A stretch of 64,000 nucleotides of DNA from Gammaproteobacteria bacterium (GTDB lineage: Bacteria > Pseudomonadota > Gammaproteobacteria > Steroidobacterales > Steroidobacteraceae). Below the pieces are notes generated by a model. The model was given only the letters and a program-made list of their open reading frames with translations, had not been told where the DNA came from and searched no databases. Positions 1 to 64,000 of the stretch are shown here, piece after piece. Where the stretch lies: the NCBI GenBank assembly GCA_025357835.1, contig JANYLM010000125.1, positions 1 through 64,000 of the forward strand, in the 5' to 3' direction. Made by a program: the position numbers and the translations under genes. Numbering within the stretch: the stretch's first letter is position 1; each line of letters begins with the position of its first letter.

Positions 1-549
1 GCCGTCGAGATTGTCGATCATGCGCCGAAGGATCCCGATGTCATTCGGGCGTTTAGTGCTGAGGCAGAGAAAGCCCTGAGCAACAAGGACTATCCGAAGG
101 CCCGGACGCTACTTGATCAATTGGCGAGCGAGATCCGAATCCGCACCTACCTGTTACCGCTGGCGACCTATCCTGCGGCCATGCAGGAAGCGGCACGGTT
201 GCTGGACCAAAAAAAGGCGGAGGACGCCAAGCAGGTCTTGCTCACCGCGCTCAATACGTTGCAGGTAGTCGAGGCGCCGATTCCGATTCCGGTCGCAATG
301 GCGAAGGCGGCTGTTACCAGCGCGCTGGCGCAGCGCGACAAGGATAAGGCCGCGGCGCATAGCCAGTTGGCGATGGCCAAGGCGGATATCGAGCGCGCTA
401 AGAACCTTGGATATGACATTAAGGACTCAGAATATACGGCCATTAACCAATCGATCGCGGACTTGGACAAACAATTGAATGGACCTCAGGACACCACGTC
501 GGCGTTCGCCAAATTAAGGGAAAAAATCAGCAATCTGTTTCGCTCATAG
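1..549 (+). CDS. YfdX family protein (5' end outside window)
   Basis: The frame is open from base 1 to the stop at 547-549, giving 182 visible residues; the true start lies left of the window. The sequence is a mostly alpha-helical, Ala/Lys/Gln-rich protein with the YfdX-type pattern of a helix describing Lys/Ala-accumulating turnover (KALSNKDYPKARTLLDQL), a hydrophobic LPLATYPAAM segment, and a C-terminal helical pair. YfdX proteins are small periplasmic or stress-associated proteins of unclear biochemical role and occur in stress-tolerance islands with Hsp20 genes. An Hsp20 gene follows 200 bp downstream, which fits that association. The family call rests on overall pattern, not on a catalytic motif. 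Confidence 0.7.
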   Translation, partial: AVEIVDHAPKDPDVIRAFSAEAEKALSNKDYPKARTLLDQLASEIRIRTYLLPLATYPAAMQEAARLLDQKKAEDAKQVLLTALNTLQVVEAPIPIPVAMAKAAVTSALAQRDKDKAAAHSQLAMAKADIERAKNLGYDIKDSEYTAINQSIADLDKQLNGPQDTTSAFAKLREKISNLFRS

Positions 550-583
550 GAGGAATGCAACGTAAGAAAGACGCACCAATGCA

Positions 584-624
584 ATATCTCTCAGGCACGG
601 CCGATTTGCGTGCCTGAGAGATAT
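584..624. repeat. Perfect 16-bp inverted repeat between yfdX-like and hsp20 genes
   Basis: Bases 584-599 pair perfectly with 609-624 (ATATCTCTCAGGCAC and its reverse complement, plus one more G-C pair), with a 9-nt loop. There is no T tract after the right arm, so it is not a classical intrinsic terminator. It lies 35 bp after the yfdX-like stop and about 125 bp before the hsp20 start. It could be a processing or attenuation hairpin, or an operator for a dimeric regulator. Confidence 0.8.
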
Positions 625-749
625 GCTCGACCGGGTTGCGTGCCATCGACCTTGAAATCTCTTGACGAGACACTATCTGAGGCTTGAGCGGGCAGGCGGC
701 GCCGATAAATTCGCGCCAAAGTCTACATATAAACTGGGAGGAACTACGA

Positions 750-1199
750 ATGGCAATCAGTCGATACGACACCGAAGCGGTTGTGTCGCAACTGCAAGGT
801 GAGATCAACCGGATGTTCGGCAATCTGAACGACCCTGAAGGCAGCAGTGCCACAGCAGAGTGGATCCCTGCAGTCGATGTTCGCGAGTATGCGGCGCACT
901 TCGAGTTGCTGATCGACTTGCCAGGGGTCGATCCCAAGACGGTCGACATCACGATGGACAATGGGCTGCTGACGATTTCCGGTGAACGTCGGGATTCGAA
1001 GCGCGCGCAGGGTAATAATCAGGAGCCTGTACGTCAACAGCGCAATGAGCGACGTATCGGTCGCTTCCATCGTCGCTTTGTTCTACCGGATACGGTAGAC
1101 GCCGAGAAGGTCGTCGCGGCGGGCAGGGACGGCGTACTCGAAATTTCGAATCCCAAACAACCGAAAGCGGCACCCCGCCGGATATCCGTCAATAGCTAA
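750..1199 (+). CDS. Hsp20/alpha-crystallin family small heat-shock protein
   Basis: This is a 149-residue ATP-independent holdase chaperone. The alpha-crystallin domain runs from about residue 39 (WIPAVDVREYAAHFELLIDLPG) to about 135, with the family hallmark DGVLEISNPK near its end and a short C-terminal tail with an I-x-V motif (RRISVNS). The start at 750 was chosen because GGGAGGA lies 7 bases upstream; a longer in-frame reading from 684 adds residues unlike the family. Length is typical for proteobacterial Hsp20. It stands alone after the hairpin at 584-624, so it may have its own promoter. No sigma-32 promoter or ROSE-type element was recognised with confidence. Confidence 0.93.
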   Translation: MAISRYDTEAVVSQLQGEINRMFGNLNDPEGSSATAEWIPAVDVREYAAHFELLIDLPGVDPKTVDITMDNGLLTISGERRDSKRAQGNNQEPVRQQRNERRIGRFHRRFVLPDTVDAEKVVAAGRDGVLEISNPKQPKAAPRRISVNS

Positions 1200-1207
1200 G
1201 CGAACAA

Positions 1208-1244
1208 CCGGGCGCGGCAGGCAAGGTTTGGCCACCGCGCCGCG
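1208..1244. terminator. Candidate hairpin between convergent genes
   Basis: CCG-GGCGCGG at about 1208-1218 can pair with the CCGCGCC-GCGG segment near 1234-1244 (10 pairs, one bulge). It sits just after the hsp20 stop and before the convergent TonB receptor stop. No clear T tract follows, so its role as a terminator is uncertain. Confidence 0.35.
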
Positions 1245-1280
1245 GTTCTCCGAAAGATAGCTGCCGGTAGACGCGGACTC

Positions 1281-4163
1281 TCAAAACTTGAGGTTTACGC
1301 CGCCGAGAAACGTCCGGCCGTAGAACTCGCGTTGAATGGGCCTGTTCTGCGAACCCTCGGAGTAGCGCATCGCGTCGTTCGTCAGGTTCTTCGCGTCGAA
1401 ATACAGGCCTACGACCTCGTTGACCCGGTATTGCACGCCGAAGTCGAGCAGGATGCGCCGGTCCTGGTAGCTGTCCTGGGCCCCGGAGGGCGTGCCGAGG
1501 CTGGGATTGAACAGCACCCGTGACGTGAAGTATCCGGCGAGCTTAATTTCCAGCGGACCTTGCTCGTAGAAGATGCTGGCATTTGCGGTGTTCTTTGCCG
1601 TGCTCGGCAGCTGGCTGGTGTAGCCCCTGCCAATGTCGCCGCGCGAGCTCACCCAGGTCCAGTTCGCGCCGGAACCCAAGCCGCGCAGGAAGCCCGGCAG
1701 CGCGGTGAACTTCTGTTCCCATGCGAGCTCGAAGCCCGCGGCTCGCGCGAGGGAGATGTTCGTATAATTCGATATCGTCACGGTGGGCGAGGTGAACCCC
1801 GCGTAGATCGGCGTCGGCGGCAGCTGGCCCACGGGCACGTTGGTGACGGTCTGGACGATGTAGTTCGTCAATTCCTTGTCGAACAAGCCGAGGCTCGCGA
1901 GGCTGCCGTTCTCCGTGACGTGCTCGATGCTGAGATCGACGCTATACGCGGTGGTCGGGCGCAGTCCGGGATTGCCCTGCGAAATGGTATTGGTCTGCGG
2001 ACTCGAGGACACGGCCGCCGTGATCTGCGGAAAGCCCGGGCGTGCAATTGCGGAGGAAATGGTACCGCGCAGGATGGTCCGCGGCTCGATCTCGTAGCGC
2101 GCCTGGATGGTCGGAAAGGCGTTCGTGTAGGACTTCCCCTGGGTGTTCAATCCAATCAGGGTATTGGTATCGCCGTTGAAGGCGTTGGCGGTATAGCTCG
2201 CATGCGTGGACTCGATGCGCAGTCCTCCCAGCAGACCCAGTTTGCCGAACGTGATCCTGTACTGGCCGTAGGCCGCGTAGACGGTCTCCTTGTTGTGCTC
2301 GTACTTCTGCTCGTTCGCAGTCGCGCTGGCGGCCGCGTCGATCGGGAGTCCGCTCGCCTGGTTGAAGTTCGCCGCATAGAAGGCTTCCCATGCGTTCGCA
2401 TTGAAATGCGGGCCGACCACGTAGTCGTTGTTGTAATACGAGAATGGACCGCCGCCGACGTACGGCGTCAGCGCAATGCCCGGCAGGCTCGAAAAGATGA
2501 TCTGGTCCGGACGCAGCACCTTGTCCCGGATACGGCCGCTGACGCCCACTTTGAGCTCATCTCCTGTGCCCCAATGATTCATGGGCAAGCTCCAGTTGAC
2601 GAGGCCGGACCATTCCTTGTCGATGTCGTGTTCCGTGCTGGGGTTGACGTTGGCCAGCGTGTACTGCGTCGGATCGAAGCGGTCGGGGCCGCCCGTAATG
2701 GTGTAGGCGGGAATGTTCGGATTGGTCGTGTTGTCGTAGGTGACGGGCACGTTGAGGCCATGGGCCGTCTCGAAGTCGGCGCCGACGTCCTTCGTCACCT
2801 GGTAGCTGCCGTCGGTAAAGCTGATGCGATAGTCGAGCATGGAATCCTCGATGTCGTCGCGGCCGCCGATCGACAGGAGTCGCGCCCGCAAGGTCTCGCT
2901 GTGATCCGTGAGGGATCGTTGGTAGTAGTCGATCTGGTCGGTCAGCGCGTTCGCATTACCCGCCGCGACGGTCGCTCCCGCGCCACCGTTGACGAAATAG
3001 ATATTCAAGTAATCCTTGAGTTGCGTTTCGGTGTAGCCGGATTGATAGGCGTCGAGGTAGTAGCGGTGACTCTTGGACAGCTCGAACGCCAGTTCGCCGC
3101 CGAATCCCAAGCGCTTGCGCCCGTTTTGGTACCAGCGGTGTTGCAGCTTCTGCAATGCCTTGTCGGGCGTCCCCGGCTGGGCGTCGGCGTAGCCCGACTC
3201 CAGATCATCGATACCGCGCCGATCTTCATAGTAGGCGATCGCGCCGACCACCGAGAATTGTGACTCACCGCTGCCCACGCTGAAACGCGTGCCGCCGGCG
3301 AGCTGAAAATCGCCGACCTTGGTGCCGCGAAGTACTTCATAGCCCGTGCCGATGCGCGCGGAGACGAAGGGCTTGTCGTCCGCCAATAGTCTGCGCGGCG
3401 AGAGCTCGATGGTACCGCCGAGCGCTTCGGCGTCCTGTTCCGGAATGTTGGTCTTGGTGACCGTCGCGGATCCCAGCAAGCCGGCCGGAATCGTGTCGAA
3501 GGCGACCGCGCGACCGCCGCCGAGCGGCGAGGACGGATTGGTCGGCAACAGGCGCACGCCGGCGAACGTCGTGCCGTTGAGATCGGAGTCGAGGCCGCGG
3601 ATGTTGATGAAGCGGGCCTCGCCGGTATCGTTCTCCGCGGACACGCCCGGCAGGCGGCGCACGGCCTCGGCGGCGCTGATATCGGGCAACTGGCGAATCT
3701 CTTCGGCGGTGATCATCGATATGATATTGGGCGCGTCGATCTCGGTGGTCCGGGAGATCGTCAGGCCGATTCTGGATGAAGTGACCAGAATCGCTTCGAG
3801 GCCTCCGCCGTCGCGCTTACCAAAGCCCGCGGTGAGGTTCACGTCCGCGACCAGCGTCTTCTCGTCGCCGACCACGATGGCCTTGTCCACCGATTTATCG
3901 GTCTTTTCCCGCAGGGAAATGCGCAGCGTGTAATGCCCCGGGGCCATGTTCGTGAAGCGATACGCTCCGTCCGCTCCCGTAGTAACGATACGGTGCAGCT
4001 CGACGATTTCGAGCGCCGCGCCCTTGACCGCTTCGTGTTCTTCCTCCTCAGTGACATGGCCCGAAACGACTGCGGCGTTGGCGGCTGCGGCGGCGGCGAG
4101 CGCAGCGCTGCCGCAGAGCAGGCGCATGGTTCTGGCCGGGCGAGACCATGTTGATTGTTTCAT
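1281..4163 (-). CDS. TonB-dependent outer-membrane receptor with N-terminal carboxypeptidase-regulatory-like domain
   Basis: This outer-membrane transporter has about 960 residues. A signal peptide (MRLLCGSAALAAAAAANA) is followed by a CarboxypepD_reg-like beta-sandwich (about 35-105), a plug domain (EAVRRLPGVSAEND, RFINIRGLDSDLN, about 130-255) and a long 22-strand barrel ending in the canonical C-terminal aromatic (VNLKF). The plug wording matches the large TonB receptors of Caulobacter and Xanthomonas type (TIGR01782-like), which import carbohydrates or other bulky nutrients. An in-frame GTG at 4184 is an alternative start; the ATG at 4163 fits the signal peptide better, though neither has a good ribosome site. 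It is divergent from the beta-propeller gene at 4257, and the two promoters must share about 95 bp. The substrate cannot be read from sequence. Confidence 0.93.
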   Translation of the reverse strand: MKQSTWSRPARTMRLLCGSAALAAAAAANAAVVSGHVTEEEEHEAVKGAALEIVELHRIVTTGADGAYRFTNMAPGHYTLRISLREKTDKSVDKAIVVGDEKTLVADVNLTAGFGKRDGGGLEAILVTSSRIGLTISRTTEIDAPNIISMITAEEIRQLPDISAAEAVRRLPGVSAENDTGEARFINIRGLDSDLNGTTFAGVRLLPTNPSSPLGGGRAVAFDTIPAGLLGSATVTKTNIPEQDAEALGGTIELSPRRLLADDKPFVSARIGTGYEVLRGTKVGDFQLAGGTRFSVGSGESQFSVVGAIAYYEDRRGIDDLESGYADAQPGTPDKALQKLQHRWYQNGRKRLGFGGELAFELSKSHRYYLDAYQSGYTETQLKDYLNIYFVNGGAGATVAAGNANALTDQIDYYQRSLTDHSETLRARLLSIGGRDDIEDSMLDYRISFTDGSYQVTKDVGADFETAHGLNVPVTYDNTTNPNIPAYTITGGPDRFDPTQYTLANVNPSTEHDIDKEWSGLVNWSLPMNHWGTGDELKVGVSGRIRDKVLRPDQIIFSSLPGIALTPYVGGGPFSYYNNDYVVGPHFNANAWEAFYAANFNQASGLPIDAAASATANEQKYEHNKETVYAAYGQYRITFGKLGLLGGLRIESTHASYTANAFNGDTNTLIGLNTQGKSYTNAFPTIQARYEIEPRTILRGTISSAIARPGFPQITAAVSSSPQTNTISQGNPGLRPTTAYSVDLSIEHVTENGSLASLGLFDKELTNYIVQTVTNVPVGQLPPTPIYAGFTSPTVTISNYTNISLARAAGFELAWEQKFTALPGFLRGLGSGANWTWVSSRGDIGRGYTSQLPSTAKNTANASIFYEQGPLEIKLAGYFTSRVLFNPSLGTPSGAQDSYQDRRILLDFGVQYRVNEVVGLYFDAKNLTNDAMRYSEGSQNRPIQREFYGRTFLGGVNLKF

Positions 4164-4256
4164 GGGGAGAAATATTAGCTTCACGCTATTTCGTTAATAT
4201 GACCACCGTTCTGGATGCCTTCCCGCCGGGAGGACAACAACAAGGAGCCTCGTCAC

Positions 4257-5255
4257 ATGAAGATTGATTTCAGGCAAGCGCTGATCCGCGCCGGTATCGC
4301 GGCAGTGGCGTCATCGTCGCTCATCGGAGCAACGCTCGCGGCCGCCGACAGCGGCTACGCCGTGATCGAGAAATGGCCGGTCGCCGGCGAGGGCAAGTGG
4401 GATTACCTTGCGATCGATGCCGCGCATCGCCATTTGTTCCTGTCGCGGGCGACCCACGTGCAGGTCTTGGATTTGGATACCGGTAAGCTCGCCGGCGACA
4501 TCGCCAATACGCCGGGCGTGCACGGCATTGCGCTGGCGGCCGATCTGCACCGCGGTTTCGCCAGCAATGGCAAGGCCGACTCGATCACCGTATTTGATCT
4601 CGACACGCTCGCAACGGTCGGCGAGGTCAAGATTTCCGGTCGCGATCCGGACGCCATCGTGTACGACGCCCCCAGCAAACGTGTCTACGCCTTCAACGGC
4701 CACAGCAACGACGCCACCGTCATCGATGCGGCGGCCGCCCGCGAGATCGGCAGCGTGGCCCTGCCCGGCAAGCCGGAATTCGCGGTGAGCGACGGCCAGG
4801 GCCACGTATTCGTCAACATCGAGGACAAGGCGCTCTTGGTGCAAATCGACGTCGCCAAGGGCGCCGTTTCGGCGAGCTGGCCGCTGGCGCCCTGTGTCGA
4901 GCCTACCGGCCTCGCTCTGGATGTCGCGCGCCACCGGCTGTTTTCCGCCTGCCGTAACCAGAAATTGATCGTCACTGATGCCGAGTCCGGTAAACGCGTC
5001 GCAGAGTTGCCGATCGGCAAGCACGTAGATGCGGCCGCCTTTGATGCGGCAACGGGCCTGGTTTTTAGTTCCAATGGCGTCAGCGCCGACGTCACCGTGA
5101 TCAAGGCCGAGACCGCCGACCGCTACAGCGTGCAGGGAAGCCTTGCGACGGCGCCCGGCGCGAAGACCATGGCATTCGATCCGGCGACGCATCGGTTATA
5201 CGTGCCGGCATTGACTGCGAGCGGTCTTCAGGTCTTGATCGCCGCACCGAAATAG
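4257..5255 (+). CDS. YncE-like secreted beta-propeller protein
   Basis: This 332-residue protein starts with a Sec signal peptide (ALIRAGIAAVASSSLIGATLAAA). It consists of repeated YVTN/NHL-type blades, visible as recurring V-hydrophobic-D-x-D/T turns (VQVLDLDTGKLAGDI, ITVFDLDTLATVGEV, VTVIKAETADRYSV). Such proteins are periplasmic, with mostly unknown ligands. AAGGAG at 4242-4247 supports the ATG at 4257 over the upstream in-frame ATG at 4215. It is 23 bp upstream of the phosphatase gene, so the two are probably cotranscribed and divergent from the TonB receptor. This arrangement suggests a shared role in nutrient capture, which is inference. Confidence 0.85.
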   Translation: MKIDFRQALIRAGIAAVASSSLIGATLAAADSGYAVIEKWPVAGEGKWDYLAIDAAHRHLFLSRATHVQVLDLDTGKLAGDIANTPGVHGIALAADLHRGFASNGKADSITVFDLDTLATVGEVKISGRDPDAIVYDAPSKRVYAFNGHSNDATVIDAAAAREIGSVALPGKPEFAVSDGQGHVFVNIEDKALLVQIDVAKGAVSASWPLAPCVEPTGLALDVARHRLFSACRNQKLIVTDAESGKRVAELPIGKHVDAAAFDAATGLVFSSNGVSADVTVIKAETADRYSVQGSLATAPGAKTMAFDPATHRLYVPALTASGLQVLIAAPK

Positions 5256-5278
5256 ACAGACTCCGGAGTTCTACATCA

Positions 5279-6220
5279 ATGAGCGACGAACACCTCAACC
5301 GACGCGCAGTATTGGGCGGCATTGCTGGCGCCGCGTCTCTGGCGGCGCTGTCGCAATCTTTGCGGGCCGCCGCCGTCCCCGCCGTGAATTTCCTGGTCGT
5401 GGGCGATTGGGGACGCGACGGCAACAGCCATCAGCGTGAAGTGGCGATGCAAATGGGCAATGCGGCCGCGGGCAGCCGCTTCGTCGTGTCGGTCGGCGAC
5501 AACTTCTACGATAACGGCGTTGCCTCGGCGACCGATCCCCAGTGGCGCTCTTCGTTCGAGGCCATTTATGCGGCACCGTCGCTGCAGGTGCCGTGGTACG
5601 TTGCCCTCGGAAACCACGATTACCGCGGCACGCCGCAGGCGCAGATCGATTACGCGAAGACGAGTACGCGCTGGCGCATGCCGAGCCGGTATTACAAGGT
5701 CGCCGGCATCGAAATTGGCGCGCCCCACCTCGATCTGTTCTTTATTGACACCTCGCCTCTCGTGCACAAGTATCGGCAGAAGGTCGAGGAGAATATCGCG
5801 GCGAACGTCGCGACCCAGGACGTGGACGCGCAGCTGCGTTGGTTGGACGCGGAACTGGGAAGGTCCACAGCGCCCTGGAAACTCGTGATCGGTCACCACA
5901 CCTTGCACTCGGGCGGCAGCGCGCACGGCGATACGCCCGAAGTGGTCGAACTGATCGAGCCGCTCTTGAAGAAGCATCGCGTGCAGGCCTATATCAACGG
6001 GCACGACCACGATTTGCAGCATATCCGCCGCGGCGGGGTGGATTGCATCGGCTCCGGCGCCGGATCCGAGGTGCGTCCGGTCGCGCCCGTGGACGGCACG
6101 ATGTTCTGCGCCGAACGCTCGGGATTTGCGTCGATCACCTCCAGCCCCGACGCCATGCGCCTGGAGTTCCGGGATTTCACCGGCGTAAGTCTTTATCGGG
6201 GAGCGATCGCCAGAGGGTAA
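5279..6220 (+). CDS. Exported metallophosphoesterase, purple acid phosphatase-like
   Basis: This 313-residue enzyme begins with a twin-arginine leader (NRRAVLGGIAGAASLAAL). The metallophosphoesterase metal-ligand motifs appear in order: GDWG near residue 42, GDNFYDNG near 72, GNHDY near 111, GHH near 205 and GHDHD near 241. The GDxxY-type second motif and overall length resemble tartrate-resistant acid phosphatases (purple acid phosphatases), which hydrolyse phosphomonoesters at a dinuclear metal centre. Tat export implies folding with metals in the cytoplasm. It lies 23 bp after the YncE-like gene with a CGGAG site before the ATG. The substrate is unknown; organic phosphate scavenging with the adjacent TonB receptor is plausible. 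Confidence 0.9.
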   Translation: MSDEHLNRRAVLGGIAGAASLAALSQSLRAAAVPAVNFLVVGDWGRDGNSHQREVAMQMGNAAAGSRFVVSVGDNFYDNGVASATDPQWRSSFEAIYAAPSLQVPWYVALGNHDYRGTPQAQIDYAKTSTRWRMPSRYYKVAGIEIGAPHLDLFFIDTSPLVHKYRQKVEENIAANVATQDVDAQLRWLDAELGRSTAPWKLVIGHHTLHSGGSAHGDTPEVVELIEPLLKKHRVQAYINGHDHDLQHIRRGGVDCIGSGAGSEVRPVAPVDGTMFCAERSGFASITSSPDAMRLEFRDFTGVSLYRGAIARG

Positions 6221-6682
6221 CTGTCGCAGTCGCATCTCGACGAGCGGCAAAACGGCTAACTCACCGCGGTTGCGCTCATCTCCGAGAGTGGGATTTGCCG
6301 GGATCACTGAACGAAATGATACGGGGCCTAGCCAAGCGCGGATCGTGTGTATGTCGGCCCCTGAAAGGAGTAGGTGAACCGCGCTGGTGTGCCGAATGCA
6401 ATGCGGGCTGATCCGCTTCTCCTTCAGCGAAGGTTCACCCGGCTTAAGCTGTGAGAGTCTCCCTGTCTACCTCAAGCACTTTGTCCACGTTGACCTGAAG
6501 CGCGACACTGAAACTACGCGTGTTCGGTCGCGTCAAATACGGCTACTCGGCGAGAATCCTCAAGCCGTGCTTTTCCATTATATTAAAAAGCTTGAGCGCC
6601 ATGCCAAGGCAGGAAGGCGAGCGATGTGAAGACCGCCCGCCGCCTGGCAAAAAATTCGGGAGCGACTTTCGGGACTGTTCCC
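6221..6682. other. Intergenic stretch, nothing supportable
   Basis: About 460 bp between the phosphatase and the convergent TonB receptor. Short open frames occur, but none shows a recognisable motif, a convincing ribosome site or a signal peptide. No RNA gene or clear terminator was seen. Confidence 0.6.
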
Positions 6683-9373
6683 CTAAAAGCTATAGCCAAT
6701 CTTGACTCCAATGACACGCGGGTGCATCGGTGTCTGCGCGATGATGTACTGATCGGCATTGGTGAACAGGCTGGTGTTCGCATTGGCCAGGTTTTCGGCG
6801 TACAACTGCGCGTTCCAGGCGTCCTTCGCGACACCAACCGCGGCGTCCACATTGGTGAACGCGGGATCCTCGAACCGCAGCCGGGTCGTGCTGACCAATC
6901 CGGCCGCCGCTATCGTCGGGTTCGCACCGGCCTGCGTGAACGAATGCCCGCTGTGCGCGACGCTCGCCTGGACAAACGTCTGGTACTCACCGAGCTTGAA
7001 CTCATAGCGCGCACGCAGGCTGGACTGCACCGGCGGCGAACTGGCGGTCGGCGCACCGATCGGGCCGAAAGGATTGACGACCGGCGTACAGATGCCGCCG
7101 GGGCAGGTTTCGGTGATCTGCTTGCCGTAATTGACGCTCAATGGGTTGCCGTCGATCAGCGACGGCGAATTCGTCTGCTCGCTGTGATTCCACGATGCGG
7201 AGGCCTGCAGCGTCAGGCCGCGGGTAATCAGGGCCACGACCGAGGTCTCGAGACCCCGAACCACGAAGTTCTGCCCATTGGTATCGAAGGTTACGTTACC
7301 GGCCACGCCGGGATCGAGAAAACTGACCTGCACGTTGTTCCAGCTCTCTCGGTAAATCGCGCCATTCCATTGCAGTCGATGGTCTAACCATTCGGTCTTC
7401 CAGCCAAGCTCGTTGTTCGTCAGGCTGTCGGACAAATATCCCTTGGGCACGACGAATTGCGGCTGCCCGTCGGGGCCCGGGGCGTGCAGCGACCCTCCGT
7501 TTTGGTTGAAACTGCCGGGGCGATAGCCCTGCGAAAACGTGTAGTAGAGCATGACGTCCGGCATGACGTGCCAGGTCAGGTTCGCGCGACTCCGATAGCC
7601 AGACTCCGTGCTGCGTAGATTCGCCGTGTCGAAGTTGAAGGAGAGGCTGGTGCAGCCGTTCGGTGGCGTGCCCGCTTCAAAGCAGGTGAAACCCTGGGTG
7701 AGGCTGCCCACCTGCGAGTTCGTGAACTTGAAATGACGCGTTCCCAGCGTGAGCGTCAGCACCTTTGGAACGATGTCGAAGTCCGCCGACGCGAAGAAGG
7801 CCGTCTGCTTGGTATCACGTAGCGCGTCCGGATAGAACGAAACGTTGTCGCCCTGGATGCCTGGACGTCCGACGGTGGCGCCGGGTACCGTGCCAATATT
7901 CGAGAGACAGCCGCTGTTCCCGGGCGTGCCCGGCGCGCCGTTCGACTTGCACGCCGGCGTGGTCGTCTCTATCCATTGGGTCTGATCGTAAACCTTGTTG
8001 TCCTCGATATACGCGCCGACGATGCCGCGCAATCGCCAGTCGTCCGGTGTGCTGAGCCGGATTTCGTGTTGCAGGTGCTCATTGCGCTCCTGCACCGTCC
8101 GCCAGGTGACGGTGGGCGAAAAGCAGGTTGGCTTGAGGTTCGGGTCGCCCTTGCCGCCGTTGATGCTGGAGCCCGTTCCTGGGCCGTAGCACTGGTAATA
8201 ATCGGCATACAAGCCGCGCGAGTAATTCGTGTAGTCGGCAAGCTGCTCGACTTTGCGAACGAGATATCCGCCGGTGTAGATGGCCTTCAGATCGCCGAAC
8301 CGGCCGTTGACGGTCCACGCCGTGTTGGAAAACTTGTCCCTGTCGGATGCATGGTTGAACAGCGTGACCTGCAGGGCCTGCAGCGGCGCTCCGTCCGAGG
8401 CGTTTGGCTGTTGGTAGAAGACGCCCTCGGCATCCATGTTCTGGTAAGTCTGCGCGATGAGCACGTCCCAGTCGTCATTGAACTTGTACAAGAGTTGGCC
8501 GCGGATGCCCTTGTACGTGACGGGGTTGATAGCCCTTCCGGCGATGGTGGAGTTATCGAGCACAGGGCTGCCCGGCGGCACGCACCAGCCTGCGTTCGGC
8601 AGTCCGTCCGGGCAATTGCCATTGACCGCCGGGTAATTTGCGTAATGAATGCCGAGGTCGGTGTTCTTGCGCGTGAACTTCGCCGCCACGTTGTCGATGT
8701 AGCCGCCGCGGCTGTCGTTGTAGATGACAGCGCGCACCGCCATCCTGTCGGCAATCAACGGCAAGTTCAGCATCGCAGTCAGATTCGCGTTCGGATCGCC
8801 GTGGGCGGTTACGCTGTAGCCGGCGCCGACGGTCGCCTCGGTCTTGTCGAGCTTCGGCGCGTTGGTGATGTAGCGGACGACACCCGCTTCGGCGCCGGCG
8901 CCGAACAGCGTACCCTGTGGGCCCTCGAGGACCTCAATGCGGGCGATGTCGGCGACGTAGACGTCGAGGTTGCGCGACGGCAGCTGCACCGACTGATTGT
9001 CGAGGTACACCGCAACGTTCGGGAAATAACCCGTCGAACCGCTGCCCTGGAACTGCTGCGCGCCTGCGCTCAAGCCGCGCATGTAGATTTCGCTCTGGCC
9101 CGGGCCGTTGCTCGCTGACGAGACGTTCGGCAGATATTTGACGTAGTCGTCGAAATTCGTGATATTGAGTTGCGCCAGCGTGCTCTCTGTGAACGCCTGC
9201 ATGGCGATCGGAACGTCCTGCATTCCCTGACTGCGGTGCTGTGCCGTGACGATGATCTCCTCAAGAGTTCCGCTACCGGAGTCAATGCTGTCGGTTGCCG
9301 GCGCCGTCGCGCGGGCCGCAAATGATGTCGTACCCAGGATCGCAGCTATCGCAAGGGGCAGTGTCGGGTTCAT
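6683..9373 (-). CDS. TonB-dependent outer-membrane receptor
   Basis: This 896-residue receptor has a signal peptide (LAIAAILGTTSFAARA), a TonB-box-like EEIIVTAQHR at about residue 38, a plug domain (DVPIAMQAFTESTLAQLNI, RIEVLEGPQGTLFGAGAEAG, about 45-170), and a barrel ending in the terminal F of KIGYSF. The box and plug wording match the iron-complex/oligomer subgroup common in sphingomonads and Nevskiales, which differs from the receptor at 1281-4163. AGAGGATG precedes the ATG. No partner gene is adjacent, so the ligand is unknown. Confidence 0.92.
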   Translation of the reverse strand: MNPTLPLAIAAILGTTSFAARATAPATDSIDSGSGTLEEIIVTAQHRSQGMQDVPIAMQAFTESTLAQLNITNFDDYVKYLPNVSSASNGPGQSEIYMRGLSAGAQQFQGSGSTGYFPNVAVYLDNQSVQLPSRNLDVYVADIARIEVLEGPQGTLFGAGAEAGVVRYITNAPKLDKTEATVGAGYSVTAHGDPNANLTAMLNLPLIADRMAVRAVIYNDSRGGYIDNVAAKFTRKNTDLGIHYANYPAVNGNCPDGLPNAGWCVPPGSPVLDNSTIAGRAINPVTYKGIRGQLLYKFNDDWDVLIAQTYQNMDAEGVFYQQPNASDGAPLQALQVTLFNHASDRDKFSNTAWTVNGRFGDLKAIYTGGYLVRKVEQLADYTNYSRGLYADYYQCYGPGTGSSINGGKGDPNLKPTCFSPTVTWRTVQERNEHLQHEIRLSTPDDWRLRGIVGAYIEDNKVYDQTQWIETTTPACKSNGAPGTPGNSGCLSNIGTVPGATVGRPGIQGDNVSFYPDALRDTKQTAFFASADFDIVPKVLTLTLGTRHFKFTNSQVGSLTQGFTCFEAGTPPNGCTSLSFNFDTANLRSTESGYRSRANLTWHVMPDVMLYYTFSQGYRPGSFNQNGGSLHAPGPDGQPQFVVPKGYLSDSLTNNELGWKTEWLDHRLQWNGAIYRESWNNVQVSFLDPGVAGNVTFDTNGQNFVVRGLETSVVALITRGLTLQASASWNHSEQTNSPSLIDGNPLSVNYGKQITETCPGGICTPVVNPFGPIGAPTASSPPVQSSLRARYEFKLGEYQTFVQASVAHSGHSFTQAGANPTIAAAGLVSTTRLRFEDPAFTNVDAAVGVAKDAWNAQLYAENLANANTSLFTNADQYIIAQTPMHPRVIGVKIGYSF

Positions 9374-9642
9374 TGATCATCCTCTTTTGAGACAAAGCGT
9401 ATTATTCTTATTTGCGTAACCACTATATCTGCAAGTTACTCAGCCGTGCATCAAATTGTGCTTAGTGTGGGAGCTTCTAAGGTGGGGAGAGCATGGTCAT
9501 GGGGCCCATTGAAATCCCGAGCGAGACGCACGCGGCCGCCGCAAACACAGGGCTCCTGTCGCTGCGGCAGCAGCTTGTGCGCTGCCTGGCAGTGAGAGAG
9601 CGGTACAGTCACTTGCGCTTGAGAGACCCGTACTGGCGAAGC

Positions 9643-11547
9643 TCAATTTCGATCACTCCCTTCTGACTTTCGCATCGGAGTCGCAGAGGCATTAGCCCGC
9701 GTACCGTTTGCAACTCCAGAACTGAGCAAAGTCGCACAGTCCGCATCCTTGGCTTGGCCGGGATCGACGATCACGAGGGCGGCCTTGCTTGCCTGGATAT
9801 GAGTCGTGGGGTGCGCCAGCGTGCCTTGCACCAATATGGGTGTACGCAACCGGAACAGCCGCAAACTCTTGGGATTGCCGCGGATTTTTAAATCGAGAGC
9901 CTCGGTATCAAGATGAATTTGACCCTCGCCGGTAATCAGCATAGGAGCCGTGTCCACGACCAAACTCCCTGCGATGAGATTACCTTCCTGAGCCTCGAAA
10001 TTCGCGATTGCGCAGCGGACTGGGATGTCCTGCTTGTTCTTGGTGAGGAAGAGCCCTAGCCCGCGCAGGTCGACACCGGTGAGTTCAGCAAAGGAGTCAC
10101 GAAGCGCTCCGTTCGCGACCTGCGCCGACACCGTGCCGTTCGCGGTGGCGGCGACTTGGTGTACCGAACTGCCCGCGCCGCTGACGATGACCCGAGCTTG
10201 CATCGGGCCGTCGAAGGAAGGTGGACCCGCGTTGTTGCGGTCAAATTGTCCGAGTTGCAGATCCGTGATCTTAAGGTCTACGTCGACCGCTGGAACTTTC
10301 GGCCTCGCGTCGAGCCGTAGGTGCGCATCAATCGTACCCCCTAGCAGCTCGGCTAATAGCGGCGCTACCGTGAGCACACCATGATCAATCGTCGCTTTGG
10401 CGGAGATCTCGTGCAAGGATAGACGGGCCACATCCACTCGGTGCGCGCGGAATTTCATTGTCGCGTCATGGCCGCGCACCAATTCCGAACTCAGCATGGC
10501 GTCAGATAGCAACAGTGGCGACTTGGGTTCGGAAGTCCGTCCCGCCGCCCGCGCGCCAAGATCGGATAGGCGCAGAGTTTGAGAATTCAGGTCGATGTCG
10601 AATTTCTGCCGATCACCCGCGGGTCCAATCGACACCGTGCCGTGCACATCGCTCTGTCCGAAGCTCGCTACCAGATCGCTGAGCGTCGTTTGGGTGCCGC
10701 GACGCGAAAGCTTGCCGGAGAGGCGATAGCTGCCGGTATCGATCAAAGTCACGCCGATCATAAAGTAGAGGTCCTTCATGTCCGGTCCTTCTGCCTCGAA
10801 CGTGGCATCGAGTATGTCGAAGTCGAAAGGCCGCGGCAGCAAGCCATGACCATGGAGGCGCGAACCGCTCGAGTGCTCGGCAAAGCTAAAGTAGTAGGGA
10901 CTGTTGTGATTGGCCGCGGCGAGCGGATCCCCGGTGATGTCGAAGGTTACGGCCTTGCTGTTCAATTGGCCAGCCCCTTCGATCCGCAACGGGTTCAGTG
11001 CTGCGACTTCGTTTACGTTCCGGGCGGATACCCTACCGGCAAACTGCAGGTGCCGCAGATCGTCTCGAAGCACGACGTGTGCGTTGGGCATCGACAGGCT
11101 GCGGACGATCGGCAAGTTCACGTTGTCGCTGTGTTTGGCAGGGTCGGTCAATTGCCAGTTAGCAAGACCGGTAGAATCGCGCACTAAATAAAATGTCGCC
11201 CCCTGTAATTCGAGTCCTACGACTCCTGAAGGGTGATCAAATCCTGGCAGCTTGAGCACCATTGAGAGCTTTCCGACCTCGGCAGTAATCCCCGAAGACA
11301 TCCAAGGCGGGTTGCTGATCACGACCTGCTCGGCAATCACCCGCGGATTGAACGAGAAGATGTGCGCCTCAAAAGCCCCCTTAACCTGGATTGGACGTCC
11401 CATGCGCGAGGCGAAATACCGGATCAGCAGCCCGCGGCAGTGCCCCGCGTCTACCGCAACGACCAGGCCTGCGGTCAAGACGATCAATGCGGCGACCACC
11501 GCGGCCGTCCCTAATAGGATCCGGCGGATGACCAACGAACCGTTCAT
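9643..11547 (-). CDS. AsmA family protein
   Basis: This 634-residue protein has one N-terminal membrane anchor (residues 8-31, ILLGTAAVVAALIVLTAGLVV) followed by a large periplasmic region. The start of that region has AsmA-type wording (MGRPIQVKGAFEAHIFSFNPRVIAEQVVISNPPWM), and the C-terminal half contains the AsmA_2 pattern GEGQIHLDTEALDLKIRGNPK and RLRTPILVQGTLAHP. AsmA-like proteins are thought to bridge inner and outer membranes for phospholipid transport or to influence outer-membrane assembly. The gene stands alone. The C-terminal tail is Ala/Ser-rich and not conserved in the family. Confidence 0.88.
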   Translation of the reverse strand: MNGSLVIRRILLGTAAVVAALIVLTAGLVVAVDAGHCRGLLIRYFASRMGRPIQVKGAFEAHIFSFNPRVIAEQVVISNPPWMSSGITAEVGKLSMVLKLPGFDHPSGVVGLELQGATFYLVRDSTGLANWQLTDPAKHSDNVNLPIVRSLSMPNAHVVLRDDLRHLQFAGRVSARNVNEVAALNPLRIEGAGQLNSKAVTFDITGDPLAAANHNSPYYFSFAEHSSGSRLHGHGLLPRPFDFDILDATFEAEGPDMKDLYFMIGVTLIDTGSYRLSGKLSRRGTQTTLSDLVASFGQSDVHGTVSIGPAGDRQKFDIDLNSQTLRLSDLGARAAGRTSEPKSPLLLSDAMLSSELVRGHDATMKFRAHRVDVARLSLHEISAKATIDHGVLTVAPLLAELLGGTIDAHLRLDARPKVPAVDVDLKITDLQLGQFDRNNAGPPSFDGPMQARVIVSGAGSSVHQVAATANGTVSAQVANGALRDSFAELTGVDLRGLGLFLTKNKQDIPVRCAIANFEAQEGNLIAGSLVVDTAPMLITGEGQIHLDTEALDLKIRGNPKSLRLFRLRTPILVQGTLAHPTTHIQASKAALVIVDPGQAKDADCATLLSSGVANGTRANASATPMRKSEGSDRN

Positions 11548-11845
11548 GGCGCAATTAACGCAGGAATCGGCGTCCTAGGTACGCGGTGTTGCGGCGAATA
11601 ATGGTCGCTCATGCATTGGTACTCGCCGAACGGCGCAATTAATCGATCCGCCGGCCCGCGCCGGGATCCGGCAGATACCCGACACTATAGAGCCAAAAGA
11701 CGCCGAAAGAGCGAACGATACCTAGCCCGACTTCGAAATGCCCTTCGGGACCAGCCACGCTATGAACGTGAGCCGCTGCAGCGCGGGATCGACGCGCTAC
11801 TGCGCCTTGCCACCAAAACGGGCCAAAGGTCGAGCGTCGCGGCAC

Positions 11846-12105
11846 TCAAAATTTCCCGATCATATTCACGAAGAAACCGTGGCTGCGATAGCTCACGTCC
11901 GTGAGTTCATCCGAGTAATTGGTGAAATTATAGCCAGCGCCGATCTTCACGTGATCGCCGATGTGGCGATAGCCGCCGAGCAGAAACCCCAGTCGACGGT
12001 CGGCGGTTTCGCGGATGGACAAGCGGCGCAGCTCGATCGTGGCGTATGAGCGGCGACCGCAAGCAGAGTCATGGGCGCGATGCCCCGGCGGAATCCTAAA
12101 TTCAT
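11846..12105 (-). pseudogene. Outer-membrane protein remnant: signal peptide joined out of frame to a C-terminal barrel fragment
   Basis: From ATG at 12105 (minus) the frame reads a signal-like start (MNLGFRRGIAPMTLLAVAAH). It then diverges. A second frame ending at the stop at 11846 reads LRRLSIRETADRRLGFLLGG, then HIGDHVKIGAGYNFTNYSDE and ends VNMIGKF, the typical last strands of a proteobacterial outer-membrane barrel. The middle of the protein is missing and the two parts are in different frames. This indicates an internal deletion of a larger porin-like or OmpA-like gene. It lies 26 bp from the pseudouridine synthase stop. Confidence 0.6.
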
Positions 12106-12130
12106 CAGCTTCGATCGGTGCGTCGCGGCG

Positions 12131-12688
12131 TCAGCGCTCGGTCCACGGTGAGGCTGCATCGATCTCACGCCACTCGCCGGGCGCCAAGCCGTCCACTTTG
12201 ACGTGTCCTACGCAGGCCCGTACCAAGCGCAATGTCGGGAAGCCGACATGCGCCGTCATGCGCCGGACCTGTCGGTTCTTGCCTTCGCGCAGCGTGAGCT
12301 CGAGCCACGCCGTCGGAATCTTCGCGCGATGGCGAATCGGCGGGTCGCGCGGCCAGAGGTTGTTGGGTGTGTCGATGAGTCGCGCGCCGGCGGATTTGGT
12401 CGTGAAGTCGCTCAACTGTACGCCGTTACGCAGTGCAAGCACTGCTGCTGCGGTCGGCTCGCCTTCCACCTCGGCCCAATACACCTTCGCGAGCTTGTGA
12501 CGCGGATTCGAGATGCGTGCTTGTAAGGCGCCGTCGTCGGTGAGCAGCAGCAGTCCTTCGCTGTCAGTGTCGAGTCGGCCCGCGGGGTACACGTTCCTGA
12601 CCTGAATGAAGTCGGCCAAAGTGCGGCGGCCCGGCTCGGGGCGGAACTTGCAGATGACGCCAAATGGCTTGTTGAACGCGATCAACAC
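12131..12688 (-). CDS. rluE: 23S rRNA pseudouridine synthase, RluE type
   Basis: This 185-residue protein is a RsuA/RluB/E/F-family pseudouridine synthase lacking the N-terminal S4 domain, as RluE does. The catalytic motif [17 protein letters not shown] lies near residue 38, with Asp in RLD as the nucleophile, and the second conserved block [15 protein letters not shown] near 135. RluE modifies U2457 of 23S rRNA in E. coli. The start codon is GTG at 12688. It lies 13 bp downstream of the radical SAM gene on the same strand, so they probably share a transcript. Assignment to RluE over RsuA rests on missing S4 and length. Confidence 0.88.
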
Positions 12689-12700
12689 CGGCGCGGCGAC

Positions 12701-14674
12701 TCAGGCGAGACAGCGTTCGATCATGTCCGGCGGCACCGTCGTGGCCGGCACGGCAAACGCCGCACTGCGCCGAGGGCCTGACCGCACACCGCGGCGACGG
12801 CCATTCCCACGCGGATCGAACCACATGCGCACGTCCTCATCGAGGCCGACGCCATGCATGTAACTATAGAGTGCCTTGCGCAGGCCACTGCCTAACATGT
12901 CGTGATCTGCGCCCACCGGATCGTCGAACTCGAGGTCGTTGTGCGCAAACATGATGTTCGGCGGCGGCCGCAGCGTGATGCCATAGTGTTTTGGATGCAG
13001 CCCAATTGGCGAATGCGCGGTTGCCGCGAAGCGATGCCAGTATGCCGATTGAATACAGCCGGCTGCGAAAAGCTGGCGCACACGATCGAGAGCGTCGATG
13101 GTGTCTTGTGCAGTTTCCGTGGGGAAACCGTACATCAAGTACGCGTGCACCATGATGCCGGCGTCGGTGAACGCACGCGTCACACGCGCCACTTGCTCGA
13201 CGGTGACGCCCTTCCTCATGAGCTCGAGCAATCGATCCGAGGCGACTTCGAGCCCACCGCTCACCGCCACGCAGCCGGCGTCGGCGAGCACGCCGCAGAG
13301 CTCGGGCGTGAAAGCCTTTTCGAAACGAATGTTGCCCCACCACGTGATGCTGAGTTTCTCGGCGATGAGCCGCTTCGCCAGCGCGCGCATCCCCGCGGGC
13401 GGCGCGGCCTCATCGACGAGGTGGAATCCCGTCTCGCCCGTTTCCGCGATCAGCGAGCGAATGCGCTGCATAACCATGTCTGTGCCTGGACTGTCGTAAC
13501 GGCCGATGTAGTCGAGCGAGACGTCGCAGAACGAGCACTTCTTCCAATAGCAGCCGTGCGCCAGTGTGACTTTATTCCAGCGACCGTCAGACCAAAGTCG
13601 ATGCATGGGGTTCAGCATTTCCATGAGCGATACGTATTGATCGAGCGCTAAGCCGTCGTAGGTCGGAATGCCGGTGTCTCGCTGGGCCACGTCATGCTGC
13701 GTTACATCGTTCTCGAACACGACGGCGGTGCCGCGGCGCACGTAGGTGCGCACCAGCGGCACCCGGCGGCCGCACAGCCGCGTCAACAGATTCAGCAGCG
13801 GGCGCTCGCCGTCGTCGAGCGTCACGTAATCGAAGTAGTCGAACACGCGCGGCTCGCGCAACGCGCGCAGCTCGGTGTTGACCCAACCGCCGCCAAGTAC
13901 CAACGTGGTCTTGAGCTTCGCCGCGCGGATCCCGCGTGCCATACGAAATGCGCCGTAAACGTTGCCGGGAAACGGCGCGGTCACGGCGACGACGTCAGGC
14001 TGCTTTGCGGTGATGAGTTCCAGCGTGATCTCATCCAGCGTTGTGTCGACGAGTGTTGGCTCGCTGGTCAGCGCGGCATACAGTGGATCGAACGACGCTG
14101 CGCTTGAGGCGAGGCGCTCGCCGTAGCGCGCGAACTCGAATCGCGGGTCGATGCCGTCTCGCCAAACATCCGCGAGATCGTCCACGTACAGGCTTGCCAG
14201 GTACCGGGCCTGCTCCGTTGAGCCCAGCGCGCCAAACGCAGACAGCAGCTGCTCGTCGCGTGCTGCATGCTCGGCCGTCGGCGGCGGACTTAAATTCTTG
14301 AAGCGCGGACCTTCGGGAAGGAACGCGCGCCCAACAATGCGCAGTGCCAGGCTCGGATCGCGGCCTTGCAAGAATCGAATGGCCGGTTCCACCGTGTCGA
14401 TGTAACGTTCGGCATGGGCCAAAAATTGTGCGATCGATGGCGGCGCAGCGATGCGCCTGCCGATGCTCCGTGCCCGCAGGTGCAGCTCGTTGAACATGCG
14501 CGTGAGCAGCGGCGCCGAGAACAGCCGCAGGAATAAGCTAAGCGAGGCATCGGCTTGTGTCACTTCGAGCCCCAGGTCGGCCGCGTGCAGGCGCAAGAAG
14601 CCGGTCAGGTACGCCGTCGCCGGATACGGCGTATTGAGCTGGATCATTGGCGGTGTGACGAGCAAGACGCGCAT
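12701..14674 (-). CDS. B12-binding-domain radical SAM protein
   Basis: This protein has about 657 residues from the ATG at 14674, which begins MRVLLVTPPMIQLNTPYPATA, typical of the family; upstream in-frame residues to 14758 look non-coding. The N-terminal half holds a cobalamin-binding-like Rossmann region (QPDVVAVTAPFPGNVYGAFR, LVLGGGWVNTELR). The radical SAM cluster motif CxxxCxxC is in HGCYWKKCSFCDV at about residue 370. After it are TIM-barrel features such as WWGNIRFEKAF, CVAVSGGLEVASDRLLELM and YLMYGFPTET. Members methylate or rearrange unactivated carbons, and the substrate here is unknown. It is followed directly by the rluE-like gene and divergent from the cyclase gene. Confidence 0.9.
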   Translation of the reverse strand: MRVLLVTPPMIQLNTPYPATAYLTGFLRLHAADLGLEVTQADASLSLFLRLFSAPLLTRMFNELHLRARSIGRRIAAPPSIAQFLAHAERYIDTVEPAIRFLQGRDPSLALRIVGRAFLPEGPRFKNLSPPPTAEHAARDEQLLSAFGALGSTEQARYLASLYVDDLADVWRDGIDPRFEFARYGERLASSAASFDPLYAALTSEPTLVDTTLDEITLELITAKQPDVVAVTAPFPGNVYGAFRMARGIRAAKLKTTLVLGGGWVNTELRALREPRVFDYFDYVTLDDGERPLLNLLTRLCGRRVPLVRTYVRRGTAVVFENDVTQHDVAQRDTGIPTYDGLALDQYVSLMEMLNPMHRLWSDGRWNKVTLAHGCYWKKCSFCDVSLDYIGRYDSPGTDMVMQRIRSLIAETGETGFHLVDEAAPPAGMRALAKRLIAEKLSITWWGNIRFEKAFTPELCGVLADAGCVAVSGGLEVASDRLLELMRKGVTVEQVARVTRAFTDAGIMVHAYLMYGFPTETAQDTIDALDRVRQLFAAGCIQSAYWHRFAATAHSPIGLHPKHYGITLRPPPNIMFAHNDLEFDDPVGADHDMLGSGLRKALYSYMHGVGLDEDVRMWFDPRGNGRRRGVRSGPRRSAAFAVPATTVPPDMIERCLA

Positions 14675-14886
14675 GGCGTGTGCAGGGTAGCGCAATCGGC
14701 CATGCGCTGTCATAGCGGGAGCTGAGGTTCGATCCCGCCCAAAAGGCTTCCGGTGCATTGGCGGCCGCGTCCCTGAGTTTCAGCATTAGCGGCGTGAACA
14801 ATCGGGCGCAGGCCTATCCCAGCATGCCGCGCTGGTTTAAAGTGCACGCCAACTACAAGTTCTGCGACCAAGCCGACAACTGCATA

Positions 14887-15714
14887 ATGGAGAGTGAATT
14901 GAAGAGATTGCGAGCCGCAACGATCAGCGCGTCGTCCGTGCTGCTTTGTGCAACGCTGGCCGTGGCCGACCCGGCTGCGACGCCCAGCTTGAACGATGTG
15001 TACGCGACACTGGCGAGGAAGCAATTCGTCGACCTCACCCACGCCTTTAGTCCTTCAACCCCGCACTGGAAGGGGTTCGGCGAGGAAAAGGTAACTACGC
15101 TGTACACCATCAAGAAGGACGGCTTCAAAGTCCAGGAATTCACCCACGTCGGCCAATGGGGGACGCACATCGATCCGCCTGCGCATTTCCACGAAGGGCT
15201 GCGCACTCTGGACCAGATCCCGCCGAAGGAAATGCTGCTGCCACTCGTCGTGATCGACGTGCACGCAAGGGTCGCCAGCAACCCGGACTACACACTGACA
15301 CTCGACGACGTGCATGCCTGGGAGGCGAAGCACGGCCGTATTCCGGAGCATGCCTTCGTCGCGATGCGCACCGACTGGTCGAAGCGTTGGCCCGACCAGG
15401 ATGCCATGCAGAACCGCGATGCCAGCGGTGTGGCCCACTATCCTGGCTGGAGCAAGTCTGTGCTGAAGCTCCTGTATGAGGATCGCCGGATCACGGCCTC
15501 GGGGCACGAAACCACGGACACGGACCCAGGCGTCGCGACCACCAAGGACGATTATTCGCTCGAGAGCTACATCCTCGGTCTGAACCACTACCAGATTGAG
15601 ATGCTGACGAATTTGGATCAGGTTCCGGAAGCCGGTGCGCTCATTATGGTAACTTGGCCGAAGCCCGAGGGCGGCACGGGTTTTCCCGCACGCGTGATTG
15701 CAATCCTCCCATGA
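14887..15714 (+). CDS. Exported cyclase-family metal-dependent hydrolase (kynurenine formamidase-like fold)
   Basis: The protein is about 275 residues from the ATG at 14887, which gives a signal peptide (RAATISASSVLLCATLAVA). The cyclase metal-binding motif H-x-G-T-H-x-D-x-P-x-H is clear in THVGQWGTHIDPPAHFHEG at about residue 92. A second conserved block, SGHETTDTDPG, is near 205, and a C-terminal GALIMVTWPKPEGGTGFPAR closes the fold. Relatives open or form cyclic amides or act as kynurenine formamidases; a signal peptide is unusual for the tryptophan enzyme, so another substrate is likely. The 3' end overlaps the symporter gene, implying coupling. A longer in-frame reading from 14758 is less likely. 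Confidence 0.88.
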   Translation: MESELKRLRAATISASSVLLCATLAVADPAATPSLNDVYATLARKQFVDLTHAFSPSTPHWKGFGEEKVTTLYTIKKDGFKVQEFTHVGQWGTHIDPPAHFHEGLRTLDQIPPKEMLLPLVVIDVHARVASNPDYTLTLDDVHAWEAKHGRIPEHAFVAMRTDWSKRWPDQDAMQNRDASGVAHYPGWSKSVLKLLYEDRRITASGHETTDTDPGVATTKDDYSLESYILGLNHYQIEMLTNLDQVPEAGALIMVTWPKPEGGTGFPARVIAILP

Positions 15715-17095
15715 GGCACGTGCGGCGAACGATTTGAGCAATCAGCGTTGGTCATCGGGCTTGGCATTCTCGCTCAGCGCCATTGGCGCCGCCGTCGGTC
15801 TCGGCAGCATCTGGCGCTTTCCGTACCTGGCCGGCGCCGATGGCGGATTCGCATTCATTGCGGTATTCGTGCTCGCCTGCCTGGTGTTCGGCGCACCCGT
15901 ACTCATCGCCGAGATCGTGATCGGCCGATGGTCGCGGCGTAGTCCGCCGCAGGCAGCAGGGGAAATAGCCGCGCGGTTTGGCTTCTCCAGGCTGTGGAAC
16001 GTCGTTGGCTGGATAGGTTCGGTCGCCGGCTTCTTGGTGGTCTCCTACTACACCATGATTGCCGGATGGGTACTTGCGTACACTTGGTTCTTTCTGTCCG
16101 GCAACTATGCCCACGGCGGTGCGCCGGCGGCAACCCACAAGTTCCACGCATTCGTTGCCGATTCCCACGCGGTGGCGCTGTGGCAGCTCGGATTTGTCGC
16201 ACTGGTTACTCTTATCTCGGCGCGAGGATTGAATCGCGGTGTCGAATGGGCAAACCGCTGGCGCGCACCGGCGCTACTCGCGATTCTCCTGGTGCTGGTC
16301 GCATATTCGCTCGCGACCGGAGACGTGGCACAGGGACTCAAGTTCGCATTTGCGCCCGACTTGAGTCGACTATCGCCGGGGGTCGTTCTCGGCGCCGTCG
16401 GCCAGGCGCTGTACGCGCTGGGCGTCTGCGCCGGCATCATGATCGCCTACGGGGCGTACATGCCGGCCGGCGAGTCCCTCGGGCGCGCCGTGCTGGCCGT
16501 TATCGGCTCGATATTCGCGGTGTCGCTGCTGGCGACCGTGGCCATTTTTCCGCTGTTATTTCACTACGGCCTCAATCCCGCCGGCGGCCCGGAACTTGTT
16601 TTTCAGGTACTTCCCGTAGCGTTTGCCGAAATGCCGGGTGGGCGCGTCATCGGTACTCTGTTTTTCGCGCTGCTGGTGCTCGCCGCTTTCACGCCCACGG
16701 TCGGCTTACTGGAACCCTGGATTGCGTGGCTCACCGAGCGCGTCGGCCTGCGACGCAGCGTTGCCGCATGCGTTGCCACGGGCGCCTGCTGGCTGATCGG
16801 TCAGGGCTCGGTGCAGTCCTTTGGCCGCTGGTCCGACTGGCACCCATTGGCCTCGGTTCCCCGGCTTTCGGGACTGAATGTCTTCGGCCTATTTGATTTC
16901 TTGACGTCGAACCTGCTCATGCCTATGTCTGCTCTGCTGGTCAGTGTGTTCGTCGGCTGGCGACTCAATCACCTGATTCCAGAGGCGGAGTTAAGTGGCT
17001 TGTCGACTACGTCGAGGCGACTTCTGCTGTTCGCACTGCGCTACTTGTGTCCGGTAGGGATCGTCATCGTCGTCATTGTAGGATTCTCAGAGTAG
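15698..17095 (+). CDS. Sodium:neurotransmitter-type symporter (NSS family)
   Basis: This inner-membrane protein has about 465 residues and about 11-12 hydrophobic segments. TM1 carries the NSS signature (SAIGAAVGLGSIWRFPYLAG) that binds sodium and substrate; GGFAFIAVFVLACLVFGAP follows. NSS members such as LeuT and TnaT import amino acids or amines with sodium. The first start is a TTG at 15698 inside the cyclase gene; a second TTG at 15734 (LSNQRWSSGL) is also possible and would remove the overlap. The overlap with the exported cyclase suggests that product or substrate of that enzyme is imported here. No substrate can be assigned. Confidence 0.88.
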   Translation: MQSSHEARAANDLSNQRWSSGLAFSLSAIGAAVGLGSIWRFPYLAGADGGFAFIAVFVLACLVFGAPVLIAEIVIGRWSRRSPPQAAGEIAARFGFSRLWNVVGWIGSVAGFLVVSYYTMIAGWVLAYTWFFLSGNYAHGGAPAATHKFHAFVADSHAVALWQLGFVALVTLISARGLNRGVEWANRWRAPALLAILLVLVAYSLATGDVAQGLKFAFAPDLSRLSPGVVLGAVGQALYALGVCAGIMIAYGAYMPAGESLGRAVLAVIGSIFAVSLLATVAIFPLLFHYGLNPAGGPELVFQVLPVAFAEMPGGRVIGTLFFALLVLAAFTPTVGLLEPWIAWLTERVGLRRSVAACVATGACWLIGQGSVQSFGRWSDWHPLASVPRLSGLNVFGLFDFLTSNLLMPMSALLVSVFVGWRLNHLIPEAELSGLSTTSRRLLLFALRYLCPVGIVIVVIVGFSE

Positions 17096-17152
17096 CGCGT
17101 TTATTTTTTGTAACGGCATTGCTGGCTGCGCGCGCCGCTCGCTGTTCATAGG

Positions 17153-18364
17153 TCATGACATTCTCCATGCAGCTACTCTGCGCGAGAGCGGTTGCCATGC
17201 CAAACCGACGAGCGCAATCACGCAGAAGATGGCGCCGGCGTAGAACGTGAATGGGGCGCCAAGCCGATCCCACAGCAGGCCGGCAACGCCGCTCGCGACC
17301 AGCATGGCAACACCGCTCATCAAGCTGAAGAAGCCGTAGGCCGTGCCGCGTAAATCGGCGGGAGCCGTATCGGCTACCATCGTGGCCAGCAAACCCTGCG
17401 TGATGCCCATGTGCACGCCCCAGAGTGCGACACCGGCCAGGATCAAGGACCAGTGGTCAGCATTTGCTAGTGTCACGTCTGCCGCGATCAATACCACTAG
17501 ACCAAATGCCAATAGCGTCTTGTGGCTCAAGCGATCAGACAGTTTGCCAAAGGGGTAAGCGGATGCGGCGTAAGTGAGGTTCATAGCCACCAGAATTAAA
17601 GGCACGAATGCGACGGGCACTCCCGCGTCCTGCGAACGCAACACCAAAAATGCCTCGCTGAACCGCGCCAGCGTGAATAAGGCGCCGACGCCAACCACCG
17701 ACCAATAGGGCAACCCCAGGCGCTTAAGGTTTTCTTGACGAATGGGATTTGAACGCTTGACGCTGTCGTTGCGTGCCGGCTCACGGACGCGGAACGACAG
17801 CAAGCCGACCGCCAGTAGGCCTGGAATGACGGCCACCGAAAATACTGCTCGAAAGTCATTGGCCCAAAGCAGCATCAAAGCCATCGCCAGCAAAGGCCCA
17901 AGGAACGCGCCCACCGTGTCGAGGGATTGTCGCAGGCCGAATGCCGCGCCGCGTAGCTGCGACGGCGCAATGTCGGCCACCATGGCATCGCGTGGCGCGC
18001 CACGAATACCTTTTCCTAGGCGATCCAGCAAACGGGCAGCGAGTACCATCCCGGTGCTGGTTGCGATTGCGAATAACGGCTTCGTGAATGCGCCCAGGGC
18101 ATAGCCGAACACGGCCAATCCTTTGCGTTTGCCCAGATAGTCGCTCAAGGTTCCTGAGAACACTTTGACGATCAACGCAGTGGATTCGGCCATGCCTTCG
18201 ATTAGGCCCACCGTCAGAAAGCTGGCGCCCAGCGTAGTCACCATAAACAGCGGCAGCAGGCTATGAATCATCTCTGAGGAGATATCCATCAACATGCTGA
18301 CGAAACCGAGCACCCAAACGCCTGCGGGGATCTGCCTCAGCGTACCTTTGGTTGTGACGTCCAT
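17153..18364 (-). CDS. MFS transporter
   Basis: This protein has 403 residues and about 12 predicted membrane helices. The loop 2-3 MFS signature is visible as GTLSDYLGKRKGLAVFGYALG, with a second RxxxG-type loop in SDRLSHKTLLAFG. The C-terminal end carries a short basic tail (SRRVAAWRMS). It resembles the group of small drug or metabolite exporters found across Proteobacteria with the phrase GIRGAPRDAMVADI in TM4-5. It is convergent with the NSS gene and has no linked regulator. Substrate unknown. Confidence 0.88.
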   Translation of the reverse strand: MDVTTKGTLRQIPAGVWVLGFVSMLMDISSEMIHSLLPLFMVTTLGASFLTVGLIEGMAESTALIVKVFSGTLSDYLGKRKGLAVFGYALGAFTKPLFAIATSTGMVLAARLLDRLGKGIRGAPRDAMVADIAPSQLRGAAFGLRQSLDTVGAFLGPLLAMALMLLWANDFRAVFSVAVIPGLLAVGLLSFRVREPARNDSVKRSNPIRQENLKRLGLPYWSVVGVGALFTLARFSEAFLVLRSQDAGVPVAFVPLILVAMNLTYAASAYPFGKLSDRLSHKTLLAFGLVVLIAADVTLANADHWSLILAGVALWGVHMGITQGLLATMVADTAPADLRGTAYGFFSLMSGVAMLVASGVAGLLWDRLGAPFTFYAGAIFCVIALVGLAWQPLSRRVAAWRMS

Positions 18365-18537
18365 AGCCTTATTCAGTGTGCGTATCCCTGCTCCAATCGA
18401 GAATTAAGGTACCAGTCGAAGAATTCTGAACATAGTCCAGGAATTCGGCGACACTGACAATGAGGGGGCTCCTGGATCGGCGGCACACGTCCCGAGACTG
18501 CGGCATTTGTGCCCCCGCCGCCGCAGGAGGTTAAACG

Positions 18538-18678
18538 TTGGGCGAGCTGTTCGCGCTGATTGCAGCCGGGGTTCTCTCGCCCGGCCATCCGACCGTGTAT
18601 GTATTGGCCGATGGGCCGATAGCGCTCGCGGCACTAGAAACCCGGGCCAGCGTGGCCAAACTGGCGCTGCGGCCCTGA
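18538..18678 (+). pseudogene. C-terminal remnant of a zinc-type alcohol dehydrogenase/quinone oxidoreductase
   Basis: A frame preceded by a stop (TAA at 18532) and ending at TGA 18678 reads LGELFALIAAGVLSPGHPTV then LADGPIALAALETRASVAKL-ALRP. This is the typical last 45 residues of NADPH:quinone oxidoreductase-like proteins. Nothing upstream in any frame supplies the Rossmann fold. It is therefore a truncated fragment, not a small gene. The TTG with an upstream AGGAGG looks like a start but is probably accidental. Confidence 0.65.
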
Positions 18679-18887
18679 GCAGGGCTGGGCGTGCTCATTG
18701 CGAGTCAAGATCGGCAAGGGTGACTTCATCGGCGTCATCCGATGAAAATGACGTGAGACGCACTAACTGGGCTCTTGCATTCGCCACCCGCACCAATTGC
18801 GCTTGACTCAACTGCTGTGCTGCAGCTTTCCGCCGCCGCCATATTGGTAGAATAGCGAATGGAGCCGTATGGGCAAGGGATCTACAT

Positions 18888-19715
18888 GTGAGCGATGCAA
18901 AAATCAACGCGAGCGGCCCGATATTCTGGCGCGATGATGCGCTGTCATTCATTGAGGCTCGGTCAGTCGAGGATGGCCGTAAGGTCTGCTACGCCAAGCA
19001 CTGGCATGACACGTTCTCGATCGGCCTGATCTCTCGGGGTCGCTGCAAGTATACCAATCGCACGAAAACCGCAGAAGCTGCCGTCGGAACAGTGGTGTTA
19101 ATGAACCCGGGTGACGTACATGCCTGCAATCCGGTTCGTGGCGAGCAATGGTCCTATAGAATGCTTTATATCGACGTGCCGTGGCTTTGCGAGACTCAAG
19201 CCGCCGCGGGGTTCAACACGAGCCATCGTTTTACGCCGTTTTCGACGATCGCTACAACGCAGTCCGAGTTGTACCATGGGCTCAATCGCCTTTTCGATAC
19301 ACTGATCGATCCGCAGATTGAGCAACTGGAAAAGCAAAGCGCTTCGGTTTCATTTATGGGATTGGTACAGCGGCATCTTGGTTCCAGCAGATCAGCACAT
19401 CCTAAAAGCCTTCCCCGTGTTACGCGGGCCGCCGACTTCATTCGGCAGAATTGCATGCGCTCGCTCAGGCTGCAGGAAATCTGCGCTGAGGCAGGTCTTT
19501 CTGCCTCACATTTGATTCGGGCATTCAAAAAAACGCATGGACTCACTCCTCATGTCTATCAACTCAATTGTCGAATTGAGTTTTGCCGCTCGCAACTCCG
19601 CACAGGCCATTCAATAGCCGAGATCGCTTTGGCTGCAGGATTCTCCGATCAGGCGCACTTTCAGAGGACCTTCAAGAGGTTCGTCGCGGCGACGCCCGGC
19701 CAATATCAGGCCTAA
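18888..19715 (+). CDS. AraC family transcriptional regulator with N-terminal cupin
   Basis: This 275-residue regulator starts with a GTG. The N-terminal half is an AraC-type ligand-binding cupin (KHWHDTFSIGLISRGRCKY, VVLMNPGDVHACNPV). The C-terminal half contains two helix-turn-helix motifs: LRLQEICAEAGLSASHLIRA at about residue 195 and HSIAEIALAAGFSDQAHFQR at about 243, followed by the conserved FKRFVAATPGQYQ. Regulators of this layout sense small organics and often control a nearby transporter or enzyme. The DUF3291 gene follows 150 bp downstream on the same strand and is the most likely neighbour target. No operator was recognised. Confidence 0.9.
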   Translation: MSDAKINASGPIFWRDDALSFIEARSVEDGRKVCYAKHWHDTFSIGLISRGRCKYTNRTKTAEAAVGTVVLMNPGDVHACNPVRGEQWSYRMLYIDVPWLCETQAAAGFNTSHRFTPFSTIATTQSELYHGLNRLFDTLIDPQIEQLEKQSASVSFMGLVQRHLGSSRSAHPKSLPRVTRAADFIRQNCMRSLRLQEICAEAGLSASHLIRAFKKTHGLTPHVYQLNCRIEFCRSQLRTGHSIAEIALAAGFSDQAHFQRTFKRFVAATPGQYQA

Positions 19716-19865
19716 TTTCCTGACGCGGTGCTGTCGGGTCAATGGTGATTTTCTTCTATACCTGAAGGGTTGACTGCTATTACGCTGTCACACCAGGCAG
19801 TCGATACGTTGCGACAACACCTGCTGCTGAGGGTGGCGGTGAAGAAATCAGATCAGGAATCTCAG

Positions 19866-20348
19866 ATGCAGTACCAACTTGCAGAAATTAATATTGCGAC
19901 ATTTCGGCTGCCGATGGCCGATCCAGTGAATGCCGAATTCGTCGCCAATCTGGATCGCGTCAATGCTTTGGCGGAAGCAGCGCCAGGGTTTGTTTGGCGA
20001 TTGGTGGGAGAAGGCAACAACGCCCTAGAAATTCACGCGTTTGCGAATCCCGATACAGCTATCAATATGTCGGTCTTCACCAATATGGATGCACTCGCAA
20101 ATTTTGTATACCGCAGCGATGCCCATCGGGAAATCATGCGTCGCCGCAAAGAGTGGTTCGATAGAATGGAATTTCACTTGGCGTTGTGGTGGGTTCCCGC
20201 GGGACATCGTCCAACGGTCACCGAGGGAAAAGAGCGTCTCGAATCACTGTCCCGAGTCGGACCCTCTGACTATGCGTTTATTTTCACCAAGCCGTTCCCG
20301 GCGCCGAATGCTGTTCGAGTTGCTCCGCGTCTCGACAAATGTGCGTGA
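19866..20348 (+). CDS. DUF3291 domain-containing protein
   Basis: This protein is about 160 residues, read from the ATG at 19866 (MQYQLAEINIATFRLPMADP). The wording matches DUF3291: an opening beta strand with LAEINIA-FR, the central FVWRLVGEGN, and ALWWVPAGHRPTVTEGKERL near residue 110. The fold is ferredoxin-like, related to antibiotic biosynthesis monooxygenase-type dimers, and no biochemical role is established. The upstream in-frame extension to 19770 lacks similarity to the family. It follows the AraC gene with a 150-bp gap. Confidence 0.85.
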   Translation: MQYQLAEINIATFRLPMADPVNAEFVANLDRVNALAEAAPGFVWRLVGEGNNALEIHAFANPDTAINMSVFTNMDALANFVYRSDAHREIMRRRKEWFDRMEFHLALWWVPAGHRPTVTEGKERLESLSRVGPSDYAFIFTKPFPAPNAVRVAPRLDKCA

Positions 20349-20429
20349 CCGTGCCGTCGCAATGGGCGTGGCTAGTGGTGCGACGCGCTGGGATGTTGTA
20401 GGCCTTTCTCGAGACCGGTCACTCACTGT

Positions 20430-20703
20430 TCACGTGATCCCGCTGGTAAATTGATGGATATGCGCTTGCAGGAACCGACGTTCGGTGGGCTGGGGTGTCG
20501 AATCCAAGGCGCGTTGATAAGCGGCGTTGTACTCGCACGGTGATTGCCTCCCGAGGCAGATTCAATGGCTGAGCCATGATCAAGTGGCCGCTCGCCTTAA
20601 GTTCAGCGGCATGGGGCCCGACCGCGTCGAGAACCGCATTAGCCTCCGGGCTATCGTTGAAAACCTTCTGAGGGTCGAAATAGACAAGGCAGTGATATTG
20701 CAT
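20430..20703 (-). pseudogene. YCII-family N-terminus joined to a sigma-factor C-terminal tail by deletion
   Basis: From 20703 (minus) the frame reads MQYHCLVYFDPQKVFNDSPE, then SGHLIMAQPLNLPREAITVRV, the first half of a YCII/DGPF-type protein. After that, the adjacent frame reads NAAYQRALDSTPQPTERRFL-QAHIHQF and stops at 20430, which resembles the C-terminal helix of the SigJ/DUF6596-type sigma factors usually encoded right after YCII genes. So a deletion appears to have removed the end of the YCII gene and most of the sigma gene, joining them out of frame. The remaining 94-residue open frame is probably not functional. Confidence 0.6.
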
Positions 20704-21002
20704 GTGTGGGCTCCTTCAGGTTCTGATTTAACGTCATGACTGTGGCTTGTCGTTTAGCGGCACTCGGATTCGACATGATAGACAATATTCTTTTGAGCTT
20801 GTCGAATTGGGCGCCGTCGCAGCGACTACCGGTCTACCCTCTAAAATTAGGAGCACCATGACCACCCCTGTCAATTTAGGTCGGGTCTACGGCGCCCCTA
20901 ACGTCGGATTAAGTTTTTCACCAGCGCCAGCACCCGCACCCGGGGCTGGGGGCTGCCGTGGCTCAGCCCGTTTTATAGCCATGACGAACACAGGAGTAAC
21001 CG

Positions 21003-21518
21003 ATGTTTGAACTGCCAAGACACCAAACGAATGCTCGGTGCGCATGCGGAGGCGTCGAACTGGAAGCGATCGGCGCTCCGATTGTAAGCGCCGTATGCTA
21101 CTGCGAGGATTGCCAGGAAGGCTCCCGTCTAATCGAAGCGCTCCCGAACGCACGCCCCGTTCGAGATGCCGACGGCGGGACCGCATACGTTGTCTACCGG
21201 AAGGATCGCGTTAAATGCTCAAAGGGAGCCCAATACTTGCGGGGCAACAAGATCAAAGAGAAATCGGCCACAAACCGAGTCGTGGCGACTTGCTGCAATT
21301 CAGCCATGTTCCTCAATTTCGATGACGAAAAGCATTGGGTGGATATATACCGAGCACGATTTCAAGGAGATGTCCCGCCCTTACAGATGCGTATTTGCAC
21401 AAAGTTCAAGTCGGAAATCGGCGATGTCCCAAACGACGTGCCCAGTTACCCGAATTTCCCGCTAAGGTTTCTGGCAAAGCTACTTGCTGCCCGGATTGCA
21501 ATGGCGCTTCATCGATGA
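21003..21518 (+). CDS. GFA-like zinc protein (DUF6151 type)
   Basis: This 171-residue protein carries the cysteine pattern of the glutathione-dependent formaldehyde-activating/CENP-V fold: ARCACGGVELEAIG at about residue 11 and VCYCEDCQEG at about 33. A later Cys-Cys pair (VVATCCNSAMFLNFD) near 99 completes the zinc sites. The C-terminus has a RFLAKLLAARIAMAL helix seen in DUF6151 proteins. AGGAGT 7 bases upstream supports the ATG at 21003. It is convergent with, and overlaps by 39 bp, the GrdB-like gene. Enzymatic role unknown; the name of the superfamily should not be taken as function. Confidence 0.85.
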   Translation: MFELPRHQTNARCACGGVELEAIGAPIVSAVCYCEDCQEGSRLIEALPNARPVRDADGGTAYVVYRKDRVKCSKGAQYLRGNKIKEKSATNRVVATCCNSAMFLNFDDEKHWVDIYRARFQGDVPPLQMRICTKFKSEIGDVPNDVPSYPNFPLRFLAKLLAARIAMALHR

Positions 21519-22466
21519 ACCACAGTGAGGATCGACCTCGTCGCGCAATCCTTTGGCCTGCACCTTTCCCTTGTCGAACTCCGCGCGCCGCCGGCTGATC
21601 TCCTCCGGCGAGAGGCGTGCAATGTTGCAGTAGTCGAGCTTCCAGTCGGGGTTAGCATTCCATCTCAAAGGAGATTGGACCGTCGTCCGCGGGGCTGGCG
21701 CAGTTTCGATAACCCGCAGCGCAAGATCGAGTGTATAGGCTTGCGATTCGTGGTCCTTCGGCCGGCCGGCTCCGTTGCCGAGTGGGAAATCGGAGAATAG
21801 GAAGCGCGGCACACCAACGTACTCGACGAGATCCTTCGCGCAACCCATGACAATTGTGGCAATTCCGCTCGCCTCCAGCAATCGCGCGGCCAGGCTGACG
21901 GACTGGTGGCAAACGGGACAATTGGGAACGAGGATCGCCGCATCGACTCCGTCGGCCTTACACCGGGAGACAATTTCAGGACTATCGACCTCGAGCGTCA
22001 CATGGTGGCTGCGATTGGTCGGCGCGCCATGAAACCGCGCAGCAACTGACCCAACGCGGCCCGAGGCAGCCGCTTTCCGAAGCTCGGACAGCGGAAAGAA
22101 CGTGCCAGGGTCGTCGGCCAGCGAGTGCTGGCGATCAATGGCGACGTGCGAGATGCGCAAATCGTGGTGTTTCGCTGCATCGCATGAATAGACGGTGTAG
22201 AACTTGGCGGCCGCATTGTAGGGGGCGCCTGGCCCCTGGTCTCCTTTGCCCGGCTGATAGGGTGCCGCCGTGGTGACGATGGCGACCCGGCTCCTGGATA
22301 GCGGTTTCCGCAAAGGCTGGAACGGGACCTCGGAGTAATGTGCCCACTCGTACGGCGCACCATAGCCCAGCGCCGCGTAGTACGTTCGGATACGGTGGAG
22401 GTAGGGGATCGGCGCGTCGTGCGCGGCGGCGAAACCAAATTCCCCAGCATGCGCCTCGATCACCAC
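21480..22466 (-). CDS. Glycine/sarcosine/betaine reductase component B-like protein lacking selenocysteine
   Basis: This protein has about 328 residues and begins at GTG 22466. The central block KPLSRSRVAIVTTAAPYQPG and the later GVDAAILVPNCPVCHQSVSL, then GIATIVMGCAKDLVEYVGVP and LFSDFPLGNGAGRP match the GrdB/PrdB-type selenoprotein B family. In the true reductases a selenocysteine sits in a U-x-x-C-x-x-C motif. Here the corresponding site reads C-P-V-C with no in-frame UGA, and no reductase partner genes (GrdA, GrdC, GrdD) are nearby. Proteobacterial homologues of this kind are of unknown function. The start is uncertain, and the N-terminus may extend. Confidence 0.75.
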   Translation of the reverse strand: MVIEAHAGEFGFAAAHDAPIPYLHRIRTYYAALGYGAPYEWAHYSEVPFQPLRKPLSRSRVAIVTTAAPYQPGKGDQGPGAPYNAAAKFYTVYSCDAAKHHDLRISHVAIDRQHSLADDPGTFFPLSELRKAAASGRVGSVAARFHGAPTNRSHHVTLEVDSPEIVSRCKADGVDAAILVPNCPVCHQSVSLAARLLEASGIATIVMGCAKDLVEYVGVPRFLFSDFPLGNGAGRPKDHESQAYTLDLALRVIETAPAPRTTVQSPLRWNANPDWKLDYCNIARLSPEEISRRRAEFDKGKVQAKGLRDEVDPHCGSSMKRHCNPGSK

Positions 22467-22610
22467 CGTATCCCAGGTTGATTGATACCGTTATCCTCGC
22501 CATAGGCTGCCAAAAGCAGCTGCTTGGAACCCGTGCTCCGAAATTGTCTGATCTTGTAATCGAGCCCGTTCATGCCCTAACTTACATCGCGCGCCTCAGC
22601 ACAGATAGCT

Positions 22611-22766
22611 GCGGATGATTCGGTCCACGCGACAACGGCCATCCGCCAGGCCGCTTGGTGTCTTGTGCCGTTGCTCGCGATAGGTTACCTGATTAGCTAC
22701 ATTGACCGAGCCAACATCGGTTTCGCGGCACTGACCATGGGTTATGGTCGAAACAGCGCGTGTTAA
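22611..22766 (+). pseudogene. N-terminal remnant of an MFS (ACS-type) transporter
   Basis: The frame reads AIRQAAWCLVPLLAIGYLIS then YIDRANIGFAALTMGYG and stops at 22764-22766. This is the TM1 region of anion:cation symporter-type MFS proteins, whose YIDRANIGFAALTM is nearly invariant. The other 11 helices are absent. The frame has no ATG upstream before a stop at 22578, so it is not expressed as a small protein. It ends within 40 bp of the lipoprotein gene that follows. Confidence 0.65.
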
Positions 22767-22801
22767 TCTCTACACCAGCGGAAAGCAGGGAGATCAGGTG
22801 T

Positions 22802-23269
22802 ATGAAGCATCGCGTTTTGGCATTTGCGGGCTTGCTTACGGCGGCATTTGTCCTCGGATCCCTCGGTTGCAGCACGGCCGGCAGTGGAAATACCCGCTCC
22901 GAGCCGATCGTCGGAGCCTGGCTGGTCAAAGACGCGGCGGCGCCGTTTGCTTTCCACATGTACGTATTTAATGCTGACGGAACGATGCAGCAAGCGAACC
23001 CGGATGCCGGCGACGCGAACTCGAGCGATAGCGATGGCAAAGGCGTATGGAGGGGCGACGGGCAAAAGATCCGGGGCAAGTGGGTCGAGGTGGCCGCGGA
23101 CCGCTTGACTCGCCAGTTCGTTGGGCGCGGCGAATATTCGTACGAAATCGTGGTCGATGGAAACCGCTTTGCGGGCCCCGCAGTGTTTCGCTTTTACGGC
23201 GTCGACGGCACGCTGGTGCGAGGCCCGATTAATTCGTCAATCGCCGGTGAGCGCGTCACGCTGCCGTAA
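22802..23269 (+). CDS. Lipoprotein of unknown function
   Basis: The ATG at 22802 gives a 155-residue protein with a lipoprotein signal peptide (MKHRVLAFAGLLTAAFVLGS then LGC lipobox). The mature part resembles small secreted beta-barrel proteins (IVGAWLVKDAAAPFAFHMYV, DGTMQQANPDAGDANSSDSD, GVWRGDGQKIRGKWVEVAAD), which suggests a lipocalin-like or DUF4488-type fold. An earlier in-frame start at 22760 would put residues before the signal peptide and is rejected. It is alone; no cotranscribed gene was seen. Confidence 0.7.
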   Translation: MKHRVLAFAGLLTAAFVLGSLGCSTAGSGNTRSEPIVGAWLVKDAAAPFAFHMYVFNADGTMQQANPDAGDANSSDSDGKGVWRGDGQKIRGKWVEVAADRLTRQFVGRGEYSYEIVVDGNRFAGPAVFRFYGVDGTLVRGPINSSIAGERVTLP

Positions 23270-23377
23270 GCCGGTGGACTCCATTTTCGATCCAGGCAGC
23301 ACCTGCATCGACATCTCGAATGGTGACGTACCCTCCCAGGCTTGACAGTCGCCTTCGCGCGCTTCATATTAATCCCT

Positions 23378-23719
23378 ATGGGTGAAGATAAATCTGCCAG
23401 GCTCAATGAGGTTTTCAACGCGCTTTGCGACCCCACGCGGCGCGCCATCCTCGCGCGGCTCACCGACACCGATGCACGCGTCACGGATGTGGCGAGCGAA
23501 TTTCCAATCTCGCTGAATTCCGTCTCCAAACACATCCGCATGCTCGAGCGCGCGGGCCTTCTGCGCCGGTCCGTCGTGGGCCGCGAGCATGTGTTATCGC
23601 TGAATGCGGCACCGCTTGCGGAAGCGCAGGCGTGGATCGAGAAGTACCGCCGCTTCTGGGAAGGCCGCCTCGCAGCCCTCGAGCACTACGTGACGAACAA
23701 GAAAGGGAAGCCTAAATGA
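23378..23719 (+). CDS. ArsR-family winged-helix regulator
   Basis: This 113-residue protein from the ATG at 23378 is an ArsR-type winged helix: FNALCDPTRRAILARLTD at about residue 11, a recognition helix with ISLNSVSKHIRMLERAGLL at about 45, and a wing VVGREHVLSLN near 70. It lacks Cys-rich metal-binding motifs, as in the subgroup paired with SRPBCC/AHSA1 proteins. Its stop overlaps the start of the SRPBCC frame by 4 bases (ATGA), showing translational coupling. It probably represses this small operon. Confidence 0.9.
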   Translation: MGEDKSARLNEVFNALCDPTRRAILARLTDTDARVTDVASEFPISLNSVSKHIRMLERAGLLRRSVVGREHVLSLNAAPLAEAQAWIEKYRRFWEGRLAALEHYVTNKKGKPK

Positions 23720-24167
23720 ATGCGGCTATCGCCTCCGCTGCCGTCGTTGTCCGCCGCACCATTGCCGCATCCGCGGAAGAGCTGTTCGATGCTTGGCTGG
23801 ATCCCGAGGCGCTCGCCACGTGGATGCGGGTGGGCACCATCCACAGCACCGTCACAAAGCTCGAGCCGCACGAAGGGGGCTGCTATGAATCACGATGCAG
23901 GGCCAGTCCGGTCCAATCATACATAAGGGTGTTTATCGGCAGATAGATAGGCCGAAGCGTCTGGTGTTCACTCGGGATTCGCCGGGCACCGAACTGCGCG
24001 ACACGCTGGTCACCGTCGATTTCGTGCCCGTTTACCACCGCACCGATGTCATCGTTACGCACGAACAACTGCCCGAGAGTGCGAAGCCCTCGCACAGTAG
24101 CGGGTGGACCCGCGGCCTCGAACATCTCGATATCTACACGACACACGCACACCCAAACGCTACTTGA
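23716..24167 (+). pseudogene. SRPBCC/AHSA1-domain gene with a single-base frameshift
   Basis: The first frame reads a good SRPBCC start (RRTIAASAEELFDAWLDPEA, MRVGTIHSTVTKLEPHEGG) until about 23885. The next frame continues the same family (MQGQSGPIIHKGVYRQIDRP, VFTRDSPGTELRDTLVTVDF, THEQLPESAKPSHSSGWTRG) to the stop at 24167. One missing base near TATGAATCACG (about 23882-23892) explains the break; restoring it gives a normal 150-residue protein. It may be a real null mutation or a sequencing error. The ArsR regulator is coupled in front, and a GST gene follows 10 bp after. Confidence 0.85.
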
Positions 24168-24176
24168 GGAAACGCC

Positions 24177-24836
24177 ATGACTAACATCCGCCTCACTGCA
24201 TTCAAGTGGGTTCCTCCCCTCGCCCAGGGTCTGGTCCGCGATTTGCGCGTGCGTTGGGCGCTCGAAGAAGCTGGTCTGCCCTATGAAGAAAAGCTGCTCG
24301 ACTTTGGCGATCAGAACAAGCCCGAACATCGCGCCGTGCAGCCGTTCGGCCAAGTGCCCGTGTACGAGGAAGACGGCCTCACGCTGTTCGAGTCCGGCTC
24401 CATCGTCATGCACATTGGGGAGAAGTCACCGGTACTTCTTCCGGTTGAGCCGGGAGCGCGTGCACGCGTGCGGACCTGGATGATTGCGGCGCTAAGCTCG
24501 GTAGAGCCCCATGTACAGACGCTGGTGACAATCGACCTGTTCTTTGCGAAAGAGGAATGGGCACCCTTAAGAAGACCCAGTGCCCTGGCCGCGGCGCAGA
24601 CACGCCTGAATGCCGTCGCCGCGGCGCTGGCCGAACGCGAGTATCTCGAAAAACAGTTCTCTGGCGCCGATGTGCTCATGACGAGCGTGTTGCGCATGCT
24701 TCGGCACACTACGGTGGTATCCGACATTCCGGTGCTCGCTGCCTATCAGGCGCGTTGCGAGGCGCGTCCCGCTTTCAAACGCGCACTGGCCGACCAGCTC
24801 GCGCCTTTCCAGCGCTACGCGCCAGTTGCTGCCTGA
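24177..24836 (+). CDS. Glutathione S-transferase family protein
   Basis: This 219-residue protein has a thioredoxin-like N-terminal domain (LRVRWALEEAGLPYEEKLLD) with the cis-proline glutathione site in QPFGQVPVYEEDGLTLFESG-SIVMHIGE near residue 58, and an all-helical C-terminal domain. It probably conjugates or reduces electrophiles. GAGGAAA precedes the ATG by 6 bases. It is the last gene of the ArsR-SRPBCC-GST operon and remains intact although the SRPBCC frame is broken. Confidence 0.92.
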   Translation: MTNIRLTAFKWVPPLAQGLVRDLRVRWALEEAGLPYEEKLLDFGDQNKPEHRAVQPFGQVPVYEEDGLTLFESGSIVMHIGEKSPVLLPVEPGARARVRTWMIAALSSVEPHVQTLVTIDLFFAKEEWAPLRRPSALAAAQTRLNAVAAALAEREYLEKQFSGADVLMTSVLRMLRHTTVVSDIPVLAAYQARCEARPAFKRALADQLAPFQRYAPVAA

Positions 24837-24839
24837 CGC

Positions 24840-24905
24840 TTATTCCGGCGCGTAGCACACCGCTTCGATGTTGTGCCCGCCGTGGTCGATGACGAACGCG
24901 CCGTG
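24840..24905 (-). pseudogene. C-terminal remnant of a VOC (glyoxalase-fold) protein
   Basis: Reading minus, 22 codons LHGAFVIDHGGHNIEAVCYA-PE end at the stop 24840-24842. They match the almost invariant end of a VOC/glyoxalase-family protein (D-P-D-G-H-N-I-E-A-V-C). A stop lies directly upstream in the frame, so only the last strand is left. Confidence 0.6.
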
Positions 24906-25684
24906 TAGTTAGGGTGAAGCAGCCGCTTTGCCAATCTTGAATGACCGGTTTCGAGAAAGCCAACGGACCGCGCAGGGCACAAATTGATCGTCCGCTATTT
25001 GGCGGCCAGAACCGGCCATACGGTTACCGCGCTCAATTCTCTCGTTTGCGGTCATTCGTGGCGCCGTCCCGACGATAAAGTTACGCTCGACAAGAAAATC
25101 GACAGGTTATAAATTGTAGTAAATCTGTCGTACCCCGAAGTTTTATCGGCGACCCGCGCCGGCGTCTCGGCGCCAGGGCAGAACGGCGCGCACCCTCGCC
25201 AATCCATGGCTATCTTAAGCCATGAGTGGCACTCACGAGTTGGCGACGACCCATGATATTTTTCGCTCTGTAAACAAATCGTGTCGGTCTCGCGGTCGCG
25301 CTGATTCACGACAGTTGTTCGTGAAATGTTCGTTGCAGCAATGGTGTACAAAATGTACGGACCTGGTCGGTCATCATTGCGGTAGTCGGCACGCCCCGCA
25401 GCGCATCAAATGAATTGTTTGCGGCCCGGTTGCCCCGGGCGTATAACACGCTTGGAAAAAATTTTACTACAGGGGAATGATTACAATCCGGGGATACTCT
25501 GGATGCGTGCGGCAATTGCCTCCTGGCATCGCGTAAATTGCCGGATGCTGGTCCACGAATCAAAGCGGTCACGCCGAGGCCGAGGTCCTACGAAAGCTTA
25601 TTCCATCGATGCGACGACCTAGAGTTTTCTGTTTGCGGGATTGTGAATTGCCCGTCTCAAGAGAAGCTATTAGGGGGAAACGCC
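24906..25684. other. Non-coding stretch, AT-richer than its surroundings in part
   Basis: About 780 bp without a supportable gene. The part from 25080 to 25500 is visibly richer in A and T than the flanking coding DNA. A weak CGACAG...CTGTCG inverted repeat (about 25107-25137) was seen. An open frame runs into the next gene from 25538, but it has no signal of coding. Confidence 0.5.
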
Positions 25685-27412
25685 ATGCTAACTCATCGAA
25701 TAATCGTACCCGCCATTGCCCTCCTGCTGATATCAACGCACGCGCTCGCAAATCCACGCCGCTCATTGATCGACGTTCACCCGGTGGGCGTCAGCTCCAT
25801 CGCTATGGCAGCCGCGTCCGGACGGCAGAGTACTGCGAGCACCGATGAGGGTTTAACGCGCGATAACAGCCGGGAAGCAAAGCACGCCGCGATGGTGGAC
25901 GCGATGGCCGCCGAGATCCGCGCCAAGTTGCGCGCCGCGGCGCGAAAAGCGCTGAAGTTGCCACACATTTCCGGCACGCCAACGAGTGGAATCGCAAGCG
26001 TGTTCGGCTTCAATGGGTTGAGCAACCTCGATCAGGCTAATGTAAATCTTGGATTTTCTGTTGAGCCGCCAGATCAGGCCTTATGCGTCGGCAACGGCTT
26101 CGTCTTCGAGGGCGTCAATGGCGCCTTTGCGGTCTACTCGGAGGACGGCCAATTGGTGTCCGGACCGGCGCAGGCCAATGCGTTTTTCGGCGTCGATTTT
26201 TTACTGAATGTAAGTGACCCCAGATGCATTTACGATACCGCGAGCAATCGATGGTTCGTTACGATGATCGAGTACAACAATTCATTCACCGATAATCACC
26301 TTAAAATAGCCGTGAGTAAAACGGGAGATCCCACCGGAAGCTTCACTACCTATGACATCAACGTTACCAACGACGGCGGCGACGTCCTTCCCAGCGACTG
26401 CCCGTGTCTAGGCGATCAACCGCTGATTGGCGCCGACGCCAATGGTTTCTACATCAGTACCAACGCTTTTGGCATCAGTACCTTCCGGGGCGCGCTGATC
26501 TACGCGCTGTCGAAAGCACAGCTCGCTCAGGGTGGAGGAGTGCGCGGTGTGCTCTTTGACCAGTTGTCGTTGCCGGGAGGGGAGTTCCCCTTTAGCATTC
26601 AGCCGTCGACCACGCCCTCCCACGCAAAATTTGCGAAAAATACTGAGTTTCTGGCGCAGTCCATGGGGCTGTTCAAGGCGGAGGACAGTTTGGCCGTATG
26701 GAGCATCAATAACACGTCCGCGCTGGATGGCGATCTGTCGAAGCTCTCGATTTCGCTGGTCGTGACACCGACCCAGGTTTACGTGGTACCCGTGCCGGCG
26801 AGTCAGAAAGCGGGTCCGACGCCGCGAGCCGAAGCGGACTCCGTCATCGACTCCTTCCCTGGTACCGCCAACGAGCAATTGCTCGACGGGAATGACCAAC
26901 GCCTTCAGCAAGTGACGTATCTGAACGGGCAACTTTTTACGACCGTTGGCACGGCCTCAACCACCGAAGGCGCGCCAGTACGCGACGCGGTTGCTTGGTT
27001 CGTCCTCAACGTGTCGAACGACGCCGACGGACTAGCGGCAAGCGTTGCCAAACAAGGGTACCTTGCCGGCCCGGATAGTTCTCACCTGCTCTATCCAGCG
27101 ATGGCGGTCAACTCGAAAGGTGAAGCCGCCATGGTATTCACGTTAACCGGTCCGCAGTTCTTTCCCAGCGCCGCGTTTTGGCGGCTCGGCGCGAACGCGA
27201 TCCACATAGTGGCCGAAGGTAAGGCTCCGGAAGACGGTTTTTCGGCCTACGAGTTTGCCCGGCCGCGATGGGGCGACTATTCGGCGGCGGCGGTGGGCTC
27301 CGACGACAGCATTTGGATGGCGACGGAGTGGATCCCAGGCGGAGCGCGCAAGCGTGCAGCTAACTGGGGCACGTTCATTGCTACGACCGACAGGGGTGCA
27401 CAGGACGACTGA
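25685..27412 (+). CDS. Secreted protein, probable beta-propeller, unknown function
   Basis: The ATG at 25685 gives 575 residues beginning with a Sec signal peptide (LTHRIIVPAIALLLISTHALA). A hydrophilic helical segment (REAKHAAMVDAMAAEIRAKL) is followed by a long beta-rich region with repeated D-x-R-x-x-Y-D/S-x-x-x-x-R-W-F motifs (DPRCIYDTASNRWFVTMIEY, PLIGADANGFYISTNAFGIS). That RWF-turn pattern is seen in sialidase-like or other propellers, but no catalytic motif was recognised. GGGGGAA lies before the ATG. It is followed after 30 bp by a perfect hairpin and has no close neighbour. The upstream frame to 25538 is rejected. Confidence 0.75.
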   Translation: MLTHRIIVPAIALLLISTHALANPRRSLIDVHPVGVSSIAMAAASGRQSTASTDEGLTRDNSREAKHAAMVDAMAAEIRAKLRAAARKALKLPHISGTPTSGIASVFGFNGLSNLDQANVNLGFSVEPPDQALCVGNGFVFEGVNGAFAVYSEDGQLVSGPAQANAFFGVDFLLNVSDPRCIYDTASNRWFVTMIEYNNSFTDNHLKIAVSKTGDPTGSFTTYDINVTNDGGDVLPSDCPCLGDQPLIGADANGFYISTNAFGISTFRGALIYALSKAQLAQGGGVRGVLFDQLSLPGGEFPFSIQPSTTPSHAKFAKNTEFLAQSMGLFKAEDSLAVWSINNTSALDGDLSKLSISLVVTPTQVYVVPVPASQKAGPTPRAEADSVIDSFPGTANEQLLDGNDQRLQQVTYLNGQLFTTVGTASTTEGAPVRDAVAWFVLNVSNDADGLAASVAKQGYLAGPDSSHLLYPAMAVNSKGEAAMVFTLTGPQFFPSAAFWRLGANAIHIVAEGKAPEDGFSAYEFARPRWGDYSAAAVGSDDSIWMATEWIPGGARKRAANWGTFIATTDRGAQDD

Positions 27413-27441
27413 GTGATCTGCAGCTTAGACTTTCCTCCGAA

Positions 27442-27476
27442 CCATCGAGCGCGGAATTGATAAGCGCGCTCGATGG
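27442..27476 (+). terminator. 12-bp perfect hairpin after the secreted-protein gene
   Basis: CCATCGAGCGCG (27442-27453) pairs perfectly with CGCGCTCGATGG (27465-27476) over an 11-nt loop, 30 bp after the stop. There is no T tract after the stem, so termination would be atypical; transcript end protection is another possibility. Confidence 0.6.
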
Positions 27477-27488
27477 GTCTACGCATTC

Positions 27489-27740
27489 ACTATTTTGATT
27501 GACACGCATACACACGCCGGCCGATTTTCGGCGACCTGCAGCTCTCTCGACAACTCAAAATTCCGGTCGCAACGCATCGTGTGAGCTCTGCGCATTTTTT
27601 GTGGACTTGCGGCTGGACCACGGCGAAATGCTGGTAGTGGGAAGCATCGCCTGCAAGTGCTCCACACGCCCGGACACACTCGCGACTCGATGTGTCTCCG
27701 CGTAGAGGATCGCGCCGCCATTTGTGTTCTTCTTTCTCCA
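27489..27740 (+). pseudogene. Decayed metallo-beta-lactamase-fold hydrolase
   Basis: Pieces of one protein appear in different frames: LIDTHTHAGRFSAT (the HxHxDH region with DH lost), then LSRQLKIPVATHR, then VDLRLDHGEMLVVGS, then RLQVLHTPGHTRDSMCLRVE-DRA. Order and wording match MBL-fold hydrolases of the persulfide dioxygenase/glyoxalase II kind, with the second metal motif HTPGHT. Several frameshifts separate the pieces. Sequence after 27740 gives no further match. Confidence 0.55.
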
Positions 27741-27821
27741 CATGTGCACGGCGTGGCCTGTGGGTGTGGTGAGCCTGGCCGTGGGCAACCGCCTCGTCAG
27801 CTCGGGCGTATCGGTCCGGAT

Positions 27822-27937
27822 CATCAGTTCCGGATCGATCGAGGGGCGGTTCGTGTGGTTATAGAACGGGGCGAGATAGGCGCGTAGATCGGTCAGGTCG
27901 AGAAACTTATCAATGCCGCGCAGTAGTAGGTACTAGG
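27822..27937 (-). mobile_element. N-terminal fragment of a DUF772-type (IS5/IS1182-like) transposase
   Basis: Reading minus from 27937, the frame gives LLRGIDKFLDLTDLRAYLAP then FYNHTNRPSIDPELMIR. This is the conserved N-terminal block of IS5/IS1182-group transposases (APFYS-HTGRPS-DPELM). The sequence diverges after MIR, and no catalytic domain is present. No terminal repeats were found. It lies directly after the alpha/beta hydrolase remnant on the same strand. Confidence 0.65.
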
Positions 27938-27957
27938 CCCATGCATCGCTTAAGCAC

Positions 27958-28152
27958 GCCTGGAACGTTGCTGTTGGCCGCGAATCGCGGCGCAATGATA
28001 ATCGAATCGGCCAGCCTGCCAGCGAGAAACGCCCCCGCCACGGCGGTGCGGAAATGGTTGTCCGCGTCGCGCAGGATACCGTGGACCAAGATGAACACAG
28101 GGGTGACCGCAGGATTTCTCTTCGAAAGACTGTAGGAACGATAGGCGGTCAA
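27958..28152 (-). pseudogene. N-terminal remnant of an alpha/beta hydrolase
   Basis: Reading minus, the frame gives YSLSKRNPAVTPVFILVHGI then LRDADNHFRTAVAGAFLAGR and DSIIIAPRFAANSN. This is the oxyanion-hole and strand beta-4 region (LVHG-x-x-RDADNYFR) of a secreted alpha/beta hydrolase subgroup. The nucleophile elbow and all later parts are missing; the match ends around 27958, where transposase-like sequence begins. It looks like a gene cut by an insertion and later deletion. Confidence 0.6.
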
Positions 28153-28419
28153 TGGCAGTCTGGACCCGGCCGATTCTGTTGTAAAACTAAACTTCTGCAG
28201 ACTGATGATTTTGCCCTTAGGCGAGCTTGTGGCTGAAAACTAGGCATCAACGTTGCGCCCTCGTCGGCAATCCGGGTCCCTTCCGGTCGTTCAAATTTCA
28301 GCCTTCTTAAAGCCTGGGCGTTTTCGAGCTAAATCGGAGTTGGGAGTTTTTCTATCCGTCAATCGCACGCTTGGGTACACTGCGCGAGTCGGCATTCACC
28401 CAAAGCACACATCGCAAAC

Positions 28420-28938
28420 ATGGTCGCGAGCAATATTTTTCCGCTCAATGGGGGTTGCGATTGCGGCGTCGTCCGCTATCGTGTGGAAAAGCAACCGCTC
28501 ATTGTACATTGCTGTCATTGTCGTTGGTGCCAACGGGAAAGCGGTGCGTCGTTCGCACTGAATGCCATGATCGAGGCAGATTACCTGGTTCATTTGGGTA
28601 TGGAGCCAGAGATCATCGATACGCCCTCTAATAGCGGCAAGGGGCAGAAAATCGCGCGCTGTCCCAAATGCCGGGTGGCCGTATGGAGCAACTATGCGGG
28701 TGCGGGCCCAGTCGTTAGGTTCGTTCGGGTGGGCACGCTGGATGCACCAGATCACTTGCCTCCCGATATACACATCTTTACTTCCTCCAAGCAACCATGG
28801 GTTCAACTTCCGGCAGGAGTTCCATTCGTCCCGGAATATTACGAACGCGAGTCTTTTTGGCCTGCGGAGAGCCTCGCTCGCCGTCTTTTGGTATTACCTA
28901 AGATTGAGGCTTATCAGGCGTCGCTCCGCACGGGCTAA
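28420..28938 (+). CDS. GFA family (CENP-V fold) zinc protein
   Basis: This 172-residue protein has the complete GFA cysteine pattern: GGCDCGVVRYRVE near residue 12, CCHCRWCQRESGASF near 31, and CPKCRVAVWSNY near 84, which bind structural and catalytic-type zinc. The fold is a Mss4-like beta-tent; many members are of unknown function. It is unlike the DUF6151-type protein at 21003-21518. It sits 60 bp upstream of the TPR gene, with which it may share a transcript. Confidence 0.9.
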   Translation: MVASNIFPLNGGCDCGVVRYRVEKQPLIVHCCHCRWCQRESGASFALNAMIEADYLVHLGMEPEIIDTPSNSGKGQKIARCPKCRVAVWSNYAGAGPVVRFVRVGTLDAPDHLPPDIHIFTSSKQPWVQLPAGVPFVPEYYERESFWPAESLARRLLVLPKIEAYQASLRTG

Positions 28939-29001
28939 GGCCCAATTCACGGCGTTAATTTTTCGGCAAACCACGACATTGACACAAGCGAAGTGAGCGC
29001 A

Positions 29002-30618
29002 ATGAAACCTATGGTAACCGTCCTGCTGGTTCTGTTGGTCTCGCCCGCCATGGCAGTGGAGCATCAGCATGGGACTGGTGAAAAGCTTGGGGCGGTTCAC
29101 TTTGCCACATCGTGCAATGAAGCCGCACAGAGTGATATAGATCACGCAGTAGCCCTGCTACATTCCTTCCAATTCAGCCGCGCCATTGATAACTTCAATT
29201 TGGCGCTGGAGAAGGACGCGACGTGCACAATCGCGTACTGGGGAATCGCAATCAGCGATTGGGGAAATCCATTCGCACCCGGACTCATAGATAAGAGGCT
29301 ATTGCAGCTGGGGCGACAGAGCGTTGAGCGCGCCGAAAGACTGGGCGCCAAGACCGACCGCGAACGGGCCTATGTCGCTGCGGTAGGCAAGCTGTACGGG
29401 GAATTCGAAAGTACCCCGCAGAGAGCGCGCTGGCTCGCCTACCGCAACTCCATGGAAAACGTGGCAAACAACTATCCGCAAGATCACGAAGCGCAGATTT
29501 TTTATGCGCTGGCGCTCGCGGTTGGCGCCGATCCCGGTGACAAGAGCTACGCAGATCAGCTCAAGGGTGGGGCAATTCTAGAGAAATTGTTTGCGGAAGA
29601 GCCGACGCATCCCGGGTTGGCCCACTACATTATCCACGCATACGACGTACCGGCGCTGGCGGGGCGAGCGCTTGCGGCGGCGCGACGCTACGGTGAAATT
29701 GCTCCAGATACGCCCCACGCGCTGCATATGCCATCACATACGTTCACCCGATTGGGAGAGTGGCAGGCGTCCATTGAAAGCAACCTGGCCGCTGTGGCTG
29801 CAGCGCGGCGCCAGGGGCAGACATCAGACGAGTTGCATGCCAGCGACTACGAGACCTACGCCTACCTGCAAACGGGGCAGGATGCGGCAGCTGAACGAAT
29901 CGTAAGAGGGCTGCCGGGAATAACGTCGCGTTTCGATCCGAAGGCGGTGTTAATCGGCGCAGGGCCGCCCGCGGCAGCATATTTTGCGCTCGCGGCGATC
30001 CCTGCACGATACGCATTGGAGCGACGAGACTGGCAGCAGGCAGAACAGCTTACCGTGCGGGAAACCCCGTTTCCTTTTACTGACGCGGTAACTTGGCTTG
30101 CCCGAGGACTGGGCGCAGCTCGACTCGGACATACGGCGGTCGCTGACGAAGCATCCACGGCACTGAAGCGCATTCAGGATCGCCTTGCGGGGGCCAATGA
30201 GCCGTACTGGGCGCGACAGGTTGAAATCCAGGCGCTGGCCGTCGCGGCATGGTCAGCGCTGGCAAAGGGCGCCCAAAAGGACGCGCTTCAGCAGATGGAG
30301 TCTGCAGCAGAAATGGAGGACAAGACAGAAAAAAGCGCAATAACACCGGGGCCACTATCGCCGGCGCGGGAGCTGCTCGGGGACATGCTCCTGAGTTTGA
30401 ATGAGCCTACAAAAGCGTTGGAGCAATTCGAAGCGACGCTTAAGAAAGAGCCGCGGCGCTTCAATTCATTATACGGAGCGGCGCATGCAGCCCAGCTCAG
30501 CGGGAATCGGGGTGCGAGTCAAAGTTATTTTCGCGAACTTTTGAGCGTCTGCACGCACTCCGACAAGCCTGCACGATCTGAACTTCAAGAGGCAAAGCTG
30601 TCGATTTCGCAGAAATAG
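29002..30618 (+). CDS. Exported tetratricopeptide-repeat protein
   Basis: From the ATG at 29002 the product has about 538 residues with a signal peptide (MKPMVTVLLVLLVSPAMA). TPR-like helical pairs recur (AVALLHSFQFSRAIDNFNLA, near residue 45; PSHTFTRLGEWQASIESNLA; ALEQFEATLKKEPRRFNSLY near 475). The family signature GLAHYIIHAYDVPALAGRAL occurs near 210. These proteins are common in Gammaproteobacteria and Bacteroidetes and have no known catalytic activity; a scaffold role in the periplasm is likely. A GTG three codons upstream is an alternative start. Confidence 0.85.
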   Translation: MKPMVTVLLVLLVSPAMAVEHQHGTGEKLGAVHFATSCNEAAQSDIDHAVALLHSFQFSRAIDNFNLALEKDATCTIAYWGIAISDWGNPFAPGLIDKRLLQLGRQSVERAERLGAKTDRERAYVAAVGKLYGEFESTPQRARWLAYRNSMENVANNYPQDHEAQIFYALALAVGADPGDKSYADQLKGGAILEKLFAEEPTHPGLAHYIIHAYDVPALAGRALAAARRYGEIAPDTPHALHMPSHTFTRLGEWQASIESNLAAVAAARRQGQTSDELHASDYETYAYLQTGQDAAAERIVRGLPGITSRFDPKAVLIGAGPPAAAYFALAAIPARYALERRDWQQAEQLTVRETPFPFTDAVTWLARGLGAARLGHTAVADEASTALKRIQDRLAGANEPYWARQVEIQALAVAAWSALAKGAQKDALQQMESAAEMEDKTEKSAITPGPLSPARELLGDMLLSLNEPTKALEQFEATLKKEPRRFNSLYGAAHAAQLSGNRGASQSYFRELLSVCTHSDKPARSELQEAKLSISQK

Positions 30619-30711
30619 CATCGACTCCCCCACCCAATAGTTGACGCTCGCGACTGCCGGCATTGGGCATAAACTCGCCCGACCACTCGCAGAAGGGGAC
30701 GAGGTGCCAAC

Positions 30712-31920
30712 TTACCCGGACTCCCCGCCGCAATAGTTGCGGACCCTGTGCGCCTTCTCGAAAGCGGCGGGTGGCAGGGAGTGCGCAAGGGGCGTTCCGG
30801 GCCGCCGGACGGGTGTCGTTTGCAACGAAGCAGCGTAGGCGGCAACGGCAATCATATCGTTGATGCCGAGGTTCGAGACTACGGCGAGCATGGGTTGACC
30901 CGTTGCACCGGAACGGGCGCCAGTCTTGAAGGCCAGCAGCTGGCGCAGCAGGTAGGTCGGCGACCGCCCTGCAATTCGCGGAATTAAGCCAGCACCTTGC
31001 AGCCGATCCCCATGGCAGCTGACGCAGGCGTAGGGGGCTCCACCTTCCCCGAAGCGGGCTACGGACCGACCACGCTTCAAACTGCCGATTGGAACATAGG
31101 CAATGTACTGCAGGCCATCGTCGCGGTTTTCGTGACGTGCAGCATCTGGGGTGAACTCCATAAGACGCTTCCCGAGAAGTTCATCGCCGCCGCCGGGCTC
31201 GGCTGCATAAACCCATCCTACGACCCGTGACCGCGGCACGCGTAACACTTCCGCCACTCGGACATGGGACTGCAGCTGCTGCTGCGAAAAATATTCAGCG
31301 GCGGCCGTCACTTCGTCAGCGGTGACGAACTTGGCTGCGTGGATCATGCGATCCGCTGGACGGTAAAGACCCGGCCAGGCACTGCGTCGGGCGCCGCTAT
31401 TGAAGTCCGCCAACTGTTGAACGATGTAGGGCGGCGGCAGTCCCGCAAGCGAGGCGTTCTCAGGTCGCCCCTGGCCCGCTGGCGTGTGGCAATAGCCACA
31501 AGCGAAAACATCGGGCGCGCGGCCGTGAGCGACGACGCTGGGCATCGGCGAGTGTGCTGCGGGAAACCAATCCGGCGCAGCAAACAGATCGCTGAGATCC
31601 GCCTCCGTGTAGGTGACACGGCTGCCGGGGACATGCAGCGGCTTTATGTGATCGTACGTCTGTATCCCAGAAAAGGAGGGGGGATTTAGTGGAAAGACCC
31701 ATGCCGGCACGATCGCCTGAATTAGGCGGTCATCGGATGCGGCTACTTCAGCGCCGTAGACGGCCGTGGCTAGCGCACAGCAGAAGCCAACAACCGAGAA
31801 GATTCCATACACCACGGCCGAAGCGATACTGCGCACTGTTGGCCTCAATGATTCGCGCCGAATTTCGGCTGCCAGGGCAGTATAGAGAAAAGCAGCGGCT
31901 GGTCGAACCGCTATATGCAC
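30712..31920 (-). CDS. Exported diheme cytochrome c
   Basis: This protein has up to 402 residues. Two heme-c attachment motifs are present: CGYCH near residue 142 and CVSCH near 292, each followed by class I (c4/c553-like) wording such as AGLPPPYIVQQLADFNSGAR and RIAGRSPTYLLRQLLAFKTG. An export signal lies near residues 28-55 (VVYGIFSVVGFCCALATAVY). The first in-frame start (31920) puts basic residues before it, and a GTG further in would give a more normal signal peptide; the start is uncertain. It is the third gene of a minus-strand cluster with the large secreted protein and small lipoprotein, and may carry electrons for them. Confidence 0.87.
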   Translation of the reverse strand: MHIAVRPAAAFLYTALAAEIRRESLRPTVRSIASAVVYGIFSVVGFCCALATAVYGAEVAASDDRLIQAIVPAWVFPLNPPSFSGIQTYDHIKPLHVPGSRVTYTEADLSDLFAAPDWFPAAHSPMPSVVAHGRAPDVFACGYCHTPAGQGRPENASLAGLPPPYIVQQLADFNSGARRSAWPGLYRPADRMIHAAKFVTADEVTAAAEYFSQQQLQSHVRVAEVLRVPRSRVVGWVYAAEPGGGDELLGKRLMEFTPDAARHENRDDGLQYIAYVPIGSLKRGRSVARFGEGGAPYACVSCHGDRLQGAGLIPRIAGRSPTYLLRQLLAFKTGARSGATGQPMLAVVSNLGINDMIAVAAYAASLQTTPVRRPGTPLAHSLPPAAFEKAHRVRNYCGGESG

Positions 31921-31962
31921 ACCACGGTAGCATCGACCAACTGCGGTCAGTGGCGTTCTGCG

Positions 31963-34188
31963 TTACTGCACAACCCCATCGATCACGGCCGGCGGAGCGG
32001 TGACCGAGGGTTTGCTCCCCAGGTACTCCACGTCAGAAGCATTCGACGGATCATGGGTTCCGCCGTTGGGCAGGGCCACGGGCGTTAACGACATCGATGC
32101 GCAAGCGGAAGACGCACTTGCCCCTAAGTTCTTGAGTCGAATCTCGGCGTTCAAGGCTTTGACGAGCAGTGGCGTCGACGGCGTCGCCAGGGTCATCGTG
32201 GCACCGTCAGGAATTGAGAATTGGGGTACGTAGCGTGCGTTCTGCGTGCTGCAATCGACCGACGCGTTGTTGACTGGGTCGACGCAATTCCCTGGGATCC
32301 CGGATAAGTTTCCGAACCCGTTAAACTGCAGTAAAATCGGCACTCCGGCGTAACTTCCGTAAGAGACTCCCGTCGGCACCGTGTATGCAATGTTCTGCGG
32401 CGCATCCAATGTGACGATGGTGTTCTGATTGGTCAGCCACAATGACTGCTGCCACTGTTGAGTGCCCGTGACCCAGTTGTAGTAAATGGCTGGGTTCGCC
32501 GGCTCGCACACGGTTTGCGCGGGCATGCCCGTTGGGCAATTCGCCGCAGTGAGCGGCGCGTCAAACAACCGTCCCGTATTGATTCCGTTTTGAGCGTACT
32601 GCGAGCCGGACGGGTAGGCGCTGGATTGTTCTAGCACCATGGGCACAGGCGTGGCCCCGGAAGTGTCCTCCAGTCCACCCGTATCGAATTTGTAGCTGAC
32701 CGTGTTCGCACTCGGTGCGCTGATCCACTGCATCGCAGTACCGTTGCCATAGGGGGTCGTTTGATTGTTCCCCGCTCGGAACGCAGCCAGTGACACGCCG
32801 GTCGGGCACTGGCTCAAGCAATAGAGTTGGATAGACGCGCTGCCGGGGATTACGGTGGACTGTGAATAGTAGTACACGGCGTCCGATGGCGTGTGCGCCG
32901 CGCCCGTGGGTGCAATGTTGATATTGCCGCCATAGGAATTCGCGAAGCCCGAGATCGGCAAGTGCGCGAATGCATTTGCGTCTATGGTCGCGGCGGGAGA
33001 GATGTTCGACTCCACGCAACCGCTATTGCTGCATTGTTGCGTCCCGGTGACGGTGAAGTTCTGGTTCGCTGAATTCCACTGAATAATCCAATTCTGAAAT
33101 CCAGTAACGGCCGGGTTCCCGCTGGTAACTCCTGTCAAGTCGGCCCCAACGGACAACGGGATGTTGTTCAGCGAATCGAGCGTCGTGGCTTGCTGAGTCC
33201 ACTTGGTTAGCTTTCCGCCGACTTTGGCAAGATTGTAATTCGTGCTGTTGTTCGGACGTTGGTCGATGACCGCCAATCCCGCGATCGGCTGCGCATCGGC
33301 AATGCTGTTCAGGTCCAAGCCGTCGAAATTGATACCCCAATAGTTGACGAAGCCATAGTAACTACTGCCCGAGTAAGTAGCCCGAATAGGAAAGCCGGGA
33401 TGGGCAAGGTCGACGCGCGAGCCGTCGTTAGCATTGTAGGTGCCATACTGCCATACCGATATTTCGGCGTTGGCCTTGGAGCGATCAAAGCATTCGTCGT
33501 TGGTTCCGTCGCTGCGGCGAAAATAGTTGGCGTTATAGGCAAAGTTGTAGGAAGTTCCGCCAACGCTTGCGATCGTGCCCGAGCCCGAATTGGTGGTGCC
33601 GGCCGACAGCGCCATCGCGGTGTTGCTTGAGTTCGGGCCAGTTTCGAATTGACTGATTGAGGCGGCCTGAGAATCGATGTAGCCGTTAAATGCGGTCACG
33701 CCGCTCTTTTTCCCGAGGTAGTCCATCCGAAAAAGGCCATAGGGTTGAGTTGCGGTGGGCGACTGGGTGGCGCTGAGGTACGCGTAGATGTCGGTGCTGC
33801 CTCCTTGGCCCTGGGCCATCGATAGCCACACTTTTCCGATCATCGGGTCAGCGTTCGATTTTCGCGTCACATCAAGGGTCGCAGTCGCAAAATTGGTGGC
33901 TCCCGCCGCGCTGCTGCTGCTTTGTTTGCTATCGCATTTATTCATGTCGACCAATGCGATGTACGGACCGGCGTTCACCTTGGCGCCGGCGTTCATTGAG
34001 CCGATTACGCAAAGAACCATGTTGAGGCTCGAAATCCCCTCCGCTGTCATGTCCTGTACGTACTCACTCTGCGGGTCCGTCAGGTAAGGGGCGGTAGCAG
34101 GCATTGCCGCTTGAGCCGTAGTGGCTGCAATGCTGCATTCCAGTGCACTGGTAACAAGGATAGCGATGCGTATGGTTTTGAAGTTCAT
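31963..34188 (-). CDS. Large secreted protein of unknown function
   Basis: From the ATG at 34188 the product has 741 residues and a signal peptide (KTIRIAILVTSALECSIAAT). The mature protein is rich in Asn, Gly, Ser, Thr and Tyr with about a dozen Cys residues, most in pairs (QQCSNSGC, YCLSQC, NCPTGMPAQTVC, GNCVDPVNNASVDC), suggesting disulfides. It looks beta-rich and surface-exposed. No enzymatic motif was recognised. Upstream residues to 34317 overlap the lipoprotein gene and are rejected. It lies 12 bp after the small lipoprotein and 43 bp before the diheme cytochrome, so the three are likely one operon. Function unknown. Confidence 0.75.
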   Translation of the reverse strand: MNFKTIRIAILVTSALECSIAATTAQAAMPATAPYLTDPQSEYVQDMTAEGISSLNMVLCVIGSMNAGAKVNAGPYIALVDMNKCDSKQSSSSAAGATNFATATLDVTRKSNADPMIGKVWLSMAQGQGGSTDIYAYLSATQSPTATQPYGLFRMDYLGKKSGVTAFNGYIDSQAASISQFETGPNSSNTAMALSAGTTNSGSGTIASVGGTSYNFAYNANYFRRSDGTNDECFDRSKANAEISVWQYGTYNANDGSRVDLAHPGFPIRATYSGSSYYGFVNYWGINFDGLDLNSIADAQPIAGLAVIDQRPNNSTNYNLAKVGGKLTKWTQQATTLDSLNNIPLSVGADLTGVTSGNPAVTGFQNWIIQWNSANQNFTVTGTQQCSNSGCVESNISPAATIDANAFAHLPISGFANSYGGNINIAPTGAAHTPSDAVYYYSQSTVIPGSASIQLYCLSQCPTGVSLAAFRAGNNQTTPYGNGTAMQWISAPSANTVSYKFDTGGLEDTSGATPVPMVLEQSSAYPSGSQYAQNGINTGRLFDAPLTAANCPTGMPAQTVCEPANPAIYYNWVTGTQQWQQSLWLTNQNTIVTLDAPQNIAYTVPTGVSYGSYAGVPILLQFNGFGNLSGIPGNCVDPVNNASVDCSTQNARYVPQFSIPDGATMTLATPSTPLLVKALNAEIRLKNLGASASSACASMSLTPVALPNGGTHDPSNASDVEYLGSKPSVTAPPAVIDGVVQ

Positions 34189-34199
34189 GATGGCGATCC

Positions 34200-34361
34200 C
34201 TAGTTGGCGGTGACGACCGACACCGATTTCGGGGTGTCGAGCCCAGTGACCTTGGCGGCAGGCGGGGGGGTCGTCGCGGCCGGCGCGGTCGAGCCGCTCG
34301 AGCATCCGGCTATCCACCCGGTCGCCATCAAAGTCACAAGCACGCAGATCAAGAATTTCAT
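34200..34361 (-). CDS. Small lipoprotein
   Basis: The minus-strand ATG at 34361 gives only 53 residues: a lipoprotein signal (MKFLICVLVTLMATGWIAGC) with the lipobox Cys at residue 20, then a Ser/Thr/Pro/Ala-rich linker, and a short conserved-looking end TGLDTPKSVSVVTAN. It is too short for a folded domain and may be a membrane tether or an assembly peptide. It precedes the large secreted protein by 12 bp on the same strand, strongly suggesting joint expression. A longer in-frame reading from 34520 has no support. Confidence 0.65.
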   Translation of the reverse strand: MKFLICVLVTLMATGWIAGCSSGSTAPAATTPPPAAKVTGLDTPKSVSVVTAN

Positions 34362-34535
34362 GCAGCGAACTCCATTGAAGACGTTGTGTCGCGCTGCGCC
34401 ATCGTTCGGCGCAGTCAATGACACTGCATCGTCACCCTTCGCGGCTTCTGAAGGGGTCAATGGAGAACAGGTTCTCATTCCGAGACTAGGTTCTCGGCGC
34501 TTGCTGTGCAACGTTGCCATTGCCTGCCGTCCCGT

Positions 34536-34859
34536 TCAGGAGTGGTGCGTAAAGGCGACGTCGGCAACCAAGCTATCGATCGTCGCCAGGGCGGCAATGC
34601 GCGGGAAACAGGCGCGCATATCGGGGCTTGCCTGCATCGCCTGAATTGCCGCCAGATCGCGCCACTGCGAGTAGATCACCACTCGACTGAGGTCTTTGGC
34701 GACCAAGAAGCTGGTTGAGATCCAGCCGTCGAGTGTGCTGATCACCGTCTTGGTGTTCTCGCGGAGCAGCTCGAGCAACGCCTGCTGGTTTGACGGTTCT
34801 ACGGTCAGGGTGTTGACCAGGGTGGTGACCTTGCGGTCGATCGTAATTTTCGGGTCCAT
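34536..34859 (-). CDS. Antibiotic biosynthesis monooxygenase-domain (ABM) protein
   Basis: The ATG at 34859 gives about 107 residues of ABM fold: a first strand (TTLVNTLTVEPSNQQALLEL), the helix with LRENTKTVISTLDGWISTSF, and the last strand with VVIYSQWRDLAAIQAM. ABM proteins include heme-degrading and quinol monooxygenases, and cofactor-free oxygenases; nothing here shows which. An earlier in-frame start at 34922 lacks support. It is alone, between the lipoprotein cluster and the kinase operon. Confidence 0.83.
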   Translation of the reverse strand: MDPKITIDRKVTTLVNTLTVEPSNQQALLELLRENTKTVISTLDGWISTSFLVAKDLSRVVIYSQWRDLAAIQAMQASPDMRACFPRIAALATIDSLVADVAFTHHS

Positions 34860-35108
34860 CTGTTGCCTCGCCAAAATGGTTGGGTGGGTGTTCGCCCTGT
34901 ATAGACGCCCCGCGAGACCCAAACGGATCGCTCGATGAAGTTTCTTTTCAATGGACCCGATCGGAACAATGCCTGCGCACGCTAGCTGTCGAGAAGCCTG
35001 TTCATATTTGTCGTAGCCAAACTACGATAATCCAGACAAAACCACAGAGCGCCCTTTAAGTGAGGCGGATTCGAATGGCCGCCATGCGCCCACTGTCCAC
35101 AACGCCGC

Positions 35109-38078
35109 TCAGGCTTTGCGCAACGTGCGCAGGCTTGTGCGCATGGCGCGAGTCATCCAGTGATCCGCACCCCGCACGTGCTGCAGCGTGGCGAGCGCGG
35201 CTTGTAATTGGTAGCGGGCCGAACCGAACTGCCGACGCTCGGCCAAGCATACGCCGTACACGCCTTGCGCTTCAGCGTGGCGCCAGCCGGTATTCGGATC
35301 GTCCGGCGGCCGAAGCGACAACGCCTGGCGGGCGACCGCACAACCGGTAGCGACGTCATGCCGAGCTAACTCAATGCGCGCTTTCGCTAGGAACGCAGTG
35401 GCCAGTTGCTCTGAATCCAGTGCTTTCAAGCCGGTCAGGGCAGCGATTCCAGTGTCGACCTCTACTCGCGCACTCTCTTGATCGCCGGCGGCGGATTCGC
35501 TCAAGGCGTATTGCACGCGCGCGACGGCGGCCTCCGGCGGCGGCACGTCGGCCAGGGTCTTGCGCATACGCTCCGCCAGTTGTTGCTGGACCACCGCTTG
35601 GTCGGCATGCCCCGATAGGCGCAGCACGATGCCGAGATCATCCAAAGAGATCGCCACCGCCCGATTGTTCTCGCCGAGCAGCCGGCGACGCGACGCCAAT
35701 ACTTCGCGAGTGATGCGTTCGGCCTGAACCAGATCGCCCGACTCTCTCAACGCGACGGCGAGATGCGCCTTGGAGATGAGCGCGAAAGGATGCTCGGGCT
35801 TGCCTTGTGCCGCCCAGATCGCCATCGCCTGGCGGCTGAATTCGGCGCTGCCGGAGAAATCGTCCAGGTGCATGCGCAACACGGCGAGATTGTTCAAGGT
35901 GGTGGCAAGATCCGGATGGTTGTTTCCCAACACACGCTGCTGCATCGCCAGTGCTTCACGATATAGCGGGTCGGCTTCGCGATAGCGTTTCAGGCGATCG
36001 AACGCACGGGCCTCGTTGGCGAGCGCAAGGGCCAGCAGGGGGTGGTTGCTCGGCAGCAAGCGCCGGTAGATGTCGATCGCCTCGTCGAATACCGGCAACG
36101 CCTGCGCGATATGATCAGTCTGCATGCGGAACACCCCGAGATTCACGAGGTTTTCAGCCACATCGAGATGTTTCTCGCCGTAGAGCGCGCGAAACATCGC
36201 CAGCGATTGTTCGGTCAGCGCGGTTGCTTGATCTATGCGGTTCATGTCGCCATACAGCGCTGCAAGCTGGTTGAGCTGCGCGGCGATTTGCGCGTGCGGC
36301 GCCTTCAATGCCGCCCGGGACAGGGTGAGCGCCTGCTTCAGCAATGCTTCACCTTGCGCGAATTCACCCCGACGGCGTGCAATCTCGCCCTGCAAAGCAA
36401 GATCTTGCGCGACTTCCGAGCCGTCGCGTCTGCCGGCAGCCCGGTGCTCGGCCAGCGCCGCATTGGAGGCGATCGATGCGGCAGGGTAGTCGCCCCTCTC
36501 GTACTGCGCGCGCGCCAACAGGCCCAGTGTGTCGGCGCGAGAGACATCGTCGGACTCACCGGCAACGCGCAAGGCAAGGGAGCGCTGCAGCAGGGCAACC
36601 GCTCGGTCGTTGTCGCCCAACCCCTGGTAGATGGTCCCCAGCACCACGGAAAACGACGCTTCCAGCTGCGGCTGTGTTGCCAATTGCAGTTGCATACGCT
36701 TGTCGCCGGCATCCAGCACTTCCCGCGCACTCAATTGGAGTCCACCGGGCATGGTTTTAGGATCCGCGACACGAAACACGTCGACTAGATATTGGGTCAC
36801 TGCTTGGGCACGTAATGCATGCGCGCGCGCGCGCGACGCCTGCGACAACGCAAATGTGGTGACGGCGAGCAGGCCGACCAGACCTAGGGCCGCCGCTGGA
36901 ACACTGACACGATGTCGGGCGATGAATTTGCCGCTGCGATAGACAAGCGTGTCGCGCCGAGCCGCGATCGGATGCCCGTCCAGCCATCGGCGCAAGTCCT
37001 GCGCGAGGGCCTCAACCGTGGGATAGCGCCGGTCCGGCTCGCGTTTCAGCGCCTTGAGGACGATGGTGTCGAGATCGCCGCGAAACCTGCGGGAGGGGAT
37101 TCCGGGCAGCGCTCGTGCATCACCGGCGGCCTTGCTGGGCGGCAACGGCTCACTGGGTACGAATTGCCGTGGTCCCTCGACGCTTGTTGCATCGTCCTGT
37201 CTGTTGGCACGGCTCCCGGTCAGAAGTTCGTAGAGCAAACATCCGATACCGTACACGTCGGTCGCGGTGCTGACCGGTTCGCCGCGCAACTGCTCCGGCG
37301 AGGCATAGCTGGGGGTGAAGGGGCGTTGCAATTGCGTGCGGGTTTGTAGCGTGGCCTCCTGTGCCCCTCCGTCGAGCAGCTTTGCGATCCCGAAGTCAAG
37401 CAGCTTCACCTCGCCGCTGTCGGTGACGATGACGTTCGACGGTTTGATGTCAAGATGCACGATTAGTTGCCGATGCGCGAACTGCAGCGCAGCGCAGATC
37501 TGTAGGGCGCATTCCAGCCGCGCCCGCAGACCCAAGGAATGCGCTGCGCAATATTCAAGGAGTGGTGCGCCCTCGACGTATTCCATGACGAAATAAGGAC
37601 GGCCGTCGGCGGACATGCCGCCATCGAGCAGCCGCGCAATGTTGGGATGGGACAGCCGGGCCAGAATTTGGCGCTCGCGAAAAAAGCGCGCAAGCACGGC
37701 TTCGCTGTCCATGCCGCGCTTGATGAGCTTCAGTGCAACGCGCTGGTCGAACTGCCCATCGATGCGTTCCGCCAGCATGACCACGCCCATGCCGCCGCGG
37801 CCCAACTCGCGTTGCACGCGCCAGCAACCGATGGTGGTTCCGATCGGTGCGGCCTCGGTATCGCGCGCCCACTGTGCGGCAACGGCGATGCGCAATTGAG
37901 GGACGCGTTGATCGAGCACGTGGCCGGCGGCATCCGCCGCCATCAGGAGCTCAACCTCGTGGCGCAATTCATGATCGCCGCCGCAACAGCGAGTGAGCAA
38001 CTCATCGCGTCCAGACACCGGTGAGACGACTACTTGATCGAACACCGCGCTGATGCGGCGCCAGCGCTCGCTGTCCAT
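35109..38078 (-). CDS. Membrane Ser/Thr protein kinase with C-terminal TPR domain
   Basis: The 989-residue protein has an N-terminal helical segment, a Hanks-type kinase domain at about residues 84-360 (glycine loop GRGGMGVV, ATP lysine in VALKLIKRG, catalytic loop HLDIKPSN, DFGIAK and SPEQLRG), one transmembrane helix near 418 (AAALGLVGLLAVTTFAL), and a periplasmic array of about ten TPR units (for example YPAASIASNAALAEHRAAG). The loop has HLD instead of HRD, but the catalytic Asp is kept, so it is probably active. This is the standard partner of TIGR02999 ECF sigma factors, and its start is one base after the sigma stop, so coupled. Confidence 0.95.
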   Translation of the reverse strand: MDSERWRRISAVFDQVVVSPVSGRDELLTRCCGGDHELRHEVELLMAADAAGHVLDQRVPQLRIAVAAQWARDTEAAPIGTTIGCWRVQRELGRGGMGVVMLAERIDGQFDQRVALKLIKRGMDSEAVLARFFRERQILARLSHPNIARLLDGGMSADGRPYFVMEYVEGAPLLEYCAAHSLGLRARLECALQICAALQFAHRQLIVHLDIKPSNVIVTDSGEVKLLDFGIAKLLDGGAQEATLQTRTQLQRPFTPSYASPEQLRGEPVSTATDVYGIGCLLYELLTGSRANRQDDATSVEGPRQFVPSEPLPPSKAAGDARALPGIPSRRFRGDLDTIVLKALKREPDRRYPTVEALAQDLRRWLDGHPIAARRDTLVYRSGKFIARHRVSVPAAALGLVGLLAVTTFALSQASRARAHALRAQAVTQYLVDVFRVADPKTMPGGLQLSAREVLDAGDKRMQLQLATQPQLEASFSVVLGTIYQGLGDNDRAVALLQRSLALRVAGESDDVSRADTLGLLARAQYERGDYPAASIASNAALAEHRAAGRRDGSEVAQDLALQGEIARRRGEFAQGEALLKQALTLSRAALKAPHAQIAAQLNQLAALYGDMNRIDQATALTEQSLAMFRALYGEKHLDVAENLVNLGVFRMQTDHIAQALPVFDEAIDIYRRLLPSNHPLLALALANEARAFDRLKRYREADPLYREALAMQQRVLGNNHPDLATTLNNLAVLRMHLDDFSGSAEFSRQAMAIWAAQGKPEHPFALISKAHLAVALRESGDLVQAERITREVLASRRRLLGENNRAVAISLDDLGIVLRLSGHADQAVVQQQLAERMRKTLADVPPPEAAVARVQYALSESAAGDQESARVEVDTGIAALTGLKALDSEQLATAFLAKARIELARHDVATGCAVARQALSLRPPDDPNTGWRHAEAQGVYGVCLAERRQFGSARYQLQAALATLQHVRGADHWMTRAMRTSLRTLRKA

Positions 38079-38079
38079 C

Positions 38080-38634
38080 TCACTGCTCCAAAGCGCGGTT
38101 GGCCAGACCGAGGCGCTGCACGAGGAACGCGCGTGCCCGCCGCCAATCGCGATAGATGGTGCGCACGGCGAGTCCCTGCAGTTCGGCTATTTCTTCCAGC
38201 CGCAGGCCGCCGAAGACGTGACACTCGACCACATTCCCGGCGCGAGGATCGAGTTCGGTCAGTTCCGACAGGCTTTGATCCAAGGCCAGCATATCGGCCA
38301 TGTCACCCGAGTCCTCGGCGTGGTCTTCGTTCAATTCGGTAAAGACGACCCGGCCGCCGCGTTTTAAGCATACGTGGCTGCGCGCGTGGTCGATCAATAC
38401 CTGCCGCATGGCGCGGGCCGTCAGCGCCAGAAAATGCGCACGCTCCAGCCCCTGCGCACGCGAATGCGACGACAGCTTGATGTACACCTCGTGCACCAAG
38501 GCCGTGGTATTCAACGTGAGCGACTCGCCCACCCGTAGCCGCTGGCGGCTGGCGACGCGGCGTAATTCCTCGTACGCCAGTGCAAACAGGCGTTCCGGGG
38601 TTTCGGCAGGCTGGACTGGATTGAGGGGCTGCAT
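38080..38634 (-). CDS. ECF RNA polymerase sigma factor, TIGR02999 (Sig-70_X6) type
   Basis: This 184-residue sigma factor belongs to the ECF43-like group. Region 2 is LFALAYEELRRVASRQRLRV followed by the characteristic SLTLNTTALVHEVYIKL, and region 4 is VECHVFGGLRLEEIAELQGLA-VRTIYRDWRRARAFL. The group is usually encoded immediately before a Ser/Thr kinase with TPR repeats, and here the kinase ATG lies one base after the stop. The kinase is thought to control sigma activity by phosphorylation. No target promoter was recognised; a site upstream at 38650 was not identifiable. Confidence 0.95.
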   Translation of the reverse strand: MQPLNPVQPAETPERLFALAYEELRRVASRQRLRVGESLTLNTTALVHEVYIKLSSHSRAQGLERAHFLALTARAMRQVLIDHARSHVCLKRGGRVVFTELNEDHAEDSGDMADMLALDQSLSELTELDPRAGNVVECHVFGGLRLEEIAELQGLAVRTIYRDWRRARAFLVQRLGLANRALEQ

Positions 38635-38683
38635 AGCGTCCTACGATGCTCGACGGCGGGCATCCTCGATGCGGGCGCCGCTC

Positions 38684-38995
38684 AGGCCGGATGACTTTGA
38701 CCTCATTCGGGCGGAACCGCAACTTGTTCACGAACTCTGTCAGCAACCCGCATCGAATCGCGTATTAGCTAACTAGCGATGTTGCTTTCATGGCCACAAC
38801 GCTCGGAATTTACAGACTTATGGAGCAAGCGATGAATTGTACATATTGTGTGTCACTGGCCAACCGTGACTACCTTGACCGGCGTTCCCGATGAGACTAG
38901 TTTTGACCGCGAAGATCGGGGCAAAAAAACGCTGTTTCTGCCCTCGGCACCGGCGTTGGCCGGTTTAGTCGCCTGCGTCAAGGTGCCGGCGACAC
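38684..38995 (+). repeat. Decayed copy of the region upstream and 5' end of the lipoprotein gene at 40638
   Basis: This approximately 310-bp segment is clearly homologous to 40405-40715: shared runs include GGAACCGCAACTTGTTCAC, GTCAGCAACCCGCATCGAAT, AACTAGCGATGTTGCTTTCA and GAGCAAGCGATG. The portion corresponding to the lipoprotein start has lost its ATG (GATCGGGGCAAAAAAACGCT instead of GATCGAGCATGAAATCGCT), so no protein is made. The intact copy has the start of the gene at 40638. The ScyD/ScyE-like gene lies between the copies. Confidence 0.85.
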
Positions 38996-39109
38996 GGTCC
39001 GCAAGACTACGGTCATTGTTCTTGAAATCTATCCTAAAAAGACTTGATTCGGCGGCGGCCTGAAGGTCGCAATCGTCTGGTACTACATCGACAAAGAAGG
39101 GGAAAACTC

Positions 39110-40303
39110 ATGATCGGAAAAGTGAATAAAAGCACCGCTATCGCAGTGGCGGCGGCGGCCACCCTGTTGGCAAGTGCAGCAGGTGCTGCAGATGTGGACA
39201 CAATTGCCACGGGTCTACGCAACCCCCGCGCGCTGGCGTTTGATACGGAAGGAAAATTATATGTTGCGGAATCGGGTCTCGGCGCTGGCGACGGACACGG
39301 AGGTACCGCCGCGGGCGTTGGGCTGACCGGCGCGGTCAGTGAAATCGTTCATCCGGGTGGCGCGCATCCGTACCCCCATCGCGTTGTGACTGGCTTGGCG
39401 TCGGTCGACGATCCCGCAAGGGACGAAGTGACGGGGCCCGATGGCATTGCCACGCGCGGCGACAAGATGTACGTCCTTGAGGCCGCGTCCAGGGCCGCTG
39501 TTTTCAAGGGCCTCCTCGGCACTTCGAGCTCACTCAGCGATGCACAGTTGGACGCGGTCGAACAATTCGGGAAACTCCTAGAAGTGTCGCCAGACGAAGC
39601 AGAATCGAACGGCGACGAGGGGGGATCTCGACATTTCAAGACCATTGCGGCGGTCGGCGACTTTGACTATGCCTGGACGGACAATAACCAGGGCGCCGCC
39701 TTCGCACCGATGGGACAGTTTCCGGACGCTAATCCCTATGCGGTGCTTGCTCTTCCCGGGCATCAATATGTGGTGGACGCTGCCTCAAACACAATCGATG
39801 AAGTACGCGCGGACGGTTCAATTCGCATTGTCGCGTACGTACCCAATCCCAAGGTGAGCGACGCCGTGCCGACCTGCGTTGCCCAAGGCCGTGATCACAA
39901 ACTCTACTTTGGGACTCTCGCCTTTGGCGCAAACTTCGCCTTGGGCCAGGGCGGCAAAAATCCGCAGTCAAAGGTTTATCGCTTTGATCCAAACGCAACC
40001 TCATCGATTCAGTTCTTGACCGAGGCGGATGTGTGGGCCAGCGGATTCTTTCCAATCACGGGGTGCGGTTTTGGCGCCGATGGCTTTTACGTGACCGAAT
40101 TCTGGACCAGCCTTGCTCCTCCGGGCGGCGGCGATGTGGTGCGGATTACGATTAACGGGGACGGCAGCGCGGGCGGGCGCACACACTTTGGTGCCGGTGT
40201 GTTAATGATGCCAAACGGCTTCGCGGCCGGTCCAGATGGCGCGATTTATGTGTCTAACTTAAGCAACTCGCCGAAAGGAACGGTGGTGCGCATTAGGCCT
40301 TGA
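39110..40303 (+). CDS. ScyD/ScyE family secreted beta-propeller protein
   Basis: From the ATG at 39110 the product has about 397 residues with a signal peptide (AIAVAAAATLLASAAGAA). The NHL-type blade pattern is strong (GLRNPRALAFDTEGKLYVAE, TGPDGIATRGDKMYVLEAAS, LMMPNGFAAGPDGAIYVSNL), with the family-specific GVGLTGAVSEI and VTEFWTSLAPPGGGDVVRI. Named after scytonemin cluster genes of cyanobacteria, the family is widespread and its biochemical role is unknown. GAAGGGG precedes the ATG. The gene ends 20 bp before a good hairpin terminator. Upstream in-frame residues from 39044 are rejected. Confidence 0.85.
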   Translation: MIGKVNKSTAIAVAAAATLLASAAGAADVDTIATGLRNPRALAFDTEGKLYVAESGLGAGDGHGGTAAGVGLTGAVSEIVHPGGAHPYPHRVVTGLASVDDPARDEVTGPDGIATRGDKMYVLEAASRAAVFKGLLGTSSSLSDAQLDAVEQFGKLLEVSPDEAESNGDEGGSRHFKTIAAVGDFDYAWTDNNQGAAFAPMGQFPDANPYAVLALPGHQYVVDAASNTIDEVRADGSIRIVAYVPNPKVSDAVPTCVAQGRDHKLYFGTLAFGANFALGQGGKNPQSKVYRFDPNATSSIQFLTEADVWASGFFPITGCGFGADGFYVTEFWTSLAPPGGGDVVRITINGDGSAGGRTHFGAGVLMMPNGFAAGPDGAIYVSNLSNSPKGTVVRIRP

Positions 40304-40324
40304 GCGTGCTTCTTTCGACACTGA

Positions 40325-40355
40325 GCCCCAGGCCGCCAACCCGGCGACCTGGGGC
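40325..40355 (+). terminator. Rho-independent-like terminator after the ScyD/ScyE gene
   Basis: GCCCCAGGCCGCC (40325-40337) pairs with GGCGACCTGGGGC (40343-40355), 12 of 13 pairs, with a 5-nt loop, followed by CTTCCT. It is 22 bp after the stop. The T content after the stem is modest. Confidence 0.6.
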
Positions 40356-40404
40356 CTTCCTCCGCACCCGATAAGCATCCCTGCCGCTCAGGTGCGGCTC
40401 ATGC

Positions 40405-40715
40405 CGGTTGACCGCGACCTCATTTGGCCGGAACCGCAACTTGTTCACCAACCCTGTCAGCAACCCGCATCGAATCGCGTAATACCTAACTAGCGATGTT
40501 GCTTTCATCGCCAACGCTCGGATTTTAAGGAAAAAGGAGCAAGCGATGGATTGGACACATATTGCGGGGCGTTCGGGAGCCGTGGCTGCGCTGACCAGCG
40601 TCCCTGATGAGGCGGGTCTGAACCGCGAAGATCGAGCATGAAATCGCTCTCTCTGCCACTGGCCCTGGTGTTGGCCGTACTAGTCGCATGCGGCAAGGCG
40701 CCGGCTGGAGCTTCG
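40405..40715 (+). repeat. Intact copy of the duplicated segment (see 38684-38995)
   Basis: This copy keeps the ATG of the lipoprotein gene at 40638 and so is the functional version. It includes AAGGAGCAAGCGATGG, which also looks like a start site for a short frame of unknown value. Confidence 0.85.
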
Positions 40716-41327
40716 CCACCCCCGAGCGGATCACACACCGGCGGAGCATCGCGCAGCCACGATCCGGCACACGGCGTACTCAGCAAGGAGGAAGTGAGCG
40801 CGATTCTCGGCAGCCCTGTCACGACTGTCGAAGGTGCGGCCACCGACATGGGCTACAAGACGGCGGTCATCGGTCTTGAAACCACCATCGGTATCGAGTC
40901 GAGCGACGATTCCGTCGCTGCCATCAACGGTGCCCGCAAGGCGACCGGCATGCTGGGCGGAACCGCTGAGAATGTACCGAATCTGGGCGATGAGGCATTT
41001 TTCGGCGCGATGTCGATTCTGTACGTCCGCACCGGCGACAACATGATCACCATCACTCCCCCCAATTTGCAGCTGGTCGCAGCGACCGCCGCCTATGGGA
41101 AGGTCACCGACGCCAAGATGGGCTCCGAGGAGCAGGCCAAAGCCATGCAGGACCTAATCCACGTCGAGAAGACCGACCCGCTAACCGCCGGTTTGAATAC
41201 CCAAGACGACATGCAGGGGGCGCTGGCTACGGTCGCGGCGGCGAGCAAGAAACAGGGTACGACGTATGAGACGCAAGCGCGGACCATGGCCTTGGCGCTG
41301 GCCGCGAAAGTGTTGACCAAGCTGTGA
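40638..41327 (+). CDS. Lipoprotein of unknown function
   Basis: This 229-residue protein has a lipoprotein signal (MKSLSLPLALVLAVLVAC) with the lipobox Cys at residue 18 and a linker rich in Ser, Pro and His. The mature domain (residues 45-229) is alternating alpha/beta: LSKEEVSAILGSPVTTVEGA, then ETTIGIESSDDSVAAINGAR and SILYVRTGDNMITITPPNLQ, and a final helix. It resembles the PASTA-like or DUF3558-type lipoproteins in layout but no match was firm. Its 5' end and upstream region are duplicated at 38684. It is 64 bp before the DUF4412-type gene. Confidence 0.75.
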   Translation: MKSLSLPLALVLAVLVACGKAPAGASPPPSGSHTGGASRSHDPAHGVLSKEEVSAILGSPVTTVEGAATDMGYKTAVIGLETTIGIESSDDSVAAINGARKATGMLGGTAENVPNLGDEAFFGAMSILYVRTGDNMITITPPNLQLVAATAAYGKVTDAKMGSEEQAKAMQDLIHVEKTDPLTAGLNTQDDMQGALATVAAASKKQGTTYETQARTMALALAAKVLTKL

Positions 41328-41390
41328 AAGCGCCGACAACTTGGAGATAACCCGGACACTTCATTGAGCACTCAATTTCACCGAGGACCT

Positions 41391-42173
41391 ATGCAAAACG
41401 CCCACTCGCTTGTCACGATATGCATCCTGGGGGCCGGCGCGGCCGGACTCTGCCACGCCGCCGACGACCTGACGGTGATTTCCAAGGTCACTACCAACGG
41501 CCAGCCCAGCGGTACCGAAACCAGTTACATCTCGAGCGATCATATCCGGACCTCCGGCGCGCAGGGAACGGACATGATCATCGATCTGAAGAGCGCTGTG
41601 ATGACGAACATCGACGATAAGAATAAGACCTATTTCACCGTGACCAAGCAGGACATGGACAGGATGTCCGCAAAGATGGCCGAACGCATGAACGATCCGA
41701 AAATGAAACAGGCCATGGCCATGATGCACGGTATGTCCGCGGCCATGTCCACCTCGGCCGAGGTCAAGAAGACCGGTGTCACTCGCAAGGTGGCGGGGTA
41801 CGCCTGCGAGGAATGGATGATTACGATGGGTTCGATGATGACGATCAAGGAATGCGTCACGAGCGACTTGAAGTATCCCGTTCAGAGCTGGGAGGCGTTG
41901 GCGGAATTCAGCGAATCGATGCGCAAGTCGATGAGCGGTTTCGGTCCCAGTGCCAAGGCTGGCGCGGATTTCGCCGAAAAGATGAAAAGTATCAAAGGCT
42001 TTCCCGTTGCGACCGCGACTATCGTGGACGCAGGTGTGGCCAAGACCAGCATGACGTCTGAGGTCTCCGACGTGCGCCGAACTCCCATCGCGGCGGCTAC
42101 TTGGGATGTGCCCGCGGGCTTTACCAAGGTGGACAATCCCATGATGAAATCCTTACAAGAGCACGGGCGTTAG
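41391..42173 (+). CDS. Exported DUF4412-like protein, Met-rich
   Basis: The product has about 260 residues from the ATG at 41391, with a signal peptide (SLVTICILGAGAAGLCHA). The mature part matches the DUF4412 pattern: TSYISSDHIRTSGAQGTDMI, then DKNKTYFTVTKQDMDRM, and VAGYACEEWMITMG with the conserved C-E-x-W. Between residues 95 and 125 it is unusually Met-rich (MKQAMAMMHGMSAAM), which could bind metal or hydrophobic ligands. GAGG lies 7 bases before the ATG; the TTG at 41364 is rejected. It may be cotranscribed with the lipoprotein before it. Confidence 0.75.
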   Translation: MQNAHSLVTICILGAGAAGLCHAADDLTVISKVTTNGQPSGTETSYISSDHIRTSGAQGTDMIIDLKSAVMTNIDDKNKTYFTVTKQDMDRMSAKMAERMNDPKMKQAMAMMHGMSAAMSTSAEVKKTGVTRKVAGYACEEWMITMGSMMTIKECVTSDLKYPVQSWEALAEFSESMRKSMSGFGPSAKAGADFAEKMKSIKGFPVATATIVDAGVAKTSMTSEVSDVRRTPIAAATWDVPAGFTKVDNPMMKSLQEHGR

Positions 42174-42333
42174 TGCGCTGCCGAACAAACGAAGCACGCC
42201 TGCAGAGAATTGCCGGTGATGTCTTTGCAACACGCAACATTTATAGAAATGCGGTCCCGTAACGTACGTTGGCGCACGGACGAATCAAGTTCTAAGAGCC
42301 TACCATTGTGAGTCACGGTTACGAGGAACGGCA

Positions 42334-42570
42334 ATGGCAACTCAAGGTCTGCATTTCGGTGTTTACAAATCCCGGCCCCCTTCTAGGGAGATTTGTGAAT
42401 CCAGAGAGATCGCCATGGCGCACCTCGATGCCAAAATCGAAACCGCGCGGGCAAATGAGGGCTCTGCGGGTATGCTGGACAACGGTAAATGGGAGCTGCA
42501 TTTTCCTAACAGGGCCATGGTCTTGTATTGGGTTGAAGACCCCAATGGAGAGGTGCAGCGTTTCCCCTAA
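42334..42570 (+). CDS. Small conserved-looking protein
   Basis: The frame gives 78 residues with a helix (REIAMAHLDAKIETARANEG) and a beta hairpin (DNGKWELHFPNRAMVLYWVE). No known family was recognised. AGGAACG precedes the ATG. The overlapping frame from 42308 is compositionally less protein-like. It ends 50 bp before the next gene on the same strand. Confidence 0.45.
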   Translation: MATQGLHFGVYKSRPPSREICESREIAMAHLDAKIETARANEGSAGMLDNGKWELHFPNRAMVLYWVEDPNGEVQRFP

Positions 42571-42620
42571 ATCGTGTCCAAGCACAATCGATAATGTATC
42601 GAACGCATGGATAAATAAGC

Positions 42621-43040
42621 ATGACGAGCCAAGCTGGAGTTTGGATTGATCATCGCAAGGCGGTCATAGTCTCATTGGCCGGCGACGGCGAGCATCTGAC
42701 AACGATTGTCTCGAAGGTTGAGAAGCATTTGGAGCGCGGTGGCGATTCACCGCTAAAGGGTTCTTACGAGGCATTTCAAGTTCCAGCCGACGACAGTCGA
42801 CAGCGGGCACTCACGGGCGAGCTGAACCTGTATTACGACCGTGTCATTGTCGTTCTCCGCGAATTCCAGCAGTTGTTGCTTTTCGGACCGGGCGAGGCCA
42901 AAGGGGAGTTGCTTAAGCGCCTGGAAAAAATGAAACTAGATGCACGGGTGTCGGCCGTAGAGACACAAGATAGAATGACTGATCATCAGATAGCAGCGAA
43001 TGTGCGCACGTATTTTGCCTCGGCAGCCCCTGGCGCATAA
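42621..43040 (+). CDS. Translational-machinery-like (eRF1/Pelota-related) protein
   Basis: This 139-residue protein begins with the pattern VWIDHRKAVIVSLAG seen in a small proteobacterial family related to the peptide-release factor/Pelota central domain. The C-terminal half (YYDRVIVVLREFQQLLLFGPGEAKGELLKRLEKMKL) fits the same fold. No catalytic GGQ motif is present. Its role is unproven and the call rests on recognising the family pattern. It is 80 bp before the phosphatase gene. Confidence 0.6.
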   Translation: MTSQAGVWIDHRKAVIVSLAGDGEHLTTIVSKVEKHLERGGDSPLKGSYEAFQVPADDSRQRALTGELNLYYDRVIVVLREFQQLLLFGPGEAKGELLKRLEKMKLDARVSAVETQDRMTDHQIAANVRTYFASAAPGA

Positions 43041-43120
43041 AATGGCGAGGTAAGGACGCCTGAACTGTCCCCGGCCAATGGCTGGCTCCACGTGGCGCTG
43101 GCCGTTCCTGTCTTGATAAT

Positions 43121-43948
43121 TTGTTTCTTTCTTGGCAAGGTCTCCTGCCGCTGTGCGCGATCACAGCTTTGGCTCGGCGATATTGGGAGGCTCATCTGGA
43201 CTCACCGGTGCTGGCATCTCGGGCAGCCACAGCAGCCCGCGTCGTAGGCGACGCGACGGGCTATGGCCTACGCTTTCTGCGTATGCACATTTGGTGGATG
43301 GCGCTTTGGTTTTTCTGCCTGCTGCTGCCGCTATGGGGATTTGCGGCACTGGTGGGTGAAGTGCACGAGAAGGAAGTGTTCGCATTCGATGCGCCGATAC
43401 TGAACTTGCTGCATGCGCAGGCGACGCCGTCGATCGATCGCTTCTTCGTTCTGACCAGCCGTCTAGGCTATCTCTGGGGGGTGGTGCCGGTCGACGCGAT
43501 CATCCTAGTGCTGCTTGTTGTGCGCAGGCGGTTTCGCGACGGCTTATTCCTCGGCATCTCCGTCATTGGGTCAGCCATCCTAAATATCGTCGCGAAAAAT
43601 TATTTTTCGCGCATGCGTCCGGATCTGTGGGTCTCGATCAGGCCGGAGACTACGTACAGCTTTCCCAGCGGTCATGCGATGGGCTCCGCCACCCTTGGCA
43701 TGGCGGTTATCATTCTGTGTTGGCCCACCCGCTGGCGCTGGCCGCTGTTAGCTGTCTGCGTACTTGCGGTGCTGCTGGTGGGAGTTTCTCGTGTTTACTT
43801 GGGGGTTCACTATCCCTCCGACATTCTCGCCGGATGGACGGCTGCGATCGCATGGACTGTCGGAATGTACCTCTTGGTTGACCAAAAGGCGCCGGCGCCG
43901 CCCCCGAGTGCAGCGCCCAGCAAGGATGCGATCGGCGCAATGCCGTAG
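43121..43948 (+). CDS. PAP2-family membrane phosphatase
   Basis: The protein has up to 275 residues and about six membrane helices. The three phosphatase motifs are in order: KNYFSRMRPD near 157, PSGHAMGS near 179, and SRVYLGVHYPSDILAG near 225, which together hold the catalytic His residues of phosphatidate or undecaprenyl-pyrophosphate phosphatases. The first residues begin at a TTG (43121) with no good ribosome site, and residues before the first membrane helix (about 55) are not typical; an ATG at 43283 may be the real start. Substrate is unknown. Confidence 0.85.
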   Translation: MFLSWQGLLPLCAITALARRYWEAHLDSPVLASRAATAARVVGDATGYGLRFLRMHIWWMALWFFCLLLPLWGFAALVGEVHEKEVFAFDAPILNLLHAQATPSIDRFFVLTSRLGYLWGVVPVDAIILVLLVVRRRFRDGLFLGISVIGSAILNIVAKNYFSRMRPDLWVSIRPETTYSFPSGHAMGSATLGMAVIILCWPTRWRWPLLAVCVLAVLLVGVSRVYLGVHYPSDILAGWTAAIAWTVGMYLLVDQKAPAPPPSAAPSKDAIGAMP

Positions 43949-44104
43949 ATCGCCGCTGATTTGCGTCAGGAGTGGCCCAGGCAATTTTCCCGCAAGTGGC
44001 CCTTCTTGGAATGGCCACCCCTGTCATAAGATCTGCGCCACCGACCGTCCAGCTCAGTGGATGGGCGCGGCCTAAAGCCGATCGTTGCAGCGGGAGAGAT
44101 TAAA

Positions 44105-44692
44105 GTGAAGTTTCAACTCGACGTCGGAGCCTGCCTCCTGGCCGGCGCTATCTGTGGCATCTGTATGCCGCGACCAGCAGGCGCTACGGGCGAAGCTGCA
44201 CGGCCCGCCACGGCCGCGGTTCGCGACGGCCAGCATGATTTCGATTTCGACATCGGGGTGTGGAAGACCCACATCAAACGCGTCTCCGATCCTTTTTCTA
44301 GCTCGAGTCAGTCGATCGAACTTAGTGGAACCGTCAGCGTCCGCAAGGTCTGGGACGGTCGTGCCCAGTTGGAGGAGATCGAGGCCGACGGCCCGAACGG
44401 CCATTGGGAAGGATTGAGTCTGTTTCTTTACAATCCCGCGGCACACCAGTGGAGCCAGACCTTCGTCAACAGCAAGGTAGGCGCGCTGACGTCGGGGATG
44501 ATTGGCTCGTTCAAGGATGGGCGCGGGGAACTCTTCAGTCAGGAAACCATCCACGATAGGACGATACTGGTTCGGGCGGTCTGGTCCGACATCAAACCCA
44601 ATTCCCATAGCTATGAAGAATCGTATTCCGACGACGGTGGCAAAACCTGGGCGCTGTCATTCACCGCCAACTTGACGCGGGAGAAGCCATAA
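44105..44692 (+). CDS. Exported DUF1579-like protein
   Basis: The GTG at 44105, after GGGAGAG, gives 195 residues with a signal peptide (QLDVGACLLAGAICGICM). The mature domain is a lipocalin-like beta-barrel (FDIGVWKTHIKRVSDPFSSS, SVRKVWDGRAQLEEIEADGP, GLSLFLYNPAAHQWSQTFVN, SYEESYSDDGGKTWALSFTA), the DUF1579 type of proteobacterial exported proteins. No ligand-binding motif was recognised. The upstream in-frame ATG at 44057 is rejected because it adds residues before the signal peptide. Confidence 0.72.
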   Translation: MKFQLDVGACLLAGAICGICMPRPAGATGEAARPATAAVRDGQHDFDFDIGVWKTHIKRVSDPFSSSSQSIELSGTVSVRKVWDGRAQLEEIEADGPNGHWEGLSLFLYNPAAHQWSQTFVNSKVGALTSGMIGSFKDGRGELFSQETIHDRTILVRAVWSDIKPNSHSYEESYSDDGGKTWALSFTANLTREKP

Positions 44693-44812
44693 ACGGGGGC
44701 AGCATGCTGAAGACCGTCGCCGCTGTTAGCGGCGAGCTTTGCACTCATGGCATCCATGTTAGCAGCGGCAACAGGGGTAGATTCTTTGGGGCGTAAAGTC
44801 CCTCCCTGGCCA

Positions 44813-45034
44813 TTAATTGGGAACTGCATCGATCCAAGGTGCACCAAGATATTCACGGATTTGTTCAAGCTCGACCGTACTCGCTTCCCAGTGGGTATCG
44901 TGACAGGGCGCGTACAATTTTAGACTGGTCGATGTCAACAGACCGCTCGCAACGGTAGCCAGCGGAAACTGCATAAGACTTTCCCTTCCACAGTTGGGAC
45001 AGGTCACGGGAAACCGAATGGTGGGCTCGCTCAT
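44813..45034 (-). CDS. Small zinc-ribbon-like protein
   Basis: This 73-residue protein has CPNC at about residue 12 and a second possible metal site CHDTHW at about 44, consistent with a single zinc ribbon. The N-terminus is IRFPVTCPNCGRES. It follows a winged-helix gene by 20 bp on the same strand, so the two form an operon. Function unknown. Confidence 0.6.
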   Translation of the reverse strand: MSEPTIRFPVTCPNCGRESLMQFPLATVASGLLTSTSLKLYAPCHDTHWEASTVELEQIREYLGAPWIDAVPN

Positions 45035-45054
45035 GACGTTGCCATGCGGCAGTC

Positions 45055-45393
45055 CTATTTGAAATGTGACGCCGAAATGGCGGCGATTGCACCACTGTAT
45101 TTGCCGAGAAGTTTGACGATTGAAGGCGCGATCACCAGTTTCGTGGCGCGCCGATCGTCCACGGTCTTGCGGGGGATAACTATGCCCTGATCAATCAGCC
45201 TAGCCAGTTTTCGGCGCACTGTTGCGCGCGAGCAAATATCGAGAAGGAGAAGTTGCTTCACCGTCAGTGGGTGGCCGCGCTCTTCTTCATAACCAATCTC
45301 GATAACAATATCGAAATCAAACACAGATTTAAGAAAAGGGAGTTGCCCCTTTTCGAACAGTCGCAATTTTCTCAGTCCCGAGAACAGCTTCAT
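45055..45393 (-). CDS. MarR-like winged-helix protein
   Basis: This 112-residue protein contains a winged helix: HPLTVKQLLLLDICSRATVR with a recognition helix RATVRRKLARLIDQGIVIPR and a wing KTVDDRRATKLVI. No sensing domain is present. It is followed by a small zinc-ribbon gene. The pair lies divergent from the MFS gene at 45709, which it might regulate. It could also act on the phage- or IS-related DNA nearby. Confidence 0.7.
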   Translation of the reverse strand: MKLFSGLRKLRLFEKGQLPFLKSVFDFDIVIEIGYEEERGHPLTVKQLLLLDICSRATVRRKLARLIDQGIVIPRKTVDDRRATKLVIAPSIVKLLGKYSGAIAAISASHFK

Positions 45394-45708
45394 TGTTTGA
45401 GTTTTTGGCCTCGCAGCCGACGATCATGATGCCGCTGTAGACGCCTGGCAAGCGAAATTAGGGCTCATTTTGACCTCGATACTCGTCCATTTGGGTGTCA
45501 GAGCAAATCGTTTTCCAACCTTCGGCTGAATGCTCGCGCGCGATGTCTATCGTTGCGCAGAACGGTAGGCAGGCAGCCGTCGGTTGGGAACCAGTCCCCA
45601 ACAGCTGGTTGGCATGTTAAGTAAGACACATTGCTTGTGATAGGGTGACGCTTCGGTACCACAACGCGGCGGCGCAGCGATTGTGGATCGCTGGAATGGA
45701 GACACAAA

Positions 45709-46477
45709 ATGACCCACTCTCGCTATCGCTGGGTGATTGTGGCAGCAGGTGGCCTTTTGGGCTGCCTAGCAATAGGCGCCATGTTTTCCCTGCCGGTTTT
45801 TCTCCGGCCCATCTCGCAGGATACCGGATGGTCCATCACCGGGGTGTCCAGCGCCATGACTTTTGGTTTTCTCGCCATGGCTTTGGGAAGCGTCATCTGG
45901 GGAAGTCTGTCGGACCGCTTCGGCCCCCGCCTGATAGTAATGATTGGATCAGTCAGTTTGGCTGCCAGTCTGGCTCATGCGAGCACGGCGACAACGCTCA
46001 TTGAGTTTCAACTAATGTTTGGCTTGGCTGTCGGAGGCGCGACCGCCGCGATCTTCGCGCCCATGATGGCCTGCGTGACCGGCTGGTTCGACACACATCG
46101 CAGCCTAGCGGTTTCCCTCGTATCTGCCGGCATGGGAATGGCGCCACTCACCATGTCTCCATTGGCGGCGCGGCTGATCTCCAACCACGACTGGAGAACC
46201 TCCCTGCAAATCATCGCCGCCCTCGTCGCAGCCGTGATGATCCCTGTGGCGCTGCTGGTTCGGCGCCCACCGGCTCTGGAAGGGGACAATACTGCCGCTT
46301 CCCGAGGTGAGCAGCCGCAATCTGCGATGACAGTGGGGCAGGCAACCAGATCGCCCCAATTCTTCATCCTGCTGCTGACGAATTTTTTTGTTGCGCCACA
46401 CACTCAGGACCGATTTTCCATACGGTGAGTTACGCCATAAGCTGCGGGATCCCGATAATTGCCGCTGTTTCGATCTA
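45709..46477 (+). pseudogene. MFS transporter, 5' part (interrupted by IS1595-type element)
   Basis: Reads an intact N-terminal half of an MFS transporter: TM1 GGLLGCLAIGAMFSLPVFLR, the motif A loop WGSLSDRFGPRLIVM near residue 65, and TM6. A run of seven T bases at 46383-46389 appears to have lost one T: with an eighth T the frame continues NFFCCATHSGPIFHTVSYAI and AAVSI up to the insertion at 46478. So the gene is broken both by a frameshift and by the insertion. The second half is at 48708-49222. Confidence 0.8.
46468..46477 (+). repeat. Direct repeat TTTCGATCTA at the left end of the IS element
   Basis: The same ten bases occur at 48708-48717. They are the target-site duplication in the MFS gene. 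IS1595 elements normally duplicate 8 bp, so the first two T bases may be chance matches. Confidence 0.8.
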
Positions 46478-46619
46478 AGGGGTGTCCATTTAGCTCCACG
46501 ACCCGTAACATTCGGTGTTCAGTCACGTGAGGGTCGTAAACGCCCTGAGCGGCCGGTCACATCTAACCGCTTCAAAGCGCCGCGATTTATCCCTGATGGG
46601 ATAAGGAGATACTTCCAAA

Positions 46620-46844
46620 ATGATTATTTGGGTCGTAATTGGTGTGTGGCTGTTCGTTACCGCAATTGTGATCGGATACCCGCTTCGAACTGGCCAAATC
46701 CGGGTCGGACTCAATCCAGTAAGCCGAGAGGCGGCTCCAAAGGCTTTCTGGACTGCCTACATCATCTCTACAGTCCTGTTCATCGCGGTTTCCTTCGCCG
46801 TCGCCTTCTTTATCAGAGCGATACTGCCTCCGCTAGCTCGGTAG
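46620..46844 (+). CDS. Passenger gene: small two-helix membrane protein
   Basis: This 74-residue protein has a membrane helix at about 2-20 (IIWVVIGVWLFVTAIVIGY), a hydrophilic loop, and a second helix at about 45-65 (AYIISTVLFIAVSFAVAFFI). AAGGAG lies 11 bases before the ATG. It is inside the IS1595-type element and belongs to no family I recognise. As a passenger it may give a benefit to the host cell or affect transposition; neither can be inferred from sequence. Confidence 0.65.
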   Translation: MIIWVVIGVWLFVTAIVIGYPLRTGQIRVGLNPVSREAAPKAFWTAYIISTVLFIAVSFAVAFFIRAILPPLAR

Positions 46845-47040
46845 AGTTTGGCGCCCTATCGCTTTGCATAGCTGACTTTTGATGATCAAAGATTGATCGC
46901 CACCCGCCTTCGCACATTTGAGTCGCGGGTGCGGCAGCCTGCTCATTGGACAATCGCTGTCGAAAGCAGCAGTCGACCTCCGCGAGCCGCACCTGACCAA
47001 TGCGGCGGACCGTTTCGGATACCCCTTTATTATATACAGC

Positions 47041-48064
47041 ATGATGGCGGTCTCGGGTCAAGATTATCCCCGCACCTGGTCCGAGTTCCTGGATAGGTTC
47101 TCGACCGATGATGCGTGTCTGAAGTACCTTGAGAGCCTACGCTGGCCGCAGGGGGTTTGTATGTCCGAAGTGCGCCAGTGTTGCGGCACCGTATCGAGCC
47201 AGTCGCGTCCGGCTGGTGTGCAAAAAATGCGGGCATCAAGCCACCGTGACCGCCGGCACCATTTTCGATAAGACTCGTACTTCTATGCGCGTCTGGCTGG
47301 CCGCCGCATGGTACGTGACCAACCAGAAACAAGGTGTCAGCGCGTTAGGATTGCAGCGCGTGCTCGGCTTGGGCAGCTATCAAACAGCGTGGACCGTGCT
47401 GCACCGATTCCGTCGTGCAATGGTGCGACCAGATCGGGATCGGCTCAAGGGACTCGTCGAGGTAGATGAAAGCTATCTGGCCATCACCGACCGGGAGCAG
47501 CCGATTTCCGCGGTCGGGCGTAAAAATCATACGAGCAAAGTGCTGATCGTTCTGGCTGTCGAGATCCTTCAGCCCAAAGGATTCGGGCGCATTCGTTTGC
47601 GCCGTATTCCCAACGACAGCAGAGAGTGCGTGGTGCCGTTCGTGCAGAGTTCGATTGAACCCGGCGCGGTCGTGCGAACCGATGGCTCGGGCGCGTACCT
47701 TAAGTTGCACGAATTCGGCTACGACCATGAGCGGAATGTGATGCTCGGATCTGGAACTCCCGCCCATGTGTCGATGGCCGGCGTACACCGGGTAGCCGCG
47801 CTGCTCAAGCGTTGGATTCTTGGAACGCACCATGGATCGATTCAGCCTGAGCACTTGGATGCCTATCCCGATGAGTTCGTGTTTCGATTTAACCGCCGCA
47901 GCTCGCGATCGCGCGGCATGCTCTTTTATCGGTTACTTCAGCAAGCCGTTGTAACTGACCCGATGACCTACGCCGACATTACCCAATCGGTAGTTGCGCC
48001 CTCGAAAAGGGGCATAGATGATCCTGACTTTCGCGTTACGGATTGCATTCCGGAGGTGCAGTAA
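47041..48064 (+). pseudogene. IS1595-family transposase with one-base insertion
   Basis: The start is an ATG at 47041 (MMAVSGQDYPRTWSEFLDRF). The frame breaks at about 47150, where CAGGGGGTTT has one G too many: with four G bases it continues GFVCPKCASVAAPYRASRVR, the N-terminal zinc ribbon, then CKKCGHQATVTAGTIFDKTR. The downstream frame is intact to 48064 with the ISXO2-like DDE domain (VEVDESYLAI, VVRTDGSGAYLKL, and RWILGTHHGSIQPEHLDAYP near the end). The transposase is probably inactive unless the insertion is a sequencing error or programmed. Confidence 0.82.
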
Positions 48065-48065
48065 A

Positions 48066-48670
48066 ATGACGGCTCGATGCCTCGTCTTCTGCGGAACAGC
48101 GTCATGCTGGCGAGTCTCGTTGCTCGTACTGGTTTTATCAATGAGCTTACGGGCAGGACCGCATTCGCAGCGCGCGAATCGATCGACTTTACCGTAATTG
48201 CACCGATGCCCCAGAATTATCCGATCCTGGCAGCTTCGTGCGCGCAAGTGGCCTTGGAAATGCCTAAGTACGTCGCCATTCGCTCGATCAATGATTTTAA
48301 TGAGTGGGTTCCTGACTGCAATCCGGCAAATCCGAAGATAACGGGCGGCAAGGCCAATGCCAACCAATCGCCGAAGGGGTCGAAAGGCACTCCAACGCCG
48401 GATATTGATTTCGATCGCTACACATTGCTCGTCGCCGATGCAGGGTCGAAGCCCAGCTCCGGATTCTAGTTGATGTTTAATGAAGCTTTGGACACGGGGC
48501 CGAGCATCACGGTCTACGTCGTCGAGCGCACACCTGGAAATTGCCCGCGACTCACCGAGATAATGCCAAGTCTACGGGCCTACGCGCTAATTCCGCGGAC
48601 GAGCAAACCAATCCGCTTTGTAGTTTCAACAGCAGCAACCGACTGTGGGGCCCTTAAGACGATCAACTGA
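48066..48670 (+). pseudogene. Passenger gene remnant: PrcB-like secreted protein
   Basis: The ATG at 48066 reads a signal-like start (SCWRVSLLVLVLSMSLRAGP) in one frame, then the adjacent frame from about 48150 gives a PrcB-like body: KYVAIRSINDFNEWV, DFDRYTLLVADAGSKPSSGF. An in-frame TAG at 48467-48469 interrupts it; the same frame continues LMFNEALDTGPSITVYVVER to 48670. The alignment is to PrcB of a spirochete protease complex and related proteins of uncertain function. A frameshift and a stop make it a pseudogene. Assignment is moderate. Confidence 0.5.
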
Positions 48671-48707
48671 ACGTTCAGGTACCGGCTGGAGCTAAGTGGA
48701 TACGCCT

Positions 48708-49222
48708 TTTCGATCTACAGTGTGGAAGGGCTGGCAGGCTTGGGCGGTCGTGTCGCCTTTGGTATCCTCGGAGACCGTTTTGGAGCCAAGCGCGTTCTGG
48801 TGTCAGGGCTGCTACTGCAGGCGTTCGGCGCCCTGGGCTATTTCTTCGTGCGGGAGCTGAGTGCGTTTTACGCCGTAGCCGCGCTGTTTGGCTTTGTCTA
48901 CGCGGGTATCATGCCCCTTTACGCCGTACTCGCGCGCGAGAATTTCCCGCTGCGGATGATGGGGACTATCATCGGCGGAACAGCAATGGCCGGCAGTTTG
49001 GGCATGGCGACTGGCCCATTGGCGGGAGGTTTGATCTACGATACCTTCGGTAATTACGGTTGGCTGTATGTCGGCGCTTGGGGTATCGGCATAGGGGCTT
49101 TCTTGATGGCATTGACCTTTAGGCCCTTTCCTAAAAGCCGGCACCAGCACCTGCTTGAATTGACCTCCTGCGCCGTAGTAATGAAATCAATCAGTTGGGG
49201 TGCGGGAGGTTATGGGCGCTGA
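48708..49222 (+). pseudogene. MFS transporter, 3' part
   Basis: Reads the second half of the MFS protein: FSIYSVEGLAGLGGRVAFGI, LGDRFGAKRVLVSGLLLQA and later VLARENFPLRMMGTIIGG, ending in a short tail after FRPFPKSRHQ. Joining TTTCGATCTA at the left end to this sequence restores AAVSIYSVEGLAG without a frame change. The half has no start of its own, and the whole gene is disrupted by the element at 46478-48707. The substrate is unknown. Confidence 0.82.
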
Positions 49223-49334
49223 CATCGATTGTGGTCAAAACCTGACAGAACCCTGCGCCTCAGGCGACTACATTGCGCATGATCCCGTCAAGGGCGTGTG
49301 GTCGAACGACTTCATAAAATATTAGGGGGCGCTT

Positions 49335-49586
49335 ATGTCATTTGTAGCATGGATAATTCTTGGGTTAATCTCAGGGTTCATTGCCAGCAAGCTGGTGAAT
49401 AAAAGTGGCGAAGGCGTGCTTCTCGATATTGTTTTAGGGGTCGTTGGAGCCTTCGTCGGTGGCTGGCTGTTCACAACTTTCGGTGCGAGCGGGGTGACCG
49501 GCTTGAACGTGTACAGCATGGTCGTAGCCGTAATCGGCGCTGTCGTGGTCCTCGTCGTGTATCACGCTATCGCACGCCGAGCCTAG
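49335..49586 (+). CDS. GlsB/YeaQ/YmgE-family membrane protein
   Basis: This 83-residue protein has three membrane helices: WIILGLISGFIASKLVNK, LDIVLGVVGAFVGGWLFTTF and VYSMVVAVIGAVVVLVVYHA. The G-rich helices with A-S-K-L-V after the first are the transglycosylase-associated (GlsB/YeaQ) signature. These are inner-membrane stress-response proteins of unknown mechanism. AGGGGGCGC precedes the ATG. The gene is alone and not linked to the IS element. Confidence 0.92.
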   Translation: MSFVAWIILGLISGFIASKLVNKSGEGVLLDIVLGVVGAFVGGWLFTTFGASGVTGLNVYSMVVAVIGAVVVLVVYHAIARRA

Positions 49587-49689
49587 AGTCAGTGGGGCGC
49601 TCGGCTAGTCGAGCCGGCGCTCCCACTTTGAGCCTTACATCTAAAATGATGGCAGGCAATCGGACGACGAGTCCTTGCCTGTTTGAAGC

Positions 49690-49905
49690 GTCGTTAAATC
49701 CAAAACGCTTTTTGGGAGCTGCCATGGGCCCCGCGAGAAGGCCGCCGGCGCCCGCAATCCCCGCCTCTCCGATGGCAATCCAGGGGCTATCCCGGACAAA
49801 TTCATCGGTGAACGGGGCTGCACTCTTGAGTGTTGCCACGGCATTCGCGCCCGCGTCGGCAATCCCGCTAGCAACCGTGGCGAGGGTGTGGTGAGTCGTT
49901 GACTG
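49690..49905 (-). pseudogene. Possible DUF883/ElaB-like remnant
   Basis: Reading minus, a frame gives HTLATVASGIADAGANAVAT and DSPWIAIGEAGIAGAGGLLA, which resembles the C-terminal part of DUF883 ribosome-associated membrane proteins (VRDNPWIAIGVAAGVGLLLG). The adjacent frame upstream (YAVAEELITVNDS) might be an earlier part, joined out of frame. A single membrane segment is present. The call is weak; chance similarity cannot be excluded. Confidence 0.3.
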
Positions 49906-50083
49906 TTATCAGTTCTTCGGCCACTGCATACGCGCGGGTTGCGGCATACAATTATCCAATATCCAGCGATCTTGTCAGGTTGGTCCCTCTTGTCCCTAAT
50001 CTTCAGAACGAAGGCAACAACGTGAAGCGGATCTTTGGATCGCAATATGCGTGGCACGAAGCGGCTGCGGTGAGGGGACTCTT

Positions 50084-51289
50084 ATGAAGGCGGGGCTCAT
50101 ACCGTCGATAAGAAATCGAGCGCGCGTACTCGAGCAGCGGCGCAATTTAAAGATGGCGGCATCCGCCCATGCCTATGTTCGCGGCAGCACGTCGCAATTT
50201 TATAAATGGCTGCATGAACACGGCAAACGCTCGGTGCCGCAAGGGCCGCCCGTATGGATTTGCGGTGACTGCCACGTAGGCAATCTCGGGCCGCTGGCCG
50301 ATGCCACCGGAAAGATCCACGTGCAGATACGCGACTTGGATCAGACCGTCATCGGAAATCCCAATCATGATCTTATCCGACTCGCCCTGTCTTTGAGCTC
50401 AGCGGCGCGAGGCTCGAATTTGCCCGGTGTCACCACGGCGCACATGTTGGAAAATATGATGGATGGCTACGAGCGCGCGCTTCTATGGTCGGACGATGGG
50501 ACAAGCGCAGTAGACAAGCCCCAATGCGTGCGGATCGTCATGCGGCAGGCCATGAATCGAACCTGGAAGCACTTGGCGCGCGAACGACTGCGCGACCTTA
50601 AACCTAACATCCCTCGCGGTGAGCGCTTCTGGCCGCTGTCGCGCCAGGAATCTCGGGGCATCCAGGAGTTATTTGACGCCGAGGACGTCAGGCGGCTGGT
50701 AGCCTCGTTTAAGTCCCGTGACGATGACGCCAAGATAGAGGTCTTGGATGCTGCCTATTGGATGAAGGGCTGTAGCTCACTGGGACGGCTGCGGTTTGCG
50801 ATCCTGCTTGGCATCAACAATGGCAAACGAAAGGATGATGATTTTTGTCTTGTGGACATTAAAGAAGCCAACCCCGCGGCGGCGCCTCGGGCGCGGGGCG
50901 CGCGAATGCCCGCCGATAACGCGAAACGCGTCGTTGCAGGAGCGAGGCATTTATCCCCTGCGCTGGGGCAGCGCATGCTGGCCGCTCGGTTATTGGATCG
51001 GTCCGTATTCTTGCGTGAGCTAATGCCTCAAGATCTCAAGCTTGAAATTGACCAACTCAGCCGAGACGAAGCGGTCAGCGCTGGTCGCTACCTGGCAGGA
51101 GTTGTCGGCAAGGCGCACGCAAGGCAGATGGACTCGGCCACCCGTCGCGAATTTCGCAACAGCTTGCGTGCTCGCCGGACCAAGAGCCTAGATGCTCCCT
51201 CGTGGCTGTGGTCCAGCGTCGTACAGCTGGCCGCAGCGCATGAGGCAGCCTATTTAGAGCACTGCCGCACATACCAACCTATCCGATAG
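50084..51289 (+). CDS. DUF2252 family protein
   Basis: The ATG at 50084, with GAGGGG before it, gives about 401 residues. The family pattern is clear: AYVRGSTSQFYKWLHEHGKR, WICGDCHVGNLGPLADATGK, VQIRDLDQTVIGNPNHDLIR and later SSLGRLRFAILLGI. The GDxHxxN and DxD elements resemble those of aminoglycoside-phosphotransferase-like kinases, but catalysis has not been shown for this group. An in-frame start at 50051 is possible. It is upstream of the BON-domain gene with a 150-bp gap. Confidence 0.88.
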   Translation: MKAGLIPSIRNRARVLEQRRNLKMAASAHAYVRGSTSQFYKWLHEHGKRSVPQGPPVWICGDCHVGNLGPLADATGKIHVQIRDLDQTVIGNPNHDLIRLALSLSSAARGSNLPGVTTAHMLENMMDGYERALLWSDDGTSAVDKPQCVRIVMRQAMNRTWKHLARERLRDLKPNIPRGERFWPLSRQESRGIQELFDAEDVRRLVASFKSRDDDAKIEVLDAAYWMKGCSSLGRLRFAILLGINNGKRKDDDFCLVDIKEANPAAAPRARGARMPADNAKRVVAGARHLSPALGQRMLAARLLDRSVFLRELMPQDLKLEIDQLSRDEAVSAGRYLAGVVGKAHARQMDSATRREFRNSLRARRTKSLDAPSWLWSSVVQLAAAHEAAYLEHCRTYQPIR

Positions 51290-51441
51290 TCCTTGACCTG
51301 ATAACCCGCCGCCCAACCCCGCGGCCGGTGCTCCCAAAGTAGGACTCCCCCTACAAATTCTATGGACGGCGGTCGATAGCGCGGTTGGCGACGAACGGCG
51401 ATCATTAGGCGTCACCATGGCATTTCAGGAGCCAATACAAT

Positions 51442-51774
51442 ATGAAAACAAAACTTGCAATCGCTTGCCTAATTGTCGGCGCATCACTTACACCAATAAT
51501 TAGCTATTCTGCCGATGACGCGGATATGAATCGCTCTCACCCAAAGGCATTTGTCAAAGATTCGGCGATAACCACGAAGATTAAGACCAAGCTGGCGGCC
51601 GAGCACATTACTAGTCTCGGGCGTATTCATGTCGATACCGATGCGGACGGAGTCGTGTGGCTGAGCGGAACCGCTCGCAGCCAAGCGGCCATTGATAAAG
51701 CGGTGGCCATCGCACGTGAAACGGAACACGTAGTTACCGTCAAGAATGAGTTAACAATCAAGAAAGACGACTAG
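51442..51774 (+). CDS. BON-domain periplasmic protein (OsmY-like)
   Basis: This 110-residue protein has a signal peptide (AIACLIVGASLTPIISYSA) and one BON domain (residues 38-108): FVKDSAITTKIKTKLAAEHI with the turn DADGVVWLSGTARSQAAIDK and VVTVKNELTIKK. BON domains bind phospholipids; single-domain exported forms such as OsmY help periplasmic or membrane stress resistance. It is 140 bp before the phospholipase-type lipoprotein gene on the same strand. No promoter was identified. Confidence 0.9.
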   Translation: MKTKLAIACLIVGASLTPIISYSADDADMNRSHPKAFVKDSAITTKIKTKLAAEHITSLGRIHVDTDADGVVWLSGTARSQAAIDKAVAIARETEHVVTVKNELTIKKDD

Positions 51775-51911
51775 CGAGTTGGCCGAGCCATAGCTCATCA
51801 CTCATGCAATCTAGGTAACGTCCACGGCATCCAATCGGACGGCTGTTGCGACGCGACAGGTTGCCTTCTTTACCCTCTAACTGGCTGACGCAAGTAGCCG
51901 GGCGGAAAGCT

Positions 51912-53507
51912 ATGAATATGCTGAACTGCAGAATTGCAATCAGCCTCATCCTTGCGACCCTTGTCGCTGGATGTGCTGCGCTTCCGCCCGGCTCCGCTTT
52001 TCCAAAGCGCGCATCCACCGCGTTTGCTCACCCCGAGGAAACGCGCGTAGGCGCCGGGTTTGAAAGCGAGGCGCGCAATCACCCTGACGACTCTGCCTTT
52101 CGCATGCTCGCGGTCGGCGCCGACGGCTTTGCAACGCGAATGCAAATGGTGGCTGCAGCGCAGCGCAGCCTGGATGTTCAATACTTCATATTCACCGCAG
52201 ACACCACCGGTCTGCTGCTGACGGGGTCCTTGTTGGCCGCGGCCGATCGCGGCGTGCATGTGCGTCTTTTGTTGGACGACGGTGCTACCACCGCCGGGGA
52301 CGAGCAAATCCGGGTGCTTGCGGCCCATCCGCAAATAGAGGTGCGCATCTTTAACCCGTTCGCCTACCGCGGGCACCTGCGCGTACTGCGGTCTCTTGAA
52401 TTCGCAATCAATTGGCAGCGTCTTGATTATCGGATGCACAATAAATTGTTTGTTACGGATAATGCCACCGCGCTAATCGGCGGCCGCAATATCGCTGATG
52501 CCTATTTCCAGATAGACGTCGACGCCCAGTACGCGGACGATGACGTTTTTGTGGCCGGTCCGGTGGTTAGAAAACTATCCGCCACGTTCGACGAGTACTG
52601 GAATAGCGCATTCGCCATACCCGTCGAGGCCCTGGCGGGTGGAAAGCCCACCAAAGTGGAACTCGCCCGCCAAAGAAAGCGATTGGACGATCACCTGCGC
52701 ATTGCTCGCCAGACGGGAGCCGACTACATAAAGCGCGCCGAACAGGGCGACCCTTTCGCCGGAATTATCGCCGGCCGGCTGCCGCTGGTGTGGTCGCAGG
52801 CGCAGGTGGTGTGCGACAGTCCGGATAAGAAAGCTGTGCTCGAGGGCGCTGCTCCCGGCAGGCTGATGTACGCCCAGGTGGAGGAGGCCGCCAATGCAGC
52901 CACTTCAGAAGTGCTCATGGTGACACCCTACCTAGTGCCCACGCCCGGAGAGCTGCAGTTATTGAAAGACTTACGGAAAAAAAATGTGCGTGTGCGCATC
53001 CTGACCAATTCTCTCAATTCAACCAATGAGCTATCCGCACATGCCGGCTACGTGCGCTATCGCAAGCAGTTGCTCCAAGCAGGAGTGGAGCTTTACGAGG
53101 TGCGAGCGCTGCTGGGAAAAAACAGCAAAGGCAGCGGCCAGTCCGCCAAAATCTCGCGTTACGGCAACTACGGCTTGCACGCGAAGCTGGTTGTGTTCGA
53201 CAGGCAGAAACTGTTTGCTGGCTCAATGAATTTCGATCAACGGTCGAGGCGTCTCAACACCGAAACCGGATTGATTATCGCCAGCCGCGCGTTGGCTGAG
53301 CAAACCGCGGCGCGTGTCGAGGCGATGACTCAGCCATCGAGTGCGTACGCGGTAATGCTGCAGCCGCCGAACTCGGGAAAGCGGGGCTTGATATGGCGCA
53401 CGCAAGAGAGCGAAAAAACGGTTGAGTACACTCGGGAACCGTCGCGATCCGTTTGGCGGCGAGTCGAGGCAGATATGATGGCACTCGTACCGGAGCGAGA
53501 GTTATGA
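51912..53507 (+). CDS. Phospholipase D-superfamily lipoprotein (ClsC-like)
   Basis: The ATG at 51912 gives about 531 residues with a lipoprotein signal (ISLILATLVAGC, Cys near residue 18). Two HKD motifs are present: HNKLFVTDNATALIGGRN near residue 176 and HAKLVVFDRQKLFAGSMNFD near 424, which together form the catalytic pair of cardiolipin synthases and phospholipases. A lipoprotein ClsC-like enzyme in the periplasm or outer membrane would exchange phospholipid headgroups. The upstream in-frame start at 51846 is rejected. Confidence 0.9.
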   Translation: MNMLNCRIAISLILATLVAGCAALPPGSAFPKRASTAFAHPEETRVGAGFESEARNHPDDSAFRMLAVGADGFATRMQMVAAAQRSLDVQYFIFTADTTGLLLTGSLLAAADRGVHVRLLLDDGATTAGDEQIRVLAAHPQIEVRIFNPFAYRGHLRVLRSLEFAINWQRLDYRMHNKLFVTDNATALIGGRNIADAYFQIDVDAQYADDDVFVAGPVVRKLSATFDEYWNSAFAIPVEALAGGKPTKVELARQRKRLDDHLRIARQTGADYIKRAEQGDPFAGIIAGRLPLVWSQAQVVCDSPDKKAVLEGAAPGRLMYAQVEEAANAATSEVLMVTPYLVPTPGELQLLKDLRKKNVRVRILTNSLNSTNELSAHAGYVRYRKQLLQAGVELYEVRALLGKNSKGSGQSAKISRYGNYGLHAKLVVFDRQKLFAGSMNFDQRSRRLNTETGLIIASRALAEQTAARVEAMTQPSSAYAVMLQPPNSGKRGLIWRTQESEKTVEYTREPSRSVWRRVEADMMALVPEREL

Positions 53508-53598
53508 GGGACGAGCAGCTTTATTAGGTGACGGCGGTGGTCTATGTCGCCCGCGCCGCCCATCCCAGGGCTGCACGGAGATGCTGCGCTAGGTCTCC

Positions 53599-54000
53599 TC
53601 AATGCATCGATTCGCGGCCATCGCCGCTGCCGACAATCTCCCGCAAAATCTGCGGTAAGCGATGAAAATCATGCGCTTTATCCAGAAAATGCCTGGCACC
53701 GAGCGCGCTCGCGGCGTTCCTATATTCGGGCGAGTCGTGATTGGTAAATACGACGACCTGCGGTTTCTGGTTCATGCTGGTTATAGCGCGCAGTATCCCG
53801 AAGCCGCTCCCTTGCTTGAGACACAAATCCAGTAGAACGACGTGTATTTGTCGTTTTTTAATCACCGCGACTGCCTTGGCTTCGGAATCGACGATGCCAA
53901 TCAAGTCAATTTCCGGAATCTCGCTCATAAATTCGACCATGCGCTCGGCAAGCACCGACGAATCTTCCACTAAGAGTACTTTTAATCCTTGCACTATCAT
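53599..54000 (-). CDS. Single-domain response regulator
   Basis: This 133-residue receiver has the expected residues: acidic pair in VEDSSVLAERM near 11, phospho-acceptor Asp in VVLLDLCLKQ near 56, Thr in VVFTNHDS near 86, and Lys in FLDKAHDF near 107. There is no output domain, so it would act through protein partners. No histidine kinase is in the window. It is convergent with the phospholipase-type gene. Confidence 0.9.
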   Translation of the reverse strand: MIVQGLKVLLVEDSSVLAERMVEFMSEIPEIDLIGIVDSEAKAVAVIKKRQIHVVLLDLCLKQGSGFGILRAITSMNQKPQVVVFTNHDSPEYRNAASALGARHFLDKAHDFHRLPQILREIVGSGDGRESMH

Positions 54001-54377
54001 CTAAGCCCCCGGTACATTTGCCCTGCGTCCGGTCCCGGTTCCTCGCCGTGCACTTGCTTTTCAGTGCGCTGACCTACAGCGGGCTAATGATAGCTGCACG
54101 TAGATTGCAGCGGTCCTCCCCGCGCACGCGGGTCAGGGTAGTCTTGATCTGACAATCAAAAGCCGTTGAGGAAATCCGGGCCGCCTTTAAGATTCGGGCG
54201 CGCGCCTGGTGGGCAATCGAGGCCAAGAGTTGCCTAACGAATCATTGCCCATGTTGCGCCGCGGTGCCGGGTGAATTAATACTGTTGACGAATTGCCTGT
54301 TCAGCGCTACGTTCAGCGTCTGCTTGTAGAGAAGATATCGGCGATCGATCGGTATTTAAAATAATAAGGAGATAGGG
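54001..54377. other. Intergenic stretch, nothing supportable
   Basis: About 375 bp upstream of two divergent genes, so it probably holds two promoters. Only a ribosome site (AAGGAG near 54366) for the next gene is clear. Confidence 0.5.
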
Positions 54378-55547
54378 ATGTCGCTACAAAAGTTTCTAGT
54401 CGCAGGATTGGCCGTGCTCCCCATGGTGGCATTGGGTGCGTCGCCGGCTCACATGCCGATCAAACCTGTGGAGATGCTGCAGAATCGGCAGGAGGTTATG
54501 AATCACTTCCGGGCACTTGGTTACCAGGCGCACGGCAACGTCGCCAGGGCCGTGAGCGACCACGAAGAATGGAACGAGCGCTCCTTCCCAACCTTCTCAT
54601 CGTCCTTCTCGATCGGAAATGCCAGGTTTCCCTTCACGATGGTCGGGTATCCGCCGAAATCGGGGCGTTCGACCGAAATCAAAACCCTGGTTATTCCGCT
54701 GCGGATGAACTTCGTTTTTTTCGGCGCCCATTCGGATGTCAACCACAGTTTCGAGCCTCGTCCAGCGGTCACCAATATCACGAATTCTCCGCTCTACTTA
54801 CCGGCGCACTTCCCCAACGGCACCGGTCAGTTCGTGGACCAAATGCAGCGGGCTGCGTTTTGGAACCAAATGGATGAGGAACACCGATGGCACGTCTATA
54901 TGGACGAACCCAAGGTTGCCCCGACGATAGATATCGAAGTGACGCCCGCGATCGGTACCCTATCTCAGGATGCGGCCGGCAATTTCTTTGGCGACGTCCC
55001 GATCGATTTCATGGATTCCCAGGCCCAGACGATTCTGCAACTGCTTGAGGTGGATCCGGACACTCTGCCGATATTCGTGACGGACAACGTCACCGCCCAA
55101 GCGCTCGGCTATCACACCGCCTATACCGTGCCGGACGGGGAAGGTGGCACGCGCGTTCAAACCTTTATCTATACCAGTTGGCTCGATCCGCGGGTGGTTG
55201 CGCCCATCTTTGCCGACGTGAGTACGTTCAATCACGAGCTGGCGGAGTGGACAAACGACCCCTTCACGAACAACCAGGTACCGGATTGGAACTACCCGCC
55301 GCAGACTGATCCAAAACCCACTTGTTCGTTCAACCCATCGCTCGAGGTGGGCGATCCGCAGGGGAACGGGCCGACTTTCGCAGACTACCCCGCCATCGAG
55401 GTTCCGGTCGGACATGTGACGTACCACCTGCAACAATTGGTTCTCTGGCAGTGGTTCGCGGACCAGGTCCCTTCGAGCGCGTTTGGTGGTTGGTATACGT
55501 TCCCCAATCCTGCAACGCTCAAGGTACCGGCTGTCTTCTTCCCGTAG
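54378..55547 (+). CDS. Secreted protein with HELAEW motif, possible metallopeptidase-like
   Basis: This 389-residue protein has a signal peptide (FLVAGLAVLPMVALGAS). Near residue 285 the motif FNHELAEWTNDPF contains H-E-x-x-E-W, which is like the H-E-x-x-H of metalloproteases with the second His changed. A similar sequence is seen in a group of exported proteins of unknown function (often SHE-V-AEW-NDPF). Other parts include SFSIGNARFPFTMVGYPPKS near 75. AAGGAG precedes the ATG. Proteolysis is unproven, because the third metal ligand was not identified. Confidence 0.75.
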   Translation: MSLQKFLVAGLAVLPMVALGASPAHMPIKPVEMLQNRQEVMNHFRALGYQAHGNVARAVSDHEEWNERSFPTFSSSFSIGNARFPFTMVGYPPKSGRSTEIKTLVIPLRMNFVFFGAHSDVNHSFEPRPAVTNITNSPLYLPAHFPNGTGQFVDQMQRAAFWNQMDEEHRWHVYMDEPKVAPTIDIEVTPAIGTLSQDAAGNFFGDVPIDFMDSQAQTILQLLEVDPDTLPIFVTDNVTAQALGYHTAYTVPDGEGGTRVQTFIYTSWLDPRVVAPIFADVSTFNHELAEWTNDPFTNNQVPDWNYPPQTDPKPTCSFNPSLEVGDPQGNGPTFADYPAIEVPVGHVTYHLQQLVLWQWFADQVPSSAFGGWYTFPNPATLKVPAVFFP

Positions 55548-55757
55548 CGAGGCTTATACGAAATCGGCGGTACATCGGCCTATCGATGCGCCGCCGATGG
55601 CGTGCGACGATGCCGGCCTTGGTTCGGTCGCCCGGACCCGAGGCAAGGTTATGGCTTCTCCATGAGGAGCGGGAGCGATTGATGCGTTACCCGCCATTAC
55701 GGCGACGAGCGCGAATAGTCCCATCGCCGACGCCTACCGCCGTCGCTACACGCCGCT

Positions 55758-56003
55758 AGAGGCATAGAAGATCGGCGGCTGGTGGACTTTGTACAAGGCC
55801 TGGGAGAGCCGGATTTTGAGGCGATGTTGGAGTACAAGACCCTCAACGGCATCTCTCAAAGACAACCTGTCCGCGAAATACTCGCTCATGTTTTCAATCA
55901 TCAGACTCATCACCGCGGGCAAGCCCACGCCATTCTGACGACGCTGGGGGTAGCGGAACCAGAGCCCCTGGACCTACTGATCATGCAGCGCGCGCCACGT
56001 TAG
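55758..56003 (+). pseudogene. C-terminal remnant of a DinB-family protein
   Basis: The frame gives DRRLVDFVQGLGEPDFEAML then PVREILAHVFNHQTHHRGQA and HAILTTLGVAEPEPLDLLI. This is the last third of DinB/YfiT-type four-helix proteins with the metal-binding HxxxH (NHQTHH). The N-terminal helices are absent. Its 3' end overlaps the MerR gene by 23 bp in convergent orientation. Confidence 0.65.
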
Positions 56004-56472
56004 GCGAAAAAATCACATCCTGCGGATCAACACTCAAGGCGGTGATGATGGGGCAGGGCGCGACGGAATTGGCGTGCTCGCATTCGCGCAGCAGATCGGC
56101 AAGCGCGCTCTCCATTCGCTTGAGCGCGGCAAGCTTGTCGCGGATATTGGTCAGCCGCGTCGCGGCTATTTTGCGGATCGCGCTGCGGCTGCCGCCTTCT
56201 TCCAGCCGCAGTAGCTCGCGAATTTCATCGAGGCTGAATCCCAAGCTCTGCGACCGCTTAATAAAGCGGATGCGATCCACCATCTCGCTCGGGTATCTGC
56301 GCACGCCGCCCCGGGCGCTATGTGGGACGGCCAACAGATGCCGGCGCTGGTAATAACGTACAGTTTCCACTCCGACCTGCGCCGCCCGAGCGAGCTTTCC
56401 GATGGTGACTCCGGCGGCGGTGGATCGCGCCGGACCGCCGGATTGGGGGCGCTGAGAGGTTGTTTTGGACAT
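55981..56472 (-). CDS. MerR-family metal-responsive regulator
   Basis: This 163-residue regulator has an N-terminal extension, the MerR helix-turn-helix (TIGKLARAAQVGVETVRYYQ then GGVRRYPSEMVDRIRFIKRS), LGFSLDEIRELLRLEEG, and the C-terminal metal loop CEHANSVAPCPII near residue 133. MerR's first mercury-ligand Cys is replaced by Ser (GGSRSAIRK), as in CueR-type sensors of Cu+, but the two loop Cys residues are separated by 8 residues as in MerR. Divergent from the copper-type ATPase gene across the operator at 56476-56507, which it very probably controls. Confidence 0.9.
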   Translation of the reverse strand: MSKTTSQRPQSGGPARSTAAGVTIGKLARAAQVGVETVRYYQRRHLLAVPHSARGGVRRYPSEMVDRIRFIKRSQSLGFSLDEIRELLRLEEGGSRSAIRKIAATRLTNIRDKLAALKRMESALADLLRECEHANSVAPCPIITALSVDPQDVIFSPNVARAA

Positions 56473-56475
56473 GAC

Positions 56476-56507
56476 TTGACTCCGTACCTAGGTACGGAGC
56501 TTAAAGT
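56476..56507 (+). promoter_or_regulatory. MerR-type promoter/operator for the P-type ATPase
   Basis: TTGACT (56476-56481) is the -35 element, followed by the perfect 16-bp palindrome CCGTACCTAGGTACGG (56482-56497) and a -10 near TTAAAGT (56501-56507). The 19-20 bp spacing is longer than normal and typical of MerR promoters, which need regulator-induced unwinding. The sequence is very close to the mercury operator of Tn501 (TTGACT-CCGTAC...GTACGG). The MerR-family gene starts 10 bp to the left on the other strand. Confidence 0.88.
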
Positions 56508-56542
56508 ATGGGTTGAATCCCGCATAGTCATCGAGGTCAAGC

Positions 56543-58756
56543 ATGCAATCCGACATCGAAAAAGCCAGTTGCTGTGCATCAATGGCGGGCACTCCACACC
56601 GTGCCCACGGCGGTGCGGCGCCGAACGTGCGGATCGAAGGGGCCGTATATACCTGCCCCATGCATCCACAGATTCGGCGCAACACCGCTGGGAGTTGTCC
56701 GATTTGCGGGATGGCGCTGGAGCTCGCGGGGGTTCCTGTCGCGGATGACCACAATCCCGAATTGCGGGACATGACCCGCCGCTTCGTGATCGGCGTGGTG
56801 CTTGCAGTGCCGATCTTGGTTCTGGAGATGGGCGGCCACCTTGGGGTGCTGAATCTGCATCACTACGTATCGGCAAGCCTGTCGATGTGGGCGCAGTTCT
56901 TTCTGGCAACTCCCGTCGTACTGTGGTGCGGCTGGCCATTCTTTCAGCGCGCCTGGGCTTCGGTCGTGAACCGCTCACTCAACATGTTCAGTTTGATCGC
57001 CCTCGGTGTCGGCGCTGCCTATTTGTACAGTCTTGCGGCGACCTTCATGCCCGGCCTCTTTCCGGCGGGACTGCGGCACGAGGGCGGTCTCATCGCCATT
57101 TACTATGAAGCTGCCGCCGTGATCACGGTTCTCGTGTTGCTGGGCCAGGTGTTGGAATTGCGCGCGCGGGAAAAGACCGGGGGCGCGATTCGAGCGCTGC
57201 TGAAATTGTCTCCGGCGGTCGCGCGCCGCGTTCGCGCCGACGGCGTGGACGAGGAAGTACCGCTCGAGCAGGTACGGGTGGGCGATCGCCTTCGAGTGCG
57301 GCCCGGTGAGGCGGTGCCCGTCGATGGAGCCGTGTCGGCGGGCCAGAGTTCGGTCGATGAATCCATGGTGACCGGTGAATCCGTGCCCGTTGAAAAGGCG
57401 GCGAATGCCAAAGTGATCGGCGGGACCATCAACGGCACGGGCGCGCTGATCATGGTCGCGGAGAAGGTCGGCGCCGATACCCTGTTGTCCCGTATTGTGC
57501 AAATGGTCGCCGAGGCGCAGCGCAGTCGCGCACCGATTCAGCGACTCGCCGATGGGGTTGCAGGCTGGTTTGTCCCGGCCGTGATGGCCGCCGCAATCGC
57601 GACGTTCGTGGCCTGGATAACTTGGGGTCCGCCCCCCGCGCTCGCCTATGCCGTGGTGACCGCGGTATCAGTGCTCATCATTGCCTGCCCATGCGCGCTC
57701 GGGCTCGCAACCCCAATGTCCATTATTGTCGGCGTCGGCAAAGGCGCGGGCGCCGGCGTCCTCATCAAGAACGCCGAGGCGCTGGAACGCTTTGAGAAAG
57801 TCGATACCCTGGTGGTCGATAAGACAGGCACCCTCACGGAGGGTAAGCCTCGAGTGGTGGCCGTCGTCCCGGCCGCCGGCTACGACGAATTCGCCGTTCT
57901 GTCCTTCGGCGCAAGCTTGGAGAAATCAAGCGAACATCCGCTGGCGGGCGCCATTCTGGCCGCGGCCGGCGAGCGCGAAGTGGCGCTGCAAGAGGTCACG
58001 AATTTCGCCTCGATCACGGGGAAGGGAGTAACCGCCACCATCGCCGGTCAGCGCGTGGCGGTCGGTAATGCGGGGCTTCTGACCGACCTGGGCGTGGCAA
58101 GTGCAGAACTCGACTCAAGAGCCGAGACCTTGCGGCAAGAGGGAGCGACCGCGATGTTCGTGGCGGTTGACCAACATCTGGTGGGAGTGATTGCGGTCGC
58201 CGATCCCGTGAAAGCGACGGCGGCGGCGGCGCTCGACAGTCTGCGGCGCGAGGGCATCCGGATCGTCATGTTGACCGGCGATAATCGCACCACGGCGCAG
58301 GCAGTGGCCGCGAAGCTCGGCATCACCGAGGTGGAAGCCGGAGTGCTGCCCGACCAGAAGAACGCCATCGTGCGGCGCTTGAAAAGTGAAGGCCGTGTGG
58401 TCGCGATGGCGGGTGATGGTGTCAATGACGCGCCCGCCCTCGCCGAAGCCGATGTGGGCATTGCTATGGGTACGGGCACGGATGTCGCCATGCAAAGCGC
58501 CGGCATCACCCTGGTCAAGGGGGATCTCGACGGCATCGTGCGCGGCCGGAAATTGAGTCGGGCCACAATGCGAAACATTCGACAGAATTTAGTGCTGGCG
58601 TTTGTTTATAACATCCTGGGTATTCCGCTCGCGGCCGGCGTGCTCTACCCGGCTTTTGGAATCTTGCTCAGCCCGGTCATCGCGGCGGCGGCGATGAGCT
58701 TGAGTTCCGTTTCGGTCATCGGCAACGCACTTCGACTTCGCGTCGTACGGATTTGA
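56543..58756 (+). CDS. Cu+-type P1B ATPase with N-terminal heavy-metal-binding domain
   Basis: This 737-residue pump has an N-terminal [11 protein letters not shown]...[11 protein letters not shown] metal-binding domain (about 36-62), eight membrane helices, an actuator domain ([10 protein letters not shown]), [12 protein letters not shown] (CPC) near residue 379, phosphorylation site [23 protein letters not shown] and [18 protein letters not shown]7 YN and TM8 [15 protein letters not shown] match the P1B-1 copper/silver signature. It would export Cu+ or Ag+ from the cytoplasm. The operator upstream and the divergent MerR gene give metal-induced expression. No CopZ or multicopper oxidase gene is adjacent. 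Confidence 0.93.
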
Positions 58757-59165
58757 CGCCGCTTTGCCGCGGCTCTGCAAAGCCGCTGCATGCGCGACGC
58801 GCCCGGGCCGGACGCGGGCTCGCGTCAGGCGGACGGGCAGGGCTTTGCGGCGTTTGATTATGTCAAGGGGCTTCGCTCGGCTGGAGCAATTACTGCGCGA
58901 GTGGAATGGCGCCTTGCAGTATTTACAAAAGCCAGTGTCGATTTTGCACGCATGGCGGACGCGCTTGTGACGCAACGACAGTGAGTACCCTTGACGCTCG
59001 GCGGCCATGCTTCTCTCAGGCTGCCCGACCGGCCATGGGCGCATCGCTGCGTCGCGAACAAGTGGTAAACTGAACAGACAAATCGGACCCATGTGCTCGC
59101 CGCGCTAGCTCGCAAACACTTGAGCTCTGGGTCGCCTCTCGAATTACCAACGCATGGAATACGCG
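58757..59165. other. Intergenic stretch with a hairpin near its left end
   Basis: GCGGCT-CTGCAA-AGCCGC (about 58769-58790) overlaps an alternative GCTTTGC/GCAAAGC stem just after the ATPase stop; termination is possible but no T tract follows. No gene was supportable in the remaining 370 bp. Confidence 0.45.
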
Positions 59166-59834
59166 ATGAACTATTTTAGAACGCTGACGATAGCTCTAAC
59201 CGTCGCCGCTGTCAGCCTCGCCGGGTGCGGCGGCGATGGCGGCAATGGCAGCCCACCACCGGCGGTTACCACTCAAATATTGAGCGACCCGGCTTTTGAC
59301 GGTGATATTGAACAAACCTCGCCGACTTCATTTACAGTCACTCAGGGCATGTCTGCCACCGTTCAAAGTGTGTTTGCCGGCATCGATCCTGTGGCGCTCA
59401 CGGAGTTCAGGACGTTCCTAGATTTCCCTCTGACGGGTGCCGGCGGCATCCCACGTACCGCTATCATCGATAGGGCGTTCCTCGATATCTACATCAACAG
59501 CCTCCAACCGAGCAGCGGCACGCTGCCATTGCTCATTGAACTGGTGTCCTTTGAGCCGCCGACGCTGATCCCGAGTGATTTTGATCGAGGGGTCCAGCCG
59601 CCGCTGGCATACATCAAAGTGTCGCCGCCGTTTATCGGGTCGGACGTCGGCACCAATGTGTCGATCGACGTCACTTCATTGATGGTGGAAGCGCAGAATC
59701 GGGGATTGAACGACTTCCAGGTGCGGGTCATGGAGGATTTGGGGCCGGCCATTCCCGTCCTAATGGAAATCAACGACACCACTGGAGCGAACCGAGCGAC
59801 GCTCGCGCCTGAGTTGACGGTCACCTATTTCTAA
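59166..59834 (+). CDS. Lipoprotein with beta-sandwich domain
   Basis: The ATG at 59166 gives 222 residues with a lipoprotein signal (LTIALTVAAVSLAGC, lipobox LAGC near residue 21) and a Gly-rich linker. The mature domain resembles DNRLRE/CBM-type beta sandwiches (RTFLDFPLTGAGGIPRTAII, AFLDIYINSLQPSSG, VSIDVTSLMVEAQNRGLNDF). Its TAA overlaps the ATG of the RNB gene by one base (TAATG), so the two are translationally coupled, an odd pairing of an envelope lipoprotein with a cytoplasmic nuclease. The ATG at 59154 is also possible. Confidence 0.78.
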   Translation: MNYFRTLTIALTVAAVSLAGCGGDGGNGSPPPAVTTQILSDPAFDGDIEQTSPTSFTVTQGMSATVQSVFAGIDPVALTEFRTFLDFPLTGAGGIPRTAIIDRAFLDIYINSLQPSSGTLPLLIELVSFEPPTLIPSDFDRGVQPPLAYIKVSPPFIGSDVGTNVSIDVTSLMVEAQNRGLNDFQVRVMEDLGPAIPVLMEINDTTGANRATLAPELTVTYF

Positions 59835-61306
59835 TGGCTAACTCAATGGCTGCCGATGTAACCCCCCTCCTGAGAGTTGCTCGGCAGGCGATGCTCGACA
59901 ACGGATTGCAGCCGGATTTCGGCGACGCGGTTGAGGCACAGGTGAGGTCGATTGCCCAGGCGGCGACCGAAACCGGACCTGAAATCCGCGATCTACGAAA
60001 TCTCTTGTGGGTGTCCATCGACAACGACAGCTCCCGCGATCTCGATCAGCTGTCGGTGGCGCAGCCGATCGGCGGCGGTGGGTTCAAGATCTTAGTGGCG
60101 ATAGCCGATGTCGATGCCATTGTGAAGATCGGTTCGCCGATCGATGCACACGGTCGCAGCAATACCACCTCGGTTTACACGGTCGCAGCGATTTTCCCCA
60201 TGCTGCCCGAGAAGCTCTCCACCGATCTTACCTCGCTCGGTGAAGACCAGGAACGTCTTGCCATCGTGGTAGAAATGACGATCGCACCCGATGGGGCGGT
60301 AACGCAGTCTGACATCTATCGTGCGCTCGTGGTCAATCGGGCCAAGCTTGCATACAACGGAGTCGGTGCTTGGCTGGAGGGCGGAGAGAAGCCGCCTGCG
60401 CGAGTCGCTGCGGTCGCCGGAGTGGATCAGCAACTACGCATTCAGGATGGGGTGGCACAGTCGCTGCGGGCGGCTCGCCAGGCCCGCGGCGCCCTGAACT
60501 TGGAAACCATCGAAGCACGGCCCGTATTTACGGCCGGCGCATTGAGCGACTTGAGGCCGGAGGAGAACAACCGCGCGAAGCAATTGATCGAGGAGTTCAT
60601 GGTCGCTGCCAACGGCGTGACGGCGCAGTTTCTGGCGGGCAAGGGATTCGCATCATTGCGTCGAGTACTGCGTACCCCGAAGCGATGGGATCGAATCGTG
60701 GCTTTGGCCGCTGCGCTGGGCGAAAGTCTCCCGCCCACACCGAGTGCCCTTGCACTGAGTGCCTTCCTGTTGAAGCGCCGGCAAATAGATCCCACGCTCT
60801 TCCCCGACCTGTCGCTATCCATCATCAAGCTGTTGGGTGCGGGCGAGTACGTTCTGGATGTGCCGGGAAAGACCATCGAGGGCCACTTCGGCCTTGCGGT
60901 AGCCGACTACACGCATTCCACGGCGCCCAACCGGCGTTTTCCGGACCTCATCGCGCAGCGGCTGGTGAAAGCGGCGCTGAGTGGCCGACCGTCGCCGTAC
61001 ACGGAAGAGGAACTAAACGCGCTGGCCGCGCACTGTACCGAACAACAAGACAATGCGGCAAAGGTAGAGCGTTCGGTGAGCAAGTCGGCGGCCGCGTTGT
61101 TGCTGGCGCGGCGTATCGGCGCGAAGTTCGATGCGATAGTCACCGGCGCTTCTGAAAAAGGAACCTGGGTGCGTATTTCGGCTCCAACCACCGAAGGCAG
61201 GGTGGTCAGGGGATTCGAGGGTCTCGACGTTGGCGACCGGGTGCGGGTGGAACTCATTCACACCGATGTTGCTCGGGGCTTCATCGATTTCGCTCGTGCA
61301 CGGTAG
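59834..61306 (+). CDS. RNB-domain ribonuclease (RNase II/R-like, short)
   Basis: This 490-residue protein contains the RNB catalytic domain: VSIDNDSSRDLDQLSVAQPI with active-site Asp residues near residue 63, FKILVAIADVDAIVKIGSPI, TTSVYTVAAIFPMLPEKLST, and later TAPNRRFPDLIAQRLV near 370. A C-terminal S1-like segment (EKGTWVRISAPTTEGRVVRG) is present, but the two N-terminal cold-shock domains of RNase II/R are absent. It may degrade RNA 3' to 5' or regulate other ribonucleases. Coupled to the lipoprotein gene by TAATG, and 3 bp upstream of the LOG-family gene. Confidence 0.9.
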   Translation: MANSMAADVTPLLRVARQAMLDNGLQPDFGDAVEAQVRSIAQAATETGPEIRDLRNLLWVSIDNDSSRDLDQLSVAQPIGGGGFKILVAIADVDAIVKIGSPIDAHGRSNTTSVYTVAAIFPMLPEKLSTDLTSLGEDQERLAIVVEMTIAPDGAVTQSDIYRALVVNRAKLAYNGVGAWLEGGEKPPARVAAVAGVDQQLRIQDGVAQSLRAARQARGALNLETIEARPVFTAGALSDLRPEENNRAKQLIEEFMVAANGVTAQFLAGKGFASLRRVLRTPKRWDRIVALAAALGESLPPTPSALALSAFLLKRRQIDPTLFPDLSLSIIKLLGAGEYVLDVPGKTIEGHFGLAVADYTHSTAPNRRFPDLIAQRLVKAALSGRPSPYTEEELNALAAHCTEQQDNAAKVERSVSKSAAALLLARRIGAKFDAIVTGASEKGTWVRISAPTTEGRVVRGFEGLDVGDRVRVELIHTDVARGFIDFARAR

Positions 61307-61309
61307 GCA

Positions 61310-62077
61310 ATGAAAAGCAAAGACTCGCCGACCTCCAGTCTCGCCTACGAGGACGCGGACTTCCTCGCAAGCGATGACGCTCGGCCGCTGCGCATTATTG
61401 CGGAGTATCTAGACCCGCTGCGTCGTTTTCGCCGGGAGCGCGTCCACGATACCATCGTATTCTTCGGCTCCGCCCGTCTCGCGGAGGAGGGCCCGCTCGG
61501 CCGCTTCTATGCGGAAGCACGCGAACTGGCACGGCTACTGACGCTGTGGTCGATGAGTCTGCCATCGCACCTGCATCGCTTGGTTATTTGTTCGGGCGGC
61601 GGCGGCGGGATCATGGAGGCCGCCAACCGAGGTGCCTCGGATGCAGGCGGCCGCAGCATCGGGCTCAACATCGGTCTGCCGCACGAGCAGCGCGCCAATC
61701 CCTACGTTACTCGCGAATTGGCCTTTAAATTTCGCTACTTTTTTATGCGCAAACTATGGTTCTCGCACCTGGCGCGCGCCTTGGTGGTCTTTCCGGGCGG
61801 CTTCGGCACCTTGGACGAGCTGACTGAGGTGTTGACCTTGGCGCAAACTCACAAACTCGCGCGCAAAGTGCCGGTGATACTGTACGGGCCGGACTACTGG
61901 AACGAGATCATCAATTTTGAGGCCTTGGTCCGTCACGGCATGATCAGCCGCGACGATCTGCAATTGTTCGAGTTTGCCGACGATCCGGCGGCCGCGTTCA
62001 AGCTGCTTCAGAAGAGGGTTGACATTGGTACGGACGAGACGACCCCGGCGTTCGCGAGATCGCGCTGCGGTGAATAA
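61310..62077 (+). CDS. LOG-family protein (TIGR00730-like Rossmann fold)
   Basis: This 255-residue protein has the LOG signatures VICSGGGGGIMEAANRGASD near residue 85 and VVFPGGFGTLDELTEVLTLA near 160. LOG enzymes release cytokinin-type bases from nucleotide monophosphates or act as general nucleotide 5'-monophosphate phosphoribohydrolases; bacterial PpnN is the nearest functional relative. The N-terminal extension is typical of the larger subgroup. It is 3 bp after the RNB gene, so the two are in one operon and may share nucleotide or RNA turnover. Confidence 0.92.
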   Translation: MKSKDSPTSSLAYEDADFLASDDARPLRIIAEYLDPLRRFRRERVHDTIVFFGSARLAEEGPLGRFYAEARELARLLTLWSMSLPSHLHRLVICSGGGGGIMEAANRGASDAGGRSIGLNIGLPHEQRANPYVTRELAFKFRYFFMRKLWFSHLARALVVFPGGFGTLDELTEVLTLAQTHKLARKVPVILYGPDYWNEIINFEALVRHGMISRDDLQLFEFADDPAAAFKLLQKRVDIGTDETTPAFARSRCGE

Positions 62078-62198
62078 ATTCATCCTGGCCGCCGCGTCGC
62101 GGGCGGCGGACTTAGACGATTACTCGATTCCGCGCAGTAACAAACAGCGGATTTCTTATCGGGCTTCGCAGCCGACGTCGAGTACTTGTTGAATCGCA

Positions 62199-63731
62199 TC
62201 AAGCTATCGCATATAGGAACTCGACGAACGACGCCACTGCACCGTCCAAACCTTTTATGGCGGGATTTTTGGAGTCGACCAGGTAGTACTCGTCCGGAGC
62301 ATGAGCACCCGTGCCATGCCCAAGCCCGAATAGGCCCGCGGGGAGACTCAGCGGCGGACTGGTGAATCGATAGCCCGGCCACGATCCCGGACTGCGCGGC
62401 ACGACCTGCGGCGCCGTCCCCAGCTTATTGAATGTGGCGAGCACGGCCTTGAAGAACTTGCTGTCGGGGTCCGTTTGCGTGGGATCGTAGCCGCCGCTCA
62501 TGTTGACTTCAATGTCCGCAAAGCCGTGCTTGGCGAGATGTGCTTTGAGCTTGGCCAGGGTGTCCGCAGCGGTCATGTCGGGCACCAGGCGCATGTCGAT
62601 CTTGGCCACCGCTCTATGGGGCAGTACCGTCTTGCCGCCGGGCCCGGTGTAGCCGCCCACCAGGCCTTCAATATTGATGGTGGGCTGTGAAAATAGACGC
62701 AGCAAGGAGTCAGGCCAGTTCAGATCGTGGACCCAGTGATCGACTCCGAATTCGGTCTTTATCGTGGCTTCCGGTACCGCCGCCGCGTACGCCAAAACCA
62801 TTTTCTTCTGCACATCGGACAGCGGCTTTATTTTGTCGAAAAAACCTTCGACCGCCGGCGTGTGCCCGTCCTTCTCGACCAGAGTGTTGAGCGCTTGAAT
62901 CAAGTGCCAGGACGGCGAATCGACCTGCGCTTCCAGGCTGGAGTGAATGTCCTTCTTGGGTCCGCGACCCCACTTCTCGCCGCTTGAAACCAATTCAAGT
63001 TCCACCACGCCTTTCGCTCCCGCGGCAACCTGTACGCTGCCATCCGAATCTTGGCTGGCATCCGGTAGCATCACGCCTACGCAGGATTTCACATAGGGAA
63101 ACACCTCAGGGCTATTTACAATTTCTCCAAAGTGCGGCGAAGCGATTTCCTCTTCCCCTTCGCAGACCAGGACAAGATTGACCGACAATTTCTTTCCCGT
63201 GGCTTTGAATGCCATGAGCGCACCCAAGAAGGAACTCTGCGGGCCCTTCTGGTTCACGGCACCGCGCCCCATGCACACCGTTCCCAGGCCGCCTTTCTCC
63301 ACCAGCCGGCCTTCCAGCGGCGGGGAACTCCATTCCTCGGGAATGAACTGCTTCACGTCGTACATGAAATAAATCGCCACGGTGGTTTTGGCGCCCGAAT
63401 CCATGCGGCCGAACACGCCCGGTTTTCCCGAGGTGGGTATGAGCTTCACGTCGGTGAATCCCGCCTGCTCGGCAAGCTTCGCCATGTACTGCGCGCCCTG
63501 GGGATAGTTACGGTTCTCGGCGGCAATGGATGGCAGGGCAATCCAATCCTGCAATCGCTTCACGTTCTCCGCGTGCATTGTCGGGATCTGTGCCAGCACG
63601 GCCGCCTTGTCGGAGTGCTTGCCGGAGCTTGCGGCAAACACCGCCACCGGCGCGGCCGTCAAAATGGCGCTCGAGGCGGCCCCATGCACGAAATCGCGTC
63701 GGCTCAAACCTGGGTCCTTTGAGTCAGCCAT
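62199..63731 (-). CDS. Exported M20-family-like metallohydrolase with altered metal motifs
   Basis: This 510-residue protein begins with a Tat leader (SRRDFVHGAASSAILTAAPV). It has an M20 peptidase layout: VAIYFMYDVKQFIPEEWSSP near residue 110, GRGAVNQKGPQSSFLGAL near 148, EGEEEIASPHF near 181, a dimerisation domain, and GLGHGTGAHAPDEYY near 480. However, the usual G-H-x-D zinc site reads F-M-Y-D, and the G-x-D-D-K-G site reads G-A-V-N-Q-K-G, so two canonical metal ligands are changed. It might use different ligands, bind one metal, or be a non-enzyme. The first codon of the longer frame (TTG at 63734) is rejected. Confidence 0.8.
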   Translation of the reverse strand: MADSKDPGLSRRDFVHGAASSAILTAAPVAVFAASSGKHSDKAAVLAQIPTMHAENVKRLQDWIALPSIAAENRNYPQGAQYMAKLAEQAGFTDVKLIPTSGKPGVFGRMDSGAKTTVAIYFMYDVKQFIPEEWSSPPLEGRLVEKGGLGTVCMGRGAVNQKGPQSSFLGALMAFKATGKKLSVNLVLVCEGEEEIASPHFGEIVNSPEVFPYVKSCVGVMLPDASQDSDGSVQVAAGAKGVVELELVSSGEKWGRGPKKDIHSSLEAQVDSPSWHLIQALNTLVEKDGHTPAVEGFFDKIKPLSDVQKKMVLAYAAAVPEATIKTEFGVDHWVHDLNWPDSLLRLFSQPTINIEGLVGGYTGPGGKTVLPHRAVAKIDMRLVPDMTAADTLAKLKAHLAKHGFADIEVNMSGGYDPTQTDPDSKFFKAVLATFNKLGTAPQVVPRSPGSWPGYRFTSPPLSLPAGLFGLGHGTGAHAPDEYYLVDSKNPAIKGLDGAVASFVEFLYAIA

Positions 63732-63949
63732 CAATTTCTCCCTTCATTTGGTTTAGTAGCGGACCCAGACGCCGCTGTGGACGTGGGGGCCAGCGGGGAT
63801 GGCGCGGTGGGGGTGGCAGCCGCAGCCTAACGAAACCATGGGCCTCGGGCCAGCGGTATTTTCCGTCTCGACGCGATATGCTTCACGTGGCAGCGCTCAT
63901 CGCTGCGCGCCACTTCCTCGCCTCGGACACCGCGCTCAGGGAGCCTCTT

Positions 63950-64000
63950 ATGTTGAACGTCGCACGCACTCCGATCCGTCGTATCTTTTGCGGCCTGTTC
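63950..64000 (+). CDS. Start of a gene at the right edge
   Basis: An ATG at 63950 after GGGAGCC opens a frame of 17 codons (MLNVARTPIRRIFCGLF) that runs out of the window. A basic start followed by hydrophobic residues could be a signal peptide. It is too short to assign. Confidence 0.35.
   Translation, partial: MLNVARTPIRRIFCGLF

Follow-up and report, generated by a model that had tools for sequence, protein, structure and literature searches.

We show that the window, the whole stretch of 64,000 nucleotides analyzed here, contains an MFS transporter gene interrupted by an IS1595-family element that holds two genes unrelated to transposition between its ends. Most likely this element is an IS1595-family transporter IS (tIS) that carries a one-off cargo and has died where it landed. 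Characteristic features of the family are present, including a family transposase, an 8-bp target duplication, and inverted repeats resembling those of other members, as is the feature of a tIS, namely the location of non-transposition genes between the ends. In the excerpted text of PMC8101967, the IS1595 family is divided into seven groups (ISPna2, IS1595, ISSod11, ISNwi1, ISNha5, IS1016, and ISH4). Transporter ISs with passenger genes are already in print, the IS1595 member ISNha5 included (excerpts of PMC11891212); the term tIS also appears in the excerpts of PMC9330008 and PMC3129680, and those of PMC11891212 and PMC3129680 credit it to the IS1595-family study by Siguier et al. 2009. ISNha5, which we liken to the window element by description only, likewise has genes unrelated to transposition inside its ends, but its cargo is a transcription regulator (excerpts of PMC11891212), unlike that of the window element. 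The consulted portions of PMC11891212, PMC9330008, PMC3129680, PMC8101967, PMC12888890 (a case in IS66), PMC7371123, and PMC8406286 contain no description of the window element. Our findings add one well-bounded, dead example to the gene-carrying insertion sequences, a known kind, with one unusual feature in an otherwise ordinary decayed tIS: the cargo flanks the transposase on both sides. The features of the locus are as follows.

45709 to 46476, plus strand: MFS transporter pseudogene, 5' part (PF07690 and orthologs), with its own stop at 46428
46469 to 46476, no strand: left copy of the 8-bp target-site duplication, TTCGATCT, exactly equal to 48709-48716
46477 to 48708, plus strand: whole IS1595-family element with passengers, 2232 bp (ends, relatives, and empty-site orthologs)
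46478 to 46498, plus strand: left terminal inverted repeat, like the left ends in relatives
46620 to 46844, plus strand: upstream passenger, an intact ORF 5' of the transposase encoding a hydrophobic 74-aa protein
47041 to 47160, plus strand: transposase N-terminal part, in a frame different from the remainder, the zinc ribbon being frameshifted near 47150
47150 to 48064, plus strand: main part of the IS1595 transposase, comprising the C-terminal half of the zinc ribbon and the DDE domain (PF12762, NF033547, and relatives)
48066 to 48670, plus strand: downstream passenger, a PrcB_C-like gene broken by a stop and a probable frameshift
48687 to 48707, minus strand: right terminal inverted repeat, pairing with 46478-46498
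48709 to 48716, no strand: right copy of the 8-bp target-site duplication, TTCGATCT, exactly equal to 46469-46476
48717 to 49222, plus strand: MFS transporter pseudogene, 3' part (ORF, domain search, and orthologs)

As relatives, we took the best 80 of 289 stretches encoding related transposases in one-per-species genomes and added more from whole genomes and viral contigs; plasmid copies were listed, and the two of them that were read stand outside the counts given below. After setting aside 10 loci (the window itself in seven cases and repeats of other places in three), 102 loci remained in which the transposase matched at E<=1e-20. Of these, 12 are without one end and 9 without either (the latter mostly distant relatives at 30-40% identity), whereas the other 81, of which 71 are distinct, are complete at both ends; the choice of ends favored pairs with an exact duplication, and some Acidovorax-type copies carry a misleading inner right-end match. 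Within the flanks covered, which extended up to 4 kb for named and viral contigs and 1.5 kb for other genomes so that larger cargo would be missed, 75 of the 81 both-ended relatives are plain ISs of 1035-1136 bp without room for cargo, and six carry cargo. The nearest transposase relatives (76-82% identity) are either plain ISs of 1.05-1.12 kb or incomplete copies in which an end is absent or truncated. The same end type, GGGGTATCCnnTTAGCTCCA, and the same target are found in ISCsp2 and related plain IS1595 copies, mostly from Burkholderiales (Polaromonas, Ramlibacter, Acidovorax, Xenophilus, and others). The window transposase has 73% identity to those of plasmid copies with an ISCsp2 annotation and 78-82% to those of the top-ranking Polaromonas and Ramlibacter copies, and a plasmid copy annotated as ISCsp2 family (L157) has terminal repeats of the window's type. 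Both-ended ISCsp2-type copies measure about 1.05-1.1 kb, whereas the window element is 2.23 kb long, holds two passengers, and has a frameshift in its transposase.

The boundaries of the element follow from these relatives. A preliminary description of the locus had reported 21-bp terminal inverted repeats with 18 matches, and the repeats at 46478-46498 and 48687-48707 are indeed identical at 18 of 21 positions, a pairing absent from all 20 mononucleotide shuffles of the 2.6-kb region. That these ends define the element in other copies is borne out by the 81 both-ended relatives, which have ends and targets of the same kind. The direct repeat TTTCGATCTA is present on both sides (46468-46477 and 48708-48717), as had been reported, but the duplication had been taken as 10 bp, and its proper unit is 8 bp; the longer repeat consists of TTCGATCT and one further matching base per side. 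Because an 8-bp unit lies two bases outside the GGGG...CCCC core in the relatives, with an exact repeat at that position in 56 of 81, we assign TTCGATCT as the duplication and 46477-48708 as the element. A GT-N8-AC context surrounds the duplication in 42 of those 56 relatives, and the target of the window element is likewise a GT-N8-AC site. A target duplication of 8 bp is usual for the IS1595 family, according to the excerpted text of PMC8101967. A scan for promoters and terminators gave results at chance level.

Orthologs of the interrupted gene provide the empty sites. MFS orthologs in open frame occur in the same genus (L097 at 80% and L098 at 74% identity) and in the same family (L099 at 59%); all three lack the insert, and their DNA is continuous through the joined flanks of the window gene. 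When the flanks are joined with both copies of the repeat, exactly 8 bases are missing at the site in each of the three, as a single block in L098 and split 3+5 in L097 and L099. A further locus, L100, gave no alignment that exceeded the score limit. The possibility that the inserted genes are host genes residing beside the MFS gene is rejected by L097-L099. The insertion with its duplication and empty-site orthologs is represented by one copy; because no other element with this cargo turned up, the presumed mobility of the whole 2.23-kb segment as a unit rests on this one insertion. It had also been proposed that removing the element cleanly rejoins the MFS frame, which is correct at the junction but not for the gene as a whole. 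Compared with L097-L099, one base is absent near a T-run in the window gene; its N-terminal part therefore runs into a stop some 40 bp ahead of the insertion, at 46428, and excising the element would not restore the frame. Because this separate one-base deletion precedes the insertion site, the MFS gene was, or became, a pseudogene independently of the IS.

The transposase matches the IS1595 models NF033547 (173.6 bits, cutoff 75) and PF12762 (DDE_Tnp_IS1595; 120.3 bits, cutoff 27), which upholds the earlier assignment to an IS1595-type element, and its main part is 63-82% identical to the 80 best relatives of the 289 encoding stretches. The zinc ribbon (Zn_ribbon_IS1595, PF12760) is present but split in two pieces by the frameshift, the N-terminal piece covering positions 2-21 (E 3.4e-5, 24.2 bits) and the C-terminal piece covering positions 18-46 in the other frame (E 4.5e-5, 23.8 bits), each just below the cutoff of 25.4 when taken alone. 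A programmed frameshift is disfavored by the four best other matches (60-76% identity), which are open over 332-339 aa and have no stops. There is no clear sign of decay by substitution, with 2 departures at 109 near-invariant columns compared with 0-6 in 71 relatives. The source genome is a draft of 4.05 Mb in 148 contigs, 94% complete, in which we found no second copy of the element, no other site that fits the end pattern with up to 3 mismatches, and no second transposase match at E<=0.001, and therefore no helper. A control end pattern read backward matched once per strand in the same genome, so isolated end-like hits with 3 mismatches are not unusual there.

We propose that an intact transposase would have bound the 21-bp ends and moved all the DNA between them, and that the gene for the 74-aa protein and the PrcB-like gene would be ordinary host genes picked up by chance and carried along. 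The element may have landed in the MFS gene either before or after that gene lost its base, and the frameshift in the transposase would have arisen afterwards. Element and cargo would now be decaying, given that the transposase is frameshifted and that the genome yielded no helper. The cargo would most likely have entered when neighboring IS copies, or their ends, recombined and the inner ends were then lost. Besides the dependence on a single insertion, two observations count against the tIS reading. The subterminal DNA beside the outer repeats is unlike that of relatives on both sides (all z below 1.3; 20 and 18 rows), which counts against it because cargo inserted into an intact IS should leave one side recognizable, and upstream cargo is rare among the relatives (1/81).

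It is possible, although we hold it doubtful, that the segment is the remnant of a composite transposon, in which at least two related ISs flanked host genes and later lost their inner ends and every transposase except one, so that the two surviving outer ends would come from different copies. This explanation overlaps the preferred tIS reading as one route to it, so the two are not mutually exclusive. The unfamiliar subterminal sequences and the presence of cargo on either side of the transposase speak for such a remnant, as do the outer repeats, which differ at 3 of 21 positions and thereby fall at the low edge of the range for single elements (18 matches or fewer in 11 of the 81 both-ended relatives). 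On the other hand, the genome has one transposase match only, and no inner IS end is recognizable around it, as the closest internal fits to the consensus of the ends have 7 mismatches in 20. An internal stretch at 47017, GGATACCCC, resembles an inner right end with a target behind it, but it alternatively aligns with the DNA that precedes the transposase start of some relatives (6 of 20 rows, including L002-L004, have z values of 3.1-4.4; the near relative L005 reaches a z of only 0.7). From these alignments, it would be pre-transposase sequence rather than an inner right end, a point that we regard as weakly settled. A plain IS nested within older DNA is rejected, as the transposase has no flanking internal ends.

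Cargo on both sides of the transposase is found in the window only and in none of the 81 relatives. The six relatives with both ends and cargo are the following.

L065, downstream of the transposase: DUF3800
L069, downstream of the transposase: a protein of 83 aa, no family
L073, downstream of the transposase: RHH-like, PIN-like, and DUF29 proteins
L074, downstream of the transposase: HTH/HipB-like protein and HipA
L114, downstream of the transposase: a protein of 257 aa, with a weak match to DUF5677 (E 0.026, below cutoff)
L150 (viral contig), upstream of the transposase: C5-cytosine methyltransferase (PF00145), in an element of 2631 bp at L150:2257-4887

Five of the six thus carry cargo only downstream; these have window-type ends, exact 8-bp duplications, and foreign genes inside, but their cargo differs from that of the window. 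The exception, L150, has upstream cargo like the window's and an exact 8-bp duplication, but nothing downstream and a different gene; its transposase is 48% identical to the window's, its ends are 3-4 mismatches in 19 from the consensus, and its methyltransferase gene seems to be split over two frames. A further relative, L077, carries RHH_1 and DUF433 genes and stands outside the 81 because its contig contains no right end. The labels RHH-like and PIN-like in L073 are our reading of the letters; for these proteins Pfam returned nothing beyond DUF6364/DUF6290 below cutoff, or no match at all, and PADLOC only weak matches to PDC-S70. L065, L069, L073, L074, and L077 are related elements in which the cargo varies, always lies downstream, and is in several cases toxin-antitoxin-like.

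A tree of matches with at least 250 aligned residues and no stop (84 rows, 70 distinct) groups L065, L069, L074, and L077 together with support (99/95); L073 is absent, its match probably extending across a stop. The window falls among plain copies, adjoining L082 without strong support (86/65). The cargo label, borne by seven rows including the window and L077, changes four times on this tree, and at least three changes are forced by well-supported branches. It is tempting to hypothesize that an IS1595 lineage repeatedly gives rise to cargo carriers, here with a two-sided layout and in another of its clades with cargo that is often toxin-antitoxin-like, but we consider this unlikely. If it were true, the toxin-antitoxin-like cargo (HipB-like and HipA; RHH-like and PIN-like; RHH and DUF433) would make small ISs addiction vehicles. 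The 81 both-ended relatives provide a cargo rate of 6/81 and a layout tendency of 5/6 for downstream only, and the unrelated, partly toxin-antitoxin-like cargo within one small IS clade is more useful than the window copy itself.

The preliminary description correctly placed two non-transposition genes inside the ends and went on to suggest an undescribed passenger-bearing IS subgroup. Such a stable IS1595 subgroup, in which both proteins are fixed cargo aiding the element or the host, is in our estimation very improbable. In its favor, both passenger genes lie on the transposase strand, the start region of the PrcB-like gene directly follows the transposase stop, and the 74-aa gene is intact and, compared with its closest homolog (G134, 76% identity), has a dN of 0.14 and a dS of 0.68 (dN/dS about 0.2), with silent differences in 19 codons and replacement differences in 18. 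The 74-aa protein, which from its sequence probably has two membrane helices, matches no Pfam or NCBIfam family above cutoff. The PrcB-like gene, however, is broken, being interrupted in frame by a TAG at 48467-48469 and probably also frameshifted, with a probable signal peptide in a different frame from 48066. With the stop read as X, its product has no Pfam match, PF14343 (PrcB_C) included; the homologs L093, L094, and L095 pass the PF14343 cutoff of 24, at 33.3, 27.6, and 41.9. Of 395 other genomes of the order, 3 encode PrcB-like homologs and 2 encode homologs of the 74-aa protein, to which a single weak match appeared among 368 other genomes of the class. No IS ends occur in the 3.2 kb read near the G134 homolog, nor does an end pair surround the cargo homologs L083/L142, L093, L094, L095, L143, and L155 in the stretches read, where L143, L094, and L095 contain only single weak end matches (4-5 mismatches in 19).

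Copies elsewhere likewise argue against fixed cargo. In a search of 217 family genomes, its own included, the element DNA matched 10 besides its own over the transposase region or a short stretch only (in G144 a plain IS with both ends, in G134 just the 74-aa gene), and no match spanned the transposase and passengers. Neither passenger protein matched in plasmids or viral contigs, and no other copy with the window's cargo was found in the genomes, plasmids, and viral contigs searched. It is thus the transposase, and not the cargo, that recurs in this material, which, by the criterion of the preliminary description itself, lends no support to stable cargo; nor is the proposed subgroup supported, given nearest relatives that are plain or incomplete, a single and decayed copy, and the passenger-bearing IS1595 members already described in the excerpts of PMC11891212.

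Chance or assembly artefact, in which ordinary host genes happen to lie between fortuitous repeats, is extremely improbable. In its favor, the draft is in many contigs, homopolymer runs contain or adjoin the transposase and MFS indels, and the control pattern finds matches. Against it, three orthologs have empty sites, and the window element resembles the 81 relatives in its repeats, its target, and its 8-bp duplication. Many long ORFs elsewhere in the window are unbroken, so general noise in the assembly seems an unlikely source of the lesions.

When the search for cargo carriers related to L074 was widened, viral contigs yielded none and plasmids yielded one strong match, whose copy is plain. 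Among the other copies, the left terminal repeat is present twice, 48 bp apart, at L012:82-150. An Enterobacter hormaechei IncC plasmid (L156) carries a plain IS1595 copy with an 8-bp duplication beside merR of a mercury resistance cluster, and its transposase is 73% identical to that of L074.
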